DNA of 64,000 bases from Mycobacterium sp. BK086 (GTDB taxonomy: Bacteria; Actinomycetota; Actinomycetes; Mycobacteriales; Mycobacteriaceae). The DNA lies in contig SNWL01000005.1 in assembly GCA_004362315.1 (NCBI GenBank), positions 248,001-312,000 on the forward strand. Direction: 5' to 3'. Below are positions 1 through 64,000 of the stretch, piece after piece. A model generated the notes under the pieces. The model made no database searches. It saw nothing but the letters and a program-made list of their open reading frames with translations, and was not told the origin of the DNA. Every line of letters begins with the position of its first letter. The first letter of the stretch is position 1. The position numbers and the translations under genes were made by a program.

Positions 1-759
1 TTCGAGGGCAAGCGCCGCTCGAATCAGGCCGAGTCCGGCATCCAGGCGCTGCGCGAGAGCTGCGACACCCTGATCGTCATCCCCAACGACCGGCTGCTGC
101 AGATGGGCGATGCCCAGGTCTCGTTGATGGACGCCTTCCGCAGCGCCGACGAGGTGCTGCTCAACGGCGTGCAGGGCATCACCGACCTGATCACCACGCC
201 TGGCCTGATCAACGTCGACTTCGCCGACGTCAAGGGCGTCATGAGTGGAGCGGGCACCGCCCTGATGGGTATCGGCTCGGCTCGCGGTGACGGCCGTGCG
301 CTCAAGGCTGCCGAGATCGCGATCAACTCGCCGCTCCTCGAGGCCTCGATGGAAGGCGCCCAGGGCGTTCTGCTGTCGGTGGCCGGCGGCAGCGACCTCG
401 GGCTGTTCGAGATCAACGAGGCCGCCTCGCTGGTGCAGGACGCCGCGCACCAGGACGCCAACATCATCTTCGGCACGGTCATCGACGACTCGCTGGGCGA
501 CGAGGTCCGGGTCACGGTCATCGCCGCCGGGTTCGACTCGGCCAGCCCGAGCCGCAAGCCCGTCGTCGGTCCAGGGACCACCGGCGCCCAGCCCATCGCA
601 CCCGGTGCGGCGGGCAAGCTCAGCTCCTCGCTGTTCGATCCGATCGACGCCGCGAGCGTGCCGGTGCATACCAACGGTGCGACGGTGAGCATCGGTGGTG
701 GCGACGACGGCGGAATCTCCGACGACGACGTCGACGTGCCGCCGTTCATGCGGCACTGA
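1..759 (+). CDS. ftsZ: Cell division protein FtsZ (5'-truncated by window edge)
   Basis: Tubulin-like GTPase that polymerises into the cytokinetic Z-ring. Only the last 252 residues are in the window, open in frame from base 1. M. tuberculosis FtsZ has 379 residues, so roughly the first 127, including the GTP-binding signature, lie upstream. The visible part holds the end of the GTPase domain, the DGRALKAAEIAINSPLLE activation-domain region, a variable linker rich in small and Asp residues, and the C-terminal peptide DDDVDVPPFMRH. That peptide is the docking site for SepF, FtsW and other partners. SepF is encoded three genes downstream in the same direction. The call is close to certain from near-identity to mycobacterial FtsZ. 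Confidence 0.98.
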   Translation, partial: FEGKRRSNQAESGIQALRESCDTLIVIPNDRLLQMGDAQVSLMDAFRSADEVLLNGVQGITDLITTPGLINVDFADVKGVMSGAGTALMGIGSARGDGRALKAAEIAINSPLLEASMEGAQGVLLSVAGGSDLGLFEINEAASLVQDAAHQDANIIFGTVIDDSLGDEVRVTVIAAGFDSASPSRKPVVGPGTTGAQPIAPGAAGKLSSSLFDPIDAASVPVHTNGATVSIGGGDDGGISDDDVDVPPFMRH

Positions 760-789
760 CCCACCTTTCGCTGCAGGGATACTGGGTTT

Positions 790-1494
790 GTGACAGTCAT
801 CCGTCGCGTGACCACCACCCGCGCCGGTGGTGTCTCGGCGCCACCGTTCGACAAGTTCAATCTCGGTGACCACGTCGGCGACGACCCCAAAGCCGTTGCG
901 GCCAACCGCAAACGGCTGGCCAGTACCATCGGGCTCGCCGACGACCACGTGATCTGGATGAACCAGACGCACAGCGATCACGTCGCGCTGGTCGACGAAC
1001 CCCGCACCGAAGCACTCGACGACACCGACGCGCTGGTGACCACCACGCCCGGGTTGGCGCTGGCCGTGGTGACCGCCGACTGTGTGCCGGTGCTGATGGC
1101 CGACGCCAAGGCGGGTGTGGTGGCCGCGGTCCATGCGGGACGTGTCGGCGCCGCCGACGGCGTGGTGCTGCGCGCCCTGGAGGCCATGCTGGCCAACGGC
1201 GCGCACACACCGGACATCTCGGTGCTGCTGGGCCCGGCCGTCAGCGGCGCCAACTATGAGGTGCCCGCGCAGATGGCCGCCGACGTCGAAGCCCGACTGC
1301 CCGGCAGTCGGACCAAAACCGCCAACGGCACGCCGGCACTGGACCTGCGGGCCGGGATCGCCCGCCAATTGATCGATGCGGGTGTGACGGCCATCGATGC
1401 CGACCCACGCTGCACGGTGGCCGACAAGAATTTGTTCAGCCATCGGCGCGACGCTCCGACCGGTCGGCTGGCCTGTCTGGTGTGGATGGAATGA
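790..1494 (+). CDS. pgeF: PgeF/YfiH laccase-domain purine nucleoside phosphorylase family protein
   Basis: A 234-residue member of the PgeF (YfiH, DUF152, 'multicopper oxidase-like') family. The family has been shown to act as zinc-dependent purine nucleosidases/adenosine deaminases and is linked to peptidoglycan editing. The expected metal ligands are visible: His61 in NQTHSD, Cys98 in TADCVP and His115 in AAVHAGR. The GPAVSGANYEVP loop and the C-terminal GRLACLVWME ending are also present. The start is GTG at 790, 30 bases after ftsZ. It shares a 4-base ATGA overlap with yggS. The position directly after ftsZ matches Rv2149c. Confidence 0.93.
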   Translation: MTVIRRVTTTRAGGVSAPPFDKFNLGDHVGDDPKAVAANRKRLASTIGLADDHVIWMNQTHSDHVALVDEPRTEALDDTDALVTTTPGLALAVVTADCVPVLMADAKAGVVAAVHAGRVGAADGVVLRALEAMLANGAHTPDISVLLGPAVSGANYEVPAQMAADVEARLPGSRTKTANGTPALDLRAGIARQLIDAGVTAIDADPRCTVADKNLFSHRRDAPTGRLACLVWME

Positions 1495-2237
1495 CGGAAG
1501 CGGCGGGCAGGGAAGCCGATCTCGCGACCGCCCTGGCCGCGCTGCGAGAACGGCTCGCCGATGCCGCGCAGGCCGCCGGCCGCGATGTCGGCGACGTCGA
1601 ACTGCTCCCCATCACCAAGTTCTTCCCGGCCACCGACGTCGCGATCCTGTGGCGGCTGGGTTGCCGGGCGTTCGGCGAATCCCGCGAACAGGAGGCATCG
1701 GCCAAGATCGCCGAGTTCGGCGAGCTCACCGGTGCCGACGGCGTGCGCTGGGACATGGTCGGCCAGATTCAGAGCAACAAGGCCAAAGCCATTGCGGCAT
1801 GGGCGGATACGGTGCACTCGGTGAGCACGGCCAAGGTGGCCGCCGCGCTGGATCGCGGTGCCGCGCACGCCATGGAAGAAGGCAGCCGGACCGCGCCGGT
1901 GCGGGTGTTCGTTCAGATCAGCCTCGACGGCGACACCTCCCGCGGCGGCGTCGACATCGGTGATTCCGGTGCGGTCGACGCGCTGTGCGCGCAGGTCGCC
2001 GACGCCGGCGCGCTGCGGCTGGCCGGCCTGATGGCCATCCCGCCGCTGGGCGCCGACCCCGACGCCGCGTTCGCGGCGCTGGCCGCCGAGCACGAGCGGG
2101 TCGTGCGCAACCACCCCGACGCGACAGAGCTGTCGGCGGGGATGTCCGGTGACCTGGAGGCCGCGGTGCGACACGGTTCGACGTGTGTGCGTGTCGGAAC
2201 CGCGCTTATGGGACAACGTCCTCTAACGTCTCCCTGA
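1491..2237 (+). CDS. yggS: YggS family pyridoxal phosphate homeostasis protein
   Basis: A 248-residue PLP-binding protein (YggS/PROSC, PLPHP) with an alanine-racemase-like barrel and no known catalytic activity. It buffers cytosolic PLP and affects amino-acid pools. The PLP lysine is Lys43 in LPITKFFP. Other family blocks are GQIQSNKAK, GLMAIPPLG and the C-terminal VRVGTALMGQR. ATG 1491 is chosen because it overlaps the pgeF stop as ATGA; an in-frame GTG at 1482 would add three residues. The gene lies between pgeF and sepF, the conserved order of actinobacterial division clusters (Rv2148c). Confidence 0.95.
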   Translation: MTEAAGREADLATALAALRERLADAAQAAGRDVGDVELLPITKFFPATDVAILWRLGCRAFGESREQEASAKIAEFGELTGADGVRWDMVGQIQSNKAKAIAAWADTVHSVSTAKVAAALDRGAAHAMEEGSRTAPVRVFVQISLDGDTSRGGVDIGDSGAVDALCAQVADAGALRLAGLMAIPPLGADPDAAFAALAAEHERVVRNHPDATELSAGMSGDLEAAVRHGSTCVRVGTALMGQRPLTSP

Positions 2238-2301
2238 GTAGTCACTCCAGTCACATCTTCATCACAGACACCGAACTTCACGCATTCAGAAGGGTCCAGC
2301 G

Positions 2302-2973
2302 ATGAGCACTCTCCACAAGGTCAAGGCCTACTTCGGCATGGCGCCTTCGGACGATTACGACGACGAGTACTACGACGACGATGACCGCGGCGCTCACCGC
2401 GGCTACTCCCGCCGTGAGCGCTTCGCCGATGACGAGTACGAGCGCCCCGGTCGCTACGACGACCCGCGGATGGCGCGTGAGTACGAGGATCTCCGGGACC
2501 CGCGCGAGGCCGACTACGCGCCGACCGGCGGCTTCCGCGCGCAGTACGGCGACGAGCCGCGGTTCCGCCCGCGCGAATTCGAGCACCCCGATATGGGGCG
2601 CCCGTCCCGCTTCGGCTCACTGCGTGGCTCGACCCGCGGCGCACTGGCGATGGACCCTCGCCGGATGGCCGAACTGTTCGAGGCCGGCAGCCCGCTGTCG
2701 AAGATCACCACGCTGCGGCCCAAGGACTACAGCGAGGCCCGCACCATCGGTGAGCGCTTCCGCGACGGCCAGCCGGTGATCATGGATCTCGTGTCGATGG
2801 ACAACGCCGACGCCAAGCGGCTGGTGGACTTCGCCGCCGGCCTGGCCTTCGCCCTGCGCGGGTCGTTCGACAAGGTCGCCACCAAGGTGTTCCTGCTGTC
2901 GCCGGCCGACGTCGATGTCAGTGCCGAGGAGCGCAGGCGGATCGCCGAAGCGGGTTTCTACAGCTACCAGTAA
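2302..2973 (+). CDS. sepF: Cell division protein SepF
   Basis: A 223-residue membrane anchor and organiser of the Z-ring. It starts with a short amphipathic segment ([13 protein letters not shown]) that is expected to bind the membrane. A highly acidic, Tyr/Asp/Arg-rich disordered linker follows, to about residue 115. The C-terminal SepF dimerisation domain begins around [10 protein letters not shown] and contains the [19 protein letters not shown] core and [10 protein letters not shown]. Its partner is the FtsZ C-terminal peptide encoded at the start of the window. A GAAGGG ribosome binding site lies 10 bases before the ATG. Confidence 0.97.
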
Positions 2974-3093
2974 GCGGCCTGACGGCTGGTCGTCGGAAGC
3001 ACTGGAAGACTTGGGTAGGCTGACGGCGTCGCGCTGGGCAATCCAGCGATGTCGTCAATGTCACATCCGCTGTTGATTAAGGGCCGGCTTTAG

Positions 3094-3384
3094 TTGTCGC
3101 TGTTCTTCGAAATCCTTGGCTTCGCGCTGTTTGTCTTCTGGCTGCTGCTGATCGCCCGGGTCGTCGTCGAGTTCATCCGCTCGTTCAGCCGGGATTGGCA
3201 CCCGCGCGGGCTCACCGTCGTGATCCTCGAGCTGATCATGACCGTCACCGACCCGCCGGTGAAGCTGCTACGTCGCCTTATCCCACAATTGACGATCGGC
3301 GCCGTCCGGTTCGATCTGTCGATCATGGTGCTGCTGCTGGTGGCGTTCATCGGGATGCAGCTGGCCTTCGGCGCTGCCGCCTGA
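3094..3384 (+). CDS. YggT family integral membrane protein
   Basis: A 96-residue protein with two membrane segments (residues about 4-26 and 75-94). Between them is a cytoplasmic stretch with the family motif DPPVKLLRRLIPQLTIG. YggT proteins are found beside division genes and have been linked to membrane organisation and osmotic or potassium stress, but the molecular role is not settled. The start is taken as TTG 3094, because the sequence from there aligns with the M. tuberculosis Rv2146c N-terminus. No good Shine-Dalgarno is visible. Confidence 0.93.
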   Translation: MSLFFEILGFALFVFWLLLIARVVVEFIRSFSRDWHPRGLTVVILELIMTVTDPPVKLLRRLIPQLTIGAVRFDLSIMVLLLVAFIGMQLAFGAAA

Positions 3385-3587
3385 GAGCGGCAAGCTACCC
3401 CATGATGCGGTGAATCGCGATTAGCCACGCCGTGGCGGTGGTACCGAATAATTGAAATTAGCTCTTAATTAGGCAACCGGCGGTTCTGGTGTGACAGGAT
3501 GGACGCCAGTTACAGTACGGACCGAACGTTTGACGCGTTCTACTCTTTGCAGACCGGTTTGACCGCCCAGACCCGAGGGGGCAGATG

Positions 3588-4412
3588 ATGCCGCTTACAC
3601 CGGCCGACGTGCACAATGTGGCATTCAGCAAGCCGCCCATCGGCAAGCGAGGCTACAACGAGGACGAGGTCGACGCCTTCCTCGACTTGGTGGAGAACGA
3701 GCTGACTCGCCTCATCGAGGAGAACTCCGACCTGCGCCAGCGGGTCGCCGAGCTCGACCAGGAGCTGGGTGCCGCCCGCTCCGGTGGCGCCGTACCGCAG
3801 CCCACTCAGGCGATTCCGCTCTACAAGCCCGAGCCGGAGCCCGAGCCCACGCCGGCTCCCGCGCCCGCACCGCAAGCCGCCCCGGCGCCCGCGCCGAGCC
3901 CGGCCGCCAGCGAGGAACAGGCCATCAAGGCGGCTCGCGTGCTGGCCCTGGCCCAGGACACCGCCGACCGCTTGACCGGCACCGCGAAGGCTGAGGCCGA
4001 CAAGCTGCTGGCTGATGCCCGCGCGAACGCCGATCAGATCGTCTCGGAGGCGCGGCACACCGCGGAGACCACGGTCGCCGACGCCAAGCAGCGTTCCGAG
4101 GCCATGCTCAGCGATGCGCAGACCCGCTCGGAGACCCAGCTGCGCCAGGCGCAGGAGAAGGCCGACGCCCTGCAGGCCGACGCCGAGCGCAAGCACACCG
4201 AGATCATGGGCACCATCAACCAGCAGCGCACTGTCCTCGAGGGACGGCTGGAGCAGCTGCGGACGTTCGAGCGCGAATACCGCACCAGGCTCAAGACGTA
4301 CCTGGAGTCCCAGCTCGAAGAGCTCGGGCAGCGCGGGTCGGCCGCACCGGTCGATTCCGGTGCCAACAGCGACGGCGGCGGGTTCAACCAGTTCAACCGG
4401 GGCAACAACTAA
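3588..4412 (+). CDS. wag31: Polar growth scaffold DivIVA/Wag31
   Basis: A 274-residue coiled-coil protein that collects at the curved membrane of the cell poles and recruits the mycobacterial wall-elongation machinery. The N-terminal DivIVA domain ([20 protein letters not shown]...) binds membrane. A Pro/Glu/Ala-rich linker at about 80-110 separates it from the long coiled coil, and the FNQFNRGNN tail ends the protein. Thr73 in PQPTQAIP matches the PknA phosphosite of M. tuberculosis Wag31. Two ATGs are adjacent; 3588 is preferred because it gives the M. tuberculosis start MPLTPADV, with GAGGGGGCAG just upstream. A 200-base gap before it suggests a separate promoter. Confidence 0.97.
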
Positions 4413-4440
4413 AAGCCCTGCGTCGACTGGAGGTTGATCG

Positions 4441-4893
4441 ATGCTGATCGTTGCCCTGGTACTGGCGGTGATTGGCCTCGCGGCCCTGGTCACTGCGGTC
4501 GTCACCAGCAATGAGCTCGTTGCGTGGGTGTGTATCGCCGCCAGCGTGATCGGCGTCATCCTGCTGATCGTCGACGCGATCCGAGAACGGCAGAACCGCC
4601 GCGGCGGTGAGGCCGAGGCTGTGCCGGCAGCGGTGGGCGCCGAGTCCATGGAGTCGTCGGCCACCGCCGAGACCACCGCCTATTCGGAGACCGACGAGAC
4701 GGTCGACTCCACGTATTCGACGTTCGACGCCGACTATCCCGACGACGAGGCGGTCACCGAGGAGCCTGCCGACGAGGTGTCGGATGCCTCCGACGAGGCC
4801 GCTGATGAGCCCGACGAAGCGGCCTCGGAACCCGAAGGCGGGTCCGACGAGGAGTCGGCCGAGGAGAAGCCGGACGAGTCCGGCTCACGCTGA
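4441..4893 (+). CDS. Small membrane protein with acidic tail (Rv2144c-like)
   Basis: A 150-residue protein lying 28 bases after wag31. Residues about 1-22 and 27-46 are two hydrophobic helices, followed by a basic RERQNRRGG stop-transfer sequence. The remaining 95 residues are extremely acidic, rich in Glu, Asp, Ser and Ala, and probably disordered. There is no enzyme motif. The position and design match Rv2144c. Given its place, a role near the polar growth machinery is possible, but that is inference only. Confidence 0.85.
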   Translation: MLIVALVLAVIGLAALVTAVVTSNELVAWVCIAASVIGVILLIVDAIRERQNRRGGEAEAVPAAVGAESMESSATAETTAYSETDETVDSTYSTFDADYPDDEAVTEEPADEVSDASDEAADEPDEAASEPEGGSDEESAEEKPDESGSR

Positions 4894-4927
4894 TTCTTTT
4901 CGGTGCCCGCCGGGGTAAAGGAACACC

Positions 4928-6280
4928 ATGGGCATCCACTACGAAAGCGTCGTCGATCATCCCATCGACGAGGTGTTCGCCTGGCACACCCGGCCCGGCG
5001 CCATGCGGCGGCTGATCCCGCCGTGGCAACCGATGCACGTGGTGACCGAGACCGAGTCGCTGGCCGATGGGCGCGCGGTCCTCGGCTTGCCGGGTGGGCT
5101 GCGCTGGATCGCCCGCCACGATCCGGCCGGTTTTGACCCGCCGCACCAGTTCGTCGACGTCTTGTCCTCCGACGGCCTGATGACGCTGCCACCTCGGATC
5201 ATTGGGTGGTGGCGCCACATTCACCAATTCAGCGACGCCGGTGCGGGCAGCACGCGCGTGCACGACGAGGTCGACACGACGGTGCCGGGCGCGGCGCTGC
5301 GCGCGACCTTCGTCTACCGGCATCGCCAGCTGGCCGACGACCTCGCCGCGCATCGGGATGCCGCGCGGGCGGGTGCAGGCGATCTGTCCGTGGCCATCAC
5401 CGGCTCGTCGGGCCTGGTCGGAACCGCGCTGACGGCACTGCTGACCACCGGTGGGCATCGGGTGATCCGACTGGTGCGCGGCGAGCCCGTTCGGCCCGAC
5501 GAACGCCGTTGGGACCCAGATGATCCCGCTCCTGACCTGTTCGAGGGCATCGATGCCGTCATCCATCTGGCTGGTGCGACGATCGCCGGACGGTTCACCG
5601 ACGCCCACCGCAGGGCGATCCGGGATTCGCGGATCGAGCCGACCCGTCGACTGGCCGAAGTGGCCGCCAAGACCACCGGATTGCGGGCGTTCGTCAGCGC
5701 ATCGGCGATCGGCTTCTACGGCTACGACCGCGGCGATGCCGTGCTGTGCGAGGACAGTGCCCGCGGCGACGGTTTCCTGGCCGACGTGGTCGCCGACTGG
5801 GAGGCGGCCACGGAGCCTGCGGCCCGCGCCGGGGTCCGGACGGTGTGCGTGCGCACCGGCATCGTGCAGGCCGCCCGCGGGGGCACACTGCGGTTGATGC
5901 GGCCGCTGTTCTCCGCGGGTCTCGGCGGCCGGCTCGGCAGCGGTCAGCAGTGGTTGTCGTGGATCGGCATCGACGACCTGCTGGATATCTACTACCGGGC
6001 CGCCTACGACGACACGTTGGCCGGGCCCGTCAATGCCGTTGCGCCAAACCCGGTGCGTAACAACGCATATACCAAGGCGCTGGCGGCCACACTGCACCGT
6101 CCCGCGGTGGTGCCGGTCCCGTCGATCGGGCCGCGAATACTGCTGGGCAAGCAGGGTGCCCGTGAACTGGCCGAGGCCGATCAACGCGTGCTGCCCACCA
6201 AGCTGCAGACGCTGGGGCACCGATTCCGGCAGCCGGCGATCGAGGACGTGCTGGCCCATCAGCTGGGCCACGAGAGTTAG
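4928..6280 (+). CDS. SRPBCC domain fused to TIGR01777-type SDR epimerase
   Basis: A 450-residue two-domain protein. Residues 1 to about 150 form an SRPBCC (START-like) ligand-binding fold of the polyketide-cyclase type (IHYESVVDHPIDEVFAWH...). From about 155 comes an extended-SDR, NAD(P)-dependent epimerase of the TIGR01777 (YfcH/SulA-like) family, with VAITGSSGLVGTAL, VIHLAGATIAGR and FVSASAIGFYG, and a C-terminal DUF1731-like segment (ARELAEADQRVLPTKL). It resembles M. tuberculosis Rv2216. The substrate is unknown. AAAGGA lies 8 bases before the ATG. Its stop overlaps that of the convergent gene by 3 bases. Confidence 0.9.
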   Translation: MGIHYESVVDHPIDEVFAWHTRPGAMRRLIPPWQPMHVVTETESLADGRAVLGLPGGLRWIARHDPAGFDPPHQFVDVLSSDGLMTLPPRIIGWWRHIHQFSDAGAGSTRVHDEVDTTVPGAALRATFVYRHRQLADDLAAHRDAARAGAGDLSVAITGSSGLVGTALTALLTTGGHRVIRLVRGEPVRPDERRWDPDDPAPDLFEGIDAVIHLAGATIAGRFTDAHRRAIRDSRIEPTRRLAEVAAKTTGLRAFVSASAIGFYGYDRGDAVLCEDSARGDGFLADVVADWEAATEPAARAGVRTVCVRTGIVQAARGGTLRLMRPLFSAGLGGRLGSGQQWLSWIGIDDLLDIYYRAAYDDTLAGPVNAVAPNPVRNNAYTKALAATLHRPAVVPVPSIGPRILLGKQGARELAEADQRVLPTKLQTLGHRFRQPAIEDVLAHQLGHES

Positions 6281-8121
6281 TCAGGGTAATCCGGGGAGCC
6301 CCGCCACGACCGGAGGCTGCGCAGCAGCGGGCTCTTCTTGTACTCATGGCCGGCCATCCTGCCCAGGATGTCGTCGAGGGTGATCACCGCGTCGGCGATG
6401 TACGGCCCCTTGTTGAGCATCACGCACTCGGCGCGTTCAGCCATTGCCGCATCACTGATTTCGGCGCGTGACGGCCTGCCGGTGGTGGCCAGTTGCTCGA
6501 GCACCTGGGTCGCCCAGATCACCGGCAGGTGGGCCGCCTCGCACAGCCACAAGGTCTCCTCCTGCAACTCGGCCATCCGCTCGTAGCCGGTCTCCACCGC
6601 CAGATCCCCGCGGGCGATCATCACCCCGACGCGGCGGCGGCGCATCGCGGTGAGCAGCAGCTGCGGCAGATGTTCGAAGGCCTGACGGGTTTCGATCTTC
6701 AGCACGACACCGAGATCGTGGTCGCCGAGGCAGTCCAGCTCGTCGAAGAGGCGGATGACGTCGGCGGGTTCCCGGACGAACGAGAACTGGACGACGTCGG
6801 CCAGCTCGACCACCATGGCCAGATCGGCCAGGTCCTTGTCGGTCAGCGCCGAGATGGGCAGGTTGGTATCGGGTACGTTGATTCCCTTGGCGGAGCGCAG
6901 CTTTGCCGTACCGTGCGGGGGATGGTCGATGCGGACGTCGATGGTGTCGGCGGCCACCTCGATCACCTCGCCGCCGATCTTGCCGTCGTCGAAGAAGATC
7001 CGCTCACCGACTTCGACGTTGTCGAAGACCTCAGGCAGCGTGCACCCGATCCGGGGTGACTGGTCGTCATCGACCGGGGCGGGGGAGCAGTCCCGGGTCA
7101 CGCGGACGACGTCACCGGCGGACAGCCGGATGGCCTGTTCGACGGCGGGCAGTTCACCGATGTCGGTGGTGTCTTTCCCGCCGGCCTTCAACACGGTTCC
7201 GGTGCCCACGTAGGTCGTCTTCTCGGTGGTGACGACGAACCCCCCGGGAGCGGCCGCGGCGAGCAGCAGCCGTCGTTTGGATCCGCGGGTGTCGCGCAAT
7301 ATGAGCTCGTCACCTTCGGCGCGGCGGGCCAGCCACTCGGAGTCGACCGGCAGCGCGGTCAGGCCGGGCTCGGGTGGGCGGGCCGGACGTTTGGCCGAGG
7401 TCAGCCAGCCACGGGCGGCGGCCACCACTTGCCCGTGTGCGTTGCGGGTCGGACGCAACCGCGCCACCTGCGGGCCGGGCTCCAACGGACCCGTGCGCAA
7501 CTTGGGGCCGCCGAGATCCATCGCCACCAGGCAGGTGCGCCCGGCCGCCGCGGCCGCCGATCGGACGTTGGCGGCCATGGCTTTCCATGCGGTGGCGTCG
7601 TCGTGTGCACAGTTGATCCGGGCGATCCGCATGCCGGCATCGACGAGCGTGCGCACCATCGCGGCGTCCCCGGCGGCTTCCGACGGCAGGGTGACCATGA
7701 TCCGCGCCGCCCGGTCGTCGGCGGCCGGGCCGAGCAGCTCGACAGCGTTGCGTTCGAGCAGTCGGGTGCCCTCGGTGACCTCTACGCAGGCTTCCTCGGC
7801 CGGTGTCCAGCCCTGGCCGCGCATCGCCGCGATGGCGGCCGACACCAATTGCAGGGTCGCCTGCACGTGGGCTTCGCTGCGCCCCAGGGAGGACAGCCCG
7901 AAGCCGGTGAGCCGTTCCTGAAGATCGCGAAGGTCCGTCTGACGCAGCGCCCAGTAGTGCACCAAATTGATGGCACTGCAATAGTTTTCGGTGGCGACCG
8001 CAGCCGTCCATGGCCGCCACCTGGCCTCGGCGTCGGCGAGGCTGGACAGGAGAGCGTCGACGTCGCTCTGTAGCCGGTCCAGTTGTTGCGGCGTGGCGGA
8101 CATGGCGGGCACGCTAGTCAT
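6277..8121 (-). CDS. Large pyruvate-kinase-like protein
   Basis: A 614-residue protein (ATG 8121; an in-frame ATG at 8103 would remove six residues). The first 130 residues are an extra helical region not found in housekeeping pyruvate kinases. Pyruvate-kinase-type motifs follow: MRIARINCAHDD, AMDLGGPKLRTG, VVLKIETRQAFEHL, VMIARGDLAVETG and PVIWATQVLEQLATTGRPSRAEISDAAMA. The end is MLNKGPYIADAVITLDDIL where the usual enzyme has a GETA segment. The Lys and Mg-binding Glu/Asp positions are kept, while the RxNxSH serine is Ala. It is the last gene of a minus-strand run, 56 bases after the lipoprotein gene. PEP-to-pyruvate activity is plausible but not assured. Confidence 0.8.
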   Translation of the reverse strand: MTSVPAMSATPQQLDRLQSDVDALLSSLADAEARWRPWTAAVATENYCSAINLVHYWALRQTDLRDLQERLTGFGLSSLGRSEAHVQATLQLVSAAIAAMRGQGWTPAEEACVEVTEGTRLLERNAVELLGPAADDRAARIMVTLPSEAAGDAAMVRTLVDAGMRIARINCAHDDATAWKAMAANVRSAAAAAGRTCLVAMDLGGPKLRTGPLEPGPQVARLRPTRNAHGQVVAAARGWLTSAKRPARPPEPGLTALPVDSEWLARRAEGDELILRDTRGSKRRLLLAAAAPGGFVVTTEKTTYVGTGTVLKAGGKDTTDIGELPAVEQAIRLSAGDVVRVTRDCSPAPVDDDQSPRIGCTLPEVFDNVEVGERIFFDDGKIGGEVIEVAADTIDVRIDHPPHGTAKLRSAKGINVPDTNLPISALTDKDLADLAMVVELADVVQFSFVREPADVIRLFDELDCLGDHDLGVVLKIETRQAFEHLPQLLLTAMRRRRVGVMIARGDLAVETGYERMAELQEETLWLCEAAHLPVIWATQVLEQLATTGRPSRAEISDAAMAERAECVMLNKGPYIADAVITLDDILGRMAGHEYKKSPLLRSLRSWRGSPDYPD

Positions 8122-8177
8122 CTCAAGTTGCGAGTAGGTGAACGGTTGGGTGCAGGTAAGGGCCGGCTGAATTGTCG

Positions 8178-9404
8178 CTACTTCGCCGGTGGCAGCGGCG
8201 GGGCGTCGTCGGGTGCCAGCTGCGCGCCGATCCTACGGAACAAGGTGTCGGCCTCGTTGGCATAGTCGCCCTGTGCTTCGAACGCGTCCTGGGCGTAGGT
8301 GACGGCCACGGCGATGGCGATCTTGCGGCTGGGCAGGTAGGCCTCGATGGCGGCGTAGCCGGAGAACAGCGGGTTCTGCAGGAGCCAGTTCCCGGAGATC
8401 ACGATGCCCAATCCGTAGGTGTAGAAGTCGGTTTGGACCCCGCACGTGGTGCAGCCCGGCAGTGGCGTGGTCTTACCGCGCAACTGCGTCGAGATCATCT
8501 TCTGGTAGGAGTCACCCGACAGCAGGCGGCCCGAGCCGATCCCCTCGGCGGTCGCCGCCAGGTCGTAGATGTCGGTGGTCTGGATCGCGCCGTGGGTGAT
8601 GGTCCACGACGGATTCCAGAATGTGGACTCCTCGTAGAACGGTGCGCCTGTCGGGATGTGTAGGGCCTGGCGGCGTTCCGAGCTGAACGCGTGCAGCGCC
8701 GGTTCCGGAATGTCAGGAGTGAACGAGTTGGTCGTATTCGTCAGGCCGAGGGGCCCGAGTACCTTCTCGTTCAACAGCTTCGGCATGTCCTGGCCGGTGG
8801 CCTTCTCCAGGGCCAGGCCCAGCAGCACGTAGTTGGTGTGGGCGTAGTTCCAGTTCGTGCCTGGTGTGTAGAGCAATGGCTTGTCCAGCGCGTAACCGAG
8901 CAGCTGGTCGGTTGTCCACTGCCGGAACGGATCTCGGTAGAGCTCTGCGTTCATCGGTTCGTTGCCGATCACGTAGTCGACGTAGCCGGACGTCATCTGC
9001 GCGAGCTGGCCCAGAGTCACCCGGTCGGCGTTCGGCACGTCGGGCAGCCATCGGGAGAGCGTGTCGTCGAGGCTGACCTTCTTCTCGTCGACGAGTCGCA
9101 GCAGCAGGGTGGCCACGTATGAAATCGCCACCGCGCCGTTGCGGAAGTGCATCGCGGTGGTGGCGGGCACCCCGGTCATCGACTCGCCGTCGGCGCGGGT
9201 CAGCACCTCCTTGCCGTCGACGGTGACCCGGACCAGCGCCGAGCGCAGGTGCGCCTTGGCCATCGTGTCGCGCACGATCGTGGCGATCGCGTCGGCCTGC
9301 GCGGACGTGGTGGGTGCGGTCGCGGGCGTGGTCGGCGACCCGCACCCGGTCAGCACCATCACCGCGGCCAGCGTGACCGCGACGACGGACCGGACCGCGC
9401 CCAT
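8178..9404 (-). CDS. Beta-lactamase/esterase-fold lipoprotein lacking the catalytic serine
   Basis: A 408-residue exported lipoprotein: a signal peptide ends in the lipobox LTGC, with Cys21 lipidated. The rest has the class C beta-lactamase/DD-peptidase-like fold (LVDEKKVSLDDTLSRWLPDVPNADRVTLGQLAQMTSGYVDYV, NYVLLGLALEK). The active site is changed. Where family members have SxxK, this protein reads Ala91-Val-Ala-Ile94. The YxN motif is Tyr187-Ala-His189, and no HxG or KTG is seen near the C-terminus. It is therefore probably a binding or scaffold protein rather than a hydrolase. It lies 6 bases after the upstream amidotransferase gene. Confidence 0.85.
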   Translation of the reverse strand: MGAVRSVVAVTLAAVMVLTGCGSPTTPATAPTTSAQADAIATIVRDTMAKAHLRSALVRVTVDGKEVLTRADGESMTGVPATTAMHFRNGAVAISYVATLLLRLVDEKKVSLDDTLSRWLPDVPNADRVTLGQLAQMTSGYVDYVIGNEPMNAELYRDPFRQWTTDQLLGYALDKPLLYTPGTNWNYAHTNYVLLGLALEKATGQDMPKLLNEKVLGPLGLTNTTNSFTPDIPEPALHAFSSERRQALHIPTGAPFYEESTFWNPSWTITHGAIQTTDIYDLAATAEGIGSGRLLSGDSYQKMISTQLRGKTTPLPGCTTCGVQTDFYTYGLGIVISGNWLLQNPLFSGYAAIEAYLPSRKIAIAVAVTYAQDAFEAQGDYANEADTLFRRIGAQLAPDDAPPLPPAK

Positions 9405-9410
9405 GACGGG

Positions 9411-10124
9411 CTAGCCGGCGACCTTGTCGAGGAAGCCCCGAACCAGCAGGCGCAGCCGCCGGGCGGCGTCGTCGACGTGGGTGGTGGTGTCTGACCGCAG
9501 GTCGTCAGCACTCAGCCCGAGCTTGACGATGTCGCCACCGCCGCGGTTGCGATCGTCGTCGATCCACAGCTCGAGCAGCTTGTGGTCGAGTTCAGGGTGG
9601 AACTGCAGGCCCATCGCCCGGCCGAGGACGAAAGCCTGTGTGGCCCGGTCATTCTCGGCCACCACAGTGGCTCCCGGCGGGGCAGTGAATCGGTCGAAGT
9701 GCCACTGGAACCACGGCCCGTCGTCGGGCACCAGATCGGGGTCGGCACTGCGCACCCGATGCCAGCCGACCTCGGGATCAGTCGAGCGCGCCACCGAGCC
9801 GCCGAGCGCGGTGGCTACCAGCTGGCCGCCGAAGCACACCCCGAGCACACCGACGCCGTGCTCGACCGCACGCCGCACGACGTCGATCTCACCGGCCACC
9901 CACGGCAGTCGTTCGTCGTACACCGCCCACCGGGATCCCAGCGGCACGATCACGTCGTAGCGGGTCGGGTCGGGGAAGGTGACGTCGAGCACCGGGTCCG
10001 ACGCTCGGTCGGCGGGAACCACCTCGAATGTGTCGACGTCGAAACCGAGTTCGGTGAACGTCTCGCCGAGTAGCGCCTCAGGCGCGATCGGATCGTTGTA
10101 GATGAACAGGACCTGGCGGGGCAC
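9411..10124 (-). CDS. Class I glutamine amidotransferase-like protein
   Basis: A 237-residue free-standing class I (triad) GATase domain. Catalytic residues are visible: Cys97 in GVLGVCFGGQ, and His176 and Glu178 in LQFHPELD. Such domains release ammonia from glutamine or, in the GuaA/PuuD-like group, hydrolyse gamma-glutamyl compounds. No synthetase partner is encoded nearby, so the acceptor is unknown. The start is GTG 10124, giving MPRQVLFIYND, typical for the fold. It is 26 bases from the SDR gene upstream on the same strand. Confidence 0.85.
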   Translation of the reverse strand: MPRQVLFIYNDPIAPEALLGETFTELGFDVDTFEVVPADRASDPVLDVTFPDPTRYDVIVPLGSRWAVYDERLPWVAGEIDVVRRAVEHGVGVLGVCFGGQLVATALGGSVARSTDPEVGWHRVRSADPDLVPDDGPWFQWHFDRFTAPPGATVVAENDRATQAFVLGRAMGLQFHPELDHKLLELWIDDDRNRGGGDIVKLGLSADDLRSDTTTHVDDAARRLRLLVRGFLDKVAG

Positions 10125-10150
10125 CCGATCACGGTACGGCAGGAACGCCG

Positions 10151-10900
10151 CTATACGCAGTCCGAGGCGCCGTCGACCACCAGCACCGCGCCGTTGATAT
10201 AGCTGCTCTGCGCGGTGCACAGGAACGCGATGGCGGGGGCGACCTCGCCCACGGTGCCCATCCGCCCGGCGGGAATGTGCGCGATCTCGGTCGCCACGAT
10301 CTCCGGCACGGCATGCATCGGCGCGGTCATCGCGGTCTCGATGGTGCCCGGCGCGACGGCATTGATCCGGATTCCGTGCTTGGCCCACTTGACCGCCAGG
10401 TTGCGGGTGACATTGATGACACCGGATTTCGCCGCCCCGTAGCCGGGCACCATGGTGACCGCACGCAGCGCCGACATCGACGCCAGGTTCACCACGCTCG
10501 CGCCGCCGGTCGCGGACGACGCCTTGAGTGCGCGACGCAGCGCCACCGTGAGGCGGTAGGGCCCGGTGAGATTCAGCGCGACCGAGGCGGCGAACCCGTC
10601 GGGGGTGGACTCGTCGAGGCCGCCGGGGAAGTTGGCGCCGGCGTTGTTCACCAGGACGTCGAGCTCGGGGATGCTCTCGGCCAGGCTGTCAATGGATGCA
10701 CTGTCGGTGAGCACAAGTTGGCGGTAGGTCATCCCGGACAGGTCGGTGTCGTAGTCGGCGGCAGCGGGTTTGGTGCCGGTGACGATGACGTCGGCTCCCG
10801 CGTCGCGGAACAGCACGGCGACGGCATGCCCGATCCCGCTGGTCGCCCCGGTGACCAGAGCCCGGGTACCGGTGAAGTCGAAACTCAGCTGGGCGGTCAT
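10151..10900 (-). CDS. Short-chain dehydrogenase/reductase
   Basis: A 249-residue classical SDR. The cofactor motif is TGATSGIG at 17-24, NNAG is at 85-88, and the catalytic Ser/Tyr154/Lys158 lie in SMSALRAVTMVPGYGAAKSG. The C-terminal SYINGAVLVVDGASDCV ending is typical. It should oxidise or reduce an alcohol/ketone with NAD(P). The ATG at 10900 overlaps the stop of the MBL gene as ATGA, so the two are translationally coupled. It is probably part of one catabolic unit with the sulfotransferase and MBL genes. Confidence 0.92.
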   Translation of the reverse strand: MTAQLSFDFTGTRALVTGATSGIGHAVAVLFRDAGADVIVTGTKPAAADYDTDLSGMTYRQLVLTDSASIDSLAESIPELDVLVNNAGANFPGGLDESTPDGFAASVALNLTGPYRLTVALRRALKASSATGGASVVNLASMSALRAVTMVPGYGAAKSGVINVTRNLAVKWAKHGIRINAVAPGTIETAMTAPMHAVPEIVATEIAHIPAGRMGTVGEVAPAIAFLCTAQSSYINGAVLVVDGASDCV

Positions 10901-12138
10901 GTGTACCTTTCGATCTGCTTGGTCAGCCACGCGGTTTCCCAGAAGTTGACGCTGCCCGCGAGCAGGTGTTCGTGGGCGTGTTTGAGGACCGCTCGCGCCC
11001 CGGCATGCTCGGGGATCGCCTGGGTGACGAGCTCGGCGAGGTGGATGGCCTCCAGCGGGCGATCGCCGTCCAGATGGGCGCGGGCACGGTCGGTCAGGGC
11101 GTCGGCACCGGCCAGCTCCACCAGGTCGGCGCTGACGGCGTCGGGTCCGACCGGGTACAGCTCCGTGGTCGAGCGGTGGTGAAACCAGCCGGAGTAGTTC
11201 TCCCAGATCGCGCGCACATCCCAGGCGAGCTTGCCGTAGCCCTGGCCGACCTCGAGATGCTCGGGCAGCGTGATCTCGCGCATCAATGTCAGAACGTCCT
11301 TGCCCGCGTTCATCCCTGCGACGGTTTCGTCGTGCAGGTACTGGACGGCGTCGCGCAGCCTGGTCAGCTCGGCGTCGATCAGGTCGGCCCCGCGGATGGG
11401 GTCGAAGTGTCCGGTGAGCAGGGTCTCGGGCTGCAGGGCGCGGACCCGTTCGATGGTGTCGATGACCGCCAGTGCATCCCGGTAGCGGTCGCCGCGAATG
11501 GTGACCAGGTTCGGAATGTGTCCGACTATCGGCCCGAAGGTGTTGCTGCACAGGCATACTCGCTCGTCGGGCAGCCAGATCACCATGGAGTCGGTGGTTT
11601 CCCCGCCCGGGGTGGCGATCAGCTCGAAGCGGCGGTCGCCGACGGTCAGCTCGAGGCGTTCGTCGACGACGATGTCGGCGGTGGCGGCGCTCTGGGCGGG
11701 GAGCTTCTTGCCGAACCGGTCCTGGATGTGCTTGATGCCGTCGGCGAGGCGACCCGAGAAGGCGAAGGCGCTGCGGTTGGCGCGGTAGGGCAGTAGCCGC
11801 TCGTTGTCGTCGCGCCATTGCTCCCAATTGGCTTGCGCCACAACCTTGGTGTCCGGGTCGCGCAGAGTGTCCAGACCGCCGACATGGTCGTAATGGCCCT
11901 GGGTGATCAGGATGTAGCGCACCGGCGACGAGTCGACGGCGTCGAAGACGGCGCGGTGCACCGGGCCTTCGAATCCCATGCCGGTGTTGACGACGACGCG
12001 GCCCTCGGAGGTGGTGAGCAGGTAGGCGTTGGTCAGGCCCGGTGAGCACCAGATCCCCGGCGCGACTTCCTCGGCGTGTTCGGCCGAGGCCGGTGCCATG
12101 GCGTCGGCGCCGGGGCGGCTGCGGTAGATGGGTTGCAC
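10897..12138 (-). CDS. Alkylsulfatase-like metallo-beta-lactamase-fold hydrolase
   Basis: A 413-residue protein with an N-terminal MBL domain and an alkylsulfatase dimerisation-type C-terminal domain (ENYSGWFHHRST, the ALTDRARAHLDGDRPLEAIHLAE helix region, NFWETAWL). Family motifs are GHYDHVGGLD, GGETTDSMVIWLPD, the IPNLVTIRGDRYRD block and LLTGHFDPIRG. These resemble class III alkylsulfatases of the SdsA1 type. The first His of the HxHxDH motif is Gln80 (TQGHYDH), so metal binding may be altered. It is 9 bases from the sulfotransferase gene and coupled to the SDR gene. Hydrolysis of a sulfate ester is plausible; another ester is possible. Confidence 0.82.
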   Translation of the reverse strand: MQPIYRSRPGADAMAPASAEHAEEVAPGIWCSPGLTNAYLLTTSEGRVVVNTGMGFEGPVHRAVFDAVDSSPVRYILITQGHYDHVGGLDTLRDPDTKVVAQANWEQWRDDNERLLPYRANRSAFAFSGRLADGIKHIQDRFGKKLPAQSAATADIVVDERLELTVGDRRFELIATPGGETTDSMVIWLPDERVCLCSNTFGPIVGHIPNLVTIRGDRYRDALAVIDTIERVRALQPETLLTGHFDPIRGADLIDAELTRLRDAVQYLHDETVAGMNAGKDVLTLMREITLPEHLEVGQGYGKLAWDVRAIWENYSGWFHHRSTTELYPVGPDAVSADLVELAGADALTDRARAHLDGDRPLEAIHLAELVTQAIPEHAGARAVLKHAHEHLLAGSVNFWETAWLTKQIERYT

Positions 12139-12147
12139 GGTTGACCT

Positions 12148-13416
12148 CTAGATCTCGGGGCGGACGTCGAAACGGTCGAAGTAGAAGGCGAACCGGGAGC
12201 GCAACTCGTCCGGATCGACACCGAAGTGTTTCCTGATGTCGTAGGGGATGCGGCCCTTGGCGCCGCGACGATTGCTGTCGATATAGGCCTGGAATCGCCT
12301 GGCCACCTTGGGCGGAATGTCTACGCCCGCTTGCTCGTAGAACGAGGTGAGCACCGGCATCTCGTTGCCGTTCAGATGATGGAAGCCGATGTCGACACTG
12401 CGTTCGGCGGGCACGAGCTCCCGGTCCCGCACACACGCGCTCAGTAACCGGTGGATCCGGTCGCTCCAGTAGTCGACCAGCCAGTCCGGGTCGATGCTGC
12501 TGCGGCGCAACCGATCCGAGTACGCCATCATCGTGATCGCGGATTGGATCACGGCGACGGGGTCGCGGTGGGTGAACGCGACGGTGGCGTCGGGGAATGT
12601 CGTCATCAGCGGGCCGAGCTGTTCGGCGTGCTGCGGCGACTTCAGCACCCAGGTCCGCGGGCCCCGCAGGAACGTCAGCGCCTGCAGCACCGTCTTCAGG
12701 TAGCCGTAGTGGCGGGTCTGGTCCAGCCCGAGGTAGTAGTCGCGCCAGCCGGGTACGCGGGCATGCCATTCGAGGACGTAGCCGGCCATGTCGAGGTCCA
12801 GCAGTTCGACCTCTTCTTCGATGGCCTCGGGGAAGCGGTCGTGCATCGCGGCCACGTACGGCGTGCTGGCCATCAGCGCCTCGTGCTCGGCTTTGACGCG
12901 GGCATAGCGGGGATCCACCCCGAAGACGTCTGGCCCCTGCCCGAGCGCCGGGATCGGATCCTCGCTCTCCCAGTACGGCAGGGCGCGCCGGCGTGGGTCC
13001 TCGGCGATCAGGTTCACCAGATGGGTGGTCCCTGAGCGGGGCATGCCGACCACGATCAGCGGCCGCTCGATCGGGATCGAGGCGATCTCGGGGTAGCGCT
13101 TGAGCAGGTCGACGAGGGACAGCCGGTTGCGGACCTTGCGAACCACTCTGGCGCGCAAGGAGCTTCGAATCAGCTGGCGCAGCCCGGTGTCGGCTTCGAT
13201 GGCCGCCACGTGGGCCGCCAGCCGGTCGGCGAATCCGTCGTCGTCGGCCAGGTCGTCGGCGCCGGCCTCTTCCACGGCTTCGGCGAGCATGGCGTCGAGG
13301 TCGAAGGTGACCTCGCGGGACTCGGTGTAGTCGAGGATCTGCCGCTGGGTGTCGGTCAGCACCGGGTCGGTCAGGTCGTCGAGGTTCAGCGTCTCCATTG
13401 ATGACTGCGTCGTCAT
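12148..13416 (-). CDS. Sulfotransferase family protein (PAPS-dependent type)
   Basis: A 422-residue mycobacterial-type sulfotransferase-like protein. The 5'-phosphosulfate-binding loop is GMPRSGTTHLVNLI at 124-137. Downstream is VLKSPQHAEQLGPLMTTFPDATVAFTHRDPVAVIQS, the 3'-phosphate-binding region. The first 110 residues are helical and acidic. The family transfers sulfate from PAPS to hydroxyls, though many mycobacterial members lie in lipid or steroid catabolic clusters with unknown substrates. Start ATG 13416 has AGGA 8 bases upstream. It is the first gene of the minus-strand run, divergent from an IclR regulator. Confidence 0.88.
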   Translation of the reverse strand: MTTQSSMETLNLDDLTDPVLTDTQRQILDYTESREVTFDLDAMLAEAVEEAGADDLADDDGFADRLAAHVAAIEADTGLRQLIRSSLRARVVRKVRNRLSLVDLLKRYPEIASIPIERPLIVVGMPRSGTTHLVNLIAEDPRRRALPYWESEDPIPALGQGPDVFGVDPRYARVKAEHEALMASTPYVAAMHDRFPEAIEEEVELLDLDMAGYVLEWHARVPGWRDYYLGLDQTRHYGYLKTVLQALTFLRGPRTWVLKSPQHAEQLGPLMTTFPDATVAFTHRDPVAVIQSAITMMAYSDRLRRSSIDPDWLVDYWSDRIHRLLSACVRDRELVPAERSVDIGFHHLNGNEMPVLTSFYEQAGVDIPPKVARRFQAYIDSNRRGAKGRIPYDIRKHFGVDPDELRSRFAFYFDRFDVRPEI

Positions 13417-13428
13417 GACTTGTTCCTG

Positions 13429-13440
13429 TCGAATATTCGA
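13429..13440. promoter_or_regulatory. Perfect 12-bp palindrome between sulfotransferase and iclR genes
   Basis: TCGAATATTCGA reads the same on both strands. It lies 12 bases before the sulfotransferase start and 16 bases before the iclR start. A TACCGT -10-like hexamer for iclR begins two bases later, at 13443. A bound regulator would cover both promoters. This is a likely operator for the adjacent IclR protein, by position only. Confidence 0.5.
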
Positions 13441-13456
13441 CGTACCGTTCGGCAAT

Positions 13457-14356
13457 ATGACGCTCAACGTAGACCCAGCCAAGATGGCGGGTCAAGCGTC
13501 CTCACCGCCCACCGGACGGGTGATCGCCGTGATGGAAATGCTCGGCGCCGACCCCGCCCGGCAGTTCTCACTGGCCGAGATCTCCCGCACGCTCGACATC
13601 AGCCGGGCCACCGGTCACGCCATCCTGGCCACGCTCGTCGCCCATGAATGGGTGACCCGCGATCCGCGCTCGGCCCGCTATGCATGGGGGCCCGCCATCG
13701 CCAGCCTGGCCAAACCTGCCGACCTCTTCCGCGGCGAGCTGGAGGAGTTGGCCGCGGCTACCGGCACGCAGGTCTATCTGGCCCGCCGCGAGGCCAACAG
13801 TCTGGTGATCATCGACGTCGCGGGCGAGAGCCTGACCGCGCCGCGGATCGGTCGGGGGACCAAGACCCCGTTCGTCGCGCCATTCGGCCGCGACTACGTG
13901 GCGTGGTCCTCCGCGGAAGCCCAACAGGCGTGGCTCGAGGCGATCGGCCAGCCCAGCGGTGCCCTGCGCAAGCGAATCTCGGCCGTGCTCAACGAAACCC
14001 GCGAACGCGGCTTCGTGGTGGAGCGGCTCACCCGGGAGTATCTGCGGGTGTATTCGGCGCTACAGGCGCTGTCCGGTGACGGCGAGGTGGACGCGATCAC
14101 CGCGCAGCTCGCGAAAGCGTTCGCCGATCTCAGCGTGATCGACGTGCTGCCAGGCGAATTGGGCGAGGGCGCGACCCACAGCATCGCCACGGTGTCGGCA
14201 CCGATCGCCAATGCCGAGGGTGTGGTGACGATGTCGGTCACCGCCGCGCCGTTCGCCACCGTGGATTCGCGGGAGATCACCCGGCTCGGCGAGCGGGTTC
14301 GGCTGGCGGCCATCGCAATCGGCGAGCGGCTGAACCGCTACGGCGATCAGGCCTGA
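13457..14356 (+). CDS. IclR family transcriptional regulator
   Basis: A 299-residue protein with an N-terminal winged helix-turn-helix (FSLAEISRTLDISRATGHAILATL, about 37-60) and a C-terminal IclR effector domain (YLARREANSLVIID, a TKTPFVAPFGRDYVAWS pocket region, RERGFVVERLTREYLRV). IclR proteins sense small aromatic or carboxylic metabolites. Divergent transcription from the sulfotransferase-MBL-SDR genes, with a palindrome between, suggests it controls that cluster and itself. The start is ATG 13457; ATG 13484 is an alternative, and neither has a clear Shine-Dalgarno. TACCGT 8 bases before 13457 fits near-leaderless transcription. Confidence 0.88.
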   Translation: MTLNVDPAKMAGQASSPPTGRVIAVMEMLGADPARQFSLAEISRTLDISRATGHAILATLVAHEWVTRDPRSARYAWGPAIASLAKPADLFRGELEELAAATGTQVYLARREANSLVIIDVAGESLTAPRIGRGTKTPFVAPFGRDYVAWSSAEAQQAWLEAIGQPSGALRKRISAVLNETRERGFVVERLTREYLRVYSALQALSGDGEVDAITAQLAKAFADLSVIDVLPGELGEGATHSIATVSAPIANAEGVVTMSVTAAPFATVDSREITRLGERVRLAAIAIGERLNRYGDQA

Positions 14357-14757
14357 CCCCACCCGTCCTCGCGCCAGGCCACCCAGTCGATCTCGACGAG
14401 GGCACCGACGGCCAGTCCCGTTGTACCGACGCAGGTCCGGCTGGGCAGCCGGTCGGGAAACCACGGCGCGTAGGCGCCGTTGAACGCCGCGTAGTCGGTC
14501 CAGTCGGTCAGAAACGCCCGCACCGACACCACGTCGCCGATGCCACCTCCGCACAGCTCGGTGACCCGCAACAGATTCGCCAGCACCTGATCGGTCTGGG
14601 TGGCCACGTCGTCACCGACCACCGCGCCGGTCGGGTCGGTCGGCATCTGCCCGGTGACGTAGAGGGTCTGGCCTGCCGCGGTCGCGTGCGAGAACGGCGC
14701 CACCGCGGGCGGTACGCCGTCGGCCGGCGTGAACGTGAACGCCTGAATACCACTCAT
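14347..14757 (-). CDS. RidA/YjgF family protein
   Basis: A 136-residue member of the RidA (YjgF/YER057c/UK114) family. Motifs are FSHATAAGQTLYVTGQMPTDPTG near the N-terminus and VSVRAFLTDWTDYAAFNGAYAPWF. The C-terminal block is PSRTCVGTTGLAVGALVEIDWVAW, where Arg and Glu form the active pocket. RidA deaminates reactive enamine/imine intermediates; paralogues with catabolic genes often process specific amines. It is coupled by an ATGA overlap to the upstream acetamidase/formamidase gene. Its 3' end overlaps the convergent iclR gene by 10 bases. Confidence 0.92.
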   Translation of the reverse strand: MSGIQAFTFTPADGVPPAVAPFSHATAAGQTLYVTGQMPTDPTGAVVGDDVATQTDQVLANLLRVTELCGGGIGDVVSVRAFLTDWTDYAAFNGAYAPWFPDRLPSRTCVGTTGLAVGALVEIDWVAWREDGWGQA

Positions 14758-15788
14758 GCAGCGGGATTCTGCCAGCGCGGGAAGCAGCGTTTGTCGATTC
14801 GGCCGTGCACGCCCTGCCGCTGATCGACCACCTGGGTGACCGTGAAGTCCACCGCCACCGACATGAACGAGTACGCGTCGGCGCGGGAAAGCCCGAAGTG
14901 GTTCTGCAGGAGCTGAAGGGTGCGCAGGGTCGCGCACTTCATCGCGGCGTCCAGGCTGTCCCCGAAGCCGTGCACCAACAGCTCGGTCGCGGTCTCCAGC
15001 ACCGGAACGATGAAGGGAAGGTCGCGGCGAATAGTCAAGCGCAGCAGGCCATTCAACGACGATTCCAGCGCGGTGCCGCTGACCTCGCCGTCGCCCTGAG
15101 ATACGTGCGGATCGCCGATCGACAGCTTTGCGCCGGGCACCTGGACGGGGTAGTACATCCGGCCGCCGGCACCGATGCGCCAGTTGTCGACATTGCCGCC
15201 GTGATCGCCCGGCGGGACCGACGAAACGCGCACCGGCTCGGCCGGCGCGACGCCCATCGTGCCGAAATGCGGGCGCAGCGGCACCACGACGCCGGGCAGC
15301 GCCGGTTCGCGGCTGGCGGCATCGGGGGTGACGATCGTGCCGGGCTCGTTGGCCAGCGGGGTTGCGGTCCAGTCGTAGCCGAACAGCGCGCGTCCCAGCA
15401 GCGCGTCGACGTCCAGCTCGTAGACGGTGACCCGCTCGACGGGAATCTCGTTGTAGAGGTAGCCCCAGTGCCCCGCGAGGTTGGACCCGTAGGGCAGCCG
15501 CGGAGTCGCTTCCAGGATGTCGACCTGGAGCACGTCACCCGGTCGTGCCCCGGCCACCGCGATCGGCCCGGTGAGAATGTGCGGTCCGGGCCCGCGCTCG
15601 TCGACCTCGGCGAACACCTGCGCGATGCGCTCGTCCATCAACAGGTCGGGAGCGTCGCCCGCGTGATGGGTGAGCGTCTCGATCGCCACCAGATCGCCGG
15701 ATTCGACGGTCAGGGCGGGCGCCTGCCGCGGGTCGAAATACCCCCAGTGCACGGTCTGCGCCGTCGCCGGAAGGTGGTGCACTGTCAT
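14754..15788 (-). CDS. Acetamidase/formamidase family amidohydrolase
   Basis: A 344-residue FmdA/AmdA-family protein, predicted to hydrolyse short-chain amides to ammonia and a carboxylate. Recognisable blocks are VHWGYFDPRQAPALTVESGD, THHAGDAPDL, GPIAVAGARPGDVLQVDI, HGGNVDNW, GDPHVSQGDGEVSGTALE and LSRADAYSFMSVAVDFTVTQVVD. It is shorter than the roughly 400-residue mycobacterial acetamidase AmdA, so it is a divergent paralogue. It overlaps ridA by 4 bases. A two-component system lies 46 bases upstream on the same strand and could be in the same transcript. A carboxylate product would fit the Tct transporter next door (inference). Confidence 0.9.
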   Translation of the reverse strand: MTVHHLPATAQTVHWGYFDPRQAPALTVESGDLVAIETLTHHAGDAPDLLMDERIAQVFAEVDERGPGPHILTGPIAVAGARPGDVLQVDILEATPRLPYGSNLAGHWGYLYNEIPVERVTVYELDVDALLGRALFGYDWTATPLANEPGTIVTPDAASREPALPGVVVPLRPHFGTMGVAPAEPVRVSSVPPGDHGGNVDNWRIGAGGRMYYPVQVPGAKLSIGDPHVSQGDGEVSGTALESSLNGLLRLTIRRDLPFIVPVLETATELLVHGFGDSLDAAMKCATLRTLQLLQNHFGLSRADAYSFMSVAVDFTVTQVVDQRQGVHGRIDKRCFPRWQNPAA

Positions 15789-15834
15789 AAGCGTCAGATC
15801 ATGCCAGCGGGTCCCGCATGGCGCGCGGCGAGAA

Positions 15835-16500
15835 TTACACCGCGTGGTAGCGGCGTTCGGGACGTCCCGCCCCGTACTGCAGTCGCAGGCCGACAGCGCC
15901 GATGCTGAGGAAGTGCTCGAGGTAGCGGCGGGCGCTGACCCTGGAGATGCCGACCAGTTCAGCGCATTCGGCCGCCGACACCTCGCCGGCCCCGCGCACC
16001 GCGCTGAGCACCAAGGCGCCGGTTTCCTCGCCGAGGCCCTTGGGCATGGGCGCATGCCCACCGGTGGCGGCCGGCCGCCCGAAGAGGTTGTCGACGAAGC
16101 TCTGGTCGATTCCCGCGGTGGAGCCCAGTGCGTCCGCCCGGGCCGCGAACGCTTCCAATTTGGTTCGCAGCTGGTCGAATTCGAACGGTTTGATCAGATA
16201 GTCGGCGGCGCCGCCGTCCAGCGCGCCGCTCACGGTGTCCAATTCCCGTGCGGCGGTGATCATGATGACGCCGACCGCGTCACCCTCGGCGCGCAGCCGC
16301 TGCAACACCTGCAGGCCCGTCATGTCGGGAAGGTAGACGTCCAACAGGATCAGATCCGGGCGCAGCTCATGTGCGGCGTCGAGTGCGGCGGCGCCGGTGT
16401 GAGCGACGTCGACAGTGTGGAAGCCGTCGATACGGTCGACGAAGCGCTGATGGATCTGCGCGACCATGAAATCGTCGTCGACGACCAGCACTTCACGCAT
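15835..16500 (-). CDS. CitB/DctR-type response regulator
   Basis: A 221-residue regulator. The receiver domain (1 to about 118) has acidic pocket VVDDD, phospho-acceptor Asp54 in ILLDVYLPD, the ITAAR Thr and Lys104 in YLIKPF. The C-terminal helix-turn-helix (AECAELVGISRVSARRYLEHFLSIG) is of the CitB/DcuR kind. Its partner is the kinase encoded just upstream, with an 8-base gene overlap. It probably activates the tctCBA-usp genes that diverge beyond the kinase gene, and perhaps acetamidase/ridA downstream. Confidence 0.93.
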   Translation of the reverse strand: MREVLVVDDDFMVAQIHQRFVDRIDGFHTVDVAHTGAAALDAAHELRPDLILLDVYLPDMTGLQVLQRLRAEGDAVGVIMITAARELDTVSGALDGGAADYLIKPFEFDQLRTKLEAFAARADALGSTAGIDQSFVDNLFGRPAATGGHAPMPKGLGEETGALVLSAVRGAGEVSAAECAELVGISRVSARRYLEHFLSIGAVGLRLQYGAGRPERRYHAV

Positions 16501-18106
16501 GGCTGACCGAATCGACGCGGGGCAGTCGCGCGATGAACAGCGCGCCGCCACCGGGCGCATCGTGGACCTCCGCCGTACCGCCGTGCTGGGCGGTGATCAA
16601 TCGGACCAGGGCCAAGCCGATCCCGCGACCCCCGGGGACATCGGGTTTGGAGGTCACACCGCGGGAGAAGATCTGCTCGCGCTGGGCCTGTGGTACGCCG
16701 GGGCCCGAGTCGGCGACCGCGATGGTGAGCTCGTCGACATCGGAGATGCTCACCGTAACTGTCGGTGCGGCAGTGCCTTCGGAGACGTCGACGGCGTTGT
16801 CGATCAGATTGCCCAGCACGCTGATGACGTCGGTGGCCAGCGCCGGGGTCAGTGCGCTCAGGTGCGAATCGGCGGCCAGTGCCAACTTCACTCCGCTCTC
16901 GGCGGCCAGCGTGGTCTTGGCGATCAGCAGAGCGGCGACGGCAGGGTCTGAAATATGTTGGGTGACAGCGTCACTGATTTCGGCTCGCCGTCGGGTCAAC
17001 GCGCCGACCAGGTCGCGCACCGAGTCGTATTCGCCCAGCTCGACCAGCCCGGAGATGGTGTGCAACTGGTTGGCGAACTCGTGCGTCTGGGCTCGCAAGG
17101 TATCGGTCACGCTCTTGTGCGAGGACAGCTGGCCCTGCATCGACGCCAGCTCAGTGCTGTCCCGCATCGTGGTCACGGTACCGATCCGCTGGCCCTGGCT
17201 GGTCGCCGCACGCCGGTTGAGCGCGAGAACCCGGTTGGGGGTGACGATCACGACGTCGTGTCCGTCCTCTCCGGACATCAGGAAGTCGGCCACCGCCGGA
17301 TCGATGCCGGCCTCGCGCACTTTGGTGTCGACGGCATCGGGCCCGATGCCGAGCAATTCCTGGGCGCTGTCGTTGACGACGGTGATCACCCCGTCTGTGT
17401 TCACCCCGATCACGCCTTCACGAATGCTGTGCAGCAACGCTTCTCGATGTTCGGCCAGCCCGGCGATCTCGGCCACCTCCAATCCGCGGGTATGGCGTTT
17501 GATCCGCCGCGAGAGCAACCACGACGCGGCAAGGCCCAGCGCCGCGCCAAGGCCGAGGTAGACCAGCAACCGCTCGCCCGCACCACTGAGCAGTTGCCAC
17601 ACCGACGGATACGGCTCGCTGACCGACACAGCCGACAGCATCGCGCCGGTTGGCGACAGGATCGGGACCTGCCCGGCCAGTGCGTGGTGGCCGTCGACAT
17701 CGAGATCGCCGAACCAGGCGCGGCCCTGGACTACCCGAGACGGTCCGAAATCCGCACTGTGGCCCACGCGCGACGGATCCGAGGACACCCGAACCAGCCC
17801 GGACGGGTCGATGATCTCGGCGAGTCCGGCGCCTGACAGCGCGACCGCCCGATCGACGTCAGGTGCCAAGATCTGCGACGCGAAAGGATCGTTGTAGCGG
17901 TCGCGCACGATCGGAGTCGAGGCCAGGTTCTCGGCGACGGCGATCAGCCGCTGGCCGCGCACCTCGCGGAACTCCTGGGTGGACTGGGCCACCGAGACCG
18001 CGGCCACCGCGATCAGCACGACCGCCACCACGAGCAGTTGGAAGGCGAGGAACTGGCCCGCCAGGCTCCGCCCGCTACGTACCAGCGATGACCACAACGA
18101 CCACAA
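16493..18106 (-). CDS. DcuS/CitA-type sensor histidine kinase
   Basis: A 537-residue membrane kinase. Helix 1 is at about 18-40, an extracytoplasmic PASp-type sensor domain at about 41-175 (RVSSDPSRVGHSADFGPSRVVQGRAW), and helix 2 at about 178-198. A cytoplasmic PAS domain follows at about 222-325. The SpoOB-type dimerisation helix carries His342 in AQTHEFANQLHTISG, and the HATPase has N-box LGNLIDNAVD and G-boxes DSGPGVP and GGRGIGLALV. This architecture senses di- and tricarboxylates outside the cell (CitA, DcuS, DctS). It is divergent from tctC. Confidence 0.95.
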   Translation of the reverse strand: MWSLWSSLVRSGRSLAGQFLAFQLLVVAVVLIAVAAVSVAQSTQEFREVRGQRLIAVAENLASTPIVRDRYNDPFASQILAPDVDRAVALSGAGLAEIIDPSGLVRVSSDPSRVGHSADFGPSRVVQGRAWFGDLDVDGHHALAGQVPILSPTGAMLSAVSVSEPYPSVWQLLSGAGERLLVYLGLGAALGLAASWLLSRRIKRHTRGLEVAEIAGLAEHREALLHSIREGVIGVNTDGVITVVNDSAQELLGIGPDAVDTKVREAGIDPAVADFLMSGEDGHDVVIVTPNRVLALNRRAATSQGQRIGTVTTMRDSTELASMQGQLSSHKSVTDTLRAQTHEFANQLHTISGLVELGEYDSVRDLVGALTRRRAEISDAVTQHISDPAVAALLIAKTTLAAESGVKLALAADSHLSALTPALATDVISVLGNLIDNAVDVSEGTAAPTVTVSISDVDELTIAVADSGPGVPQAQREQIFSRGVTSKPDVPGGRGIGLALVRLITAQHGGTAEVHDAPGGGALFIARLPRVDSVSHA

Positions 18107-18190
18107 CTTCCTCTGCGTCCTAAAGAGTGACCTGCATCACCCTGTAAGCCAATATTACTGAGCATCACATCAATGCGAAGGGGCACGACG

Positions 18191-19183
18191 ATGTTGCGGC
18201 GTAGTCGACCACGATCAATCCGGCTGATTGCCATCGCGGTGATCTCGACGCTGCTGCTCGCCGGCTGCGGCGTGACACGTGGCGACGACCCGTCCGGTCT
18301 TCACCGGCTGAGGATGATGGTGCCCAACAGCCCCGGTGGCGGCTATGACCTGACCGCGCGAACGGCGGTGAAAATCATGGAGGACCAGGACATCACCGGC
18401 CGGGTCGAGGTGTTCAACGTTCTCGGCGCCGGTGGCACCGTCGCGATGGCACGGCTCATGAACGAGCGCGGTAATGACGACTTGATGATGACGATGGGTC
18501 TGGGTGTCGTCGGCGCCACGTACACCAACGGATCCAAGATCAAGGCCTCCGATGCGACGGCCCTGGCGAAACTGATCGAGGACCCGGGTGCCATCTTCGT
18601 GCCCGCCGATTCACCGTTCAAGACGGTCGCCGACTTCGTCGCCGCCTGGAAGGCCGACCCGTCGAAGATCACCATCGGCGGTGGCTCCTCGCCGGGCGGA
18701 CCCGATCATCTGTTCCCGATGGAACTCGCCAAAGCCGTTGGCGTCGAACCCAAGCGCGTCAACTTCGTCACCTACGACGGTGGCGGCGACCTGCTCACGG
18801 CGCTGCTCGGCAAGAAGATCACCGTGGGAACCTCCAGTCCGGGCGAGCTCATCGACCAGATCGAGGCGGGCCAGCTGCGGGTGCTCGCGGTGTCCAGCGA
18901 GCAGCGTGTCCAAGGCGTCGACTCACCGACGCTCAAGGAAGCCGGTATCGACCTGACGTTCGCCAACTGGCGCGGTGTCCTTGCGCCACCGGGCATTTCC
19001 GACACCGCCAAGCAGCAGATGGTGAAGGTGCTCGAGGAGATGCACGGCACGCAGCAGTGGCGGGACGCGCTGGCCAAGAACGGCTGGACCGACGCGTTCG
19101 TCACCGGGCCTGCCTTCGAACAATTCCTCACCGATCAGGACAACCGGGTCTCGTCGACTCTGACCGAATTGGGGCTGCTGTGA
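18191..19183 (+). CDS. tctC: Tripartite tricarboxylate transporter substrate-binding lipoprotein TctC
   Basis: A 330-residue lipoprotein (lipobox LLAGC) of the Bug/TctC family. It contains MVPNSPGGGYDLTAR, GAGGTVAMARLMNERG, GGSSPGGPDHLFPMELAKAVG and FVTYDGGGDLLTALLGKKITVGTSSPGELIDQI. It captures a carboxylate outside the membrane and hands it to TctAB. ATG 18191 is preferred over ATG 18173 because AAGGGG lies 7-8 bases upstream and it gives a compact signal peptide. It is followed by tctB with a 4-base GTGA overlap. Confidence 0.93.
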   Translation: MLRRSRPRSIRLIAIAVISTLLLAGCGVTRGDDPSGLHRLRMMVPNSPGGGYDLTARTAVKIMEDQDITGRVEVFNVLGAGGTVAMARLMNERGNDDLMMTMGLGVVGATYTNGSKIKASDATALAKLIEDPGAIFVPADSPFKTVADFVAAWKADPSKITIGGGSSPGGPDHLFPMELAKAVGVEPKRVNFVTYDGGGDLLTALLGKKITVGTSSPGELIDQIEAGQLRVLAVSSEQRVQGVDSPTLKEAGIDLTFANWRGVLAPPGISDTAKQQMVKVLEEMHGTQQWRDALAKNGWTDAFVTGPAFEQFLTDQDNRVSSTLTELGLL

Positions 19184-19695
19184 GCATTGACGACAAACAG
19201 ACTGAGCAACGCACGGTCGACTATGCGCAGTACATCGTGGTCGCCGTCCTGGCGATCGTCGGCGGATTTCTGGTCTACAACGGACTGACCCTGGACGAGG
19301 GCTTCGCCAAGGTGGATCCCGTTGGGCCAAAATTCTTTCCGTTGGTCATCGGCATCGCGGCGTTGGTGCTCGCGGTGATCCTGGCCGTCGCAATCCCACG
19401 CGGCAGCAAGGGCGAGGCCGACGCCGGTGAGGACATCGATCCCGAGGCGCCGGGCGATTGGCGCACCGTCGGACTGCTGATCGTGCTGTTCGTCGCGCTG
19501 ATTGTGCTAGTCCATCCGCTGGGCTGGGTGATCACCAGCGGGCTGTTCTTTGCCGGTGCGGCAACGATTCTGGGCAGCAAGCACTACGTGCGCAACATCG
19601 TCATCGGCGCGGCACTCGCACTGGCCAGCTTCTACGCGTTCTACTCAGGGCTCGGAATCCCGCTGCCCGCAGGCATCTTGGACGGGATTCTGTAA
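19180..19695 (+). CDS. tctB: Tripartite tricarboxylate transporter small membrane subunit TctB
   Basis: A 171-residue protein with four membrane helices (about 15-33, 49-66, 94-115 and 118-160), typical of TctB. The conserved GPKFFPLVIGIAAL follows the first helix. It is required with TctA for sodium-linked uptake of the TctC-bound substrate. The start is GTG 19180, overlapping the tctC stop; tctA starts directly after its TAA. The acidic loop GEADAGEDIDPEAPGD lies between helices 2 and 3. Confidence 0.93.
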   Translation: MSIDDKQTEQRTVDYAQYIVVAVLAIVGGFLVYNGLTLDEGFAKVDPVGPKFFPLVIGIAALVLAVILAVAIPRGSKGEADAGEDIDPEAPGDWRTVGLLIVLFVALIVLVHPLGWVITSGLFFAGAATILGSKHYVRNIVIGAALALASFYAFYSGLGIPLPAGILDGIL

Positions 19696-21237
19696 ATGGA
19701 CAACTTCAACTGGCTGCTGCAGGGTTTCGCCGAGGCGGCGACCCCGATGAACCTGCTCTACGCCGTGATCGGGGTGCTGCTGGGCACGGCGGTGGGTGTC
19801 TTGCCCGGCATCGGACCGGCCATGACGGTGGCTCTGCTGCTTCCCATCACCTACAACGTCAGTCCCAGTGCGGCATTCATCATGTTCGCCGGCATCTTCT
19901 ACGGCGGCATGTACGGCGGATCCACCACATCGATCCTGCTGAACACGCCGGGGGAGTCGTCGTCGGTGATCACCGCGATCGAGGGCAACAAGATGGCGAA
20001 GGCCGGCCGGGCCGCACAGGCCCTGGCCACCGCGGCCATCGGCTCGTTCGTCGCGGGCACCATCGGCACCGTGCTGCTGGCCGCGTTCGCACCCGCGATC
20101 TCGCGCTTCGCGGTCACCCTCGGTGCGCCGTCGTATCTGGCGATCATGCTCTTCGCGCTCGTGGCGGTGACCGCGGTGCTCGGCTCGTCGAAGCTGCGTG
20201 GCGCCATCTCGCTGGTGCTCGGCCTGGCGATCGGCATCGTCGGTATCGACTTCCTCACCGGTCAGCCGCGGGCCACGTTCGGCATCCCGCAACTGTCCGA
20301 CGGTATCGACATCGTGGTGGTCGCGGTCGCCATCTTCGCGGTCGGAGAGGCGCTGTGGGTCGCGGCGCATCTGCGGCGCAGGCCCGCCGATGTGATTCCG
20401 GTCGGCCGACCGTGGATGGGGCGCGACGATTGGCGGCGCTCCTGGAAACCGTGGTTGCGCGGCACAGCATTCGGATTCCCGTTCGGTGCGTTACCCGCGG
20501 GCGGGGCCGAACTGCCCACGTTCCTGAGCTACATCACCGAGAAGAAGCTGTCCAAGCATCCCGAGGAGTTCGGCCGGGGCGCCATCGAAGGGGTGGCCGG
20601 ACCCGAAGCGGCCAACAACGCGTCGGCCGCCGGCACCCTGGTGCCGATGCTGTCGCTGGGCCTGCCGACCAACGCCACCGCCGCGGTCATGCTGACCGCC
20701 TTCGTGTCCTACGGAATCCAGCCCGGGCCAACGCTTTTCAGCAAGGAACCGCTGTTGATCTGGACGCTGATCGCGAGTCTGTTCATCGGCAACCTGCTGC
20801 TGTTGGTGCTCAACCTGCCGCTGGCGCCGCTGTGGGCCAAGCTGCTGCGTACGCCGCGGCCGTATCTGTACGCGGGCATCCTGTTCTTCGCCACGCTCGG
20901 GGCGTTCGCGGTGAACGTGCAGCCGCTGGATCTGGCGCTGCTGTTGATCTTCGGTCTGCTCGGGCTGATGATGCGGCGCTTCGGATTACCGGTGCTGCCG
21001 TTGATCATCGGCGTAATCCTGGGGCCGCGCATCGAACGGCAACTGCGCCAGAGCCTGCAGCTCGGCGGGGGCGAGTGGTCGAGCCTGTTCACCGAGCCGG
21101 TCGCAATCGTGACGTACGTGTGCATGGCGGTGCTGCTGGCCATCCCGCTGGTGCTGCGCCTGCTGCACCGCGATGAGGAGACGCTGCTGATCGTCGAGGA
21201 CGACAAGGATCAGAGGGAGAAGGCGAAGACAACATGA
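19696..21237 (+). CDS. tctA: Tripartite tricarboxylate transporter large membrane subunit TctA
   Basis: A 513-residue permease with about twelve membrane helices. Signature regions are [20 protein letters not shown] near the N-terminus and [27 protein letters not shown] repeat of the signature in the second half contains [32 protein letters not shown], so the two inverted repeats of the family are complete. The ATG follows the tctB stop without a gap. The last four bases overlap the usp gene (ATGA). Confidence 0.96.
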
Positions 21238-21620
21238 TCGTCGTGGGATATACCAACGACCAGTTCGGCGCGGCGGCGCTTTCCGCAGGCATCGCCGAGG
21301 CGGCCCTGCGCGACACCGACTTGCTGGTGGTCAACTCGACACAGGGGGACTCCTACGTCGACGCCGCGTTCGCCCACACCCGCAAGGTGCACGACATCGA
21401 GGACCGCCTGAAAGACTGCGGGGTGCGCTACGAGCTGTCGCAACCGGTCGGGGTGTACGCCGCCGATGCACTGCTGGAGGCGATGGAGCGCCCGGAGGCC
21501 GAACTGCTGGTGATCGGGCTGCGGCACCGCAATCCGGTCGGCAAACTGCTGCTGGGCAGCGTCGCGCAACAGCTACTGATGGAATGCCCAAAACCCGTGC
21601 TCGCGGTCAAGCCTGGCTAA
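21234..21620 (+). CDS. Universal stress protein (UspA) domain protein
   Basis: A 128-residue single UspA domain. The N-terminal strand is [16 protein letters not shown]. The ATP-binding motif is in [34 protein letters not shown] (G-2x-G-9x-GS pattern). Being translationally coupled to tctA, it is likely to monitor ATP or regulate the transporter. USP genes at the end of transporter operons are known (TeaD with the TeaABC ectoine transporter is an example), so this is plausible inference. Confidence 0.92.
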
Positions 21621-21637
21621 TACCGAATAATGGAATC

Positions 21638-22621
21638 ATGACCGTTTCGTTGATGGTGTGGGTCGTGACGTGCGCGGTGATCCTCGGGTTGTTCGTGTTC
21701 GACTTCTACGCGCATGTACGCGTGCCGCACGAGCCGACCTTCAGAGAGTCCGCGATCTGGTCGTCGGTGTACATCGGCCTGGCGGTGGTGTTCGGGTTCG
21801 TCGTGTGGTGGTTGTGGGGTGGCACCTACGCCGGTGAGTACTTCGCGGGTTATGTCACCGAGAAGGCGCTGAGCGTGGACAACCTGTTCGTGTTCACCGT
21901 GATCATGGGGACGTTCGCGGTGCCGCGACAGTTCCAGCAGAAGCTGCTGCTGATCGGCATCGTGATGGCGCTGATCATGCGGGCGGGGTTCATCGCCGTC
22001 GGTGCCGCGGCCATCAGCACGTTCAGTTGGGTGTTCTACCTCTTCGGAATCTTCTTGGTACTCACCGCCGTCAAGCTCGCGAAGGAAGCCGGCCACGAAA
22101 AAGAGGTCGAGGAGAAGCGCGACAGCCGGATCATCGCCCTGGTGCGCCGGTTCGTCCCGACCACCGACGACTACGACGGCGACAGGTTCCTGTCCAAGCT
22201 CGACGGCAAGCGGGTCGTCACACCGATGTTGTTGGCGCTCATCGCGATCGCGTTCACCGATGTGTTGTTCGCGCTGGACTCGATTCCGGCGATCTACGGC
22301 CTGACCGAACAGCCCTATATCGTGTTCACCGCGAACGCATTCGCGTTGATGGGTCTGCGCCAGTTGTACTTCCTCATCGGCGGCCTGCTTGACCGGCTGA
22401 TCTACCTGTCCTACGGGCTATCGCTGATCCTGGCGTTCATCGGCGTCAAACTCGTGCTGCACGCTCTGCACGAGAACAGCCTGCCGTTCATCAACGGCGG
22501 CCGGCATGTTGCGGTGCCCGAGATTTCGACGGGCATGTCGATAGGCGTGATCGGGGTGGTGCTCTTGGTGACGACGGTGGCGAGCCTGGCCAAGACGCGG
22601 GGACGCGTCGAGTCGAGCTAG
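21638..22621 (+). CDS. TerC family integral membrane protein
   Basis: A 327-residue protein with seven to nine membrane helices of the TerC/Alx family. The two signature acidic motifs are present: VTEKALSVDNLFVFTVIMGTF and AIAFTDVLFALDSIPAIYGL. TerC proteins are linked to tellurite resistance and to export of manganese or other metals during protein secretion. The start is ATG 21638, 17 bases after usp. Only those 17 bases separate the genes, so there is no room for a yybP-ykoY manganese riboswitch. Confidence 0.93.
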   Translation: MTVSLMVWVVTCAVILGLFVFDFYAHVRVPHEPTFRESAIWSSVYIGLAVVFGFVVWWLWGGTYAGEYFAGYVTEKALSVDNLFVFTVIMGTFAVPRQFQQKLLLIGIVMALIMRAGFIAVGAAAISTFSWVFYLFGIFLVLTAVKLAKEAGHEKEVEEKRDSRIIALVRRFVPTTDDYDGDRFLSKLDGKRVVTPMLLALIAIAFTDVLFALDSIPAIYGLTEQPYIVFTANAFALMGLRQLYFLIGGLLDRLIYLSYGLSLILAFIGVKLVLHALHENSLPFINGGRHVAVPEISTGMSIGVIGVVLLVTTVASLAKTRGRVESS

Positions 22622-22920
22622 TTGCTGGTCGGACAGTTGAGGTCCACGTAGACCGAACCGGGGTTGCCCGGGTCCATCCGCATCATCAGGCTGCCGTCCG
22701 GCATCATCATGACGACGAGGCCGTGCACGCCGGTGACGGTGCATCGGGACAACGGCATCGTCGACGGGCTGTTGAATTGCACGCTGTACCCCTGGTCTTG
22801 CAATGCCTTGACGACATCGGCGGCCGAGCCGCTGGTGGGAATGGCGGCGGCGGTCGCGGGCGCGGACAGTGCCGCGCCCACGGCGATGCCGATCGCGGCG
22901 GCGACAACGGTGACCTTCAT
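22618..22920 (-). CDS. Small secreted protein, mycobacterial, function unknown
   Basis: A 100-residue protein with a Sec signal peptide (MKVTVVAAAIGIAVGAALSAPATA). The mature part is about 75 residues with two cysteines (SRCTVTGV and DLNCPTSN) that could form one disulfide, and a Met-rich VMMMPDGSLMMRMDPG stretch. It resembles small secreted mycobacterial proteins of unknown role. The start ATG 22920 has GAGGAG 6 bases upstream. Its stop overlaps that of convergent terC. Confidence 0.8.
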   Translation of the reverse strand: MKVTVVAAAIGIAVGAALSAPATAAAIPTSGSAADVVKALQDQGYSVQFNSPSTMPLSRCTVTGVHGLVVMMMPDGSLMMRMDPGNPGSVYVDLNCPTSN

Positions 22921-23023
22921 GTCGGACTCCTCGAGTACATGCACCGCGTTGCGGCGCTTTGATGTTCCGACAGTGAGTGATTCGCGGGCACATGTGCGTT
23001 ACGCCCCCGATGTGACGAACTTC

Positions 23024-23263
23024 TTACCGCCAGTCGCGAAACGCGTCGAGGAGCCTGGTGCGAAAGGCAGGGTCGAGCTGTTCGGGACCGATCCGGCCGA
23101 CCGTGTCGACGGTGGCCTGAAACTGCTGGAGGTAGTTCGCGCACCCGTCACAGTCGAGCAGGTGCAGGTCGAAACGGGCTCGCGTCGGCAGGTCGAGCGA
23201 TCCGTCGAGGTAGGCGGTGACGAGCTCGACGAACTCGTTGCAGTCCATCGATTCTGTGCTCAC
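23024..23263 (-). CDS. Zinc-binding anti-sigma factor (ZAS family)
   Basis: A 79-residue cytoplasmic anti-sigma factor. The zinc motif His34-x3-Cys38-x2-Cys41 (DLHLLDCDGCANY) with upstream Cys8 marks the ZAS fold, often a redox switch that releases the sigma factor when thiols are oxidised. There is no membrane segment. The start GTG 23263 overlaps the stop of the sigma-factor gene as GTGA, giving matched synthesis of sigma and anti-sigma. Confidence 0.9.
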   Translation of the reverse strand: MSTESMDCNEFVELVTAYLDGSLDLPTRARFDLHLLDCDGCANYLQQFQATVDTVGRIGPEQLDPAFRTRLLDAFRDWR

Positions 23264-23898
23264 GGCGCCTCCCTCACGTAATCCTCGAGCGCCTGCCTGA
23301 TCGCCGCGCGTCCGCGGTGCAGTAGAACACGTTGGTTCGCCACGGTCAGGCCCAACAATTCGCATACCTCCGCCGAGTCGAACCCCATCATGTCCCGCAA
23401 GGTGACAACGGCCCGTTGGCGCTCAGGCAGCTTGTCGAGTTCGCGGCGGGCGAGAGCGATGAACTCGGCACCCAGCACCGACCCCTCGGGCGTGTCGGGA
23501 AACGCCGAAGGGGCGCTGTCATCGCGCCAGTGTCCGGGCCAGGCGGGATCGTTCATGGGCCGGAATCGAGCCGGGTCGACGGTCGTGGCGCCGAAGGCCG
23601 ACAGCTCGGCATCGAGGACACGCTGATCCCGGACGCCGCGGGTCTTGGCGATATTGATCATCACGGTGAAAAGCCAAGTGCGAAGCGAGGATCGGCCCTC
23701 GAATTTCGCGATGCCCTTGATCAAAGCGATCCAGGTCTCCTGGACGACTTCCTCGGCTGCTTCGTTGGTTCGGACGTAGCCGCGGGCAACCCTCAACAGT
23801 GCCGGGGTGTGTTGGTCGACCAAGCTGGCAAAGGCCGACTCGTCGCCGGCCCGCAACGATGCGAGCAACGTCGATTCGTCGTACCCCGTCCCGGTCAT
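23260..23898 (-). CDS. ECF sigma factor
   Basis: A 212-residue group 4 sigma factor. Sigma-2 spans about 10-95 (FASLVDQHTPALLRVARGYV, AEEVVQETWIALIKGIAKFEGRSSLRTWLFTVMINIAKTRG). Sigma-4 is at about 148-205 (LARRELDKLPERQRAVVTLRDMMGFDSAEVCELLGLTVANQRVLLHRGR). The linker between them is unusually long, about 50 residues. It pairs with the anti-sigma factor by a 4-base overlap. TAGTAT lies 9 bases before the ATG. It is 20 bases downstream of a flavodoxin-like gene on the same strand. Confidence 0.94.
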   Translation of the reverse strand: MTGTGYDESTLLASLRAGDESAFASLVDQHTPALLRVARGYVRTNEAAEEVVQETWIALIKGIAKFEGRSSLRTWLFTVMINIAKTRGVRDQRVLDAELSAFGATTVDPARFRPMNDPAWPGHWRDDSAPSAFPDTPEGSVLGAEFIALARRELDKLPERQRAVVTLRDMMGFDSAEVCELLGLTVANQRVLLHRGRAAIRQALEDYVREAP

Positions 23899-23918
23899 CG
23901 GGTCGAAATACTATCCCG

Positions 23919-24635
23919 TCAACGGTATTCCGGATTGGCGAAATCATAGCGACAGCCGGCATCCCAGCCCGTTCGAACGTTGCCGTACGCCGGTATGCCA
24001 CCGGCGCTTCGCAGCATCTTTGCCAGATGCATCAGGTTCCAGGTCATGAACGTGGTGTTGCGATTGGTGAAGTCGTTCTCGGGCCCCCCGGAGCCCGGAT
24101 CGAGGTACGACGGTCCCGGGCCGGCCTCGCCGATCCATCCGGCATCGGCCTGCGGAGGGATGGTGTAGCCGATGTGCTGCAGTGTGTAGAGCACGTTCTG
24201 TGCACAGTGCTTGACCCCATCCTCGTTTCCGGTGATCAGGCAGCCGCCGACCCGGCCGTAGTACAGGTATTGGCCGGCATCGTTGAGCAGATGCGAGCCT
24301 CCGTAGAGCCGTTCGTGTACCTGTTTCATCACCGAGCTGTTGTCGCCGAGCCAGATCGGGCCGGCCAGCACCAAAATATCTGCGGCGAGGACTTTTTCGA
24401 AGATTTCCGGCCAGTCGTCGGTGGTCCAGCCGTGCTCGCGCATATCGGGCCACACGCCGGTGGCGATGTCGTGGTCGACGGCCCGCAGCTCGTCGACGAC
24501 CACACCGTGCTTGACCATGATCGACCTGCTGATGTCGACCAACCCCGCAGTGTTACTGGGTTCGGGTGAACGCTTCAGGGTGCAGTTGATGAACAGCGCG
24601 CGTAAACCGGTGAAGTCATGCTCAGGACGGGCCAT
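23919..24635 (-). CDS. Flavodoxin-fold NAD(P)H-dependent oxidoreductase
   Basis: A 238-residue flavodoxin-like protein of the NADPH-dependent FMN reductase type. Blocks are LRALFINCTLKRSPEPSNTAGL, with the FMN phosphate loop, ADILVLAGPIWLGDNSSVMKQVHERLYGG and GRVGGCLITGNEDGVKH. The start ATG 24635 has GAGGAG 8 bases upstream. It is co-directional with the sigma/anti-sigma pair 20 bases on, so a redox stress operon is plausible. Cofactor and substrate are not deducible. Confidence 0.87.
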   Translation of the reverse strand: MARPEHDFTGLRALFINCTLKRSPEPSNTAGLVDISRSIMVKHGVVVDELRAVDHDIATGVWPDMREHGWTTDDWPEIFEKVLAADILVLAGPIWLGDNSSVMKQVHERLYGGSHLLNDAGQYLYYGRVGGCLITGNEDGVKHCAQNVLYTLQHIGYTIPPQADAGWIGEAGPGPSYLDPGSGGPENDFTNRNTTFMTWNLMHLAKMLRSAGGIPAYGNVRTGWDAGCRYDFANPEYR

Positions 24636-24772
24636 CAGGCGCCTCCTCTTCGTCGTCCCCAACTGGCAGTGGGGCATTGCGCTGAAACCGTTACAGCGGG
24701 CGGGTCTGTAACGCATCGCGTACCGCGTGGCACCCAGCGGTCGTACGAGCACCCTTCAGAAAGGTTTTCACC

Positions 24773-25276
24773 ATGACGGCCACCCACACGTCGACCCCTG
24801 TCGGCGCAACAGCTTCCACGACGTCGCACTTCGGCGCACTGGCCGCCCGCTACGGCCTCGTGGTCGTGATCGCCTGGATCGGAGTCCTGAAGTTCACCGG
24901 TTACGAAGCCGAGGGCATCCAGCCGCTGGTGGCGAACAGCCCGTTCATGAGTTGGATCTACGACTTTCTCTCGGTCACGACGTTCTCGGCGCTATTGGGC
25001 GTCGTCGAGCTGGCAACGGCACTGCTGCTCGCCGTCAAGCCCCTGTCGGCAAGACTGTCGGTCGTCGGCAGCGTCGCCGCTATCGGGCTCTTCATCGCCA
25101 CGATCAGCTTCCTGTTCACCACGCCGGGGGTCGGTGAGCAATCCGCCGGCGGCTTTCCTCTGCTGTCCTCGACGGGTCAGTTTCTGGTGAAGGACATCGC
25201 CCTGCTCGGCCTGGCGATCTGGACTCTCGCGGACGCAATACGCGCCGTTCGTGCTGGGCGGCCCGCCGGAAGCTAA
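24773..25276 (+). CDS. DUF417/YkgB (RclC-like) membrane protein
   Basis: A 167-residue protein with four membrane helices. The family core is YGLVVVIAWIGVLKFTGYEAEGIQPLVANSPFMSWIYDFLS, followed by GVVELATALLL and a GGFPLLSSTGQFLVKDIALLG motif near the C-terminus. E. coli RclC in this family belongs to a reactive-chlorine response operon. AGAAAGG precedes the ATG. It is divergent from the flavodoxin gene and convergent with the LysR gene. A role in oxidative stress is consistent with the neighbours but unproven. Confidence 0.9.
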   Translation: MTATHTSTPVGATASTTSHFGALAARYGLVVVIAWIGVLKFTGYEAEGIQPLVANSPFMSWIYDFLSVTTFSALLGVVELATALLLAVKPLSARLSVVGSVAAIGLFIATISFLFTTPGVGEQSAGGFPLLSSTGQFLVKDIALLGLAIWTLADAIRAVRAGRPAGS

Positions 25277-26172
25277 AGCGCCTCCCGCACACACTGACGA
25301 AGCCAGCGATGCGCACCGTCGGCATCGTGGCGAGGATGCCATGCCATGCTGATCGTCAACGGTGGGAGATCGAGCGGGATCGCAAAAGTGTTGAGGTTCA
25401 ACGCCTCTATCGCGTAGCGCCCCAGCCCGGCCGGCATCATGGCGACGAGATCGCTACTGCGGACGAGGAACAGGCCGCCCGCCGGGGTGGGGGCGCAGAC
25501 AGCGACGCGGCGTTGCAGGCCGTGTTCGGCGAGCAATTCGTCGACCGGCCCGCGCAGCCGTCCCCGGCGCGAGAACACGACGTGCTCGGCATCGGCGTAA
25601 CGCTTGACGGTGACGCGCCGCTTCACCAGTGGATGTCCGGCCCGCACGACACCGATCATGCGGTCGGTGACCAGATCCTCGACCCGGATCTCTGGGTCGA
25701 CATGACTGGTCTGGCCCACCTCGAGGTCGACACTGCCGTCACGCAACGAGTGGGTGTCCTCGTGGCTCTCGCCGACGAAGCGCAGCACCACGTCGGGTGC
25801 TTCGGCCCGTACGCGTGTCAGGAGCCGCTCGGCGACCGTGCTGAGCATGCCGATATCGCCGATCTGCAACGAGAACGTGCGTGACAACCGACGTGGCTCG
25901 ATGGCCTTGGGTGATGCGAAAAGCGTTCGGGCACGGTCGATCACGTCGCGCACGTCGGCCTGCATCGCCAAGGCGCGGGGAGTGGGGACCATCTGCCGGC
26001 CGGCCCGCACCAGCACGGGATCGTCCAGCTTGCGCCGTAGCCGCCCCAGTGTGCGACTCATCGCGGGCGCCGAGGTATGCAGACGTTCGGCGGCCAGACC
26101 GACGCTGCGCAGCTCGAGCAGCGCATCGAGCGCCAGCAGCAGGTTCATGTCGAGGTCGTTCGTGGATTCCAT
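25273..26172 (-). CDS. LysR family transcriptional regulator
   Basis: A 299-residue regulator. The N-terminal HTH is MNLLLALDALLELRSVGLAAERLHTSAPAMSRTLGRLRRKLDDPVLVR, followed by the linker helix and a periplasmic-binding-like effector domain. It is closest in style to the NodD/PcpR/LeuO-like group (MNLL.ALDALLEE). It is transcribed away from an O-methyltransferase gene with 66 bases between them, and two inverted repeats lie in that gap. It is likely to control the methyltransferase. Confidence 0.93.
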   Translation of the reverse strand: MESTNDLDMNLLLALDALLELRSVGLAAERLHTSAPAMSRTLGRLRRKLDDPVLVRAGRQMVPTPRALAMQADVRDVIDRARTLFASPKAIEPRRLSRTFSLQIGDIGMLSTVAERLLTRVRAEAPDVVLRFVGESHEDTHSLRDGSVDLEVGQTSHVDPEIRVEDLVTDRMIGVVRAGHPLVKRRVTVKRYADAEHVVFSRRGRLRGPVDELLAEHGLQRRVAVCAPTPAGGLFLVRSSDLVAMMPAGLGRYAIEALNLNTFAIPLDLPPLTISMAWHPRHDADGAHRWLRQCVREAL

Positions 26173-26176
26173 TTCA

Positions 26177-26232
26177 GATAATCCCTACTTATCAATGATG
26201 CACTGGAGGTAATCCAGAATCGAGCATACGTT
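26177..26232 (+). promoter_or_regulatory. LysR-type binding region and leaderless promoter of the O-methyltransferase
   Basis: Two inverted repeats stand in tandem. GATAA-N7-TTATC (26177-26193) has the T-N11-A layout of LysR sites, and CTGGA-N5-TCCAG is at 26203-26217. A TACGTT hexamer (26227-26232) ends 6 bases before the methyltransferase ATG. That spacing is the mycobacterial leaderless arrangement (TANNNT at -10). The second repeat then covers the -35 region, where an activator would touch RNA polymerase. Confidence 0.45.
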
Positions 26233-26238
26233 GAGTTC

Positions 26239-26907
26239 ATGACAAACTCCCTCACAACCCCTGCGGTTTCCGTTGTCCTGCAACGCCTTCTGTCGAGCGA
26301 ACAGGCGGGTGACGAGGCCGCCGTCGCGGCGGTGCTCGACGCGCCGCACTCGCCGTGGGATCTCGATGCCGGCCAGCGTGCTGACGTGTTCAAGGACGTC
26401 TACATGTCCGTCTCCGGTGCGGGCGGGCAGCTGCTCTACCTGTTGGCCAGGGCGACGGGGGCACGCAACGTCGTCGAATACGGCACCTCATTCGGGGTGT
26501 CCACGATCCACCTCGCGAGCGCGGTCCGCGACAACGGCGGTGGCACCGTCATCACCACCGAGATGCAGAGGGGCAAGGCCGACGCCGCGCTGGGCAACTT
26601 CGCCGATGCCGGCGTCGCCGATCTGATCGAGCTGCGCTTCGGCGACGCCCGCGAGACGCTGGCCGAACTGCCATCTGTGCCGGACCTGGTGCTGCTGGAC
26701 GGCTGGCCCGATCTGGCGCTCGATGTCCTGCGGGTGCTCGAGCCGAACCTGCGGGCAGGCACCTTGGTCCTGATCGACGACGTGACCGCCGACTTCGGCC
26801 GCGATGTGCACGGGGCGCTGCTGGCCTATCTCGGGGATGAAGCCAATGGGTACGCGACGATGACGGTGCCGATCGGCGACGGCATTCAAATTGCCGTCCG
26901 ACTGTGA
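26239..26907 (+). CDS. O-methyltransferase (class I SAM-dependent)
   Basis: A 222-residue SAM methyltransferase of the catechol/caffeoyl-CoA O-methyltransferase-like group. SAM motif I is NVVEYGTSFGVSTIHLASAV, then GTVITTEMQRGKADAALGNFADAG (ribose-binding Glu), LIELRFGDARETLAEL, and VLLDGWPDLALDVLRVLEPNL with metal-site type Asp residues. No Shine-Dalgarno is seen; the -10-like TACGTT 6 bases before ATG suggests a leaderless mRNA. It is probably controlled by the divergent LysR protein. The acceptor substrate is unknown. Confidence 0.88.
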   Translation: MTNSLTTPAVSVVLQRLLSSEQAGDEAAVAAVLDAPHSPWDLDAGQRADVFKDVYMSVSGAGGQLLYLLARATGARNVVEYGTSFGVSTIHLASAVRDNGGGTVITTEMQRGKADAALGNFADAGVADLIELRFGDARETLAELPSVPDLVLLDGWPDLALDVLRVLEPNLRAGTLVLIDDVTADFGRDVHGALLAYLGDEANGYATMTVPIGDGIQIAVRL

Positions 26908-26913
26908 AGAGAG

Positions 26914-26999
26914 TGTCCGAGGGGGGACTTGAACCCCCACGCCCGTTAATAGGGCACTAGCACCTCAAGCTAGCGCGTCTGCCATTCCGCCACTCGGAC
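26914..26999 (-). tRNA. tRNA-Leu (anticodon GAG)
   Basis: The minus strand folds as an 86-base cloverleaf with a long class II variable arm. The acceptor stem GTCCGAG pairs with CTCGGAC, with discriminator A at 26914. The anticodon loop CTTGAGG puts GAG at 26966-26964, reading CUC/CUU Leu codons. The T arm is GGGGG-TTCAAGT-CCCCC. CCA is not encoded. It lies just after the methyltransferase gene on the opposite strand. Confidence 0.97.
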
Positions 27000-27071
27000 C
27001 TTCCCCTGAAGACCAGCCCAGGGGCGCTTAAGGCTAACGGATCGAGCACTCCAGTCCCAAATGAGGCCGGC

Positions 27072-27761
27072 TCAGGCGCTCGGCAGCCGTCCGGCGATCT
27101 GCCCGGCGATCGCACTCGCCGCCGCTGTGGGCCCGTTCAAGCTGCATGCCTCGACATCGACCGCGACATTGCTGTGCACGGTCAGCGCCCGCTGGCAGTC
27201 CCACTTCATCGGGCTCTGCTGCACCCGCGACACCGCCAGCACGTTGTTGTCGGTGCTGGTCTGGCCGACCGACCACACCTGGGGCGGACCGATCGGCTGG
27301 GCGTAATCCAGCTGCCGGTTCGAGCAGGCCGCCCAGCCCTGCTGCGACGCGGTGAAGAAATCGGCCGCCGCCTGCGCGCTGGGGAAGGCCACCACCGCCT
27401 GCACGGCATAGTGCGACCACTCCTGCGACGTCGGCGGGTCGCGCAGCACCTGGCCGTGCACGGCCGTCGACCCGCTGCTCGCATACACACCCTGCTGGGC
27501 GGCACCGGCAATGGCCAGGCAATTCACGTCGGCGAAGTGCGCGCTGTCGTTCCAGGCCTTGTTCACATCGGTGGTGACGACCACGTCGTCGCTCGACAGC
27601 GCCGCACCGACGTCGGGAGCCGACAGCAGCAGGGTCGGCAGGGCATCCGGGCTGGTCAGCGGTGCCGGGGAGGTGGGCATCGCGGTCCCCGCCGTGATCG
27701 CTGAACAGCCGCTGACCGACAGGCACAGCGCCGCGGCGATCAAGGGGAGGCGGGGGGTCAC
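27072..27761 (-). CDS. Lipoprotein with PknH-like extracellular sensor domain
   Basis: A 229-residue exported lipoprotein (lipobox VSGC) with a PknH_C-like sensor domain. It has a lipoprotein spacer rich in Pro, Ser and Thr, then ADVNCLAIAGAAQQGVYASSG, QAVVAFPSAQAAADFFTASQQGWAACSNRQL, and WDCQRALTVHSNVAVDVEACSL. Four mature cysteines could make two disulfides, as in the PknH sensor domain. These free-standing mycobacterial proteins are thought to bind a ligand in the envelope. GTG 27761 is used; a TTG at 27773 would add four residues. Confidence 0.87.
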   Translation of the reverse strand: MTPRLPLIAAALCLSVSGCSAITAGTAMPTSPAPLTSPDALPTLLLSAPDVGAALSSDDVVVTTDVNKAWNDSAHFADVNCLAIAGAAQQGVYASSGSTAVHGQVLRDPPTSQEWSHYAVQAVVAFPSAQAAADFFTASQQGWAACSNRQLDYAQPIGPPQVWSVGQTSTDNNVLAVSRVQQSPMKWDCQRALTVHSNVAVDVEACSLNGPTAAASAIAGQIAGRLPSA

Positions 27762-27875
27762 CCGGTAAATCAAACCCTATATCGGCGTGTTGCGCGAGTG
27801 GTTGAAGGGAATCTTGTGATAATGCGCGACCTCCACTCCCGCAACGCCGAGCAGCCAGTGGTAGGAAAGGGGACT

Positions 27876-29201
27876 GTGACAGAACCTCAGGACGAAGTGG
27901 TCGATCTCGTCAGCGCCCTCATCCGGTTCGACACCTCCAACACCGGTGACCTGGCCACCACCAAGGGCGAAGCGGAATGTGCCCTCTGGGTCGCCGAGCA
28001 GCTCAGCGCGGTCGGGTACACATGCGAGTACGTCGAGTCCGGTGCGCCGGGCCGGGGCAACGTCTTCGCCCGCCTGCCCGGGGCCGACCGCACCCGCGGC
28101 GCCCTGCTGATCCACGGCCATCTCGACGTCGTTCCCGCCGAGCCGGCCGACTGGAGTGTGCACCCGTTCTCCGGCGCTGTCGCCGATGGCTATGTGTGGG
28201 GCCGCGGCGCGGTCGACATGAAGGACATGTGCGGCATGATGATCGCCGTCGCCCGGCACTTCAAACGGGCCGGCATCGTCCCGCCGCGGGATTTGGTTTT
28301 CGCCTTCGTCGCCGACGAGGAGCACGGCGGCACCTACGGCGCCCAGTGGTTGGTGGACAACCGGCCCGACCTCTTCGAGGGCATCACCGAGGCCATCGGC
28401 GAGGTCGGCGGCTTCTCACTCACGGTGCCACACAAGGACGGTGGCGAGCGCCGGCTCTACCTGATCGAGACCGCCGAAAAAGGCCTGTCGTGGATGCGGC
28501 TGACCGCCCGTGGCCGGGCCGGTCACGGCTCGATGGTGCACGACGACAACGCCGTCACCGCCGTCGCCGAAGCCGTTGCCCGCCTGGGTCGTCACCAATT
28601 CCCGTTGGTGCTCACCGATTCCGTGGAGCAGTTCCTTACCGCAATCGCCGAGGAGACCGGTTACAGCTTCGACCCGGCCTCGCCGGATCTCGAAGGGACG
28701 ATCGCCAAACTGGGTGGCATCGCCCGCATCGTCGGTGCGACGCTCCGAGACACCGCCAACCCGACCATGCTCAAGGCCGGCTACAAGGCCAACGTCATCC
28801 CGCAGACCGCCGAGGCCGTGATCGACTGCCGGGTGCTGCCCGGGCGTAAGGAGGCGTTCGAGCGGGAGATCGACGAACTGATCGGTCCCGACGTCACCCG
28901 GTCCTGGGAGCGCGACCTGCCGTCGTACGAGACGACGTTCGACGGCGACCTGGTGGACGCGATGAACGACGCACTGCTCGCGGTCGATCCGGAAGCCCGC
29001 ACCGTGCCCTACATGCTGTCCGGCGGTACCGATGCGAAAGCCTTTGCTCGCCTTGGTATTCGCTGCTTCGGATTCATCCCGCTGAGGCTGCCGCCGGAGC
29101 TGGATTTCGCCGCGCTGTTCCACGGCATCGACGAACGGGTGCCGGTGGACGCACTGCAGTTCGGCGTGAAAGTGCTCGAACACTTCTTGAAGAACTGCTG
29201 A
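27876..29201 (+). CDS. M20 family metallopeptidase (DapE/ArgE-like, Rv2141c orthologue)
   Basis: A 441-residue zinc amidohydrolase annotated in M. tuberculosis as dapE2. Metal ligands and catalytic residues are visible: His82-x-Asp84 in IHGHLDVVP, bridging Asp114 in GAVDMKD, and general base Glu148 with ligand Glu149 in ADEEHGG. The GRAGHGSMVHDDNAV dimerisation domain and LSGGTDAKAF follow. The substrate is probably an N-acyl amino acid or small peptide; succinyl-diaminopimelate is not proven. The start GTG 27876 has GGAAAGGGG 4-5 bases upstream, so the in-frame ATGs further up are rejected. Confidence 0.92.
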   Translation: MTEPQDEVVDLVSALIRFDTSNTGDLATTKGEAECALWVAEQLSAVGYTCEYVESGAPGRGNVFARLPGADRTRGALLIHGHLDVVPAEPADWSVHPFSGAVADGYVWGRGAVDMKDMCGMMIAVARHFKRAGIVPPRDLVFAFVADEEHGGTYGAQWLVDNRPDLFEGITEAIGEVGGFSLTVPHKDGGERRLYLIETAEKGLSWMRLTARGRAGHGSMVHDDNAVTAVAEAVARLGRHQFPLVLTDSVEQFLTAIAEETGYSFDPASPDLEGTIAKLGGIARIVGATLRDTANPTMLKAGYKANVIPQTAEAVIDCRVLPGRKEAFEREIDELIGPDVTRSWERDLPSYETTFDGDLVDAMNDALLAVDPEARTVPYMLSGGTDAKAFARLGIRCFGFIPLRLPPELDFAALFHGIDERVPVDALQFGVKVLEHFLKNC

Positions 29202-29225
29202 CACACACGAAAGGAAGCCCGTCAC

Positions 29226-29756
29226 ATGGCATTTCCCTACAACCCCTACGAATTCCTCCCCGAACTGCCCGGTTTCACGCTGACCAGTACCGATTTCGAA
29301 GACGGTCAGCCGTGGAAGAACGCTCAGGTCAGCGGCATCATGGGCGCCGGTGGTGAGGACGTCTCGCCGCAGCTGAGCTGGTCGGGCTTCCCGGAGGAGA
29401 CCCGCAGCTTCGCCGTCACCGTCTACGACCCGGATGCTCCCACCGCGTCCGGCTTCTGGCACTGGGCGGTGGCCAACCTGCCCGCCACGGTGACCGAGCT
29501 GCCATCCGGCGTCGGTGACGGTTCTCTGCTGCCCGGCGATGCTCTGACCCTCGTCAACGACGCCGGCATCCGCCGCTTCCTCGGCGCCGCACCGCCGCAG
29601 GGTCACGGCTATCACCGTTACTACGTGGCCGTGCACGCCCTCAAGGTGGAGAAGCTGGAGCTCACCGAGGACGCCAGCCCCGCCTACCTCGGGTTCAACC
29701 TGTTCATGAATGCGATTGCGCGCGCGGTCATTCACGGCACTTACGAGCAAAATTAG
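29226..29756 (+). CDS. YbhB/YbcL phosphatidylethanolamine-binding (PEBP) family protein
   Basis: A 176-residue PEBP-fold protein, orthologous by sequence and position to Rv2140c (TB18.6). The ligand-site motifs are [20 protein letters not shown] and [14 protein letters not shown]. The family binds phosphate or acetate-like anions; bacterial members have been proposed as protease or kinase modulators. AAAGGAAG precedes the ATG, 24 bases after the peptidase gene. Its 3' end overlaps the next gene by 47 bases. Confidence 0.95.
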
Positions 29757-31230
29757 GGCCGTCGCCGCGCTGGCCGCCATGGTGTTGGTGGCCGGCTGCA
29801 GCACGGCAATCGACGGGAAGCCCCAGGCGACGACACCCGCGCTGGGGCCACCGGCGCCGGTGGCGTGGTCGCCATGCCGCACGGCCGGTGCCGAATGCGG
29901 TGCGGTCGAGGTCCCCGTCGACTACTCCGAGGACCACGGCCCCGTCGCGCGTTTGGCTCTGGTCCGCTTTCCGGCGACCGGCCAGAAGATCGGCTCGCTG
30001 GTCGTCAATCCTGGCGGCCCCGGCGTGTCCGGCGTCGACGCCGCGGTCAAGCTGGTGAATTCGCTGCCGCCGCAAGTCCGTCAGCGGTTCGATTTCGTCG
30101 GATTCGACCCACGCGGCATCGGTGCGTCTACTCCGGCGCTGTGGTGCAACTCCGATGCGGACAACGATGCGAACCGTGCCGACCCGCAGGTCGACTACAG
30201 CCCTTCGGGTGTCGAGCACATCGAGAACCTCCAAAAGCAGTTCGCCCAGCGCTGTTTGGACAAAATGGGCGTGGATTTCCTGGCCAATGTCGGCACGCTC
30301 AACGTCGCCCGAGACCTGGACCGGATCCGGATGGCGCTGGGTGACGAGAAGCTGACGTATCTGGGCTACTCGTACGGCACCGACATCGGATCGACCTATG
30401 CCGAGGCCTACCCGGACAAGGTGCGGGCGATGATCCTCGACGGCGCCGTCGACCCCAATGCCGATCCGCTGCAGGCCGGCATCGACCAGGCGGCCGCCTT
30501 CCAGAAGGCGTTCAACGATTACGTAGCCGACTGCATCAACAGCGGCAATTGCCCGCTCGGAGATGACCCCGCCAAAGCCGTCGACGCCTACCACCGCCTG
30601 GTTGACCCGCTGGTGGCCGATCCTGCTCCCACACTTCATGACCGCGAACTGGGTTACAGCGACGCGATCACCGGCACGCTGTTCGCGCTGTACTCGCCGA
30701 CGATGTGGTCGACTCTGTCCTACGGACTGTCCGAGCTGGCCCAGGGCAGGGGCGACGTCCTGCTCAAGCTGGCCGACGCATACTGGAGCCGCGACAGCCA
30801 CGGCCACTATACGAACGCCAATGACGTTCAGAACGCCGTCAATTGCGTCGACGCACCACCCAACGCCGACCGGGCGAAGGCCGTCGATCAAGACCGGCAG
30901 CTGCGTCAGGTGGCACCCTTCGCCACGTATGGACCCTTCACCGGCAATGCGCCCCTTGGCATTTGCGCGTTCTGGCCAGCGCCGCCATCGAGTGGGCCGC
31001 ACGTCGTGTCCGCGCCCGGCCTTCCGCCGGTGTTGGTGGTCTCCACCACGCACGATCCGGCGACGCCGTACCAGTCGGGTGTCGAGCTGGCCAGGGATCT
31101 CGGAGGCGTGCTCTTGACGTTCGACGGCACACAACACACGGTGGTGTTTCACGGTGAAACGTGCGTCGACAACTACGCGACGGCCTACCTGATCGATCTT
31201 GCCCTGCCGCCCAAGGATTCTCGATGCTGA
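29710..31230 (+). CDS. Secreted alpha/beta-hydrolase with TAP-like C-terminal domain
   Basis: A 506-residue exported lipoprotein (lipobox VAGC) of the tripeptidyl aminopeptidase/SlpD-type family, related to mycobacterial CaeA/Hip1 proteins. The triad is Ser221 in LGYSYGTD, Asp449 in TTHDPATP and His476 in GTQHTVVF. The oxyanion loop is [11 protein letters not shown]. It probably cleaves peptides or esters in the envelope. ATG 29710 lies inside the PEBP gene but is needed for a full signal peptide (basic MRLRAR plus a hydrophobic core). Confidence 0.9.
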
Positions 31231-32231
31231 AAGCTCTCGCGCTGCTGGTTGCGGTGGCCTGCGTGGCCGGATGTAGTTCAGAGACAAGCCCGTCGCCGTC
31301 AGCCGATGTGCAGAGCTACACCGTGCCGTGGGTGGGATCCCCGGACTTCGCCAACCTGCGGCGCACACTCAAGGTCGAGGCCTCGGTCAACGGTGGCGCG
31401 GCATCGCCGTTCACCGTCGACACGGGGTCGGTGGGCGTCGTCGTGCCCGCCTCGGAGGTGCCCAACATTCCTGCGGGTGCCCCACCCGGAACCCTGACCT
31501 ACAGCTCCAGCGGGCTGCAGCTCACCGGGGTGTGGGCGACGGTTCCGGTTCGGTTTCCGGGCGCCGTCAACGCCACGGGCGCCACCGTCGCCGCCGAGAC
31601 AACGGTTCCGGTACTGGCCGTGACGAGCTCGAAATGCCTTGGCGGTGGCGTCAACTCACACAATTGCACCGGCGATATTCCGCACATGATGGGCGTTGGG
31701 TTCGGCCGTGGCGACAACCGGCCGCCGACCTACAACCCGTTGTTGAACCTCACCGAGATGGCGGCGGGCACCATGCGGCGCGGGTACGTCATCGGCCGCG
31801 GTGGACTGTCGCTGGGCCTGACGGACACGAACACCACGGGCGCGTGGAGCAAGCAGCAGCTGACAAACGCCGGGCCGCCGAAAGAGGGCGCCCACAACGA
31901 CTGGATGACGCCGATGGGCGGCTTTCAATTGGGTTCCGGCCCCAGGTATTCCGGCAAGGTACTGATCGACACCGGCCTGCTGGACATGATCGTCGAGGGC
32001 GATGGTCTTCCGTCGAGCGGGACTGTGCCCGCGGGCACCCCGATGACGATCGACGTGGGCGAGCTGCACTACAGCTTCGTGGTGGGGGACGGCGCTGCCC
32101 AGACGCCGATCGGTGTGCATCACGCGAAGGCGGCGAACGGCACCTTTGTGAACACGGGCCTGCGGGCGCTGGGCCACTACGACCTGCTGTACGACGCCGA
32201 CGCCGGACAGTTCGGGCTGCGGCCGAACTAG
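31224..32231 (+). CDS. Lipoprotein with two-lobed aspartic-protease-like domain (PecA-type)
   Basis: A 335-residue lipoprotein (lipobox VAGC, Cys17). Two aspartic protease signatures are present: Asp66-Thr-Gly-Ser in [18 protein letters not shown] and Asp249-Thr-Gly in [16 protein letters not shown], one per lobe. Blocks such as [48 protein letters not shown] and [27 protein letters not shown] resemble the protease domain of PE_PGRS35/PecA and PE_PGRS16. Here it is attached to a lipid anchor and not to a PE domain. The gene overlaps the hydrolase gene by 7 bases. The protease call is inferred from motifs. Confidence 0.82.
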
Positions 32232-33295
32232 CGCTCGACGGCCGATCCGACTGCCTCGGCCAGCGAACTGAAGCCGCCCGCATGCAGCCGCGCGGCGATG
32301 CCGTCGTGAATCTCCTTGGCCCACAAGCCACCGCCGTAGATGAACCCCGTATAGCCCTGCAGCAGTGCGGCGCCGGCGGTGATCCGTTCCCAGGCGTCGT
32401 CGGCGGTCTCGATGCCGCCGACACTGATCAGCACGAGGTCGGTGCCCACCCGCGTGTACAGCCGGCGCAGGATCTCCAGCGACCGTTGCGCGACAGGGGG
32501 TCCCGAGATCCCGCCGGACCCGAGGTCGTCCACCCCGGGTGTCCGAAGGCCGGCCCGCGAGATCGTGGTGTTGGTCGCGACAATTCCGGCGAGTCCGAGT
32601 TCGACGGCCAGGTCGGCGACGGCATCGACGTCGTCGTCGGACAGGTCGGGGGCGATCTTCACCAGCACGGGCGTCGTGGTCTCTTCCAGCACGGCCGACA
32701 GGATCGGGCGCAGGGATTCCACGGCTTGCAGGTCGCGCAACCCGGGGGTGTTGGGGGAACTGACGTTGACCACGACATAGTCGGCCAGCGGGCCGAGTAG
32801 CCGTGCGCTGGCGCGGTAATCATCGGCGGCCAGCTCGGGTGGAGTGACCTTCGACTTGCCGATGTTCACCCCGACGGGGGCCTCTGGCCGGTTGCGTGCC
32901 AACTGCAGCGCCAGCTGTCCTGCGCCGTGGTTGTTGAACCCCATCCGGTTGAGCAATCCCCGGTCTTCGGGCAGTCGGAACAGCCGCGGTTGGGGATTTC
33001 CCGGTTGTGGCTGGGCGGTCACGGTGCCCACTTCGGCATAGCCGAATCCCAATGCGCCCCAGGTGTTCAGGCCCAGCCCGTCCTTGTCGAACCCGGCGGC
33101 CAGGCCGAGCGGGCCGGGGAACCGCACTCCGAACACCGTGCTGGCCAGCACCGGATCCTGCGGTGCGAGCCTGCGGCGCAACGCCCGTCGCGTCAGCTCG
33201 GTGGCCGTCGCGGCACGCAGCGTGCCGAACACCAGCGTGTGGATCCGTTCGGCGGGCACCAGGAAGAAGGCCCGCCGCAGCGCGGCGTATATCAC
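32228..33295 (-). CDS. pyrD: Dihydroorotate dehydrogenase, class 2 (quinone)
   Basis: A 355-residue membrane-associated flavoenzyme for the fourth step of UMP synthesis, oxidising dihydroorotate with quinone. An N-terminal amphipathic helix ([23 protein letters not shown]) replaces the class 1 start. FMN and catalytic blocks are [55 protein letters not shown] (class 2 Ser base), GGISGPPV and [23 protein letters not shown]. It is orthologous to Rv2139. It follows a DUF5703 gene with a 4-base overlap. Confidence 0.97.
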
Positions 33296-33543
33296 AGGCC
33301 CGGCTGGTCCGCGGTGTTGCTGACCCGGGATTTCTTACGCCGCAAGAGAACTCGTCGACTTCCGTCGGTGTACAGACGCACTCTGGTCAGCTCCCAGCCG
33401 CGGTATTCGGCCTCGATCGACAGTCGTGTCGAGGCGCTGATTCTGGTCACATCCGGCGGCAGCCGAAGGGGGATCCATTCGTAGTCGTCGGACAGTTCGT
33501 TTTCCCAGCTCGCCGGCATCCGGCCCCGGTGTGCCGCACTCAC
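33292..33543 (-). CDS. DUF5703-like small protein
   Basis: An 83-residue basic cytoplasmic protein without a signal peptide. The core is [59 protein letters not shown], a compact beta-rich actinobacterial protein of unknown function. GTG 33543 is chosen because it overlaps the lppL stop as GTGA; ATG 33519 is the alternative. The 3' end overlaps pyrD, so lppL, this gene and pyrD probably form one transcript. Confidence 0.75.
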
Positions 33544-34571
33544 CGGGCACCGGCCGCGTTGCGGATCACCTGCACACCGGCACCCGTTGCCGACACGACA
33601 TACAAGGTGTCGGACGTGTCGTCGAAAGCCAGCGAGTTCGGTTGCTGCACGGTCGGGTAACGCACCTTCTCCACGGGAATACCAGTCGTCAAATCGTAAC
33701 CAACAACCATATTCGCCGCGGTCTGAGAAACCCATGCCAAATTGCGTGATCCCGCCAACCCGTAGGGCGCCTGCGGAACCGGGTAGGCCTGCCGTTCGAT
33801 CAGCGGGTCGACACCGAACACCAGCAGCTGCCCGCCGCGGGTATCGGCCACCAGGACGCGGCCCATCGGATCGGCCGCCAGCGTGGTGGCCCCCACCCCC
33901 GCGCGCAGCGACAGCTGGGTGCGCCCGTCGCTGTTCAGCGAGGTCACCGATGTCTGCCCACGGTCCAGGACGACGGCATTGTTCCCCTCGGTGACGATCG
34001 CATCCACGCGGGCGAAGATCTTCACCTTCTCGGCTACCGCGGTCTCCGAACCCAGCGTGTACGCGGTGCCGTCGGCGCTGCCGAGGACCAGCCGTCCGTC
34101 GGCGCGCCGGGCGATCGCGGTGAAATCGGTGTCGGTCTCGCCGGTGACGGACACCGGCGTCGCCGCGCCGGCCGCCAGATCGACGGTGACATAACCACCG
34201 CGGGTGGACAGGTATGCGGCGCCCTGGCCGTCACCGGTCAGAGCCGTCGCCGGGCCGGGCAAGGTGAGCTCGCGGGTGCCACCCGAGGCGGCGAACAAGG
34301 CCAGCGTCGCGGGCGATTGCGGGTCGGTGCCGGGGGACAGGACCGCCAATGACCCGGTGCGTCCGTCGAAGATCGCCGCTTGCGGACGGCCGCCCAGCGG
34401 CAACAACTCGCCGGCCGGTCGGGTGCCGGGCGGGGGAGAAACCGCGGGCGTGGCGGGCTCGATCGTCGGCGGCGGCGCGGTCAGCGGATTGGACGAACAT
34501 CCGGTCGCGAGCACCGCAAACGTCAACAACACGACGGCCGACCTGCGTAAACCGTTTCTGTTTACAAGCAT
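33540..34571 (-). CDS. lppL: LppL-like lipoprotein with YncE-type beta-propeller
   Basis: A 343-residue lipoprotein (MLVNRNGLRRSAVVLLTFAVLATGC, lipobox ATGC). After a Pro-rich spacer come repeated beta-propeller blades with turns such as GDGQGAAYLSTRGGYVTVDLAAG, ADPMGRVLVADTRGGQLLVFGVDP, SRNLAWVSQTAANMVVGYDLTTG and NSLAFDDTSDTLYVVSATGAGVQVI. It corresponds to M. tuberculosis lppL (Rv2138) by position beside pyrD. It is probably an envelope protein-binding or ligand-binding scaffold with no enzyme motif. ATG 34571 fits the signal peptide; a TTG 10 codons earlier is unlikely. Confidence 0.87.
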   Translation of the reverse strand: MLVNRNGLRRSAVVLLTFAVLATGCSSNPLTAPPPTIEPATPAVSPPPGTRPAGELLPLGGRPQAAIFDGRTGSLAVLSPGTDPQSPATLALFAASGGTRELTLPGPATALTGDGQGAAYLSTRGGYVTVDLAAGAATPVSVTGETDTDFTAIARRADGRLVLGSADGTAYTLGSETAVAEKVKIFARVDAIVTEGNNAVVLDRGQTSVTSLNSDGRTQLSLRAGVGATTLAADPMGRVLVADTRGGQLLVFGVDPLIERQAYPVPQAPYGLAGSRNLAWVSQTAANMVVGYDLTTGIPVEKVRYPTVQQPNSLAFDDTSDTLYVVSATGAGVQVIRNAAGAR

Positions 34572-34655
34572 TGGCAGTGGGTAGCCCTCGGGTGTGTTCA
34601 AGATCAGGCGATCGTGTCGCCCTCTGTCGATCAGGAATTCTAGAGGCGTGGAGGA

Positions 34656-34679
34656 AAGACAATTTGACGTCTTTGTCTT
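34656..34679. repeat. Inverted repeat between lppL and the 34713 gene
   Basis: AAGACAA (34656-34662) is mirrored by TTGTCTT (34673-34679), with a central GACGTC palindrome at 34666-34671. It lies in the divergent gap, upstream of the -10-like TATGGT at 34701. It could be an operator for one or both genes; no regulator is identified. Confidence 0.35.
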
Positions 34680-34700
34680 CTCTCAGCCCGTAACCCGCGT

Positions 34701-34706
34701 TATGGT
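34701..34706 (+). promoter_or_regulatory. Candidate -10 element, leaderless start of 34713 gene
   Basis: TATGGT fits the mycobacterial TANNNT -10 consensus and ends 6 bases before ATG 34713. Transcription would start at or next to the A of the ATG, giving an mRNA without a 5' leader. No Shine-Dalgarno is seen upstream of the ATG, which agrees. Confidence 0.45.
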
Positions 34707-34712
34707 GTCCTG

Positions 34713-35024
34713 ATGACGTTGGCCGTAAGACCGCAGTCAGACGGGCGCGAGTTTGCTATCGAGGACATTTCCACTGGTGTATTCGCCAGCGGATTTGGCC
34801 AGCTCGGCGATGGTCGCAGCTTTTCGTTCCAGGTTCATCGCGGGCAGCTGCTGGTCGAGGTCTACCACCCGCGGCTCGTCGGCCCGGTGCCCCACGCAGA
34901 GGACGTTGTCGCGACCGCGTCCCGCAGCCTGACCGACTTCGACGTCGACGACGAGCGCAGCCTGACCGCTGCCGTGCGTGACGCCGTGGCGAGCGCCCAG
35001 CCGGTCGCCCGCGCCGCGCGCTGA
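34713..35024 (+). CDS. Conserved hypothetical protein (Rv2137c position)
   Basis: A 103-residue soluble protein of unknown function. It begins MTLAVRPQSDGREFAIEDIS and has GQLGDGRSFSFQVHRGQLLVEVYHPRLVGPVP, a predicted beta-sheet, then helices with alternating acidic and Ala residues. There is no catalytic motif or membrane segment. It sits directly upstream of uppP, as Rv2137c does in M. tuberculosis, and may share its transcript. Confidence 0.75.
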   Translation: MTLAVRPQSDGREFAIEDISTGVFASGFGQLGDGRSFSFQVHRGQLLVEVYHPRLVGPVPHAEDVVATASRSLTDFDVDDERSLTAAVRDAVASAQPVARAAR

Positions 35025-35042
35025 TACTCCAGGTCTATCCAG

Positions 35043-35048
35043 TACGGT
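35043..35048 (+). promoter_or_regulatory. Candidate -10 element of uppP (leaderless GTG)
   Basis: TACGGT matches TANNNT and ends 6 bases before GTG 35055. This supports a leaderless transcript and favours GTG 35055 over the in-frame ATG 35064 as the uppP start. Confidence 0.4.
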
Positions 35049-35054
35049 CGGCCC

Positions 35055-35897
35055 GTGGAGCCGATGTCGTGGTTGCAGGTCGTCGTTCTGTCGATCGTCC
35101 AGGGTTTGACGGAGTTCTTGCCCATTTCGTCCTCGAGCCATCTGGCGATCGTGTCGCGGATCTTCTTCGCCGGAGACGCCGGAGCGTCCTTCACGGCCGT
35201 CTCCCAGCTGGGAACCGAAGTCGCCGTGCTCATCTACTTCGCCCGCGACATCGGGCGCATCCTCAAGGCCTGGTTCAACGGCCTGTTCGTCAAGGCGCAC
35301 CGTGACAACCCCGACTACCGACTCGGTTGGTACGTCATCATCGGCACCGTGCCGATCGTCATTCTCGGTGTGGCATTCAAACAAGTCATCCGTGGCGAGG
35401 TCCGCAACCTCTGGATCATCGCCACCGCCATGCTGGTGTTCTCCGCGGTGATCGCGGCCGCCGAGTACTACGGCAGGCAGACCCGCCACTTCGAGCAACT
35501 GACGGCCAAGGACGGTCTGCTGGTCGGCATCGCCCAATGCCTGGCGCTCGTGCCCGGTGTGTCCCGTTCCGGATCCACGATCAGTGCCGGCCTGTTTCTG
35601 GGACTTGACCGCGAGCTGTCCGCGAGATTCGGCTTCCTGCTTGGCATTCCGGCCATCTTGGCGTCCGGACTGTTCTCGCTGCCCGATGCCTTCCATCCGG
35701 TCACCGAAGGCATGAGCGCGACCGGCCCGCAGCTGCTCGTCTCCGTCGTCATCGCGTTCGTCGTCGGTTTCGCGTCGATCACCTGGCTGCTGCGGTTCGT
35801 CGCGCACCACGCCATGTACTGGTTCGTGGGCTATCGCGTGGTGCTGGCGCTGGTTGTGATGGCGCTGCTGTCCACGGGCGTGGTCGCCGCGTCGTGA
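35055..35897 (+). CDS. uppP: Undecaprenyl-diphosphatase UppP (BacA)
   Basis: A 280-residue integral membrane enzyme that dephosphorylates C50/C55 polyprenyl diphosphate, recycling the carrier for peptidoglycan and arabinogalactan and giving bacitracin resistance. The active-site motifs are [20 protein letters not shown] with the catalytic Glu, and [23 protein letters not shown]. Seven to eight helices are predicted. It is orthologous to Rv2136c, and its stop overlaps the next start as GTGA. Confidence 0.97.
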
Positions 35898-36586
35898 CCG
35901 TCATCCTGCTGCGGCACGGCCGCTCGACGTCCAACACCGCGCACACGCTGGCCGGCCGCACCGAGGGCGTCGAACTTGACGAGAAGGGGCAGGAACAGGC
36001 CCAAGCTCTGGTGGGGCGGGTCAAGGGCCTGCCGATCAAGGCGATCGTGCGGTCCCCGCTGCTGCGCTGCCGGCTCACCGTGGAACCACTGGCCGCTGAG
36101 CTCGGCCTGGAACCGGTGATCGAGGACCGGCTCGCCGAGGTGGACTACGGCCAGTGGACCGGTCTGGCGCTCAAGGATCTGATGAAAGAGCCGCTGTGGT
36201 CGGTCGTGCAGCACCAGCCCAGCGCTGCTGTCTTTCCCGGTGGCGAGGGCCTGGCACAGGTGCAGGCGCGTGCGGTGACCGCGGTTCGTGAGCATGACCG
36301 CCGGCTCGCCGACGAGCACGGTCACGACGTGCTGTGGATTGCCTGTACGCACGGTGATGTGATCAAGTCCGTCGTTGCCGATGCGCTCGGCACCCACCTG
36401 GACACGTTCCAGCGGATCACCGCCGACACGGCGTCGATGAGCGTGATCCGCTACACGCCGATTCGTCCATTTGTGGTGCATGTCAACCACACCGGCGCCG
36501 AACTCGCGTCGGCGCTGTCCGCGCCGCCACCGGCTCCCGACGACAAGTCCGCCGACGACGCGGTCGTGGGCGGGTCGACGGACTGA
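35894..36586 (+). CDS. Histidine phosphatase (phosphoglycerate mutase-like) family protein
   Basis: A 230-residue cytoplasmic histidine phosphatase, orthologous to Rv2135c. The phospho-acceptor is His8 in [37 protein letters not shown] and the second histidine in [17 protein letters not shown] complete the site. The M. tuberculosis orthologue lacks a clear mutase role and is considered a phosphatase. Coupling to uppP (4-base overlap) and its place before DUF3090 and SCO1664 genes are conserved in actinobacteria. Confidence 0.93.
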
Positions 36587-36644
36587 CCGCGACTCACGCC
36601 GCCAATTACGACTCAGCTCCTGATGCCGGTATTTTGGAAATAAC

Positions 36645-37229
36645 ATGCCCCGCGCAATTCACGTCTTCCGCACACCCGACCGATTCGTCGCCGGGACCGT
36701 CGGGCAGCCCGGAAACCGGACCTTCTACCTGCAGGCCGTGCACGACAGCCGGGTGATCTCGGTCATTCTGGAGAAGCAGCAGGTCGCTGTGCTGGCCGAG
36801 CGCATCGGCGCACTACTCGTCGAGATCAACCGCCGCTTCGGCACGCCGCTGCCGCCGGAAACAGACGTCGACGACCTGAGCCCGCTGGTCACTCCGGTGG
36901 ATGCGGAGTTCCGGGTCGGCACGATGGGCCTTGGCTGGGATTCCGAGGCGCAGACCGTCGTGGTCGAGCTGCTGGCGGTCTCCGATACCGAATTCGACGC
37001 CTCTGTGGTGCTCGACGACGCCGAGGAAGGTCCCGACGCGGTGCGGGTGTTCCTCACGCCCGAGTCGGCCCGGCAGTTCGCCTCCCGCTCGACCCGCGTC
37101 ATCTCGGCCGGCCGCCCGCCCTGCCCGCTCTGTGACGAGCCGCTCGATCCCGAGGGGCACATCTGCGTGCGTACCAACGGATATCGGCGCGGCGCACTCG
37201 GCGGGGCCGAAGACGATCTGGACTCGTGA
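36645..37229 (+). CDS. DUF3090 family protein
   Basis: A 194-residue actinobacterial protein of unknown function (Rv2134c). The N-terminal beta-rich domain starts MPRAIHVFRTPDRFVAGTVGQPGNRTFYLQAV. The C-terminus carries a treble-clef-like CPLCDEPLDPEGHIC with three cysteines and a His, a likely zinc site. GGAAATAAC precedes the ATG. The stop overlaps the SCO1664-type gene as GTGA. This pairing is nearly invariant in actinobacteria, so the two are likely to act together. Confidence 0.9.
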   Translation: MPRAIHVFRTPDRFVAGTVGQPGNRTFYLQAVHDSRVISVILEKQQVAVLAERIGALLVEINRRFGTPLPPETDVDDLSPLVTPVDAEFRVGTMGLGWDSEAQTVVVELLAVSDTEFDASVVLDDAEEGPDAVRVFLTPESARQFASRSTRVISAGRPPCPLCDEPLDPEGHICVRTNGYRRGALGGAEDDLDS

Positions 37230-38044
37230 CGGGCACCGACGAGGCGTCGGCCCGCGAGGCATTGCGCTGCGGTGAACTGACGCTCCTCGGGCGTATCCGC
37301 TCGGCGAGCAACGCCACGTTCCTCTGTGAAGCGACCTGGTCGGGCGAGACCGTGCACTGTGTGTACAAGCCGGTCGCCGGTGAACAGCCGCTCTGGGATT
37401 TCCCCGACGGCACGCTGGCCGGCCGTGAACTGGGCTCCTACCTGGTGTCGACGGCACTGGGCTGGAACATCGTGCCGTACACCATCATTCGTGACGGTCC
37501 CGCCGGACCCGGCATGCTGCAGCTGTGGGTCGACCAGCCGGGAGACAGCGACGGGAGCGAGCCGGCCGGCCCCGGCCTCGTCGATCTGTTTCCGCCGGAA
37601 TCGATTCCGGCAGGCTATCTTTCGGTGCTGCGCGCCTACGACTACGCGGGCAATGACGTCACGCTGGTGCACGCCGACGACCTGCGCCTGCGGCGGATGG
37701 CGATCTTCGACGTGATCGTCAACAACGCCGACCGCAAGGGCGGCCACATCCTGACCGGGATCGACGACCGGGTCTACGGCGTCGACCACGGAGTGTCACT
37801 GCACGTCCAGGACAAGCTGCGCACCGTGCTGTGGGGCTGGGCCGGGAAACCGGTCGACGACGAGTCGCTGGAGTCGGTCGCCGCCCTCGGGGAGCAGCTG
37901 TCCGGGCCGCTGGCCGACGAGCTGCGCGAGCACATCACCGCCGACGAGGTCGCCGCGTTGCGCAGACGCGTCCGCACGCTGCTGCGCGAACCGGTGATGC
38001 CCGGTCCCGATCGGCACCGCCCGATTCCGTGGCCGGCGTTCTGA
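37226..38044 (+). CDS. SCO1664 family protein with PI3/PI4-kinase-like fold
   Basis: A 272-residue protein (Rv2133c). It has kinase-like elements: Gly-rich start [12 protein letters not shown], Lys in [35 protein letters not shown], then catalytic-loop-like [11 protein letters not shown] and the DFG-like GVDHGVSLH. These resemble the actin-fragmin/PI3-4-kinase-like superfamily. It probably phosphorylates or AMPylates an unknown target. It starts with GTG, overlapping the DUF3090 gene by 4 bases. Confidence 0.88.
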
Positions 38045-38061
38045 CCGGTGATACTGACGTG

Positions 38062-38823
38062 ATGACCATGACCGACGCGGCGCTGGCCGCCGACCTCGCC
38101 GAGGAGGCGGGCCGGCTGCTGCTGTCGGTGCGTGAGGAGGTCGGCTTCGACTTTCCGCCCGCGCTGGGCGACGCCGGTGACGTGCGGGCCAACGCGCTGA
38201 TCCTGCGCCGTCTGCGTGCCGAGCGGCCCAACGACGCAGTGCTCTCCGAAGAGGCCTACGACGACCTCAAACGGCTCGAGAACGACCGGGTGTGGATCAT
38301 CGACCCGCTCGACGGCACCCGCGAGTTCTCGATGCCACGGCGGCCCGACTGGGCGGTGCACGTCGCCCTCTGGCAGCGGACCGGCGGACCAGACGGCTCG
38401 ATCACCGATGCCGCCGTCGCGCTGCCGGCCACCGGCGAGGTGTTTCGCTCCGACACCGTGACCGCACCGCCGCCGCCCGGACCCGGGCCCATCCGGATCA
38501 CGGCCAGCTCGAACCGTCCGCCCGCGGTGCTCTGGCGGCTGCGCGATCGCCTCGACATCGACTTCATCCGGATCGGGTCGGCGGGTGCCAAGGCGATGGC
38601 CGTGGTCCGCGGCGACGCCGACGCCTACATCCACGCCGGTGGCCAGTGGGAGTGGGATTCGGCCGCCCCGGCCGGCGTCGTGCAAGCCGCGGGTCTGCAC
38701 GCCACCCGGATCGACGGGTCGCCACTGCGCTACAACCAGCCCGACCCCTACCTGCCGGATCTGCTGATGTGCCGCGCCGAAGTGGCCGATCTCCTGCTCG
38801 ATGCCATGTGGCTGGCCAGCTAG
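38062..38823 (+). CDS. cysQ: 3'(2'),5'-bisphosphate nucleotidase CysQ
   Basis: A 253-residue Mg-dependent, Li-sensitive inositol-monophosphatase-fold enzyme that turns PAP into AMP and so relieves inhibition of sulfate assimilation. Motifs are SEEAYDD (metal Glu), [14 protein letters not shown], and [30 protein letters not shown]. It is orthologous to Rv2131c by sequence and location. ATG 38062 is used; a GTG at 38059 and ATG 38068 are also in frame. It lies just before mshC, linking sulfur assimilation to mycothiol. Confidence 0.95.
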
Positions 38824-38920
38824 GGAATGGATCTGGCGCCACCGTTGTCCTTATCGCGAGACAGCCGGTCCCCTCACCACCCGGAGTGCAGTGAACACCG
38901 AAACCCCTAGAGTCGAGGCC

Positions 38921-40159
38921 ATGCAGTCGTGGCCGGCCGTCGATATCCCGCAGCTGCCCGGTCGTGGGCCGGCGCTGCGCTTGTTTGACACCGCCGACCG
39001 CCAGGTGCGCCCGACCTCGCCGGGGGAGACCGCGACGATGTACGTCTGCGGGATCACCCCGTACGACGCGACGCACCTCGGTCACGCCGCGACATACCTT
39101 GCCTTCGATCTGGTGCACCGCATCTGGCTCGACGGCGGGCACCAGGTGCACTACGTGCAGAACATCACCGACGTCGACGACCCGCTGTTCGAGCGGGCCA
39201 ACCGTGACGGCATCGACTGGCGTGAACTCGGCGCTCGGGAAACCCAGCTGTTCCGCGAGGACATGACCGCCCTGCGGGTGCTGCCGCCGCGGGATTATGT
39301 CGCGGCGACCGACACCATCGGCGAGGTCGTGGAGCTGGTCGAGAAGATGCTCGCGTCCGGGGCGGCCTATGTGGTCGACGACGCCGAGTACCCCGATATC
39401 TATTACCGCGCCGACGCCACCACGCAGTTCGGCTACGAGTCGGGTTACGACCACGAAACGATGACGCGGCTGTTCGCCGAGCGTGGCGGCGACCCCGACC
39501 GCGCGGGCAAGGCGGATCCGCTGGATGCGCTGTTGTGGCGGGCCGCCCGCCCCGACGAGCCCAGCTGGCCCGCGCCGTTCGGTCCGGGCCGCCCCGGCTG
39601 GCACGTCGAATGTGCGGCCATTGCGTTGAACCGCATCGGCTTTGGTTTCGACGTGCAGGGCGGCGGCAGCGACCTGATCTTCCCGCATCACGAATTCTCC
39701 GCCGCGCACGCCGAATGTGTCACGGGCGAGCGCAGATTCGCGCGGCACTACGTGCATGCGGGGATGATCGGCTGGGACGGGCACAAGATGTCCAAGAGTC
39801 GCGGCAACCTGGTGCTGGTGTCCCGGTTGCGCGCGCAGGGCGTCGACCCGGCGGCCATCCGGCTGGGCCTGCTGGCCGGGCACTACCGCGACGACCGGTT
39901 CTGGAGCGACGCGGTGCTCGACGAGGCCAACACCCGGCTGCATCGCTGGCGCACCGCCGCGGCGCTGCCCGCGGGCCCGGACGCCAACGATGTCATCGCG
40001 CGGCTGCGCCAATACCTGGCCGATGATCTGGACACACCCAAAGCACTTGCCGCCATTGATGGTTGGGTCACCGACGCGCTCGAGTACGGCGGTCACGACG
40101 CCGCTGCGCCCGCCGCTGTTGCCGCGGCGGTCGATGCGCTCCTGGGTGTGCCGCTGTAA
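38921..40159 (+). CDS. mshC: L-cysteine:1D-myo-inositol 2-amino-2-deoxy-alpha-D-glucopyranoside ligase MshC
   Basis: A 412-residue ATP-dependent ligase that joins cysteine to GlcN-Ins in mycothiol synthesis. It derives from cysteinyl-tRNA synthetase but lacks the tRNA-binding C-terminus. The HIGH-type motif is [14 protein letters not shown], the zinc/cysteine site includes MYVCGITP and GWHVECAAI with [11 protein letters not shown], and the KMSKS loop is [13 protein letters not shown] 38921 aligns with Rv2130c. TAGAGT ends 7 bases before the ATG, suggesting its own leaderless promoter. MshC marks the organism as a mycothiol-producing actinobacterium. Confidence 0.97.
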
Positions 40160-40162
40160 GGC

Positions 40163-41266
40163 CTACAGCGAGACGACCCCGTACTCGCCGACCTGCTTGC
40201 TGAGGAAGCGCAGCTGGTCGGTGGCCGATCCAAGGGTCTGGTCGATGGCCGTCAGCCGTGCGGCATAGTGCGCCACCGGGTATTCCGCCGTGACGCCGAT
40301 ACCGCCGTGCATCTGGATCGACTCCTGCGCGATGTGCTTACCCGAGCGGCCGATCTGCAGCTTGGACCGGGCCGCCACTACGGGATCGAGCCGGCCGTCG
40401 GTGATGGACATGGCCGCGTAGTAGTTCATGCTGCGGGCCAGCTCCAGCGAGACGTACATATCGGCCGCGCGCTGGGTGAGCGTCTGGAATGTCTTCAGCG
40501 GCACCCCGAACTGCTTGCGGGCGTTCAGGTACTCCGTTGTCAGGCGAAGTGATTCGTCCATGGCACCGACGGCCTCGGCGCACAGCGAGGACGACCAGCG
40601 GATCAGCGTGGCGTGGATGCGCTCACTGGCGTCGCCGCCGTCGCCGAGCGGTTGTGCCGGCGCGTCGGTGAAGTCGATCTCGGCGCCACGATGCCCGTCG
40701 AAGGTCCGATACGCACGACGCGTGGTCGCCGCGGCGTCGACCAGAAACGCGCCGACCCCGCCGTCCGGCAGGCCGGCGGTGACGACCAGGACATCGGCAC
40801 TGCCGCCGGCCAGCACCGGGTTCTTGCGTCCCGTGATGGTCCAGCCGTCGCCGTCTTTGGTTGCCCGGGTGGACAATTCGTCCAGGCCGCGCAGGCCCTT
40901 CTCGGCGTGGGCCAGGGCGAGCAGCTTCTCGCCGCCGGCGACGTCGTCGAGGACGGCGCGTTGTTCTGCGGACCCGAGTTCGGCGATCAGACCGCCGGGG
41001 ATCAGGGCGGCGGTCGCGACCGGTTCGGGAGCCAGCCGGCGACCGAGCTCGGTCATCACGACCATGATCTCGATCTGGCCGGACTCTTCAGGCTCGAAAC
41101 CCAGTCCCAGGATGCCGATCTCGGCCAGCTGGCGCCACACGTCGCGGCTCCAGCCGAGCTCGGAGTCGACGGTCTTGTTGCGGGTCTCGATGTCATAGGT
41201 GCGGGAGAACACCTCGCGAGCGGTGTCGCGCAGGAGTTCCTGTTCGTCGGTCAGGTCAAAGTTCAT
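40163..41266 (-). CDS. Acyl-CoA dehydrogenase (FadE type), short partner
   Basis: A 367-residue flavoprotein of the acyl-CoA dehydrogenase fold. It has an N-terminal helical domain (MNFDLTDEQELLRDTAREVFSRTYDIE), the middle beta domain (GWTITGRKNPVLAGGSADVLVV) and a C-terminal helical domain ending QESIQMHGGIGVTAEYPVAHYAARLTAID. This shape is typical of one half of mycobacterial alpha2-beta2 heteromeric FadE pairs. It starts 2 bases from the end of the second acyl-CoA dehydrogenase gene. Tail to tail with mshC. The substrate is unknown. Confidence 0.9.
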   Translation of the reverse strand: MNFDLTDEQELLRDTAREVFSRTYDIETRNKTVDSELGWSRDVWRQLAEIGILGLGFEPEESGQIEIMVVMTELGRRLAPEPVATAALIPGGLIAELGSAEQRAVLDDVAGGEKLLALAHAEKGLRGLDELSTRATKDGDGWTITGRKNPVLAGGSADVLVVTAGLPDGGVGAFLVDAAATTRRAYRTFDGHRGAEIDFTDAPAQPLGDGGDASERIHATLIRWSSSLCAEAVGAMDESLRLTTEYLNARKQFGVPLKTFQTLTQRAADMYVSLELARSMNYYAAMSITDGRLDPVVAARSKLQIGRSGKHIAQESIQMHGGIGVTAEYPVAHYAARLTAIDQTLGSATDQLRFLSKQVGEYGVVSL

Positions 41267-41267
41267 G

Positions 41268-42443
41268 TCACAGCCCCAAGATCGTCGAGGAGATGATGGT
41301 GCGCTGGACCTCGTTGCTTCCGCCGTAGATCGAGGTCTTGCGGTAGTTCAAATACTTGGGCGCGGCGTGCTGCGCCCACAGCGGTGATTCGATGTCAGTG
41401 CCACCGTCGAACGGCAGGGCATCGGGGCCGGCGACCTCCACCGCGAGTTCGGTGATGGCCTGCTGCAACTGGCTACCCCGCAACTTCAGGATCGACGACG
41501 CCGGGTTCGGCTTGCCGGTCGCTTCGTCACCGCTGACCCGCAGCTGCGTGAGTTCCAGTGCCAGCAGCTCGTTTTCGATCTCGGCGACCTTGGCCGCGAA
41601 CAGCGGATCCTCCAGCAGGCTGGTGCCACCGACCTTGGTCTGCGACGCGTGCTCTTTGACGTCGGAGAGCCACAGCTTGGTGGTGCCGATGCGCGCGATG
41701 CCGGTGCGCTCGTTGGACAGCAGGAACTTGGCGTAGGTCCAGCCCTGGTTCTCCTCGCCGACGAGCTGGTTGACGGGCACGCGGACGTCTTCGAAGAAGA
41801 CTTCGTTGACCTCGTAGCTGCCGTCGATCAGCTTGATCGGGCGGATGGTGATGCCCGGCGTGTTCATCTCGACGAGGATGAACGAAATCCCGGCCTGCTT
41901 CTTGGGCGCGTCCGGGTTGGTGCGGGCCAGCACGAAAATCCAGTCCGCGTACTGGCCCAGCGTCGTCCAGGTCTTCTGGCCGTTGATGACGTACTCGTCG
42001 CCGTCGCGGATCGCGACGGTCCGCAGCGAGGCGAGATCCGAACCGGCTTCGGGCTCGGAAAAGCCTTGGCACCACCAGATGTCGAGGTTCGCCGTCGGGG
42101 GCAGGAAGCGTTCCTTGATCTCCTGCGACCCGAAGTGAGCGATCACCGGCCCGACCATGCTGGCGTTGAACGCCAGTGGCTCGGGAACACACGCCATGCG
42201 CATCTCGTCGGCCCAGATCTGGCGCTGCAGCGGGGTCCAGTCCTTACCGCCCCATTCGACGGGCCAGTTCGGCACGCCCAGGCCGGCCTTGTTCAGGATG
42301 CGCTGGGTCGTGATCGCGTCATCCGGGAAGTTCAGGCTGTCGGTGCGGGCCCGCTCCCGGATGTCGGCGGGAACCTGGGTGGTGAAGAACTCGCGTAACT
42401 CATCGCGGAACTTCGCGTCCTCGTCACTGAGTGCCAGTTTCAC
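41268..42443 (-). CDS. Acyl-CoA dehydrogenase (FadE type), long partner
   Basis: A 391-residue acyl-CoA dehydrogenase. The FAD and substrate motifs are WCQGFSEPEAGSDLASLRTVAIRDGDEYVINGQKTWTT, ISFILVEMNTPGITIRPIKLIDGSYEVNEVFFEDVRVP and the C-terminal SIYGGSNEVQRTIISSTILGL (catalytic-loop type). It starts GTG 42443 with GAGG upstream. It is the first gene of a two-gene operon with the shorter dehydrogenase. Together they probably dehydrogenate a side-chain or branched acyl-CoA (inference from FadE pairs). Confidence 0.92.
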   Translation of the reverse strand: MKLALSDEDAKFRDELREFFTTQVPADIRERARTDSLNFPDDAITTQRILNKAGLGVPNWPVEWGGKDWTPLQRQIWADEMRMACVPEPLAFNASMVGPVIAHFGSQEIKERFLPPTANLDIWWCQGFSEPEAGSDLASLRTVAIRDGDEYVINGQKTWTTLGQYADWIFVLARTNPDAPKKQAGISFILVEMNTPGITIRPIKLIDGSYEVNEVFFEDVRVPVNQLVGEENQGWTYAKFLLSNERTGIARIGTTKLWLSDVKEHASQTKVGGTSLLEDPLFAAKVAEIENELLALELTQLRVSGDEATGKPNPASSILKLRGSQLQQAITELAVEVAGPDALPFDGGTDIESPLWAQHAAPKYLNYRKTSIYGGSNEVQRTIISSTILGL

Positions 42444-42542
42444 GAGCGCAACCTCAATTCGTTGTTACTCGGCGGTATCCACTGCACGTTAGCGCAGGCC
42501 GACCAACTGGTCGGCAGGACCACCCATTGACGGCGATTCTTG

Positions 42543-42782
42543 TCAGTCGTCGATCAGCGACAACTGGTCGTACACCACCAGAGCCAACCGCTCTGGATCG
42601 CCTTCCGGGTGGACGAACAACGTGTGATGAGGGGTGGGTGCGTCGCTGACGATCACGACCGTCGTGGTTCCGCTGGGCAGGTCGGCCGGGTTGTCGATTT
42701 CATCGGTGGGCTCGTCGACCAGCACGTACGCGCGTTTGCCGGCCAGGCCCGACGCGTCGTAGGGAAGAGGGGCTCTTTCCAC
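42543..42782 (-). CDS. Hypothetical 79-residue protein downstream of PAC2 gene
   Basis: A 79-residue acidic protein beginning at GTG 42782, two bases after the PAC2 stop. It contains KRAYVLVDEPTDEIDNPADLPSGTTTVVIVSDAPTPHHTLFVHPEGDPERLALVVYDQLSLIDD. It looks soluble and beta-rich, with no known motif. Tight spacing and lack of competing frames support a real gene, translated with PAC2. Function is unknown. Confidence 0.65.
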   Translation of the reverse strand: MERAPLPYDASGLAGKRAYVLVDEPTDEIDNPADLPSGTTTVVIVSDAPTPHHTLFVHPEGDPERLALVVYDQLSLIDD

Positions 42783-42784
42783 GC

Positions 42785-43675
42785 CTAGCCCCGGAAGCCG
42801 GGACCGCGCCTGCGCAGGTAGCGCTCGAACTCGGCGGCCAGTTGATCGCCGTCCACCTTGGACAGTGCCTCGTTCATGTCCACCTCGGCGTCACCGCGCT
42901 GCTCGAGGGAGGCCACGTACTCGGCGATCTCCTCGTCCTCTGCGGTCATCTCGGTGACGGCCTGCTCCCATTCCTCGGCCTGGGCGGGCAGGTCGGCCAG
43001 CGGCACCTCGATGTCGAGCACGTCTTCGACGCGGCGCAGCAGCGCCACCGTGGCTTTCGGATTGGGCGGCTGCGACACGTAGTGCGGAACCGCGGCCCAG
43101 AACGTCACGGCCGGGATACCGGCCGCCACGCAGGCGTCCTGGAACACCCCGGCGATACCCGTCGGCCCCTCGTAGCGGGTCTCCTCGAGGCCGAAGAACT
43201 TGGCCGACTCGGGGGAGTAGGCCGCGCCCGACACCGGTACCGGCCGGGTGTGCGGGGTGTCGGCCAGCAACGCCCCGAGGATCACGACGGTGTCCACGTT
43301 CAGCTTGTCGGCGATCGCCAGCAGCTCGGCGCAGAACGTGCGCCACCGCATGTTGGGCTCCACCCCGTGCATCAGCACGATGTCGCGGTCCGAGCCGGGC
43401 GGCCGGCAGTGCGATATCCGCATGGACGGCCACACCAGTTCCCGTGTCACCCCGTCGACCTGCCGGATCACCGGGCGATTCACCTGGTAGTCGTAGTAGG
43501 CCTCGTCGTCGATCTCGATGATCGTGTCGGCTTCCCAGATCGCGTCCAGGTGCTCGAGCGCGTCGCTGGCGGCATCACCGGCGTCGTTCCAGCCCTCGAA
43601 GGCCGCAACAATGATCGTGTTCTGCAGTTCGGGCAGATCCGGGCCTTTCGCTCCGCTGAAGTTCGACGGGGTCAC
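42785..43675 (-). CDS. PAC2 (proteasome assembly chaperone-like) family protein
   Basis: A 296-residue protein orthologous to Rv2125 of the PAC2 superfamily. It has TIIVAAFEGWNDAGDAASDAL, IDDEAYYDYQVNRPVIRQVDG, MHGVEPNMRWRTFCAELLAIADKL and GALLADTPHTRPVPVSG. The archaeal/eukaryotic relatives assist proteasome assembly, but a direct chaperone role in mycobacteria is not shown. The start GTG 43675 is 6 bases after a TACGCT hexamer, a leaderless arrangement. It diverges from metH. Confidence 0.92.
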   Translation of the reverse strand: MTPSNFSGAKGPDLPELQNTIIVAAFEGWNDAGDAASDALEHLDAIWEADTIIEIDDEAYYDYQVNRPVIRQVDGVTRELVWPSMRISHCRPPGSDRDIVLMHGVEPNMRWRTFCAELLAIADKLNVDTVVILGALLADTPHTRPVPVSGAAYSPESAKFFGLEETRYEGPTGIAGVFQDACVAAGIPAVTFWAAVPHYVSQPPNPKATVALLRRVEDVLDIEVPLADLPAQAEEWEQAVTEMTAEDEEIAEYVASLEQRGDAEVDMNEALSKVDGDQLAAEFERYLRRRGPGFRG

Positions 43676-43681
43676 GAGTTC

Positions 43682-43687
43682 AGCGTA
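43682..43687 (-). promoter_or_regulatory. Candidate -10 element of the PAC2 gene (leaderless)
   Basis: On the minus strand, TACGCT fits TANNNT and is followed by exactly 6 bases before GTG 43675. No Shine-Dalgarno is present, so the mRNA probably starts at the initiation codon. Confidence 0.45.
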
Positions 43688-43855
43688 AGGGGTGATCGGC
43701 CGCGATGAGCCTTCTCGGACCGACTACGGCCCCGGCGTGTGACGGCCGGTGTCGGCCCCGCGCGCAGGCTGCCACGGGTCGTGGCGAAATACGTTCGGCG
43801 GCAATCTCGTTAATCTCGGTAACTACACTGCGGTCGCGTCGGCGGGGTGACGACG

Positions 43856-43861
43856 TAGACT
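43856..43861 (+). promoter_or_regulatory. Candidate -10 element of metH
   Basis: TAGACT fits the mycobacterial TANNNT -10 consensus. Transcription would start about 7 bases on, at roughly 43868. That is the very base before the outermost P1 pair of the predicted riboswitch, so the aptamer would form the 5' end of the mRNA. No convincing -35 is seen. Confidence 0.5.
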
Positions 43862-43868
43862 TTTCACC

Positions 43869-43928
43869 GTCGAGAGGCGTTGCAACGGGTCTGGGGACCC
43901 GCCACGCTCGGCAGAGTCAAGGACGCCT
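43869..43928 (+). promoter_or_regulatory. Predicted S-adenosylhomocysteine (SAH) riboswitch aptamer of metH
   Basis: The leader folds as an SAH-type aptamer. P1 pairs GTCGAG (43869-43874) with CTCGGC (43907-43912), including one wobble. The inner hairpin pairs CGGGTC (43886-43891) with GACCCG (43896-43901) over a TGGG loop. The pseudoknot pairs AGGCGT (43875-43880) with ACGCCT (43923-43928). The conserved single-stranded TGCAA (43881-43885) follows the 5' pseudoknot strand, and CCACG precedes CTCG where the usual aptamer has CCAGG. SAH switches activate SAH-recycling genes such as metH. The assignment rests on remembered consensus and manual folding. Confidence 0.72.
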
Positions 43929-43944
43929 TCCGTCATACGGAAGG
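43926..43944 (+). promoter_or_regulatory. RBS-sequestering hairpin (expression platform) of metH
   Basis: CCTTCCGT (43926-43933) and ACGGAAGG (43937-43944) form a perfect 8-bp stem with a CAT loop. The 3' strand is the metH Shine-Dalgarno, which ends 6-7 bases before GTG 43952. The 5' strand shares 43926-43928 with the 3' pseudoknot strand of the aptamer, so the two structures exclude each other. Ligand binding would hold CCT in the pseudoknot and free the ribosome binding site: a translational ON switch. Confidence 0.7.
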
Positions 43945-43951
43945 AATGTGT

Positions 43952-47697
<3,746 letters not shown>

Positions 47698-47716
<19 letters not shown>

Positions 47717-50367
47717 CTCCGGAAGTACAGATTGCCCCGGAACTGAAGCAGCAGAGCGACAGTCGCGGTCCAGCCGGTCTGGTGGCTGGCGCCCAGGCCC
47801 CGGCCGGTGTCCCCGTCGAAGTACTCGTAGAACGGCACCAGATCGCGCCAGTGCGGGTCGTTCTGGAAGTACTCGTTGTCGCCGAACACGGCGCGCCGGC
47901 CGGTGTCGTCGCGGACCAGCAGGCCGGTGAGTTGGCGGGCCAGCCGGTCGGCGACCACGCCCACGGTGACCTCCTCAGCCGATCCCGTCGGGTCGGGTAC
48001 CCGGTAGGTGTCGCCGAGAAATCGCGCGTAGGAGTTGAGCGCTTGGACCAGAAGGAAATTGGTGGGCAGCCAGATCGGGCCGCGCCAGTTGGAATTGCCG
48101 CCGAACATCCGGCTGCGTGATTCGGCGGGCTGGTAATTCACCACGTAGTCCACACCGTCGAGGTGATAGGCGTACGGGTGGTCGTGATGGTAGCGCGACA
48201 GTGAGCGGATTCCGTTGGGGGAGAAGAACTGTTCCGGATCGAGCACCCGCCGCAGGATCTCCCTGAGCCGATCGGGGTGCACGACACCGATCATGAAATA
48301 GCGTCCGTCGCCGCCGTCCATCGCCAACTGGACATCGTCACTGGTGTGCTCGTAGGTGGCATCCAGCGCCGCCAGACAACCCTGCAGGGTGGAGACGGCC
48401 TCGGCGGCGCTGGCCGGAATGGCGATCGCCGCGAACAGCGGAATGATCGCCTGCATGGAGAACACCTCCAGCGATGTGCTTGTGCCGTCGGGCATCTCGA
48501 TGACGTCGTGGTAGAAGTCGGTGTCGTCATTCCAGAAGCTGATCCGGTAGGTGCCCTTTTCCAGCGAGTTGGCGATCAGCCAGGCATCCCACACCCAGCG
48601 GCTGAACATGTAGGTGTAGCTGGGATCCCGATGGGACAGTTCGATCGCCATCTCCAAGAGATGGAAGACCAGCGCCGCCATCCACGCCGTGCCGTCGACC
48701 TGGGCGAGTTCACCACCGGTCGGTAGCGGCTCGTCGCGGTCGAACACCCCGATGTTGTCCATGCCCAGGAAGCCGCCCCCGAAGACGCCCCGGTTGGCGT
48801 CGTCCTTCTGGTTGAGCCACCACATGGCGTTGAGGGTGGCTGACCGGTATGCGCTGGCCAGGAAATCCCAGTCGCCCACGCCGGTCTGCAGTTGCTCGAG
48901 TTGATAGACCTGCCAGGCTGCCCAGGCGTGAAGAGGCGGGTTGGTGTCGCCGAACTTCCACTCGTAGGCCGGGATCTGGCCGTGTGGATGCTGGGCGGTG
49001 GATTCTTGCAGTACCAGGATCTGGGCCTTGGCGAACTCGGGGTCGACGAGCGCCATCGTGACGCAGTGGAATGCCAGGTCCCAGGCGGCGAACCAGGGGT
49101 ACTCCCAGGCGTCGGGCATCAGAATCACATCACTGACCGCGAAGTGCTGCCAGTCTTTGTTGCGGCCCTTCCAGCGTTCTCTCGGCGGTTTCGGTTGTCC
49201 GGGATCGCCTTTGAGCCAGCGTCGTACCGAGTAGTTGTAGAACTGCTTGCACCACAACAGTCCGGCCAGCGCCTGGCGTTGCACAAGCCGTTCGTCGTCG
49301 GTGAGATCCCCGGCCGCGATCGCGCGGTAGAACTCGTCGGCGTCGCGTTTGCGTTCCGCCAACACCGCATCGGCGCGTTCGAACGGATCGGCCGCGTCCG
49401 TCGTGGCGAAATATAGGGTGACGGTCAAGGTTTCACCGGATTGCAGTGTCGTCGTCACGTGTGCGGCGGCCTTGCTGCCCTCCGCCGGGTCGACGGCGGC
49501 GGAGATGCCGTTGACGACGTAGTCGTCGATCCCGTCTTTGGTAGTTGCTGATTCATTGGCCGACCCGAACAGGAGCCGGTTGTTGGTTTCGTTCTCGCAG
49601 AACAGCAGTCGCGGAGCCTCGTCGCAGGAAGAGGTGACCGAGAACCACCGCTGACCGAGCTTCGGGTGCCGGGTGCGGGCGACACCCGGCCCGCAGGCGG
49701 TGATCCGAGGACGTGTTTGGGTCGGGTCCCACGACCAGGTGTTGCGATACCACAGTTGGGGCAGTACGTGGATCGGTGCGGCGTCCGGGCCGCGGTTGGT
49801 CACCGTGATGCGGCAGTAGACGTCCTCGGGACCGTCCTTGGCGTAGGTGACGTCGACGTCGAAATAGCGCTGCGCCAACCACTGTTCGCGTAACGCGTCG
49901 AACAGCTCGTACTCGTCGTCATCGGGACCGCGCTGCTGGTTGGTTCGCAGCAGGTCCTCGTACGGGAACGCCGCCTGCGGGTACTTGTAGACCATGGACG
50001 CGTGCGCATGGGTGGGCAGATTGTCGGTGTAGAACCAGTAGTCCTTGGCATCCTCGCCGTGATTGCCCTCCTCGTTGGCCACGCCGTACGGCCGCTCCTT
50101 GAGGATGGGATCGTGGCCGTTCCACAGCGCCACGCCCAGGCAGATGGTCTGTTCGTCATCACACCAGCCCGCCAGACCGTCCTCGCTCCACCGGTAGGCC
50201 CGGCTGCGTGCGTCGTCGAACGGGAAATACGCCCAGGCGTCACCGTCGGCGCTGTAGTCCTCGCGCACGGTGCCCCAGGCGCGCTCACTCAGATAGGTGC
50301 CCCAGCGACGCCACGGGGACGTGCCGGCCGTGGTCTCGTCGAGGCGCTTATGCTCGGCGGTGCTCAC
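47698..50367 (-). CDS. GH63-like (MGH1-type) glycoside hydrolase/glucosidase
   Basis: An 889-residue cytoplasmic glycoside hydrolase with an (alpha/alpha)6 barrel in the C-terminal half. The N-terminal beta-sandwich covers about 1-330 ([34 protein letters not shown]). The barrel has [66 protein letters not shown] and the [23 protein letters not shown] block, typical of mannosyl-oligosaccharide glucosidase-like (GH63) enzymes. GTG 50367 overlaps the zwf stop (GTGA), so it is made together with zwf and gnd. It may release glucose from a glucoside or storage compound; the substrate is unknown. Confidence 0.87.
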
Positions 50368-51767
50368 TTCTGCGCTGGCAGCCAGGGCTGATGCCACGCC
50401 GGGTATCCGGCGACCAGCGCATCGGCGCCCGACGGTCCCCATGAGCCCTGCTCGTAAATCTCCACCGGCGGCGGCGACTCCAGCAGCGGCTGAACGATCC
50501 GCCAGGTCTCCTCGACGCCGTCCTCCCTGATGAATTGGCTCGCGTCGCCGTGCATGGCATCCCCGAGGAGCCGCTCGTAAGGTTCAGGGGCGTCGGCCAT
50601 TTCGTCGCTGAACACCAGGCAGAGGTTGACGGCCCGGGTGGTGTCGGCGCCGCTTTCCTTGGCTTGCAAGATCAGATCCACGCCGGGGGCGGGGTCGATC
50701 CGGAAGACCAGCTGGTCGGGTTCCTTGACGGCCGGCAGGAAGGGGAGTGGCGGCGGTCGCTTGAAGATCACCCGAATCTCGGTGTCTCGCAACGGAAGAG
50801 CCTTGCCCGCCCTGATGAAGAACGGCACGCCTGACCAGCGCCAGTTGTCGATGTACAACTTGAGCGCCGCGAAGGTCTCGGTCTGCGAATCGGGCGCGAC
50901 ACCCTCGACGTCCAGGTAGCCGGCGTACTGGCCACGCACGTAGTGCCTGGGGTCGATGGGGCGGATACACCGGAACAGCTCGACTCGCTTGTCCCGGAAC
51001 CCGTCTGCTCCGCCACTGGACGGTTCGGACGCGATCAGCCCGATCAATTGCAGGAGGTGGTTCTGCACCACGTCACGCAATGCCCCGACCGGATCGTAGA
51101 AATGGCCGCGATCCTCGACACCGAAGTTCTCGGCCATCGTGATCTGCACGGCCTCGATCCGGTCGCGATTCCACAGCGGCTCGATGATCGAGTTGGAGAA
51201 CCGGATGTAGCGGATGTCCATCGCCGGTTCTTTGCCGAGGAAGTGGTCTATCCGGTAGATCTGCCACTCCGCAAGGTGCGTACTCAACTGGTCGTTGAGT
51301 GCCTTGGCCGACGAAAGATCATGTCCGAACGGCTTTTCCACCACGACCCGGGCGTTCGCAGTGAGCCCGGCGGCGGCCAGTCCATCGACGACCCGCCCGA
51401 ACAGGAATGGCGGAATCTCCAGATAGAAAACGGGATTCGCGTACCCCTTGAGCGCGGCGGCCACCTTGTCGTAAGTCGCGGCATCGGCGAAATCACCGGA
51501 CACCATCGACAGCCGCGCCGCGAAGCGGCTGAAGACGTCGTCCTCGACCGGTTCGCCGGTGGCCTCGATAGCCGCCCGAGCGTGCTGGCGCAGGGTATCG
51601 GCCGACCAGTCGTCGAGGGCCACGCCGACGATCGGGCAGTCGAGTAGGTTCCGGCGCTCCAGACGGTAGAGCGACCGAAACGTCATCTTCTTGGCCAGGT
51701 CGCCGGTGATGCCGAAGATCACCAATACATCTGCGGGAGTGGTGTTTTCAGCGGTCACCGGCGTCAC
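50364..51767 (-). CDS. zwf: Glucose-6-phosphate dehydrogenase
   Basis: A 467-residue enzyme of the oxidative pentose phosphate pathway: G6P to 6-phosphogluconolactone with NADP or NAD. The nucleotide-binding GITGDLAKKMTFRSLYRL, substrate motif YRIDHFLGKEP and IEAVQITMAENFGVEDRGHFYDPVGALRDVVQNHLLQL are intact. The length and pairing with the short gnd resemble M. tuberculosis zwf1 (Rv1121/Rv1122c) rather than the zwf2-opcA-tal-tkt cluster. GTG 51767 is chosen because it overlaps the gnd stop as GTGA; GTG 51758 is also possible. Confidence 0.95.
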   Translation of the reverse strand: MTPVTAENTTPADVLVIFGITGDLAKKMTFRSLYRLERRNLLDCPIVGVALDDWSADTLRQHARAAIEATGEPVEDDVFSRFAARLSMVSGDFADAATYDKVAAALKGYANPVFYLEIPPFLFGRVVDGLAAAGLTANARVVVEKPFGHDLSSAKALNDQLSTHLAEWQIYRIDHFLGKEPAMDIRYIRFSNSIIEPLWNRDRIEAVQITMAENFGVEDRGHFYDPVGALRDVVQNHLLQLIGLIASEPSSGGADGFRDKRVELFRCIRPIDPRHYVRGQYAGYLDVEGVAPDSQTETFAALKLYIDNWRWSGVPFFIRAGKALPLRDTEIRVIFKRPPPLPFLPAVKEPDQLVFRIDPAPGVDLILQAKESGADTTRAVNLCLVFSDEMADAPEPYERLLGDAMHGDASQFIREDGVEETWRIVQPLLESPPPVEIYEQGSWGPSGADALVAGYPAWHQPWLPAQK

Positions 51768-52777
51768 TTCTTCTCGGCGTGGCCGCCGAACTCGCTGCGC
51801 ATCGCCGAACATATCTGGTCGGTGAACTCGCCGAGCTGACGTGACTGGAAGCGCTCGTAGAGCGAGGTGGTGATGACCGGGGCGGGCACCCCTTCGTCGA
51901 CGGCGGCCAGCACCGTCCAGCGTCCTTCGCCGGAATCGGACACCCGTCCGGAGAACTGGTCGAGATTCGGGGATGCGGCGAACGCGTCGGCGATCAGGTC
52001 CACCAGCCAGGAACCCACCACTGATCCGCGGCGCCAGACCTCGGCGACCTCGCCGACATTGATGTCGTACTGATAGGCCCACGGGTCGCGCAGGGGAGTG
52101 GTTTCCGCGTCCACCACCCGGTCGACCTTGCCGGCATCGGCGTGCTTGATGATGCTCAGGCCTTCGGCGATGGCCGCCATCATCCCGTACTCGACACCGT
52201 TGTGGACCATCTTCACGAAGTGCCCGGCGCCGTTGGGGCCGCAGTGCAGATAGCCCTCGGGTGCGGTGCCGGGGGCGTCTGCCGGCCGGCTCGGGGTGGG
52301 TTCGGCCGTGCCGATCCCCGGTGCGATCGTTTTGAAGATCGGATCGAGGCGGGTCACCACATCGGTTTCCCCGCCGATCATCAGGCAGTAGCCGCGGTCC
52401 AGGCCCCACACCCCGCCGCTGGTGCCGCAGTCGACGTAGTGCAACCCCTTCTCGGCGAGCTTCTGCGCCCGGGTGATGTCGTCGCGGTAGTACGAGTTGC
52501 CGCCGTCGATCACGGTGTCGCCGGCCGCCAGCAGCGGGACCAGCGCATCGAGGGTCGAGTCGACGATCGCGGCGGGCAGCATCAGCCAGATCGCCCGCGG
52601 GCCGTCCAGCTTGGCGACGAAATCGTCGAGGGTGGTGGCGCCGGTGGCGCCCTCGCCTTCCAGTTCGCTGACCGCGGCGGGATTCACGTCGTAGACCACG
52701 CAACTGTGTCCATCCCGCATCAACCGTCGAACCAGATTCGCGCCCATTCGGCCCAGGCCGACCATGCCGAGTTGCAT
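51764..52777 (-). CDS. gnd: 6-phosphogluconate dehydrogenase, decarboxylating (short YqeC/Gnd2 type)
   Basis: A 337-residue enzyme converting 6-phosphogluconate to ribulose-5-phosphate and CO2. The Rossmann start is MQLGMVGLGRMGANLVRRLMRDGH, followed by VIDGGNSYYRDD, VDCGTSGGVWGLDRGYCLMIGG and GAGHFVKMVHNGVEYGMMAAIAEGL with catalytic Lys and Asn. The short length is typical of the NAD-preferring, dimer-type subfamily. It is the first gene of the gnd-zwf-glycosidase operon. TAGGGT 6 bases before the ATG indicates a leaderless promoter. Confidence 0.95.
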   Translation of the reverse strand: MQLGMVGLGRMGANLVRRLMRDGHSCVVYDVNPAAVSELEGEGATGATTLDDFVAKLDGPRAIWLMLPAAIVDSTLDALVPLLAAGDTVIDGGNSYYRDDITRAQKLAEKGLHYVDCGTSGGVWGLDRGYCLMIGGETDVVTRLDPIFKTIAPGIGTAEPTPSRPADAPGTAPEGYLHCGPNGAGHFVKMVHNGVEYGMMAAIAEGLSIIKHADAGKVDRVVDAETTPLRDPWAYQYDINVGEVAEVWRRGSVVGSWLVDLIADAFAASPNLDQFSGRVSDSGEGRWTVLAAVDEGVPAPVITTSLYERFQSRQLGEFTDQICSAMRSEFGGHAEKK

Positions 52778-52783
52778 ATCGCC

Positions 52784-52789
52784 ACCCTA
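52784..52789 (-). promoter_or_regulatory. Candidate -10 element of the gnd-zwf operon (leaderless)
   Basis: Minus-strand TAGGGT (TANNNT) is followed by 6 bases and then the gnd ATG. No Shine-Dalgarno is present. The divergent HAD gene starts 79 bases away, so the whole regulatory region is short. Confidence 0.45.
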
Positions 52790-52855
52790 GTGACCTGTTT
52801 GCTCGGGCTCCTGTGGATTCGAAGTGATGGCCTGCTGCATGGCACAATCGTCGGC

Positions 52856-53539
52856 GTGCGAGCGGTCTTATGGGATATGGACGGCACGCTTGTCGACTCC
52901 GAAAAACTCTGGGACGTCGCGATCAATGAGCTCTATGCGCGTCGCGGTCGGGTGTTGGCGCCCGAGGTCCGTGACGCCACGGTGGGCGGCTCCGCAGACG
53001 GGGTGATCCGCATCGTGTTCGACGATCTGGGCCTGGACCCGGATCCCGGGCACATGGCCGAGGTCGCCGACTGGATGCACGACTACGTCGGGGAATTGTT
53101 CACGACGGGTTTGCCGTGGTGTCCGGGCGCGCGGGAACTGCTCGACGCACTGCTGGCCGCCGGTGTGCCGATGGCGCTGGTCACCAACACCCGCCGCGAC
53201 CTGACCGAGAATGCGTTGAACAGCATTGGCAGACACTATTTTTCGGTGACCGTGTGCGGTGACGAGGTGCCCGAGGGCAAGCCCGCTCCGGACATCTACC
53301 TCCGGGCCGCTGAACTGCTCGGCTTTGACGCGGGCGATTGCCTGGCGATCGAGGATTCGGTCACCGGCACCGCCGCCGCCGAAGCGGCCGGATGCCCAGT
53401 GCTGGTGGTGCCCAACGAGGTCGAGGTACCGGTGACCGCCCGCCGGCATCAGATTTCGTCGCTCGCCGCGATGCGCATCCCGCAGCTGCGACAGATCTAC
53501 GCCGACCTCCAACTCGGTCTCGGCGAACGCACCGCTTGA
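52856..53539 (+). CDS. HAD superfamily hydrolase (beta-phosphoglucomutase-like)
   Basis: A 227-residue HAD enzyme with the C1-type helical cap. Motif I is WDMDGTLVDSEKLW, motif II VTNTRRDLTENAL, Lys in EVPEGKPAPDIYLRAAELLG, and motif IV LAIEDSVTGTAAAEAAGC. It is expected to dephosphorylate a sugar phosphate or similar. The start GTG 52856 is the first residue of a typical HAD N-terminus. It is divergent from gnd-zwf and upstream of a sugar transporter, which suggests a sugar substrate (inference). Confidence 0.9.
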   Translation: MRAVLWDMDGTLVDSEKLWDVAINELYARRGRVLAPEVRDATVGGSADGVIRIVFDDLGLDPDPGHMAEVADWMHDYVGELFTTGLPWCPGARELLDALLAAGVPMALVTNTRRDLTENALNSIGRHYFSVTVCGDEVPEGKPAPDIYLRAAELLGFDAGDCLAIEDSVTGTAAAEAAGCPVLVVPNEVEVPVTARRHQISSLAAMRIPQLRQIYADLQLGLGERTA

Positions 53540-53626
53540 ACTGCTGACCGATAACGGCCTGTCGCGGCGCTGACTGTGCAATCGTAGTTGCCACCAGGTT
53601 TCACAGCGCTGTGTGAAAGGACGCTC

Positions 53627-55096
53627 ATGGCCGGCCAAGGCCCTACCAGCGACACACCATCGGCATTCGAGGACGAGGACTTCTCATCGGGCGGCACCGC
53701 CATCCGAATCGCCTCGGTAGCAGCACTCGGCGGCTTGCTTTTCGGCTATGACAGCGCCGTCATCAACGGTGCGGTCGCCTCCATCCAAAGCCACTTCGGC
53801 ATCAACGATGCCTCGCTCGGTTTTGCGGTCGCCTCGGCGTTGCTGGGCGCTGCCGCCGGTGCCATGACCGCCGGCCGGCTCGCCGACAAGATCGGCCGGA
53901 TCTCGGTGATGAAGATCGCCGCGGTGCTGTTCTTCATCAGCGCCATCGGGACCGGTCTGGCCACCAGTGTGTGGATGATCGTGGTGTTCCGCATCGTCGG
54001 CGGCATCGGCGTCGGTGTGGCATCGGTGATCGCGCCGGCCTATATCGCCGAAACCTCGCCGCCGCGCATTCGCGGCCGTCTCGGCTCACTGCAGCAGCTG
54101 GCCATCGTGTCCGGCATCTTCCTGTCGCTGGCCATCGACTACGCGCTGGCGCAGCTCGCCGGTGGCGCCTCCAAAGAGCTGTGGCTGGGCATGGAGGCCT
54201 GGCGGTGGATGTTCCTGATCATGGCGGTACCGGCGATCGTCTACGGCGCCCTGGCGTTCACCATTCCGGAGTCGCCGCGTTATCTCGTTGCCACCCACCG
54301 CATTCCGGAGGCCCGCAAGGTTCTGACGAGGTTGCTGGGGGAGAAGAACCTCGAGATCACCATCAGCCGCATCCAGAGCACGCTGGACCGCGAGGACAAG
54401 CCGTCCTGGCGGGACATGCGCAAACCCACCGGCGGGCTGTACGGCATCGTGTGGGTGGGCCTGGGTCTGTCGATTTTCCAGCAGTTCGTCGGTATCAACG
54501 TGATCTTCTACTACTCGAATGTGTTGTGGGAGGCCGTCGGATTCGACGAGAGCTCCTCGTTCGTCATCACCGTCATCACGTCGATCGTCAACATCGCCAC
54601 CACGCTCATCGCGATCGCGCTGATCGACAAGATCGGACGTAAGCCGCTGCTGCTGATCGGATCGACCGGTATGGCGGTCACCTTGGCCACCATGGCGATC
54701 ATCTTCGGCACCGCGACGACGCATCTGGTCGACGGAAAGGAACAGCCGTTCCTCGGTGGCACGACCGGCCCGATCGCGCTCATCGCCGCCAATCTGTTCG
54801 TGGTGGCGTTCGGCATGTCCTGGGGTCCGGTGGTGTGGGTGCTGCTCGGTGAGATGTTCCCCAACCGCATCCGCGCGGCGGCACTGGGCCTGGCCGCGGC
54901 CGGTCAGTGGGCGGCGAACTGGTTGATCACCGTGACCTTCCCTCAATTGCGCGACGTGCTCGGCGTGGCATACGGGTTCTACGCGGTGTGCGCGATCCTG
55001 TCCGGGCTATTCGTGTGGAAATGGGTCATGGAGACCAAGGGCGTCTCACTGGAGGACATGCACGCCGAACTTCTGCACGAGGACAAGCCCGCCTGA
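53627..55096 (+). CDS. Sugar porter family MFS transporter
   Basis: A 489-residue, twelve-helix MFS permease of the sugar porter (GLUT/XylE-like) family. Signatures are LGGLLFGYDSAVINGAVASIQ, GRLADKIGRISVMK, IAETSPPRIRGRLGSLQQLAIVSG, PESPRYLVATHRIPEA, FQQFVGINVIFYYSNVLWE with its QQ-G-N sugar contacts, and METKGVSLEDMH at the end. It is likely to import glucose or a related hexose with protons. GAAAGGA precedes ATG 53627. Located after the HAD gene, it supplies the pathway encoded by gnd-zwf next door. Confidence 0.94.
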   Translation: MAGQGPTSDTPSAFEDEDFSSGGTAIRIASVAALGGLLFGYDSAVINGAVASIQSHFGINDASLGFAVASALLGAAAGAMTAGRLADKIGRISVMKIAAVLFFISAIGTGLATSVWMIVVFRIVGGIGVGVASVIAPAYIAETSPPRIRGRLGSLQQLAIVSGIFLSLAIDYALAQLAGGASKELWLGMEAWRWMFLIMAVPAIVYGALAFTIPESPRYLVATHRIPEARKVLTRLLGEKNLEITISRIQSTLDREDKPSWRDMRKPTGGLYGIVWVGLGLSIFQQFVGINVIFYYSNVLWEAVGFDESSSFVITVITSIVNIATTLIAIALIDKIGRKPLLLIGSTGMAVTLATMAIIFGTATTHLVDGKEQPFLGGTTGPIALIAANLFVVAFGMSWGPVVWVLLGEMFPNRIRAAALGLAAAGQWAANWLITVTFPQLRDVLGVAYGFYAVCAILSGLFVWKWVMETKGVSLEDMHAELLHEDKPA

Positions 55097-55684
55097 TCAC
55101 GGGATGTCGGTGTACTGCCAGTTCACCCCGGTGTTGGAGAACGTGAAACCGTTCCCGGTCTGCTCGCTGATGCAGGAGATCCCGGTTTCCTGCTGAATGT
55201 TGCAGTGGAATCCGGCGGCCGCGAGGATCTTGTTGAACGGCAAGGTCTTCGCGGTCCCCGTCGGCTGCTTGACCTGATCGACGGGCACCGCGGCGAACTG
55301 CGGGTCACCGAGCGTGCGCACCACGATGGAATTGGGCGCGACGTTCTGCCCGGTGTCATCGGTCACGGTCTGCGGCGCACCCGCGACGCCGATGCGCCCG
55401 GTGCCGGTGCTCGACTGGCAGCCGGCCCAGGTCCGGGGCACGATCACGCACCGCCAGCTGCCGCTCGGGCTGGTGAAGTAGTAGCCGGAGCGGACGTCGT
55501 CGATCCTGAGGTAATAGTCGAACGCATTGACCAATTTGTCATTGCTGGGACGTGTTGAGGCCGTCGTAGAGGCTGGTGGTGCGGTTTGCTGATCGGTTTC
55601 TTTGGTGGTGACGATCGGGTTCGAGCAGGCGGTGAGAACGACGACGGCCGCACCCACGATCGTCATCGCCCGGGATCCTCGCAC
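55097..55684 (-). CDS. Hypothetical mycobacterial lipoprotein
   Basis: A 195-residue lipoprotein ([20 protein letters not shown], lipobox LTAC). The mature protein has a Thr/Ser/Pro-rich spacer, [40 protein letters not shown], and [45 protein letters not shown]. Four mature cysteines suggest two disulfides. Similar small envelope lipoproteins are common in mycobacteria, with no known function. GTG 55684 gives the neatest signal peptide; an in-frame ATG at 55741 would add 19 residues. Confidence 0.78.
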
Positions 55685-55749
55685 GAGACGCCAGCCTAGC
55701 CGCTGATCGTGGGTCGACCCGAAACCGCCGTGACGGCGCATCGGCGCGC

Positions 55750-56031
55750 ATGGAACAATCGCAGGCCGTGAAGACCTTCGAGGAACTGTTCGCTGAACTG
55801 GGGGAGCGTGCCCGCACTCGCCCCGCAGGCAGCGCCACCGTCGCCGCGCTCGACGCCGGCGTCCACACCCTCGGCAAGAAGATCCTCGAAGAGGCCGGCG
55901 AAGTGTGGCTGGCCGCCGAACACGAATCCGACGAGGCGCTGGCCGAGGAGATCAGCCAGCTGTTCTATTGGGCCCAGGTATTGATGGTGGCCCGTGGCCT
56001 GACCCTCGACGACATCTACCGGAAGCTCTAG
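55750..56031 (+). CDS. hisE: Phosphoribosyl-ATP diphosphatase HisE
   Basis: A 93-residue enzyme, step 2 of histidine synthesis, cleaving phosphoribosyl-ATP to phosphoribosyl-AMP. The MazG-like helical motif [37 protein letters not shown] carries the Mg-binding Glu residues. Start ATG 55750 gives [18 protein letters not shown], matching Rv2122c in length and sequence. It is 9 bases before hisG. Confidence 0.96.
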
Positions 56032-56040
56032 GTGGCTGCC

Positions 56041-56895
56041 ATGTTGCGTGTTGCCGTCCCCAACAAGGGGGCACTGTCCGAGTCCGCGGCCGAGATCCTG
56101 TCGGAAGCCGGCTACCGACGGCGCACCGACCCGAAGGACCTCACCGTCATCGACCCGGTCAACGGTGTCGAGTTCTTCTTCCTGCGCCCCAAGGACATCG
56201 CGATCTACGTCGGGTCCGGTCAGCTCGACTTCGGTATCACCGGCCGGGACCTGGCCGCCGAATCCGACGCCCCCGTGGACGAACGTCTCGCGCTGGGCTT
56301 CGGATCCTCCACCTTCCGATACGCCGCCCCGGCCGGGCGGGACTGGACGGTCGCGGATCTGGCGGGCAAGCGGATAGCCACCGCCTACCCGAACCTGGTC
56401 CGGAAAGACTTGGCGAGCAGAGGAATCGAGGCGACGGTCATCCGCCTCGACGGCGCCGTCGAGATCTCGGTACAGCTGGGTGTCGCCGACGCGATCGCCG
56501 ACGTCGTCGGGTCGGGGCGGACGTTGAGGTTGCACGATCTGGTGGCTTTCGGTGAGTCGCTGTGTGATTCGGAAGCCGTGTTGATCGAGCGGGCCGGCAA
56601 CGGCGACGACGAAAACCGCGCCGCGCGCGATCAATTGGCGGCGCGCGTCCAGGGCGTGGTGTTCGGCCAGCAGTATCTGATGCTCGACTACGACTGCCCG
56701 CGTTCGGTACTCGACCGCGCCACCGAGATCACTCCCGGCCTGGAGTCGCCGACCATCGCGCCGCTGGCCGACCCGGACTGGGTGGCCGTGCGCGCCCTGG
56801 TCCCGCGGCGCGCGGTCAACGCGATCATGGACGAGCTCGCGGCCATCGGAGCCAAGGCGATTCTGGCCTCCGACATCAGGTTCTGCCGCTTCTGA
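56041..56895 (+). CDS. hisG: ATP phosphoribosyltransferase HisG (long form)
   Basis: A 284-residue enzyme, the first and histidine-inhibited step of histidine synthesis. Catalytic region: [37 protein letters not shown] and the PRPP loop [27 protein letters not shown]. The ACT-like regulatory C-terminus ([55 protein letters not shown]) marks the long form that does not need HisZ. ATG 56041 matches the M. tuberculosis start. It is coupled to hisE. Confidence 0.97.
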
Positions 56896-56964
56896 CGTTG
56901 GCCCGGCCCGCGGCGCGGGTGCGTGTTAGCGTCCCTTTAGTTGCCGCCGGCCCGGAGGACCGTC

Positions 56965-57444
56965 ATGACGCACGTTCTCGTTTTGTTGTTGGCTCTGCTG
57001 ATTGGCGTGGTCGCCGGTCTGCGTGCGCTCACGCCGCCCGCGGTGGTCGCCTGGGGCGCCGCACTCGGATGGATCAACCTCGCAGGCACCTGGGTGTCGT
57101 GGATGGCGAGCTGGATCACCGTGGCGATCCTGACCGTCCTTCTGGTCGTCGAGCTGATCACCGACCAGCTGCCCAAGACCCCGAGCCGCAAGACGACGGC
57201 GCAGTTCGCCACCCGCCTCATCACCGGTGGCTTCGCCGGAGCGGTCATCGGAACCGCGTGGGGCTACACGCTTGGCGGTGTCGGCGCCGGCGTCGTCGGT
57301 GCGGTACTGGGCACTCTCGGCGGCGCGCAGGTTCGTGGCGCGCTCGCTGCCAAGTTCGGTAAAGACCTGCCTGCCGCTCTCATCGAAGACGTCATCGCGG
57401 TGGGCGGCGGCTTCCTCGTCGTCTATCTGGCCAGCGTTCTGTGA
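56965..57444 (+). CDS. DUF4126-like membrane protein
   Basis: A 159-residue protein with four hydrophobic segments, rich in Gly and Ala (VLVLLLALLIGVVAGLRALTPPAVVAWGAALGWI, MASWITVAILTVLLVVELITDQLP, FAGAVIGTAWGYTLGGVGAGVVGAVLGTLGG, DVIAVGGGFLVVYLASVL). The family has no assigned function. GGAGGACC precedes the ATG 70 bases after hisG. It overlaps the flavoprotein gene by GTGA and so is likely to be co-expressed with it. Confidence 0.85.
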   Translation: MTHVLVLLLALLIGVVAGLRALTPPAVVAWGAALGWINLAGTWVSWMASWITVAILTVLLVVELITDQLPKTPSRKTTAQFATRLITGGFAGAVIGTAWGYTLGGVGAGVVGAVLGTLGGAQVRGALAAKFGKDLPAALIEDVIAVGGGFLVVYLASVL

Positions 57445-58808
57445 CCCACTTCGATGCGATCGTCGTCGGCGCGGGGCAGGCCGGACCGCCCTTGGCAGGC
57501 AGGCTGACCGACATCGGTCAGACCGTCGCGGTGATCGAGCGCAAGCTCGTCGGCGGAACGTGCGTCAACTCCGGCTGCATTCCGACCAAGACGTTGGTGG
57601 CCAGCGCGCACACCGCCCACGCCGCGCGCCGAGGGGCCGATTACGGGGTGTTGACCGGCGATGTGTCGATCGACATGGCAAAGGTCAAGGCGCGCAAGGA
57701 CGGAATCGTGCTGGGCGACCGCGGTGGGGTCGAATCGTGGATCGAAGGGATGCCCGGTGCGACGTTGATCCGCGGCCACGCTCGTTTCGAGGATCCGCAC
57801 ACCATTCGCGTCGGTGACGAGGTCTTGACCGCGGACCGGATCTTCCTCAATGTCGGCGGCCGCGCGGTGGTGCCCGACCTGCCCGGCCTGTCCGAGATCG
57901 ACTACCTGACCAATGTCGGCATTCTCGAACTCGACACCGTGCCCGAGCATCTGGTGATCATCGGCGGAAGTTACATCGGGCTGGAGTTCGCCCAGATGTA
58001 TCGCCGGTTCGGCGCCCGGGTCACCGTGCTGGAGCGCGGCCCGCGGCTGACACCGCGCGAAGACGAGGACGTCTCGGCGGCCATCGAGGGCATCCTCACA
58101 GCGGAGGGCATCACGGTCGTCACCGGCGCTGATGGACTGCGATTCACCAAGCGGGACAACGGCTTCGAAGTTGTCCCGACGGATGGCGCAGAACCCATCG
58201 CCGGCTCACACCTGCTGGTGGCGGTCGGTCGTCGGCCCAATACCGACGACCTGGGTCTGGAGCTGGCCGGGGTGGAGGTCGACGGCCGTGGGTACGTCGT
58301 CGTCGACGATCAGTTGCGGACGTCCGTCGACCACATCTGGGCGATGGGGGACTGCAACGGGAAGGGTGCCTTCACCCACACGTCGTGGAACGATTATGAG
58401 ATCGTGGCGGCCAACCTGCTCGACGACGATCCGCGCCGGGTCAGCGATCGGGTGCCCACCTACGCCCTCTACATCGACCCGCCGCTGGGCCGGGCCGGGA
58501 TGACCGTCGCGCAGGTCCGGGCCTCCGGCCGGCGGGCACTGGTCGGTAAGCGGCCGATGACCAGGGTGGGCCGGGCGGTGGAAAAGGGTGAGACACAAGG
58601 TTTTATGCAGGTCGTGGTCGACGCCGATACCGACGAGATCCTCGGCGCGGCGATCCTCGGTGTGGGCGGTGACGAGGTGATCCACTCGATCCTGGACATC
58701 ATGTCCGCGAAGAAGCCCTACACGGCGATCTCGCGCACCATGCACATCCACCCGACGGTCAGCGAGCTGGTGCCGACCATGCTGCAGGAGATGGTCCCGC
58801 TCACCTAG
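57441..58808 (+). CDS. Mercuric-reductase/dihydrolipoamide-dehydrogenase-like flavoprotein disulfide reductase
   Basis: A 455-residue pyridine nucleotide-disulfide oxidoreductase. The redox disulfide is Cys41/Cys46 in GGTCVNSGCIPTKT, the FAD motif DAIVVGAGQAGPPLAGRL and the NAD(P) motif IIGGSYIGLEFAQMYRRFGARVTVLERGPRL. The C-terminal dyad is His437-Glu442 in MHIHPTVSELVP. It lacks the N-terminal metal-binding domain and C-terminal Cys pair of true MerA, so its electron acceptor is unknown. Coupled to the DUF4126 gene. Confidence 0.9.
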   Translation: MTHFDAIVVGAGQAGPPLAGRLTDIGQTVAVIERKLVGGTCVNSGCIPTKTLVASAHTAHAARRGADYGVLTGDVSIDMAKVKARKDGIVLGDRGGVESWIEGMPGATLIRGHARFEDPHTIRVGDEVLTADRIFLNVGGRAVVPDLPGLSEIDYLTNVGILELDTVPEHLVIIGGSYIGLEFAQMYRRFGARVTVLERGPRLTPREDEDVSAAIEGILTAEGITVVTGADGLRFTKRDNGFEVVPTDGAEPIAGSHLLVAVGRRPNTDDLGLELAGVEVDGRGYVVVDDQLRTSVDHIWAMGDCNGKGAFTHTSWNDYEIVAANLLDDDPRRVSDRVPTYALYIDPPLGRAGMTVAQVRASGRRALVGKRPMTRVGRAVEKGETQGFMQVVVDADTDEILGAAILGVGGDEVIHSILDIMSAKKPYTAISRTMHIHPTVSELVPTMLQEMVPLT

Positions 58809-59391
58809 TGGCGGCCAGCCGGCCCGCCAACAGCTGAGTGGTCACGGTGGCGACCCGCTGCCCCAGGTGCTCACAGGTGCGCAGATCCGCGTCGTGTACG
58901 GCCGCCGGGTCGGCGTCCACATCGGTCGAGGCGCCCGCGCCCAGCCAGAACCCGAGCCGGTTGAGGTCGAATTCGCTTGCGCCACTGGTGTTCCACCCGG
59001 GCGTCAGGCCGAGGTTGACCCAGTGCATGTGGTGCTGAGCGGCGAACACCGATAGCGCGGACAGGGTCTGCAGCTTGTCGCCCGCCTTGGAGCCGGAGTT
59101 GGTGAACCCAGCGCCGACCTTGTCGCGCCACGTGCCTTCCATGCAACGCCTGCCCGTTTGTTCGGCGAAAGTCTGGAAACCCGCCGACGCGTTGCCCATA
59201 TAGGTCGGGCAGCCGAAGATGATGGCGTCGGCACCGTCGAGCGTCGCCCAGTGTTCATCGTCGACGGTGTCGACGGGGATCAGACTCACTGTCGCGCCGG
59301 CCGATTCGGCCCCGCGCCCGACGGCCCGTGCCAGCGTCGCGGTATGGCCGAAGCCCGAGTGGTAGGCCACCACAATCCGCGGCGTCACCAT
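58801..59391 (-). CDS. Flavodoxin family protein (WrbA-like)
   Basis: A 196-residue FMN-binding protein. IVVAYHSGFGHTATLARAVGRGA is the phosphate loop, followed by ADAIIFGCPTYMGNASAGFQTFAEQTGR, KVGAGFTNSGSKAGDKLQTL and MHWVNLGLTPGW. It resembles WrbA-type NAD(P)H:quinone reductases. It is the last gene of an ArsR-AHSA1-flavodoxin operon, with 7 bases of overlap with the AHSA1 gene. It may detoxify quinones released under the conditions sensed by the ArsR regulator (inference). Confidence 0.9.
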   Translation of the reverse strand: MVTPRIVVAYHSGFGHTATLARAVGRGAESAGATVSLIPVDTVDDEHWATLDGADAIIFGCPTYMGNASAGFQTFAEQTGRRCMEGTWRDKVGAGFTNSGSKAGDKLQTLSALSVFAAQHHMHWVNLGLTPGWNTSGASEFDLNRLGFWLGAGASTDVDADPAAVHDADLRTCEHLGQRVATVTTQLLAGRLAATR

Positions 59392-59891
59392 TGTTGACCT
59401 CCGTATGCGCTCTCGGCCACCTCGCGGTAGCGCTGCTGCCAGTCAGGGATCTCGGCCCCGGACAGATGTGCGTCGAGGCGATCGAGGTAGGCATGGGTTC
59501 CCGGCCGAAAACCGTTGGCACTACGCACCCCGAGGCCTCGGTGGCTGAACCGCAGCAGGGTGCCGTCACCGTCGGCCTGAAGCTCGTAGCGTACGACGCC
59601 CGGTTCGACGATCCGCTGATTCCACTCGTGCTCGAAAACATGCGGTGGGTCCCACACGAGAATTCGCCCGGTCATGCGCTTCTGATCGCCGGGGATCGGC
59701 GGGGAAGTGGGCATCATCTCGATGGTTCCGCCCTCGCGGGCGTCGATCGTGGTGTCACCCATCCACTGGCCGCGCTCGCCCGGGTCAGTGATGGCAGCCC
59801 ATACCCGATCTATCGCGTGCGGGAGCCGGCGCTCGAAAGTCAGCACCGCGCGGTCGTTTTCGATGCTGATTCGGCCCTCGGGGGTGGTCAT
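59385..59891 (-). CDS. SRPBCC (AHSA1-like) domain protein
   Basis: A 168-residue START/Bet v1-fold protein of the Aha1 C-terminal type. RAVLTFERRLPHAIDRVWAAITDPGERGQWMG, GTIEMMPTSPPIPGD, RILVWDPPHVFEHEWN and YELQADGDGTLLRFSHRG are typical. It binds a hydrophobic ligand; no function can be named. The ATG 59891 overlaps the arsR stop by 4 bases. ArsR-SRPBCC pairs are common in actinobacteria. Confidence 0.9.
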   Translation of the reverse strand: MTTPEGRISIENDRAVLTFERRLPHAIDRVWAAITDPGERGQWMGDTTIDAREGGTIEMMPTSPPIPGDQKRMTGRILVWDPPHVFEHEWNQRIVEPGVVRYELQADGDGTLLRFSHRGLGVRSANGFRPGTHAYLDRLDAHLSGAEIPDWQQRYREVAESAYGGQQW

Positions 59892-60202
59892 GAATCCTCC
59901 TGGGTCGTGTTGAGGTGCCGCTCGAGGGCGTCGAGGTGGCCGGTCCAGAACTTGCGGTACTGCTCGATCCAGCCGTCGATGGTGACCAGCCCGTCGGCGC
60001 GCAGTGCGTAGATCCGGCGCTGGGCGTCGGGCCGCACCTCGACCAAGCCGACCTCCCGAAGGATGCGCAGGTGCCGGGAGACCGAGGGCTGGGTCAGATC
60101 CGGCAGCGCCGCAACGAGTTCACCGGCGGTGCGGTCTCCGGCGGCCAGGGTGTCCAGCAGGACTCGGCGACTGGGCTCGGCGATCGCCTCGAAGACATCC
60201 AT
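59888..60202 (-). CDS. ArsR family transcriptional regulator
   Basis: A 104-residue winged helix-turn-helix repressor. FEAIAEPSRRVLLDTLAAGDRTAGELVAALPDLTQPSVSRHLRILREVGLVEVRPDAQRRIYALR is the whole DNA-binding domain. It has no metal-binding CxC, so it belongs to the non-metal ArsR type that commonly accompanies AHSA1 genes. It is the first gene of its operon. A perfect 12-bp palindrome lies 19 bases upstream and is the probable autoregulatory operator. Confidence 0.92.
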   Translation of the reverse strand: MDVFEAIAEPSRRVLLDTLAAGDRTAGELVAALPDLTQPSVSRHLRILREVGLVEVRPDAQRRIYALRADGLVTIDGWIEQYRKFWTGHLDALERHLNTTQEDS

Positions 60203-60221
60203 CTGGCCAGTATTGCATCTG

Positions 60222-60233
60222 GTCTATATAGAC
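60222..60233. promoter_or_regulatory. Perfect 12-bp palindrome upstream of arsR-type gene
   Basis: GTCTATATAGAC is an exact palindrome 19 bases upstream of ATG 60202, in an AT-rich patch of a GC-rich region. ArsR repressors bind short palindromes that overlap their own promoter. It is the probable operator of this operon. Confidence 0.5.
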
Positions 60234-60365
60234 ACAAGTAGATATGAAAAGGCTGCCGCAACCCTGTTGCTACCCACCAAGATTTGCGCTGAGTGCTTAC
60301 TGCCCAGGCCGGCGGGGTACGAGCCTGGTCGACAACAGAACTCGGCCCGGAGAAAGGTCACACGC

Positions 60366-60491
60366 ATGGTGTCTACGCAACCCACGGACGGTGCAAGCTC
60401 GGACGAGGTCGCCGACGAGGTAGTCGCCACCCCGGCGACGCCCGGAGCGGAAGGGCTTGGCACCGCTGACGCCGATGAGGCCGATAGCTGA
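60366..60491 (+). CDS. Small acidic protein (41 residues)
   Basis: The frame codes for 41 residues: MVSTQPTDGASSDEVADEVV followed by an Ala/Thr/Pro/Gly/Asp-rich tail. It is strongly acidic, without hydrophobic segments and probably disordered. GGAGAAAGG lies 9 bases before the ATG, the best support for translation. It faces the STAS gene tail to tail. Function unknown; it could be a chance frame. Confidence 0.5.
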   Translation: MVSTQPTDGASSDEVADEVVATPATPGAEGLGTADADEADS

Positions 60492-60494
60492 GCT

Positions 60495-60899
60495 TTACCC
60501 GTCTGCGGTGTCGGTCAGGGCTTCCTCAACGGTGCGATAGAGAGCGATCACGCTGTCCAGGCCCAGGACTGACATGCTTCGGCGGGCGGAACCTCCGGCA
60601 ACGACCCCGAAGGCGGTACTCGGTGGAACCTGGTTGCGGGTCGCGAGCAAGGCGGTCACGCCTGCTGACGCCAAGAATTCGACTCGGGACAAATCCACGA
60701 TCAGGCCTGCCTCCGGAGCCGCGGCCCGGGCCTCGCGGATTGCCATGGTCAGCCGCGGTGCCGTCAGCGCGTCCACCTCGCCGTTGACCGCTACGACCAC
60801 CAGGTGCCCCACCGAATAGTGTTCGACGTGCCAGCCCTCAGGAGGGTCTGAAGTCTCGACGTCATCGCCATCGCCCTCGTCGGGCCGGTTCTGACTCAT
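60495..60899 (-). CDS. STAS domain anti-sigma factor antagonist
   Basis: A 134-residue single STAS domain of the RsbV/SpoIIAA type with a short acidic N-terminal extension. Core: VVVAVNGEVDALTAPRLTMAIREA, GLIVDLSRVEFLASAGVTALLATRNQ. Ser78 aligns with the serine phosphorylated by anti-sigma kinases; the Asp usually before it is Ala77. It would relieve SigF-type anti-sigma inhibition. No kinase gene is nearby. Confidence 0.88.
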   Translation of the reverse strand: MSQNRPDEGDGDDVETSDPPEGWHVEHYSVGHLVVVAVNGEVDALTAPRLTMAIREARAAAPEAGLIVDLSRVEFLASAGVTALLATRNQVPPSTAFGVVAGGSARRSMSVLGLDSVIALYRTVEEALTDTADG

Positions 60900-61043
60900 C
60901 GCCCCTCCATCGCACCCATAATCGCTGAAAATCGGCGGCGGTCGAGAGTATTTCGGCCAACGGAGCGCTTGTCATGCACGATGCGGGCGGCCAAGACCTG
61001 CGCGCAACCCGGCACTGCAGGGTCGCGTAGATTCTTCACCATC

Positions 61044-61301
61044 ATGTCCGAGGATCAGAACGCAGACGTTCCGCCCAATCATCTCTCCATCGATCCGCGC
61101 AGCCCCTTCTATGACGAAGAGGTGCTCCTGCGCGACGTGGGTATTCGTTTCAATGGTGCCGAGAAGACCAATGTCCACGAATACGACGTGGATGAGGGTT
61201 GGGTGCGTGTTGAGGTCCCTACCGCGAAGGACCGCCGCGGCAATCCGATGGTCGTCAAGCTCAGCGGCACGGTTGAGCCGTATTTCCGCTCGGCGGAATA
61301 G
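61044..61301 (+). CDS. DUF3297 family small protein
   Basis: An 85-residue soluble protein, MSEDQNADVPPNHLSIDPRS then YDEEVLLRDVGIRFNGAEKTNVHEYDVDEGWVRVEVPTAKDRRGNPMVVKLSGTVEPYF. This is the DUF3297 sequence pattern: glutathione-independent, small and beta-rich, found in proteobacteria and actinobacteria, with unknown function. TAGATT at 61028-61033 could be a -10 with a very short leader. It stands alone, convergent with the thioesterase gene. Confidence 0.85.
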   Translation: MSEDQNADVPPNHLSIDPRSPFYDEEVLLRDVGIRFNGAEKTNVHEYDVDEGWVRVEVPTAKDRRGNPMVVKLSGTVEPYFRSAE

Positions 61302-62078
61302 CTAGCGGCGCTGCACCAGCAGCGTCTGGGCGGACGTGCCGATGAACCCGTCGCGGTCGAACAGCTCGGCGGTCGTCACACCGATACCGTCCGGCCCGAT
61401 CGATCCCCGGGCGCGCACGCCGAAGTCACTCCCGGTGGGAGCGCGATGCAGGTGCACGGCGGTATCGGTGTTCATGTAGATGAACTGCTGTGGATCGATC
61501 GCTGCCCCAATGCCATTCGCGGAATCGACCACCATCGCCAGGCGCTGTAGCGCGGTCGTCGGCTCATCGTCGACCAGGTTCGCGATCGGCGACATCCAGT
61601 ACACCGTGCCGGTATCGGACCTGTCCTTCTGCGGTCGCCACTCCACGGACTCGATATAGCCGCCTGCGTCCTTCCAATGCAGTTCCAGCGGCGCGGTCTC
61701 GCCCTCGGCCAACGGCGGGTAGCGGTCGGTGGCCGCGTCGGCGGTGTCCGATGTGGCCAAAGCCCACGCGGTGACTCGGGCCACCGCGCGCGGCGGGCCA
61801 TCCGGGTGTTCGGCGGACATCTCGGCCGACAGCATCGCGATACGACTGCCCGGCCGATCGACGCGCGCCTGCACCCGCACCTCGGTGACCGGAATGGCGC
61901 CCAGGATGTCCAGCGTCAGCCGCCCGATGCGCATGCTGCCGCTCAGGATCTCTTCGATGGCTTTGGTCAACAGTGCCAAAGGTGGTGAGCCATGCTGGAT
62001 TTCGGGTGTCCAGTTGCTGCGGGTCTGATCGGTCGACGCGAACAGATCAGGTCCGAGCCGCCGGTAGTAGCAGCTCAC
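61302..62078 (-). CDS. Thioesterase family (double hotdog) protein
   Basis: A 258-residue acyl-CoA thioesterase-like protein with two hotdog domains. The first half has SNWTPEIQHGSPPLALLTKAIEE and RIGRLTLDILGAIPVTEVRVQARVDRPGSRI; the second has IDPQQFIYMNTDTAVHLHRAPTGSDFGVRARGSIGPDGIGVTTAELFDRDGFIGTSAQTLLVQRR. It resembles the TesB-like mycobacterial thioesterase group. GTG 62078 overlaps the nuclease stop as GTGA. It likely hydrolyses fatty acyl-CoA; chain length is unknown. Confidence 0.87.
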   Translation of the reverse strand: MSCYYRRLGPDLFASTDQTRSNWTPEIQHGSPPLALLTKAIEEILSGSMRIGRLTLDILGAIPVTEVRVQARVDRPGSRIAMLSAEMSAEHPDGPPRAVARVTAWALATSDTADAATDRYPPLAEGETAPLELHWKDAGGYIESVEWRPQKDRSDTGTVYWMSPIANLVDDEPTTALQRLAMVVDSANGIGAAIDPQQFIYMNTDTAVHLHRAPTGSDFGVRARGSIGPDGIGVTTAELFDRDGFIGTSAQTLLVQRR

Positions 62079-62908
62079 GCGGCCGGCTTTTCGGGCCAGC
62101 CGGGATAGGGCGGCGGTGTGCCGCCGTAGACCGGGCACAGGGCGTGATGGCTGCACCAGTTGCACAGCCGTGTCGGGTTGGGCCGGAAATCGCCTGTGGC
62201 ACCGGCAGATTGGATCGCTCGCCAAATCGCCATCAACGTCTTCTCGAAGCGCAGCAGCTCGTCCAGCTCGGGGGTGTAGTCCAGCAGCTGACCGTCGGCC
62301 AGATAGATCAGCCGCAACCGGCTGGCCAGCACCTCGCGGGAGCGCAGCAGCGCCACGGCGTAGAACTTCATCTGGAACAACGCCTTGAACTCGGCCAACG
62401 CTCTGGCGGCCGGAGGCGCCTTGCCGGTCTTGTAGTCGACGACACGCAGCTCACCGGTGCCGGCTACGTCGATGCGATCGACGTAGCCGCGCAGCAGTGT
62501 GCCGTCGGCGAGCTCGACCTCGATGCGCTGCTCGCAGCTCTGCGGGTCGAAGCGGGTCGGGTCTTCGAGCCGGTAATAGCCGGTCAACAGCTTGCGCGCC
62601 TCGGTCAGCAGCTGGCCGCGCTGCTCGTCGGTGAAACCCTCGGCGAGGTCGGGATGCTCGGAAAGCACCTTCTCCCAGGCCGGGTCGACGAGCGAGAGCG
62701 CGGTCTGCGGCACGCGGTCGGCAGCAGGCATGCCGTACAGCTGTTCGAGGGCGGCATGCACCACCGAACCGCGTAGCTGCGCCGTCGACGGTGGCTCCGG
62801 CAATCGGTCGACCGCCCGGAAGCGGTACAGCAGCGGGCACTGCTTGAAATCGGCTGCCCGCGAAGGCGACAGCGCGGGACGGCGCGTCTCCAACGTCTGA
62901 GCGGACAT
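62075..62908 (-). CDS. RecB/Cas4-like PD-(D/E)XK nuclease (Rv2119 orthologue)
   Basis: A 277-residue RecB-family exonuclease. FKQCPLLYRFRAVDRLPEPPS and GSVVHAALEQLYG begin the fold. The active site is in GYVDRID ... LRVVDYKTGKAP. Cys24, Cys249, Cys252 and Cys258 (NWCSHHALC) form a Cas4/AddB-type 4Fe-4S site that staples the nuclease domain. No CRISPR array or cas genes are in the window, so this is a chromosomal repair-type nuclease. Orthologous to Rv2119 and divergent from trmI. Confidence 0.92.
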   Translation of the reverse strand: MSAQTLETRRPALSPSRAADFKQCPLLYRFRAVDRLPEPPSTAQLRGSVVHAALEQLYGMPAADRVPQTALSLVDPAWEKVLSEHPDLAEGFTDEQRGQLLTEARKLLTGYYRLEDPTRFDPQSCEQRIEVELADGTLLRGYVDRIDVAGTGELRVVDYKTGKAPPAARALAEFKALFQMKFYAVALLRSREVLASRLRLIYLADGQLLDYTPELDELLRFEKTLMAIWRAIQSAGATGDFRPNPTRLCNWCSHHALCPVYGGTPPPYPGWPEKPAA

Positions 62909-62979
62909 ATCCGCAGCCTAGGACTGCGGGCCGACAACCAGACGGCATCTCGCACGGCGAGTCCGCTATGGCAGGCTGA

Positions 62980-64000
<1,021 letters not shown>

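Follow-up and report, generated by a model that had tools for sequence, protein, structure and literature searches.

The metH leader of mycobacteria looks like an SAH-class riboswitch predicted to act at the Shine-Dalgarno sequence

Introduction

Riboswitches of the SAH class are reportedly the subject of Wang et al. 2008 and Edwards et al. 2010, and we take PDB 3NPQ to be a structure of one of them. In the available text of two papers the class is credited with ~1000-fold selectivity for SAH over SAM (PMC7057144, PMC7367207), and in the first of these with raising ahcY expression (PMC7057144). According to a 2013 survey, SAH riboswitches "were also identified in Mycobacteriaceae" (PMC3766115). 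They belong to the same class and the same bacterial family as the element described here; the accessible portion of the survey leaves their target gene and mechanism unnamed, and its main text contains neither metH nor "methionine synthase". A 2014 paper, in the part available, gives metH as an SAH riboswitch target in Comamonadaceae (PMC4239095), the same class and the same gene in Pseudomonadota, where metH is a taxon-specific target. As described in the accessible text of two sources, the SAM/SAH riboswitch (RF01727) is likewise a small pseudoknot that senses SAH and acts at the Shine-Dalgarno (SD) sequence, but it has another fold, belongs to metK in Rhodobacterales, is an OFF switch and hides the SD sequence with the pseudoknot itself (PMC7367207, PMC2864571).

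The term "SAH" is absent from the available text of a 2025 review of B12 in M. tuberculosis that discusses the metE riboswitch (PMC12713380) and from that of PMC8088520, and it counts 0 in the accessible parts of an M. avium RNA survey listing SAM-IV and ykoK (PMC3774663) and of a mycobacterial RNA review listing SAM-IV, TPP and ykoK (PMC4109619). In the open-licence literature searched we found no paper naming metH as a mycobacterial SAH target. An earlier note on this DNA knew of no described mycobacterial metH example. As a hint of novelty this goes too far, since the class is already on record in Mycobacteriaceae (PMC3766115). The class is known, including in mycobacteria; the reach of the element described below is not seen in the literature above.

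Here we analyze the metH leader in a 64,000-nt stretch of DNA from Mycobacterium sp. BK086 (the window). Judged by sequence comparison, this leader resembles the RNA switches of the known SAH-sensing class. The methylation by-product SAH thereby becomes a specific candidate regulator, open to experiment, for the B12-dependent methionine synthase of most sampled mycobacteria.

Results

The metH leader (43856-43954, plus strand) carries all of its elements in a fixed order, from a -10-like box to a GTG start codon (Table 1). The coordinates given in the earlier note for the stems, the pseudoknot, UGCAA, the 8-bp hairpin and the -10 box all proved right. The conserved metH start is the GTG at 43952-43954 and not the ATG at 43946, which is unconserved in the alignment. 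We compared 85 unique leaders with a GGCGUUGC core, all from the window's own genus except L083, L087 and L228 and referred to below as mycobacterial-type leaders. In 84 of them an in-frame RTG lies 6 to 8 nt after GGAAGG, and the remaining one has GTG at 3 and at 9 nt. An adjacency check found MetH directly downstream on the same strand in all 85. Beyond metH in the window lies a PAC2-family gene (Pfam) on the opposite strand. Elsewhere in the window, a tRNA gene at 26914-26999 on the minus strand is the sole Rfam gathering-level match.

Table 1. Elements of the metH leader, in window coordinates
Feature	Position	Strand	Remarks
-10 promoter box TAGACT	43856-43861	+	RNA start predicted at, or immediately upstream of, the first pair of P1
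SAH-class aptamer (Rfam RF01057 match)	43866-43935	+	36.3 bits, E 2.2e-5
P1 5' strand	43869-43874	+	Pairs with 43907-43912; 6 pairs, one U-G
Pseudoknot 5' strand (AGGCGU)	43875-43880	+	Pairs with 43923-43928; 6 Watson-Crick pairs
UGCAA core	43881-43885	+	U, G and C invariant in 140/140, partly imposed by search patterns
P2 hairpin	43886-43901	+	Arms 43886-43891 and 43896-43901; 3/5 counted pairs change on both sides
Junction CCACG	43902-43906	+	C43905 in place of Rfam consensus G (CCAGG)
P1 3' strand	43907-43912	+	Pairs with 43869-43874; covariation
G at consensus C position (C46 of solved structure)	43921	+	G in 140/140; consensus CAACGG
Pseudoknot 3' strand (ACGCCU)	43923-43928	+	Last 3 nt also begin the SD hairpin
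SD-sequestering hairpin (predicted expression platform)	43926-43944	+	Arms 43926-43933 and 43937-43944, 8 bp; -10.7 kcal/mol alone
metH Shine-Dalgarno GGAAGGA	43939-43945	+	GGAAGG kept in 85/85 leaders
metH, cobalamin-dependent methionine synthase, GTG start	43952-47716	+	Pfam Met_synt_B12, S-methyl_trans, Pterin_bind, B12-binding

The earlier note had proposed a search with Rfam RF01057. Scanning 43680-44000, we found that this family does match the aptamer, slightly below its cut-off (36.3 bits versus a gathering score of 37), so that scanning the window at gathering level does not report it. The remaining two matches in the scan were to a microRNA family and a lncRNA family (E 2 and 8.1). 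Mycobacterial metE is governed by a cobalamin riboswitch of the RF00174 type; no match to RF00174 was found in 43680-44000 up to E 10. In two tests, 3/20 and 5/19 actinomycete loci passed the RF01057 cut-off, and a Burkholderia glumae control passed it at 55.2 bits. At this cut-off most of the tested actinomycete loci go unseen. Two covariance models of our own, both built with the window sequence included, scored the window element at 97.3 bits (R1) and 71.1 bits (R2). Among 20,000 dinucleotide shuffles of 43862-43951, an 8-bp hairpin alone arose in 187, and one sharing 3 nt of its 5' arm with a 6-bp pseudoknot arose in none. The minimum-energy fold, in which the pseudoknot 5' strand pairs otherwise, is only mildly stable relative to shuffles (z -1.82), so folding energy is no evidence for the aptamer.

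Loci for a covariation analysis came from a pattern scan of named genomes, which gave at least 120 actinomycete loci, and from a search of the order with R1 at E 0.01, which found the element in 113 of 397 genomes and 26 of 85 genera; 60 places outside the window's genus were fetched for the set. One order-level match (L264) was false and was dropped. The 287 loci reduced to 258 unique elements, and 140 were aligned. Of these, 29 were of mycobacterial type, the window's own among them; the order search supplied most of a second group of 57, and the remaining 54 were drawn from the 116 pattern-scan elements. An over-long element (L169) was left out.

Across these 140 sequences, P1, P2 and the pseudoknot together were paired in 93.0% of cells, compared with 85.8% in shuffles and 26 to 42% when the pairing was slid. 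Eleven of 20 pairs had changed on both sides (P1, 6/9; P2, 3/5; pseudoknot, 2/6). Such compensatory changes among relatives, which the earlier note had suggested looking for, are thus present in all three helices. The pseudoknot alone was paired in 99.3% of cells; its last pair is C-G in 107 sequences and U-A in 30, and elsewhere one A-U stands for G-C. Three outer P1 pairs that are unformed in the window were unpaired in 56, 62 and 36 of the 140. The invariance of the core and junction is partly by construction, because the search pattern and the extraction script fixed those letters.

In all 85 mycobacterial-type leaders the final 3 nt of the pseudoknot strand also belong to the 5' arm of a hairpin with 5 bp or more (6 to 8 bp in this group), and the same holds for 166 of the other 173 leaders. 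The sharing of 43926-43928 between pseudoknot and ribosome-binding-site hairpin that the earlier note described is therefore kept in 85/85, and in every one of these leaders GGAAGG lies at most 25 nt from the pseudoknot. By a crude rule, under which at least one call (L114) is doubtful, 16 of the 173 other leaders have a terminator-like hairpin instead. One and the same pseudoknot strand thus appears to work with either type of platform.

We modeled the switch by blocking the pseudoknot strands in a nearest-neighbor model, which leaves out the pseudoknot's own energy. The unpaired fraction of the SD sequence rose from 0.00 to 0.67 in the window; over the 85 mycobacterial-type leaders the median openness went from 0.002 to 0.618, with a rise of more than 0.2 in 83. 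Taken as isolated helices, the pseudoknot is worth -8.3 kcal/mol versus -10.7 kcal/mol for the SD hairpin. The shortfall would have to be made up by ligand binding, in keeping with an ON switch. The two structures had been proposed to be mutually exclusive. They do overlap physically, but the pseudoknot takes just the lower three hairpin pairs, and the other 5 bp of the SD hairpin could therefore persist in the window.

TANNNT ends 6 to 7 nt before P1 in 85/85 mycobacterial-type leaders, compared with 133 of 1,020 control windows. This fixed spacing of a -10-like box is in line with the proposal that TAGACT places the RNA start at the edge of the aptamer. In the other 173 leaders TANNNT occurs near P1 in 118, at a spacing of 3 to 14 nt, versus 29 of 2,075 control windows.

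RF01057 itself matched 9 of 118 genomes of the genus, none of them above the cut-off, in a search whose filters lose weak matches and which therefore under-detects the element. We rejected the patchy presence that this count suggested, since the element follows metH type. R1, a model made from 36 leaders of the genus (which match it by construction), found the element in 174 of 198 genus genomes, with one match each. When the same 198 genomes were searched with the N terminus of the window's metH, 192 had a match and 6 had none; the matches were strong in 173 (E <1e-60), partial in 1 (G139, 4.8e-52) and weak in 18 (~1e-35 to 1e-38). Unlike the taxon-specific Comamonadaceae metH switch, as presented in the available text of PMC4239095, the element accompanies this metH type in 173 of the 173 genomes with a strong match. 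One genome, G112, has the element, and metH was not recovered there by the N-terminus search. R1 did not find the element in any of the 18 genomes with a weak (divergent) match. The element and metH lists were matched by eye, with the negatives G167, G183, G186 and G191 identified by elimination.

Searching the other 25 genomes for Met_synt_B12 gave a match in 21: divergent in the 18, good in G139 and G059, and partial in G008. In this search the domain was not found in G005, G089, G112 and G167. The element was not found in G139, G059 and G008, which are fragmented assemblies (360 to 640 contigs) with partial metH evidence. Within the genus, sequence conservation of the element in the alignment is very high. 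The SAH riboswitch class is far more widespread in mycobacteria and related bacteria than the standard cut-off shows.

In 8 of the 18 divergent metH leaders (L333-L340, inspected by eye), a TANNCT-like -10 box ends 6 to 7 nt before the GTG in all eight, and the mRNA of these eight should therefore be leaderless. To judge from this spacing, metH is apparently expressed there from a leaderless mRNA without a riboswitch. A diverged element hidden in these eight leaders was considered and rejected, the best score from R2 without filters being 11.3 bits (E 0.35); nor was there any Rfam gathering-level match in them. A PAC2-like gene still adjoins the divergent metH on the opposite strand. Because this neighbor has been retained, metH seems to have been exchanged in place. 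A riboswitch with one metH type and an apparently leaderless mRNA with the other make a natural experiment on the loss of this control. M. tuberculosis MetH (~1192 amino acids) is of a length similar to the divergent type and may belong to it.

We assigned downstream genes by similarity to six representative proteins. Among the matches listed, the 117 unique pattern loci were followed by MetH (63), AhcY (36), MOSC (5), adenosine deaminase (4), MFS (1) or none of these (8), so that MetH or AhcY lay downstream in 99. For 69 other loci (L213-L287, some from the window's genus) the counts were MetH 42, AhcY 18, MOSC 5, methyltransferase 1 and none 3, with MetH or AhcY in 60. Over the class, R2 found the element in 74 of 394 genomes and 17 of 137 genera; a 149-genome sample of the phylum gave 5 matches, from two genera of the window's own family. 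B. glumae was the one Pseudomonadota member obtained for comparison. A phage search returned a single 21-nt match (E 1).

Several downstream genes fell outside the main pair. One of the three unassigned among the 69 loci, L282, has an SAH-type element upstream of metK; in Proteobacteria, according to the available text of one survey, SAH riboswitches do not control metK (PMC4239095). Adenosine deaminase-like genes of one protein cluster follow the element at L093, L115, L189 and L202 (Pfam on L093), and such an enzyme would clear away the second product released when SAH is hydrolyzed. MOSC-domain genes, recognized by eye at L099, L166, L171, L186, L207, L252, L276 and L277 (Pfam on L186), have no obvious link to SAH. 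A methyltransferase-domain gene lies downstream in Nocardia carnea (L129, with the same leader in L092), and by eye the gene at L261 has a similar start. No downstream protein was recognized at L107, L198, L208 and L281, where the reading frames look spurious. One genome of another family (G586, f14) has two elements, a mycobacterium-like one with the GGCGUUGC core at metH (L228) and a second of the actinomycete type (L268).

Placed on the solved SAH riboswitch, G43882 is presumably G15, C43883 C16 and A43904 A29. The equivalents of all three are kept in 140/140 sequences, although the search patterns and the extraction script dictated some of these letters. In the available text of a simulation paper, these nucleotides and C46 surround the ligand (PMC7057144). 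In all 140 actinomycete sequences consensus C46 is replaced by G and consensus G30 by C, the junction letters again being partly script-imposed, and B. glumae retains both consensus letters. Relatives with the same G and C pass the Rfam cut-off (for example L235, at 46 bits), so these letters do not define the family.

Discussion

The metH leader shares with the RF01057 SAH riboswitch its P1, P2 and pseudoknot, UGCAA, the A of the CCA junction, an association with SAM-cycle genes and a predicted ON direction. It is unlike RF01057 in scoring slightly below the cut-off, in having G at C46 and C at G30, and in occurring as one match per genome of its genus. Our preferred reading, which we hold to be very likely, is a riboswitch of the SAH class (RF01057 type) whose expression platform acts on translation and through which SAH turns metH on. 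The element, its parts and the outline of this mechanism had been recognized correctly in the earlier note. That SAH is the ligand, that the switch works in the ON direction and that control is translational we infer from the architecture and its conservation.

The 5' edge of P1 would also be the 5' end of the RNA. As long as no ligand is bound, CCUUCC (43926-43931) would pair with the SD sequence GGAAGG and keep metH translation low. SAH would bind beside the pseudoknot, allowing AGGCGU to pair with ACGCCU; by taking the lower three pairs of the SD hairpin, the pseudoknot would open the SD sequence, and MetH would be made. MetH could then recycle homocysteine from SAH breakdown to methionine. 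The gene is thus probably switched on as the methylation by-product SAH accumulates. In the window's own genome (G000, listed as 100% complete) neither the MetE N-terminal domain PF08267 nor, at E 0.001, an RF00174 match was found. As that MetE domain was not found, MetH may be the sole methionine synthase of this genome.

The pocket leaves room for another ligand. Either the C46 and G30 positions pair and have inverted together, or ligand recognition has shifted. With an unchanged gene context, joint inversion is in our view the more likely of the two: exchanging G/C for C/G at both sites may do no more than turn a tertiary pair around. That the actinomycete lineage uses the same fold to recognize something close to SAH would explain why G and C replace C46 and G30 in 140/140 sequences against the Rfam consensus and B. 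glumae. We nevertheless regard it as unlikely, given that the downstream genes, ahcY included, are still mostly those of the SAM/SAH cycle, that G15, C16 and A29 are kept, and that related loci with this same G and C score above the Rfam cut-off. A broader proposal, which we entertain only tentatively, is of an actinomycete-wide lineage with an inverted tertiary pocket pair (C46/G30 to G/C), a wider regulon, two interchangeable platforms and possibly a shifted ligand selectivity. Its regulon would take in metH, ahcY, adenosine deaminase, MOSC proteins, metK and a methyltransferase, and both platforms would share the same pseudoknot strand.

The pseudoknot and the hairpin could also be real but respond to a protein or to temperature instead of a small molecule, and the hairpin alone would indeed brake translation. 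Such a switch does not account for near-invariant core nucleotides outside the helices, for the RF01057 match, or for the same aptamer preceding terminator-like hairpins in some other genera, and we think it very improbable. Still less probable, to the point of being scarcely credible, is a conserved DNA element such as an operator. It would suit the very high sequence conservation within the genus, but compensatory changes in three helices, the pseudoknot among them, and the constant distance to a conserved -10-like box upstream speak for RNA. An SAH-responsive translational switch remains the reading that we prefer.

Outside the actinomycetes, the 23-kb B. glumae plasmid pBGF2 (NC_010879.1; L288) bears an SAH riboswitch with ahcY beside flhG and fliA.
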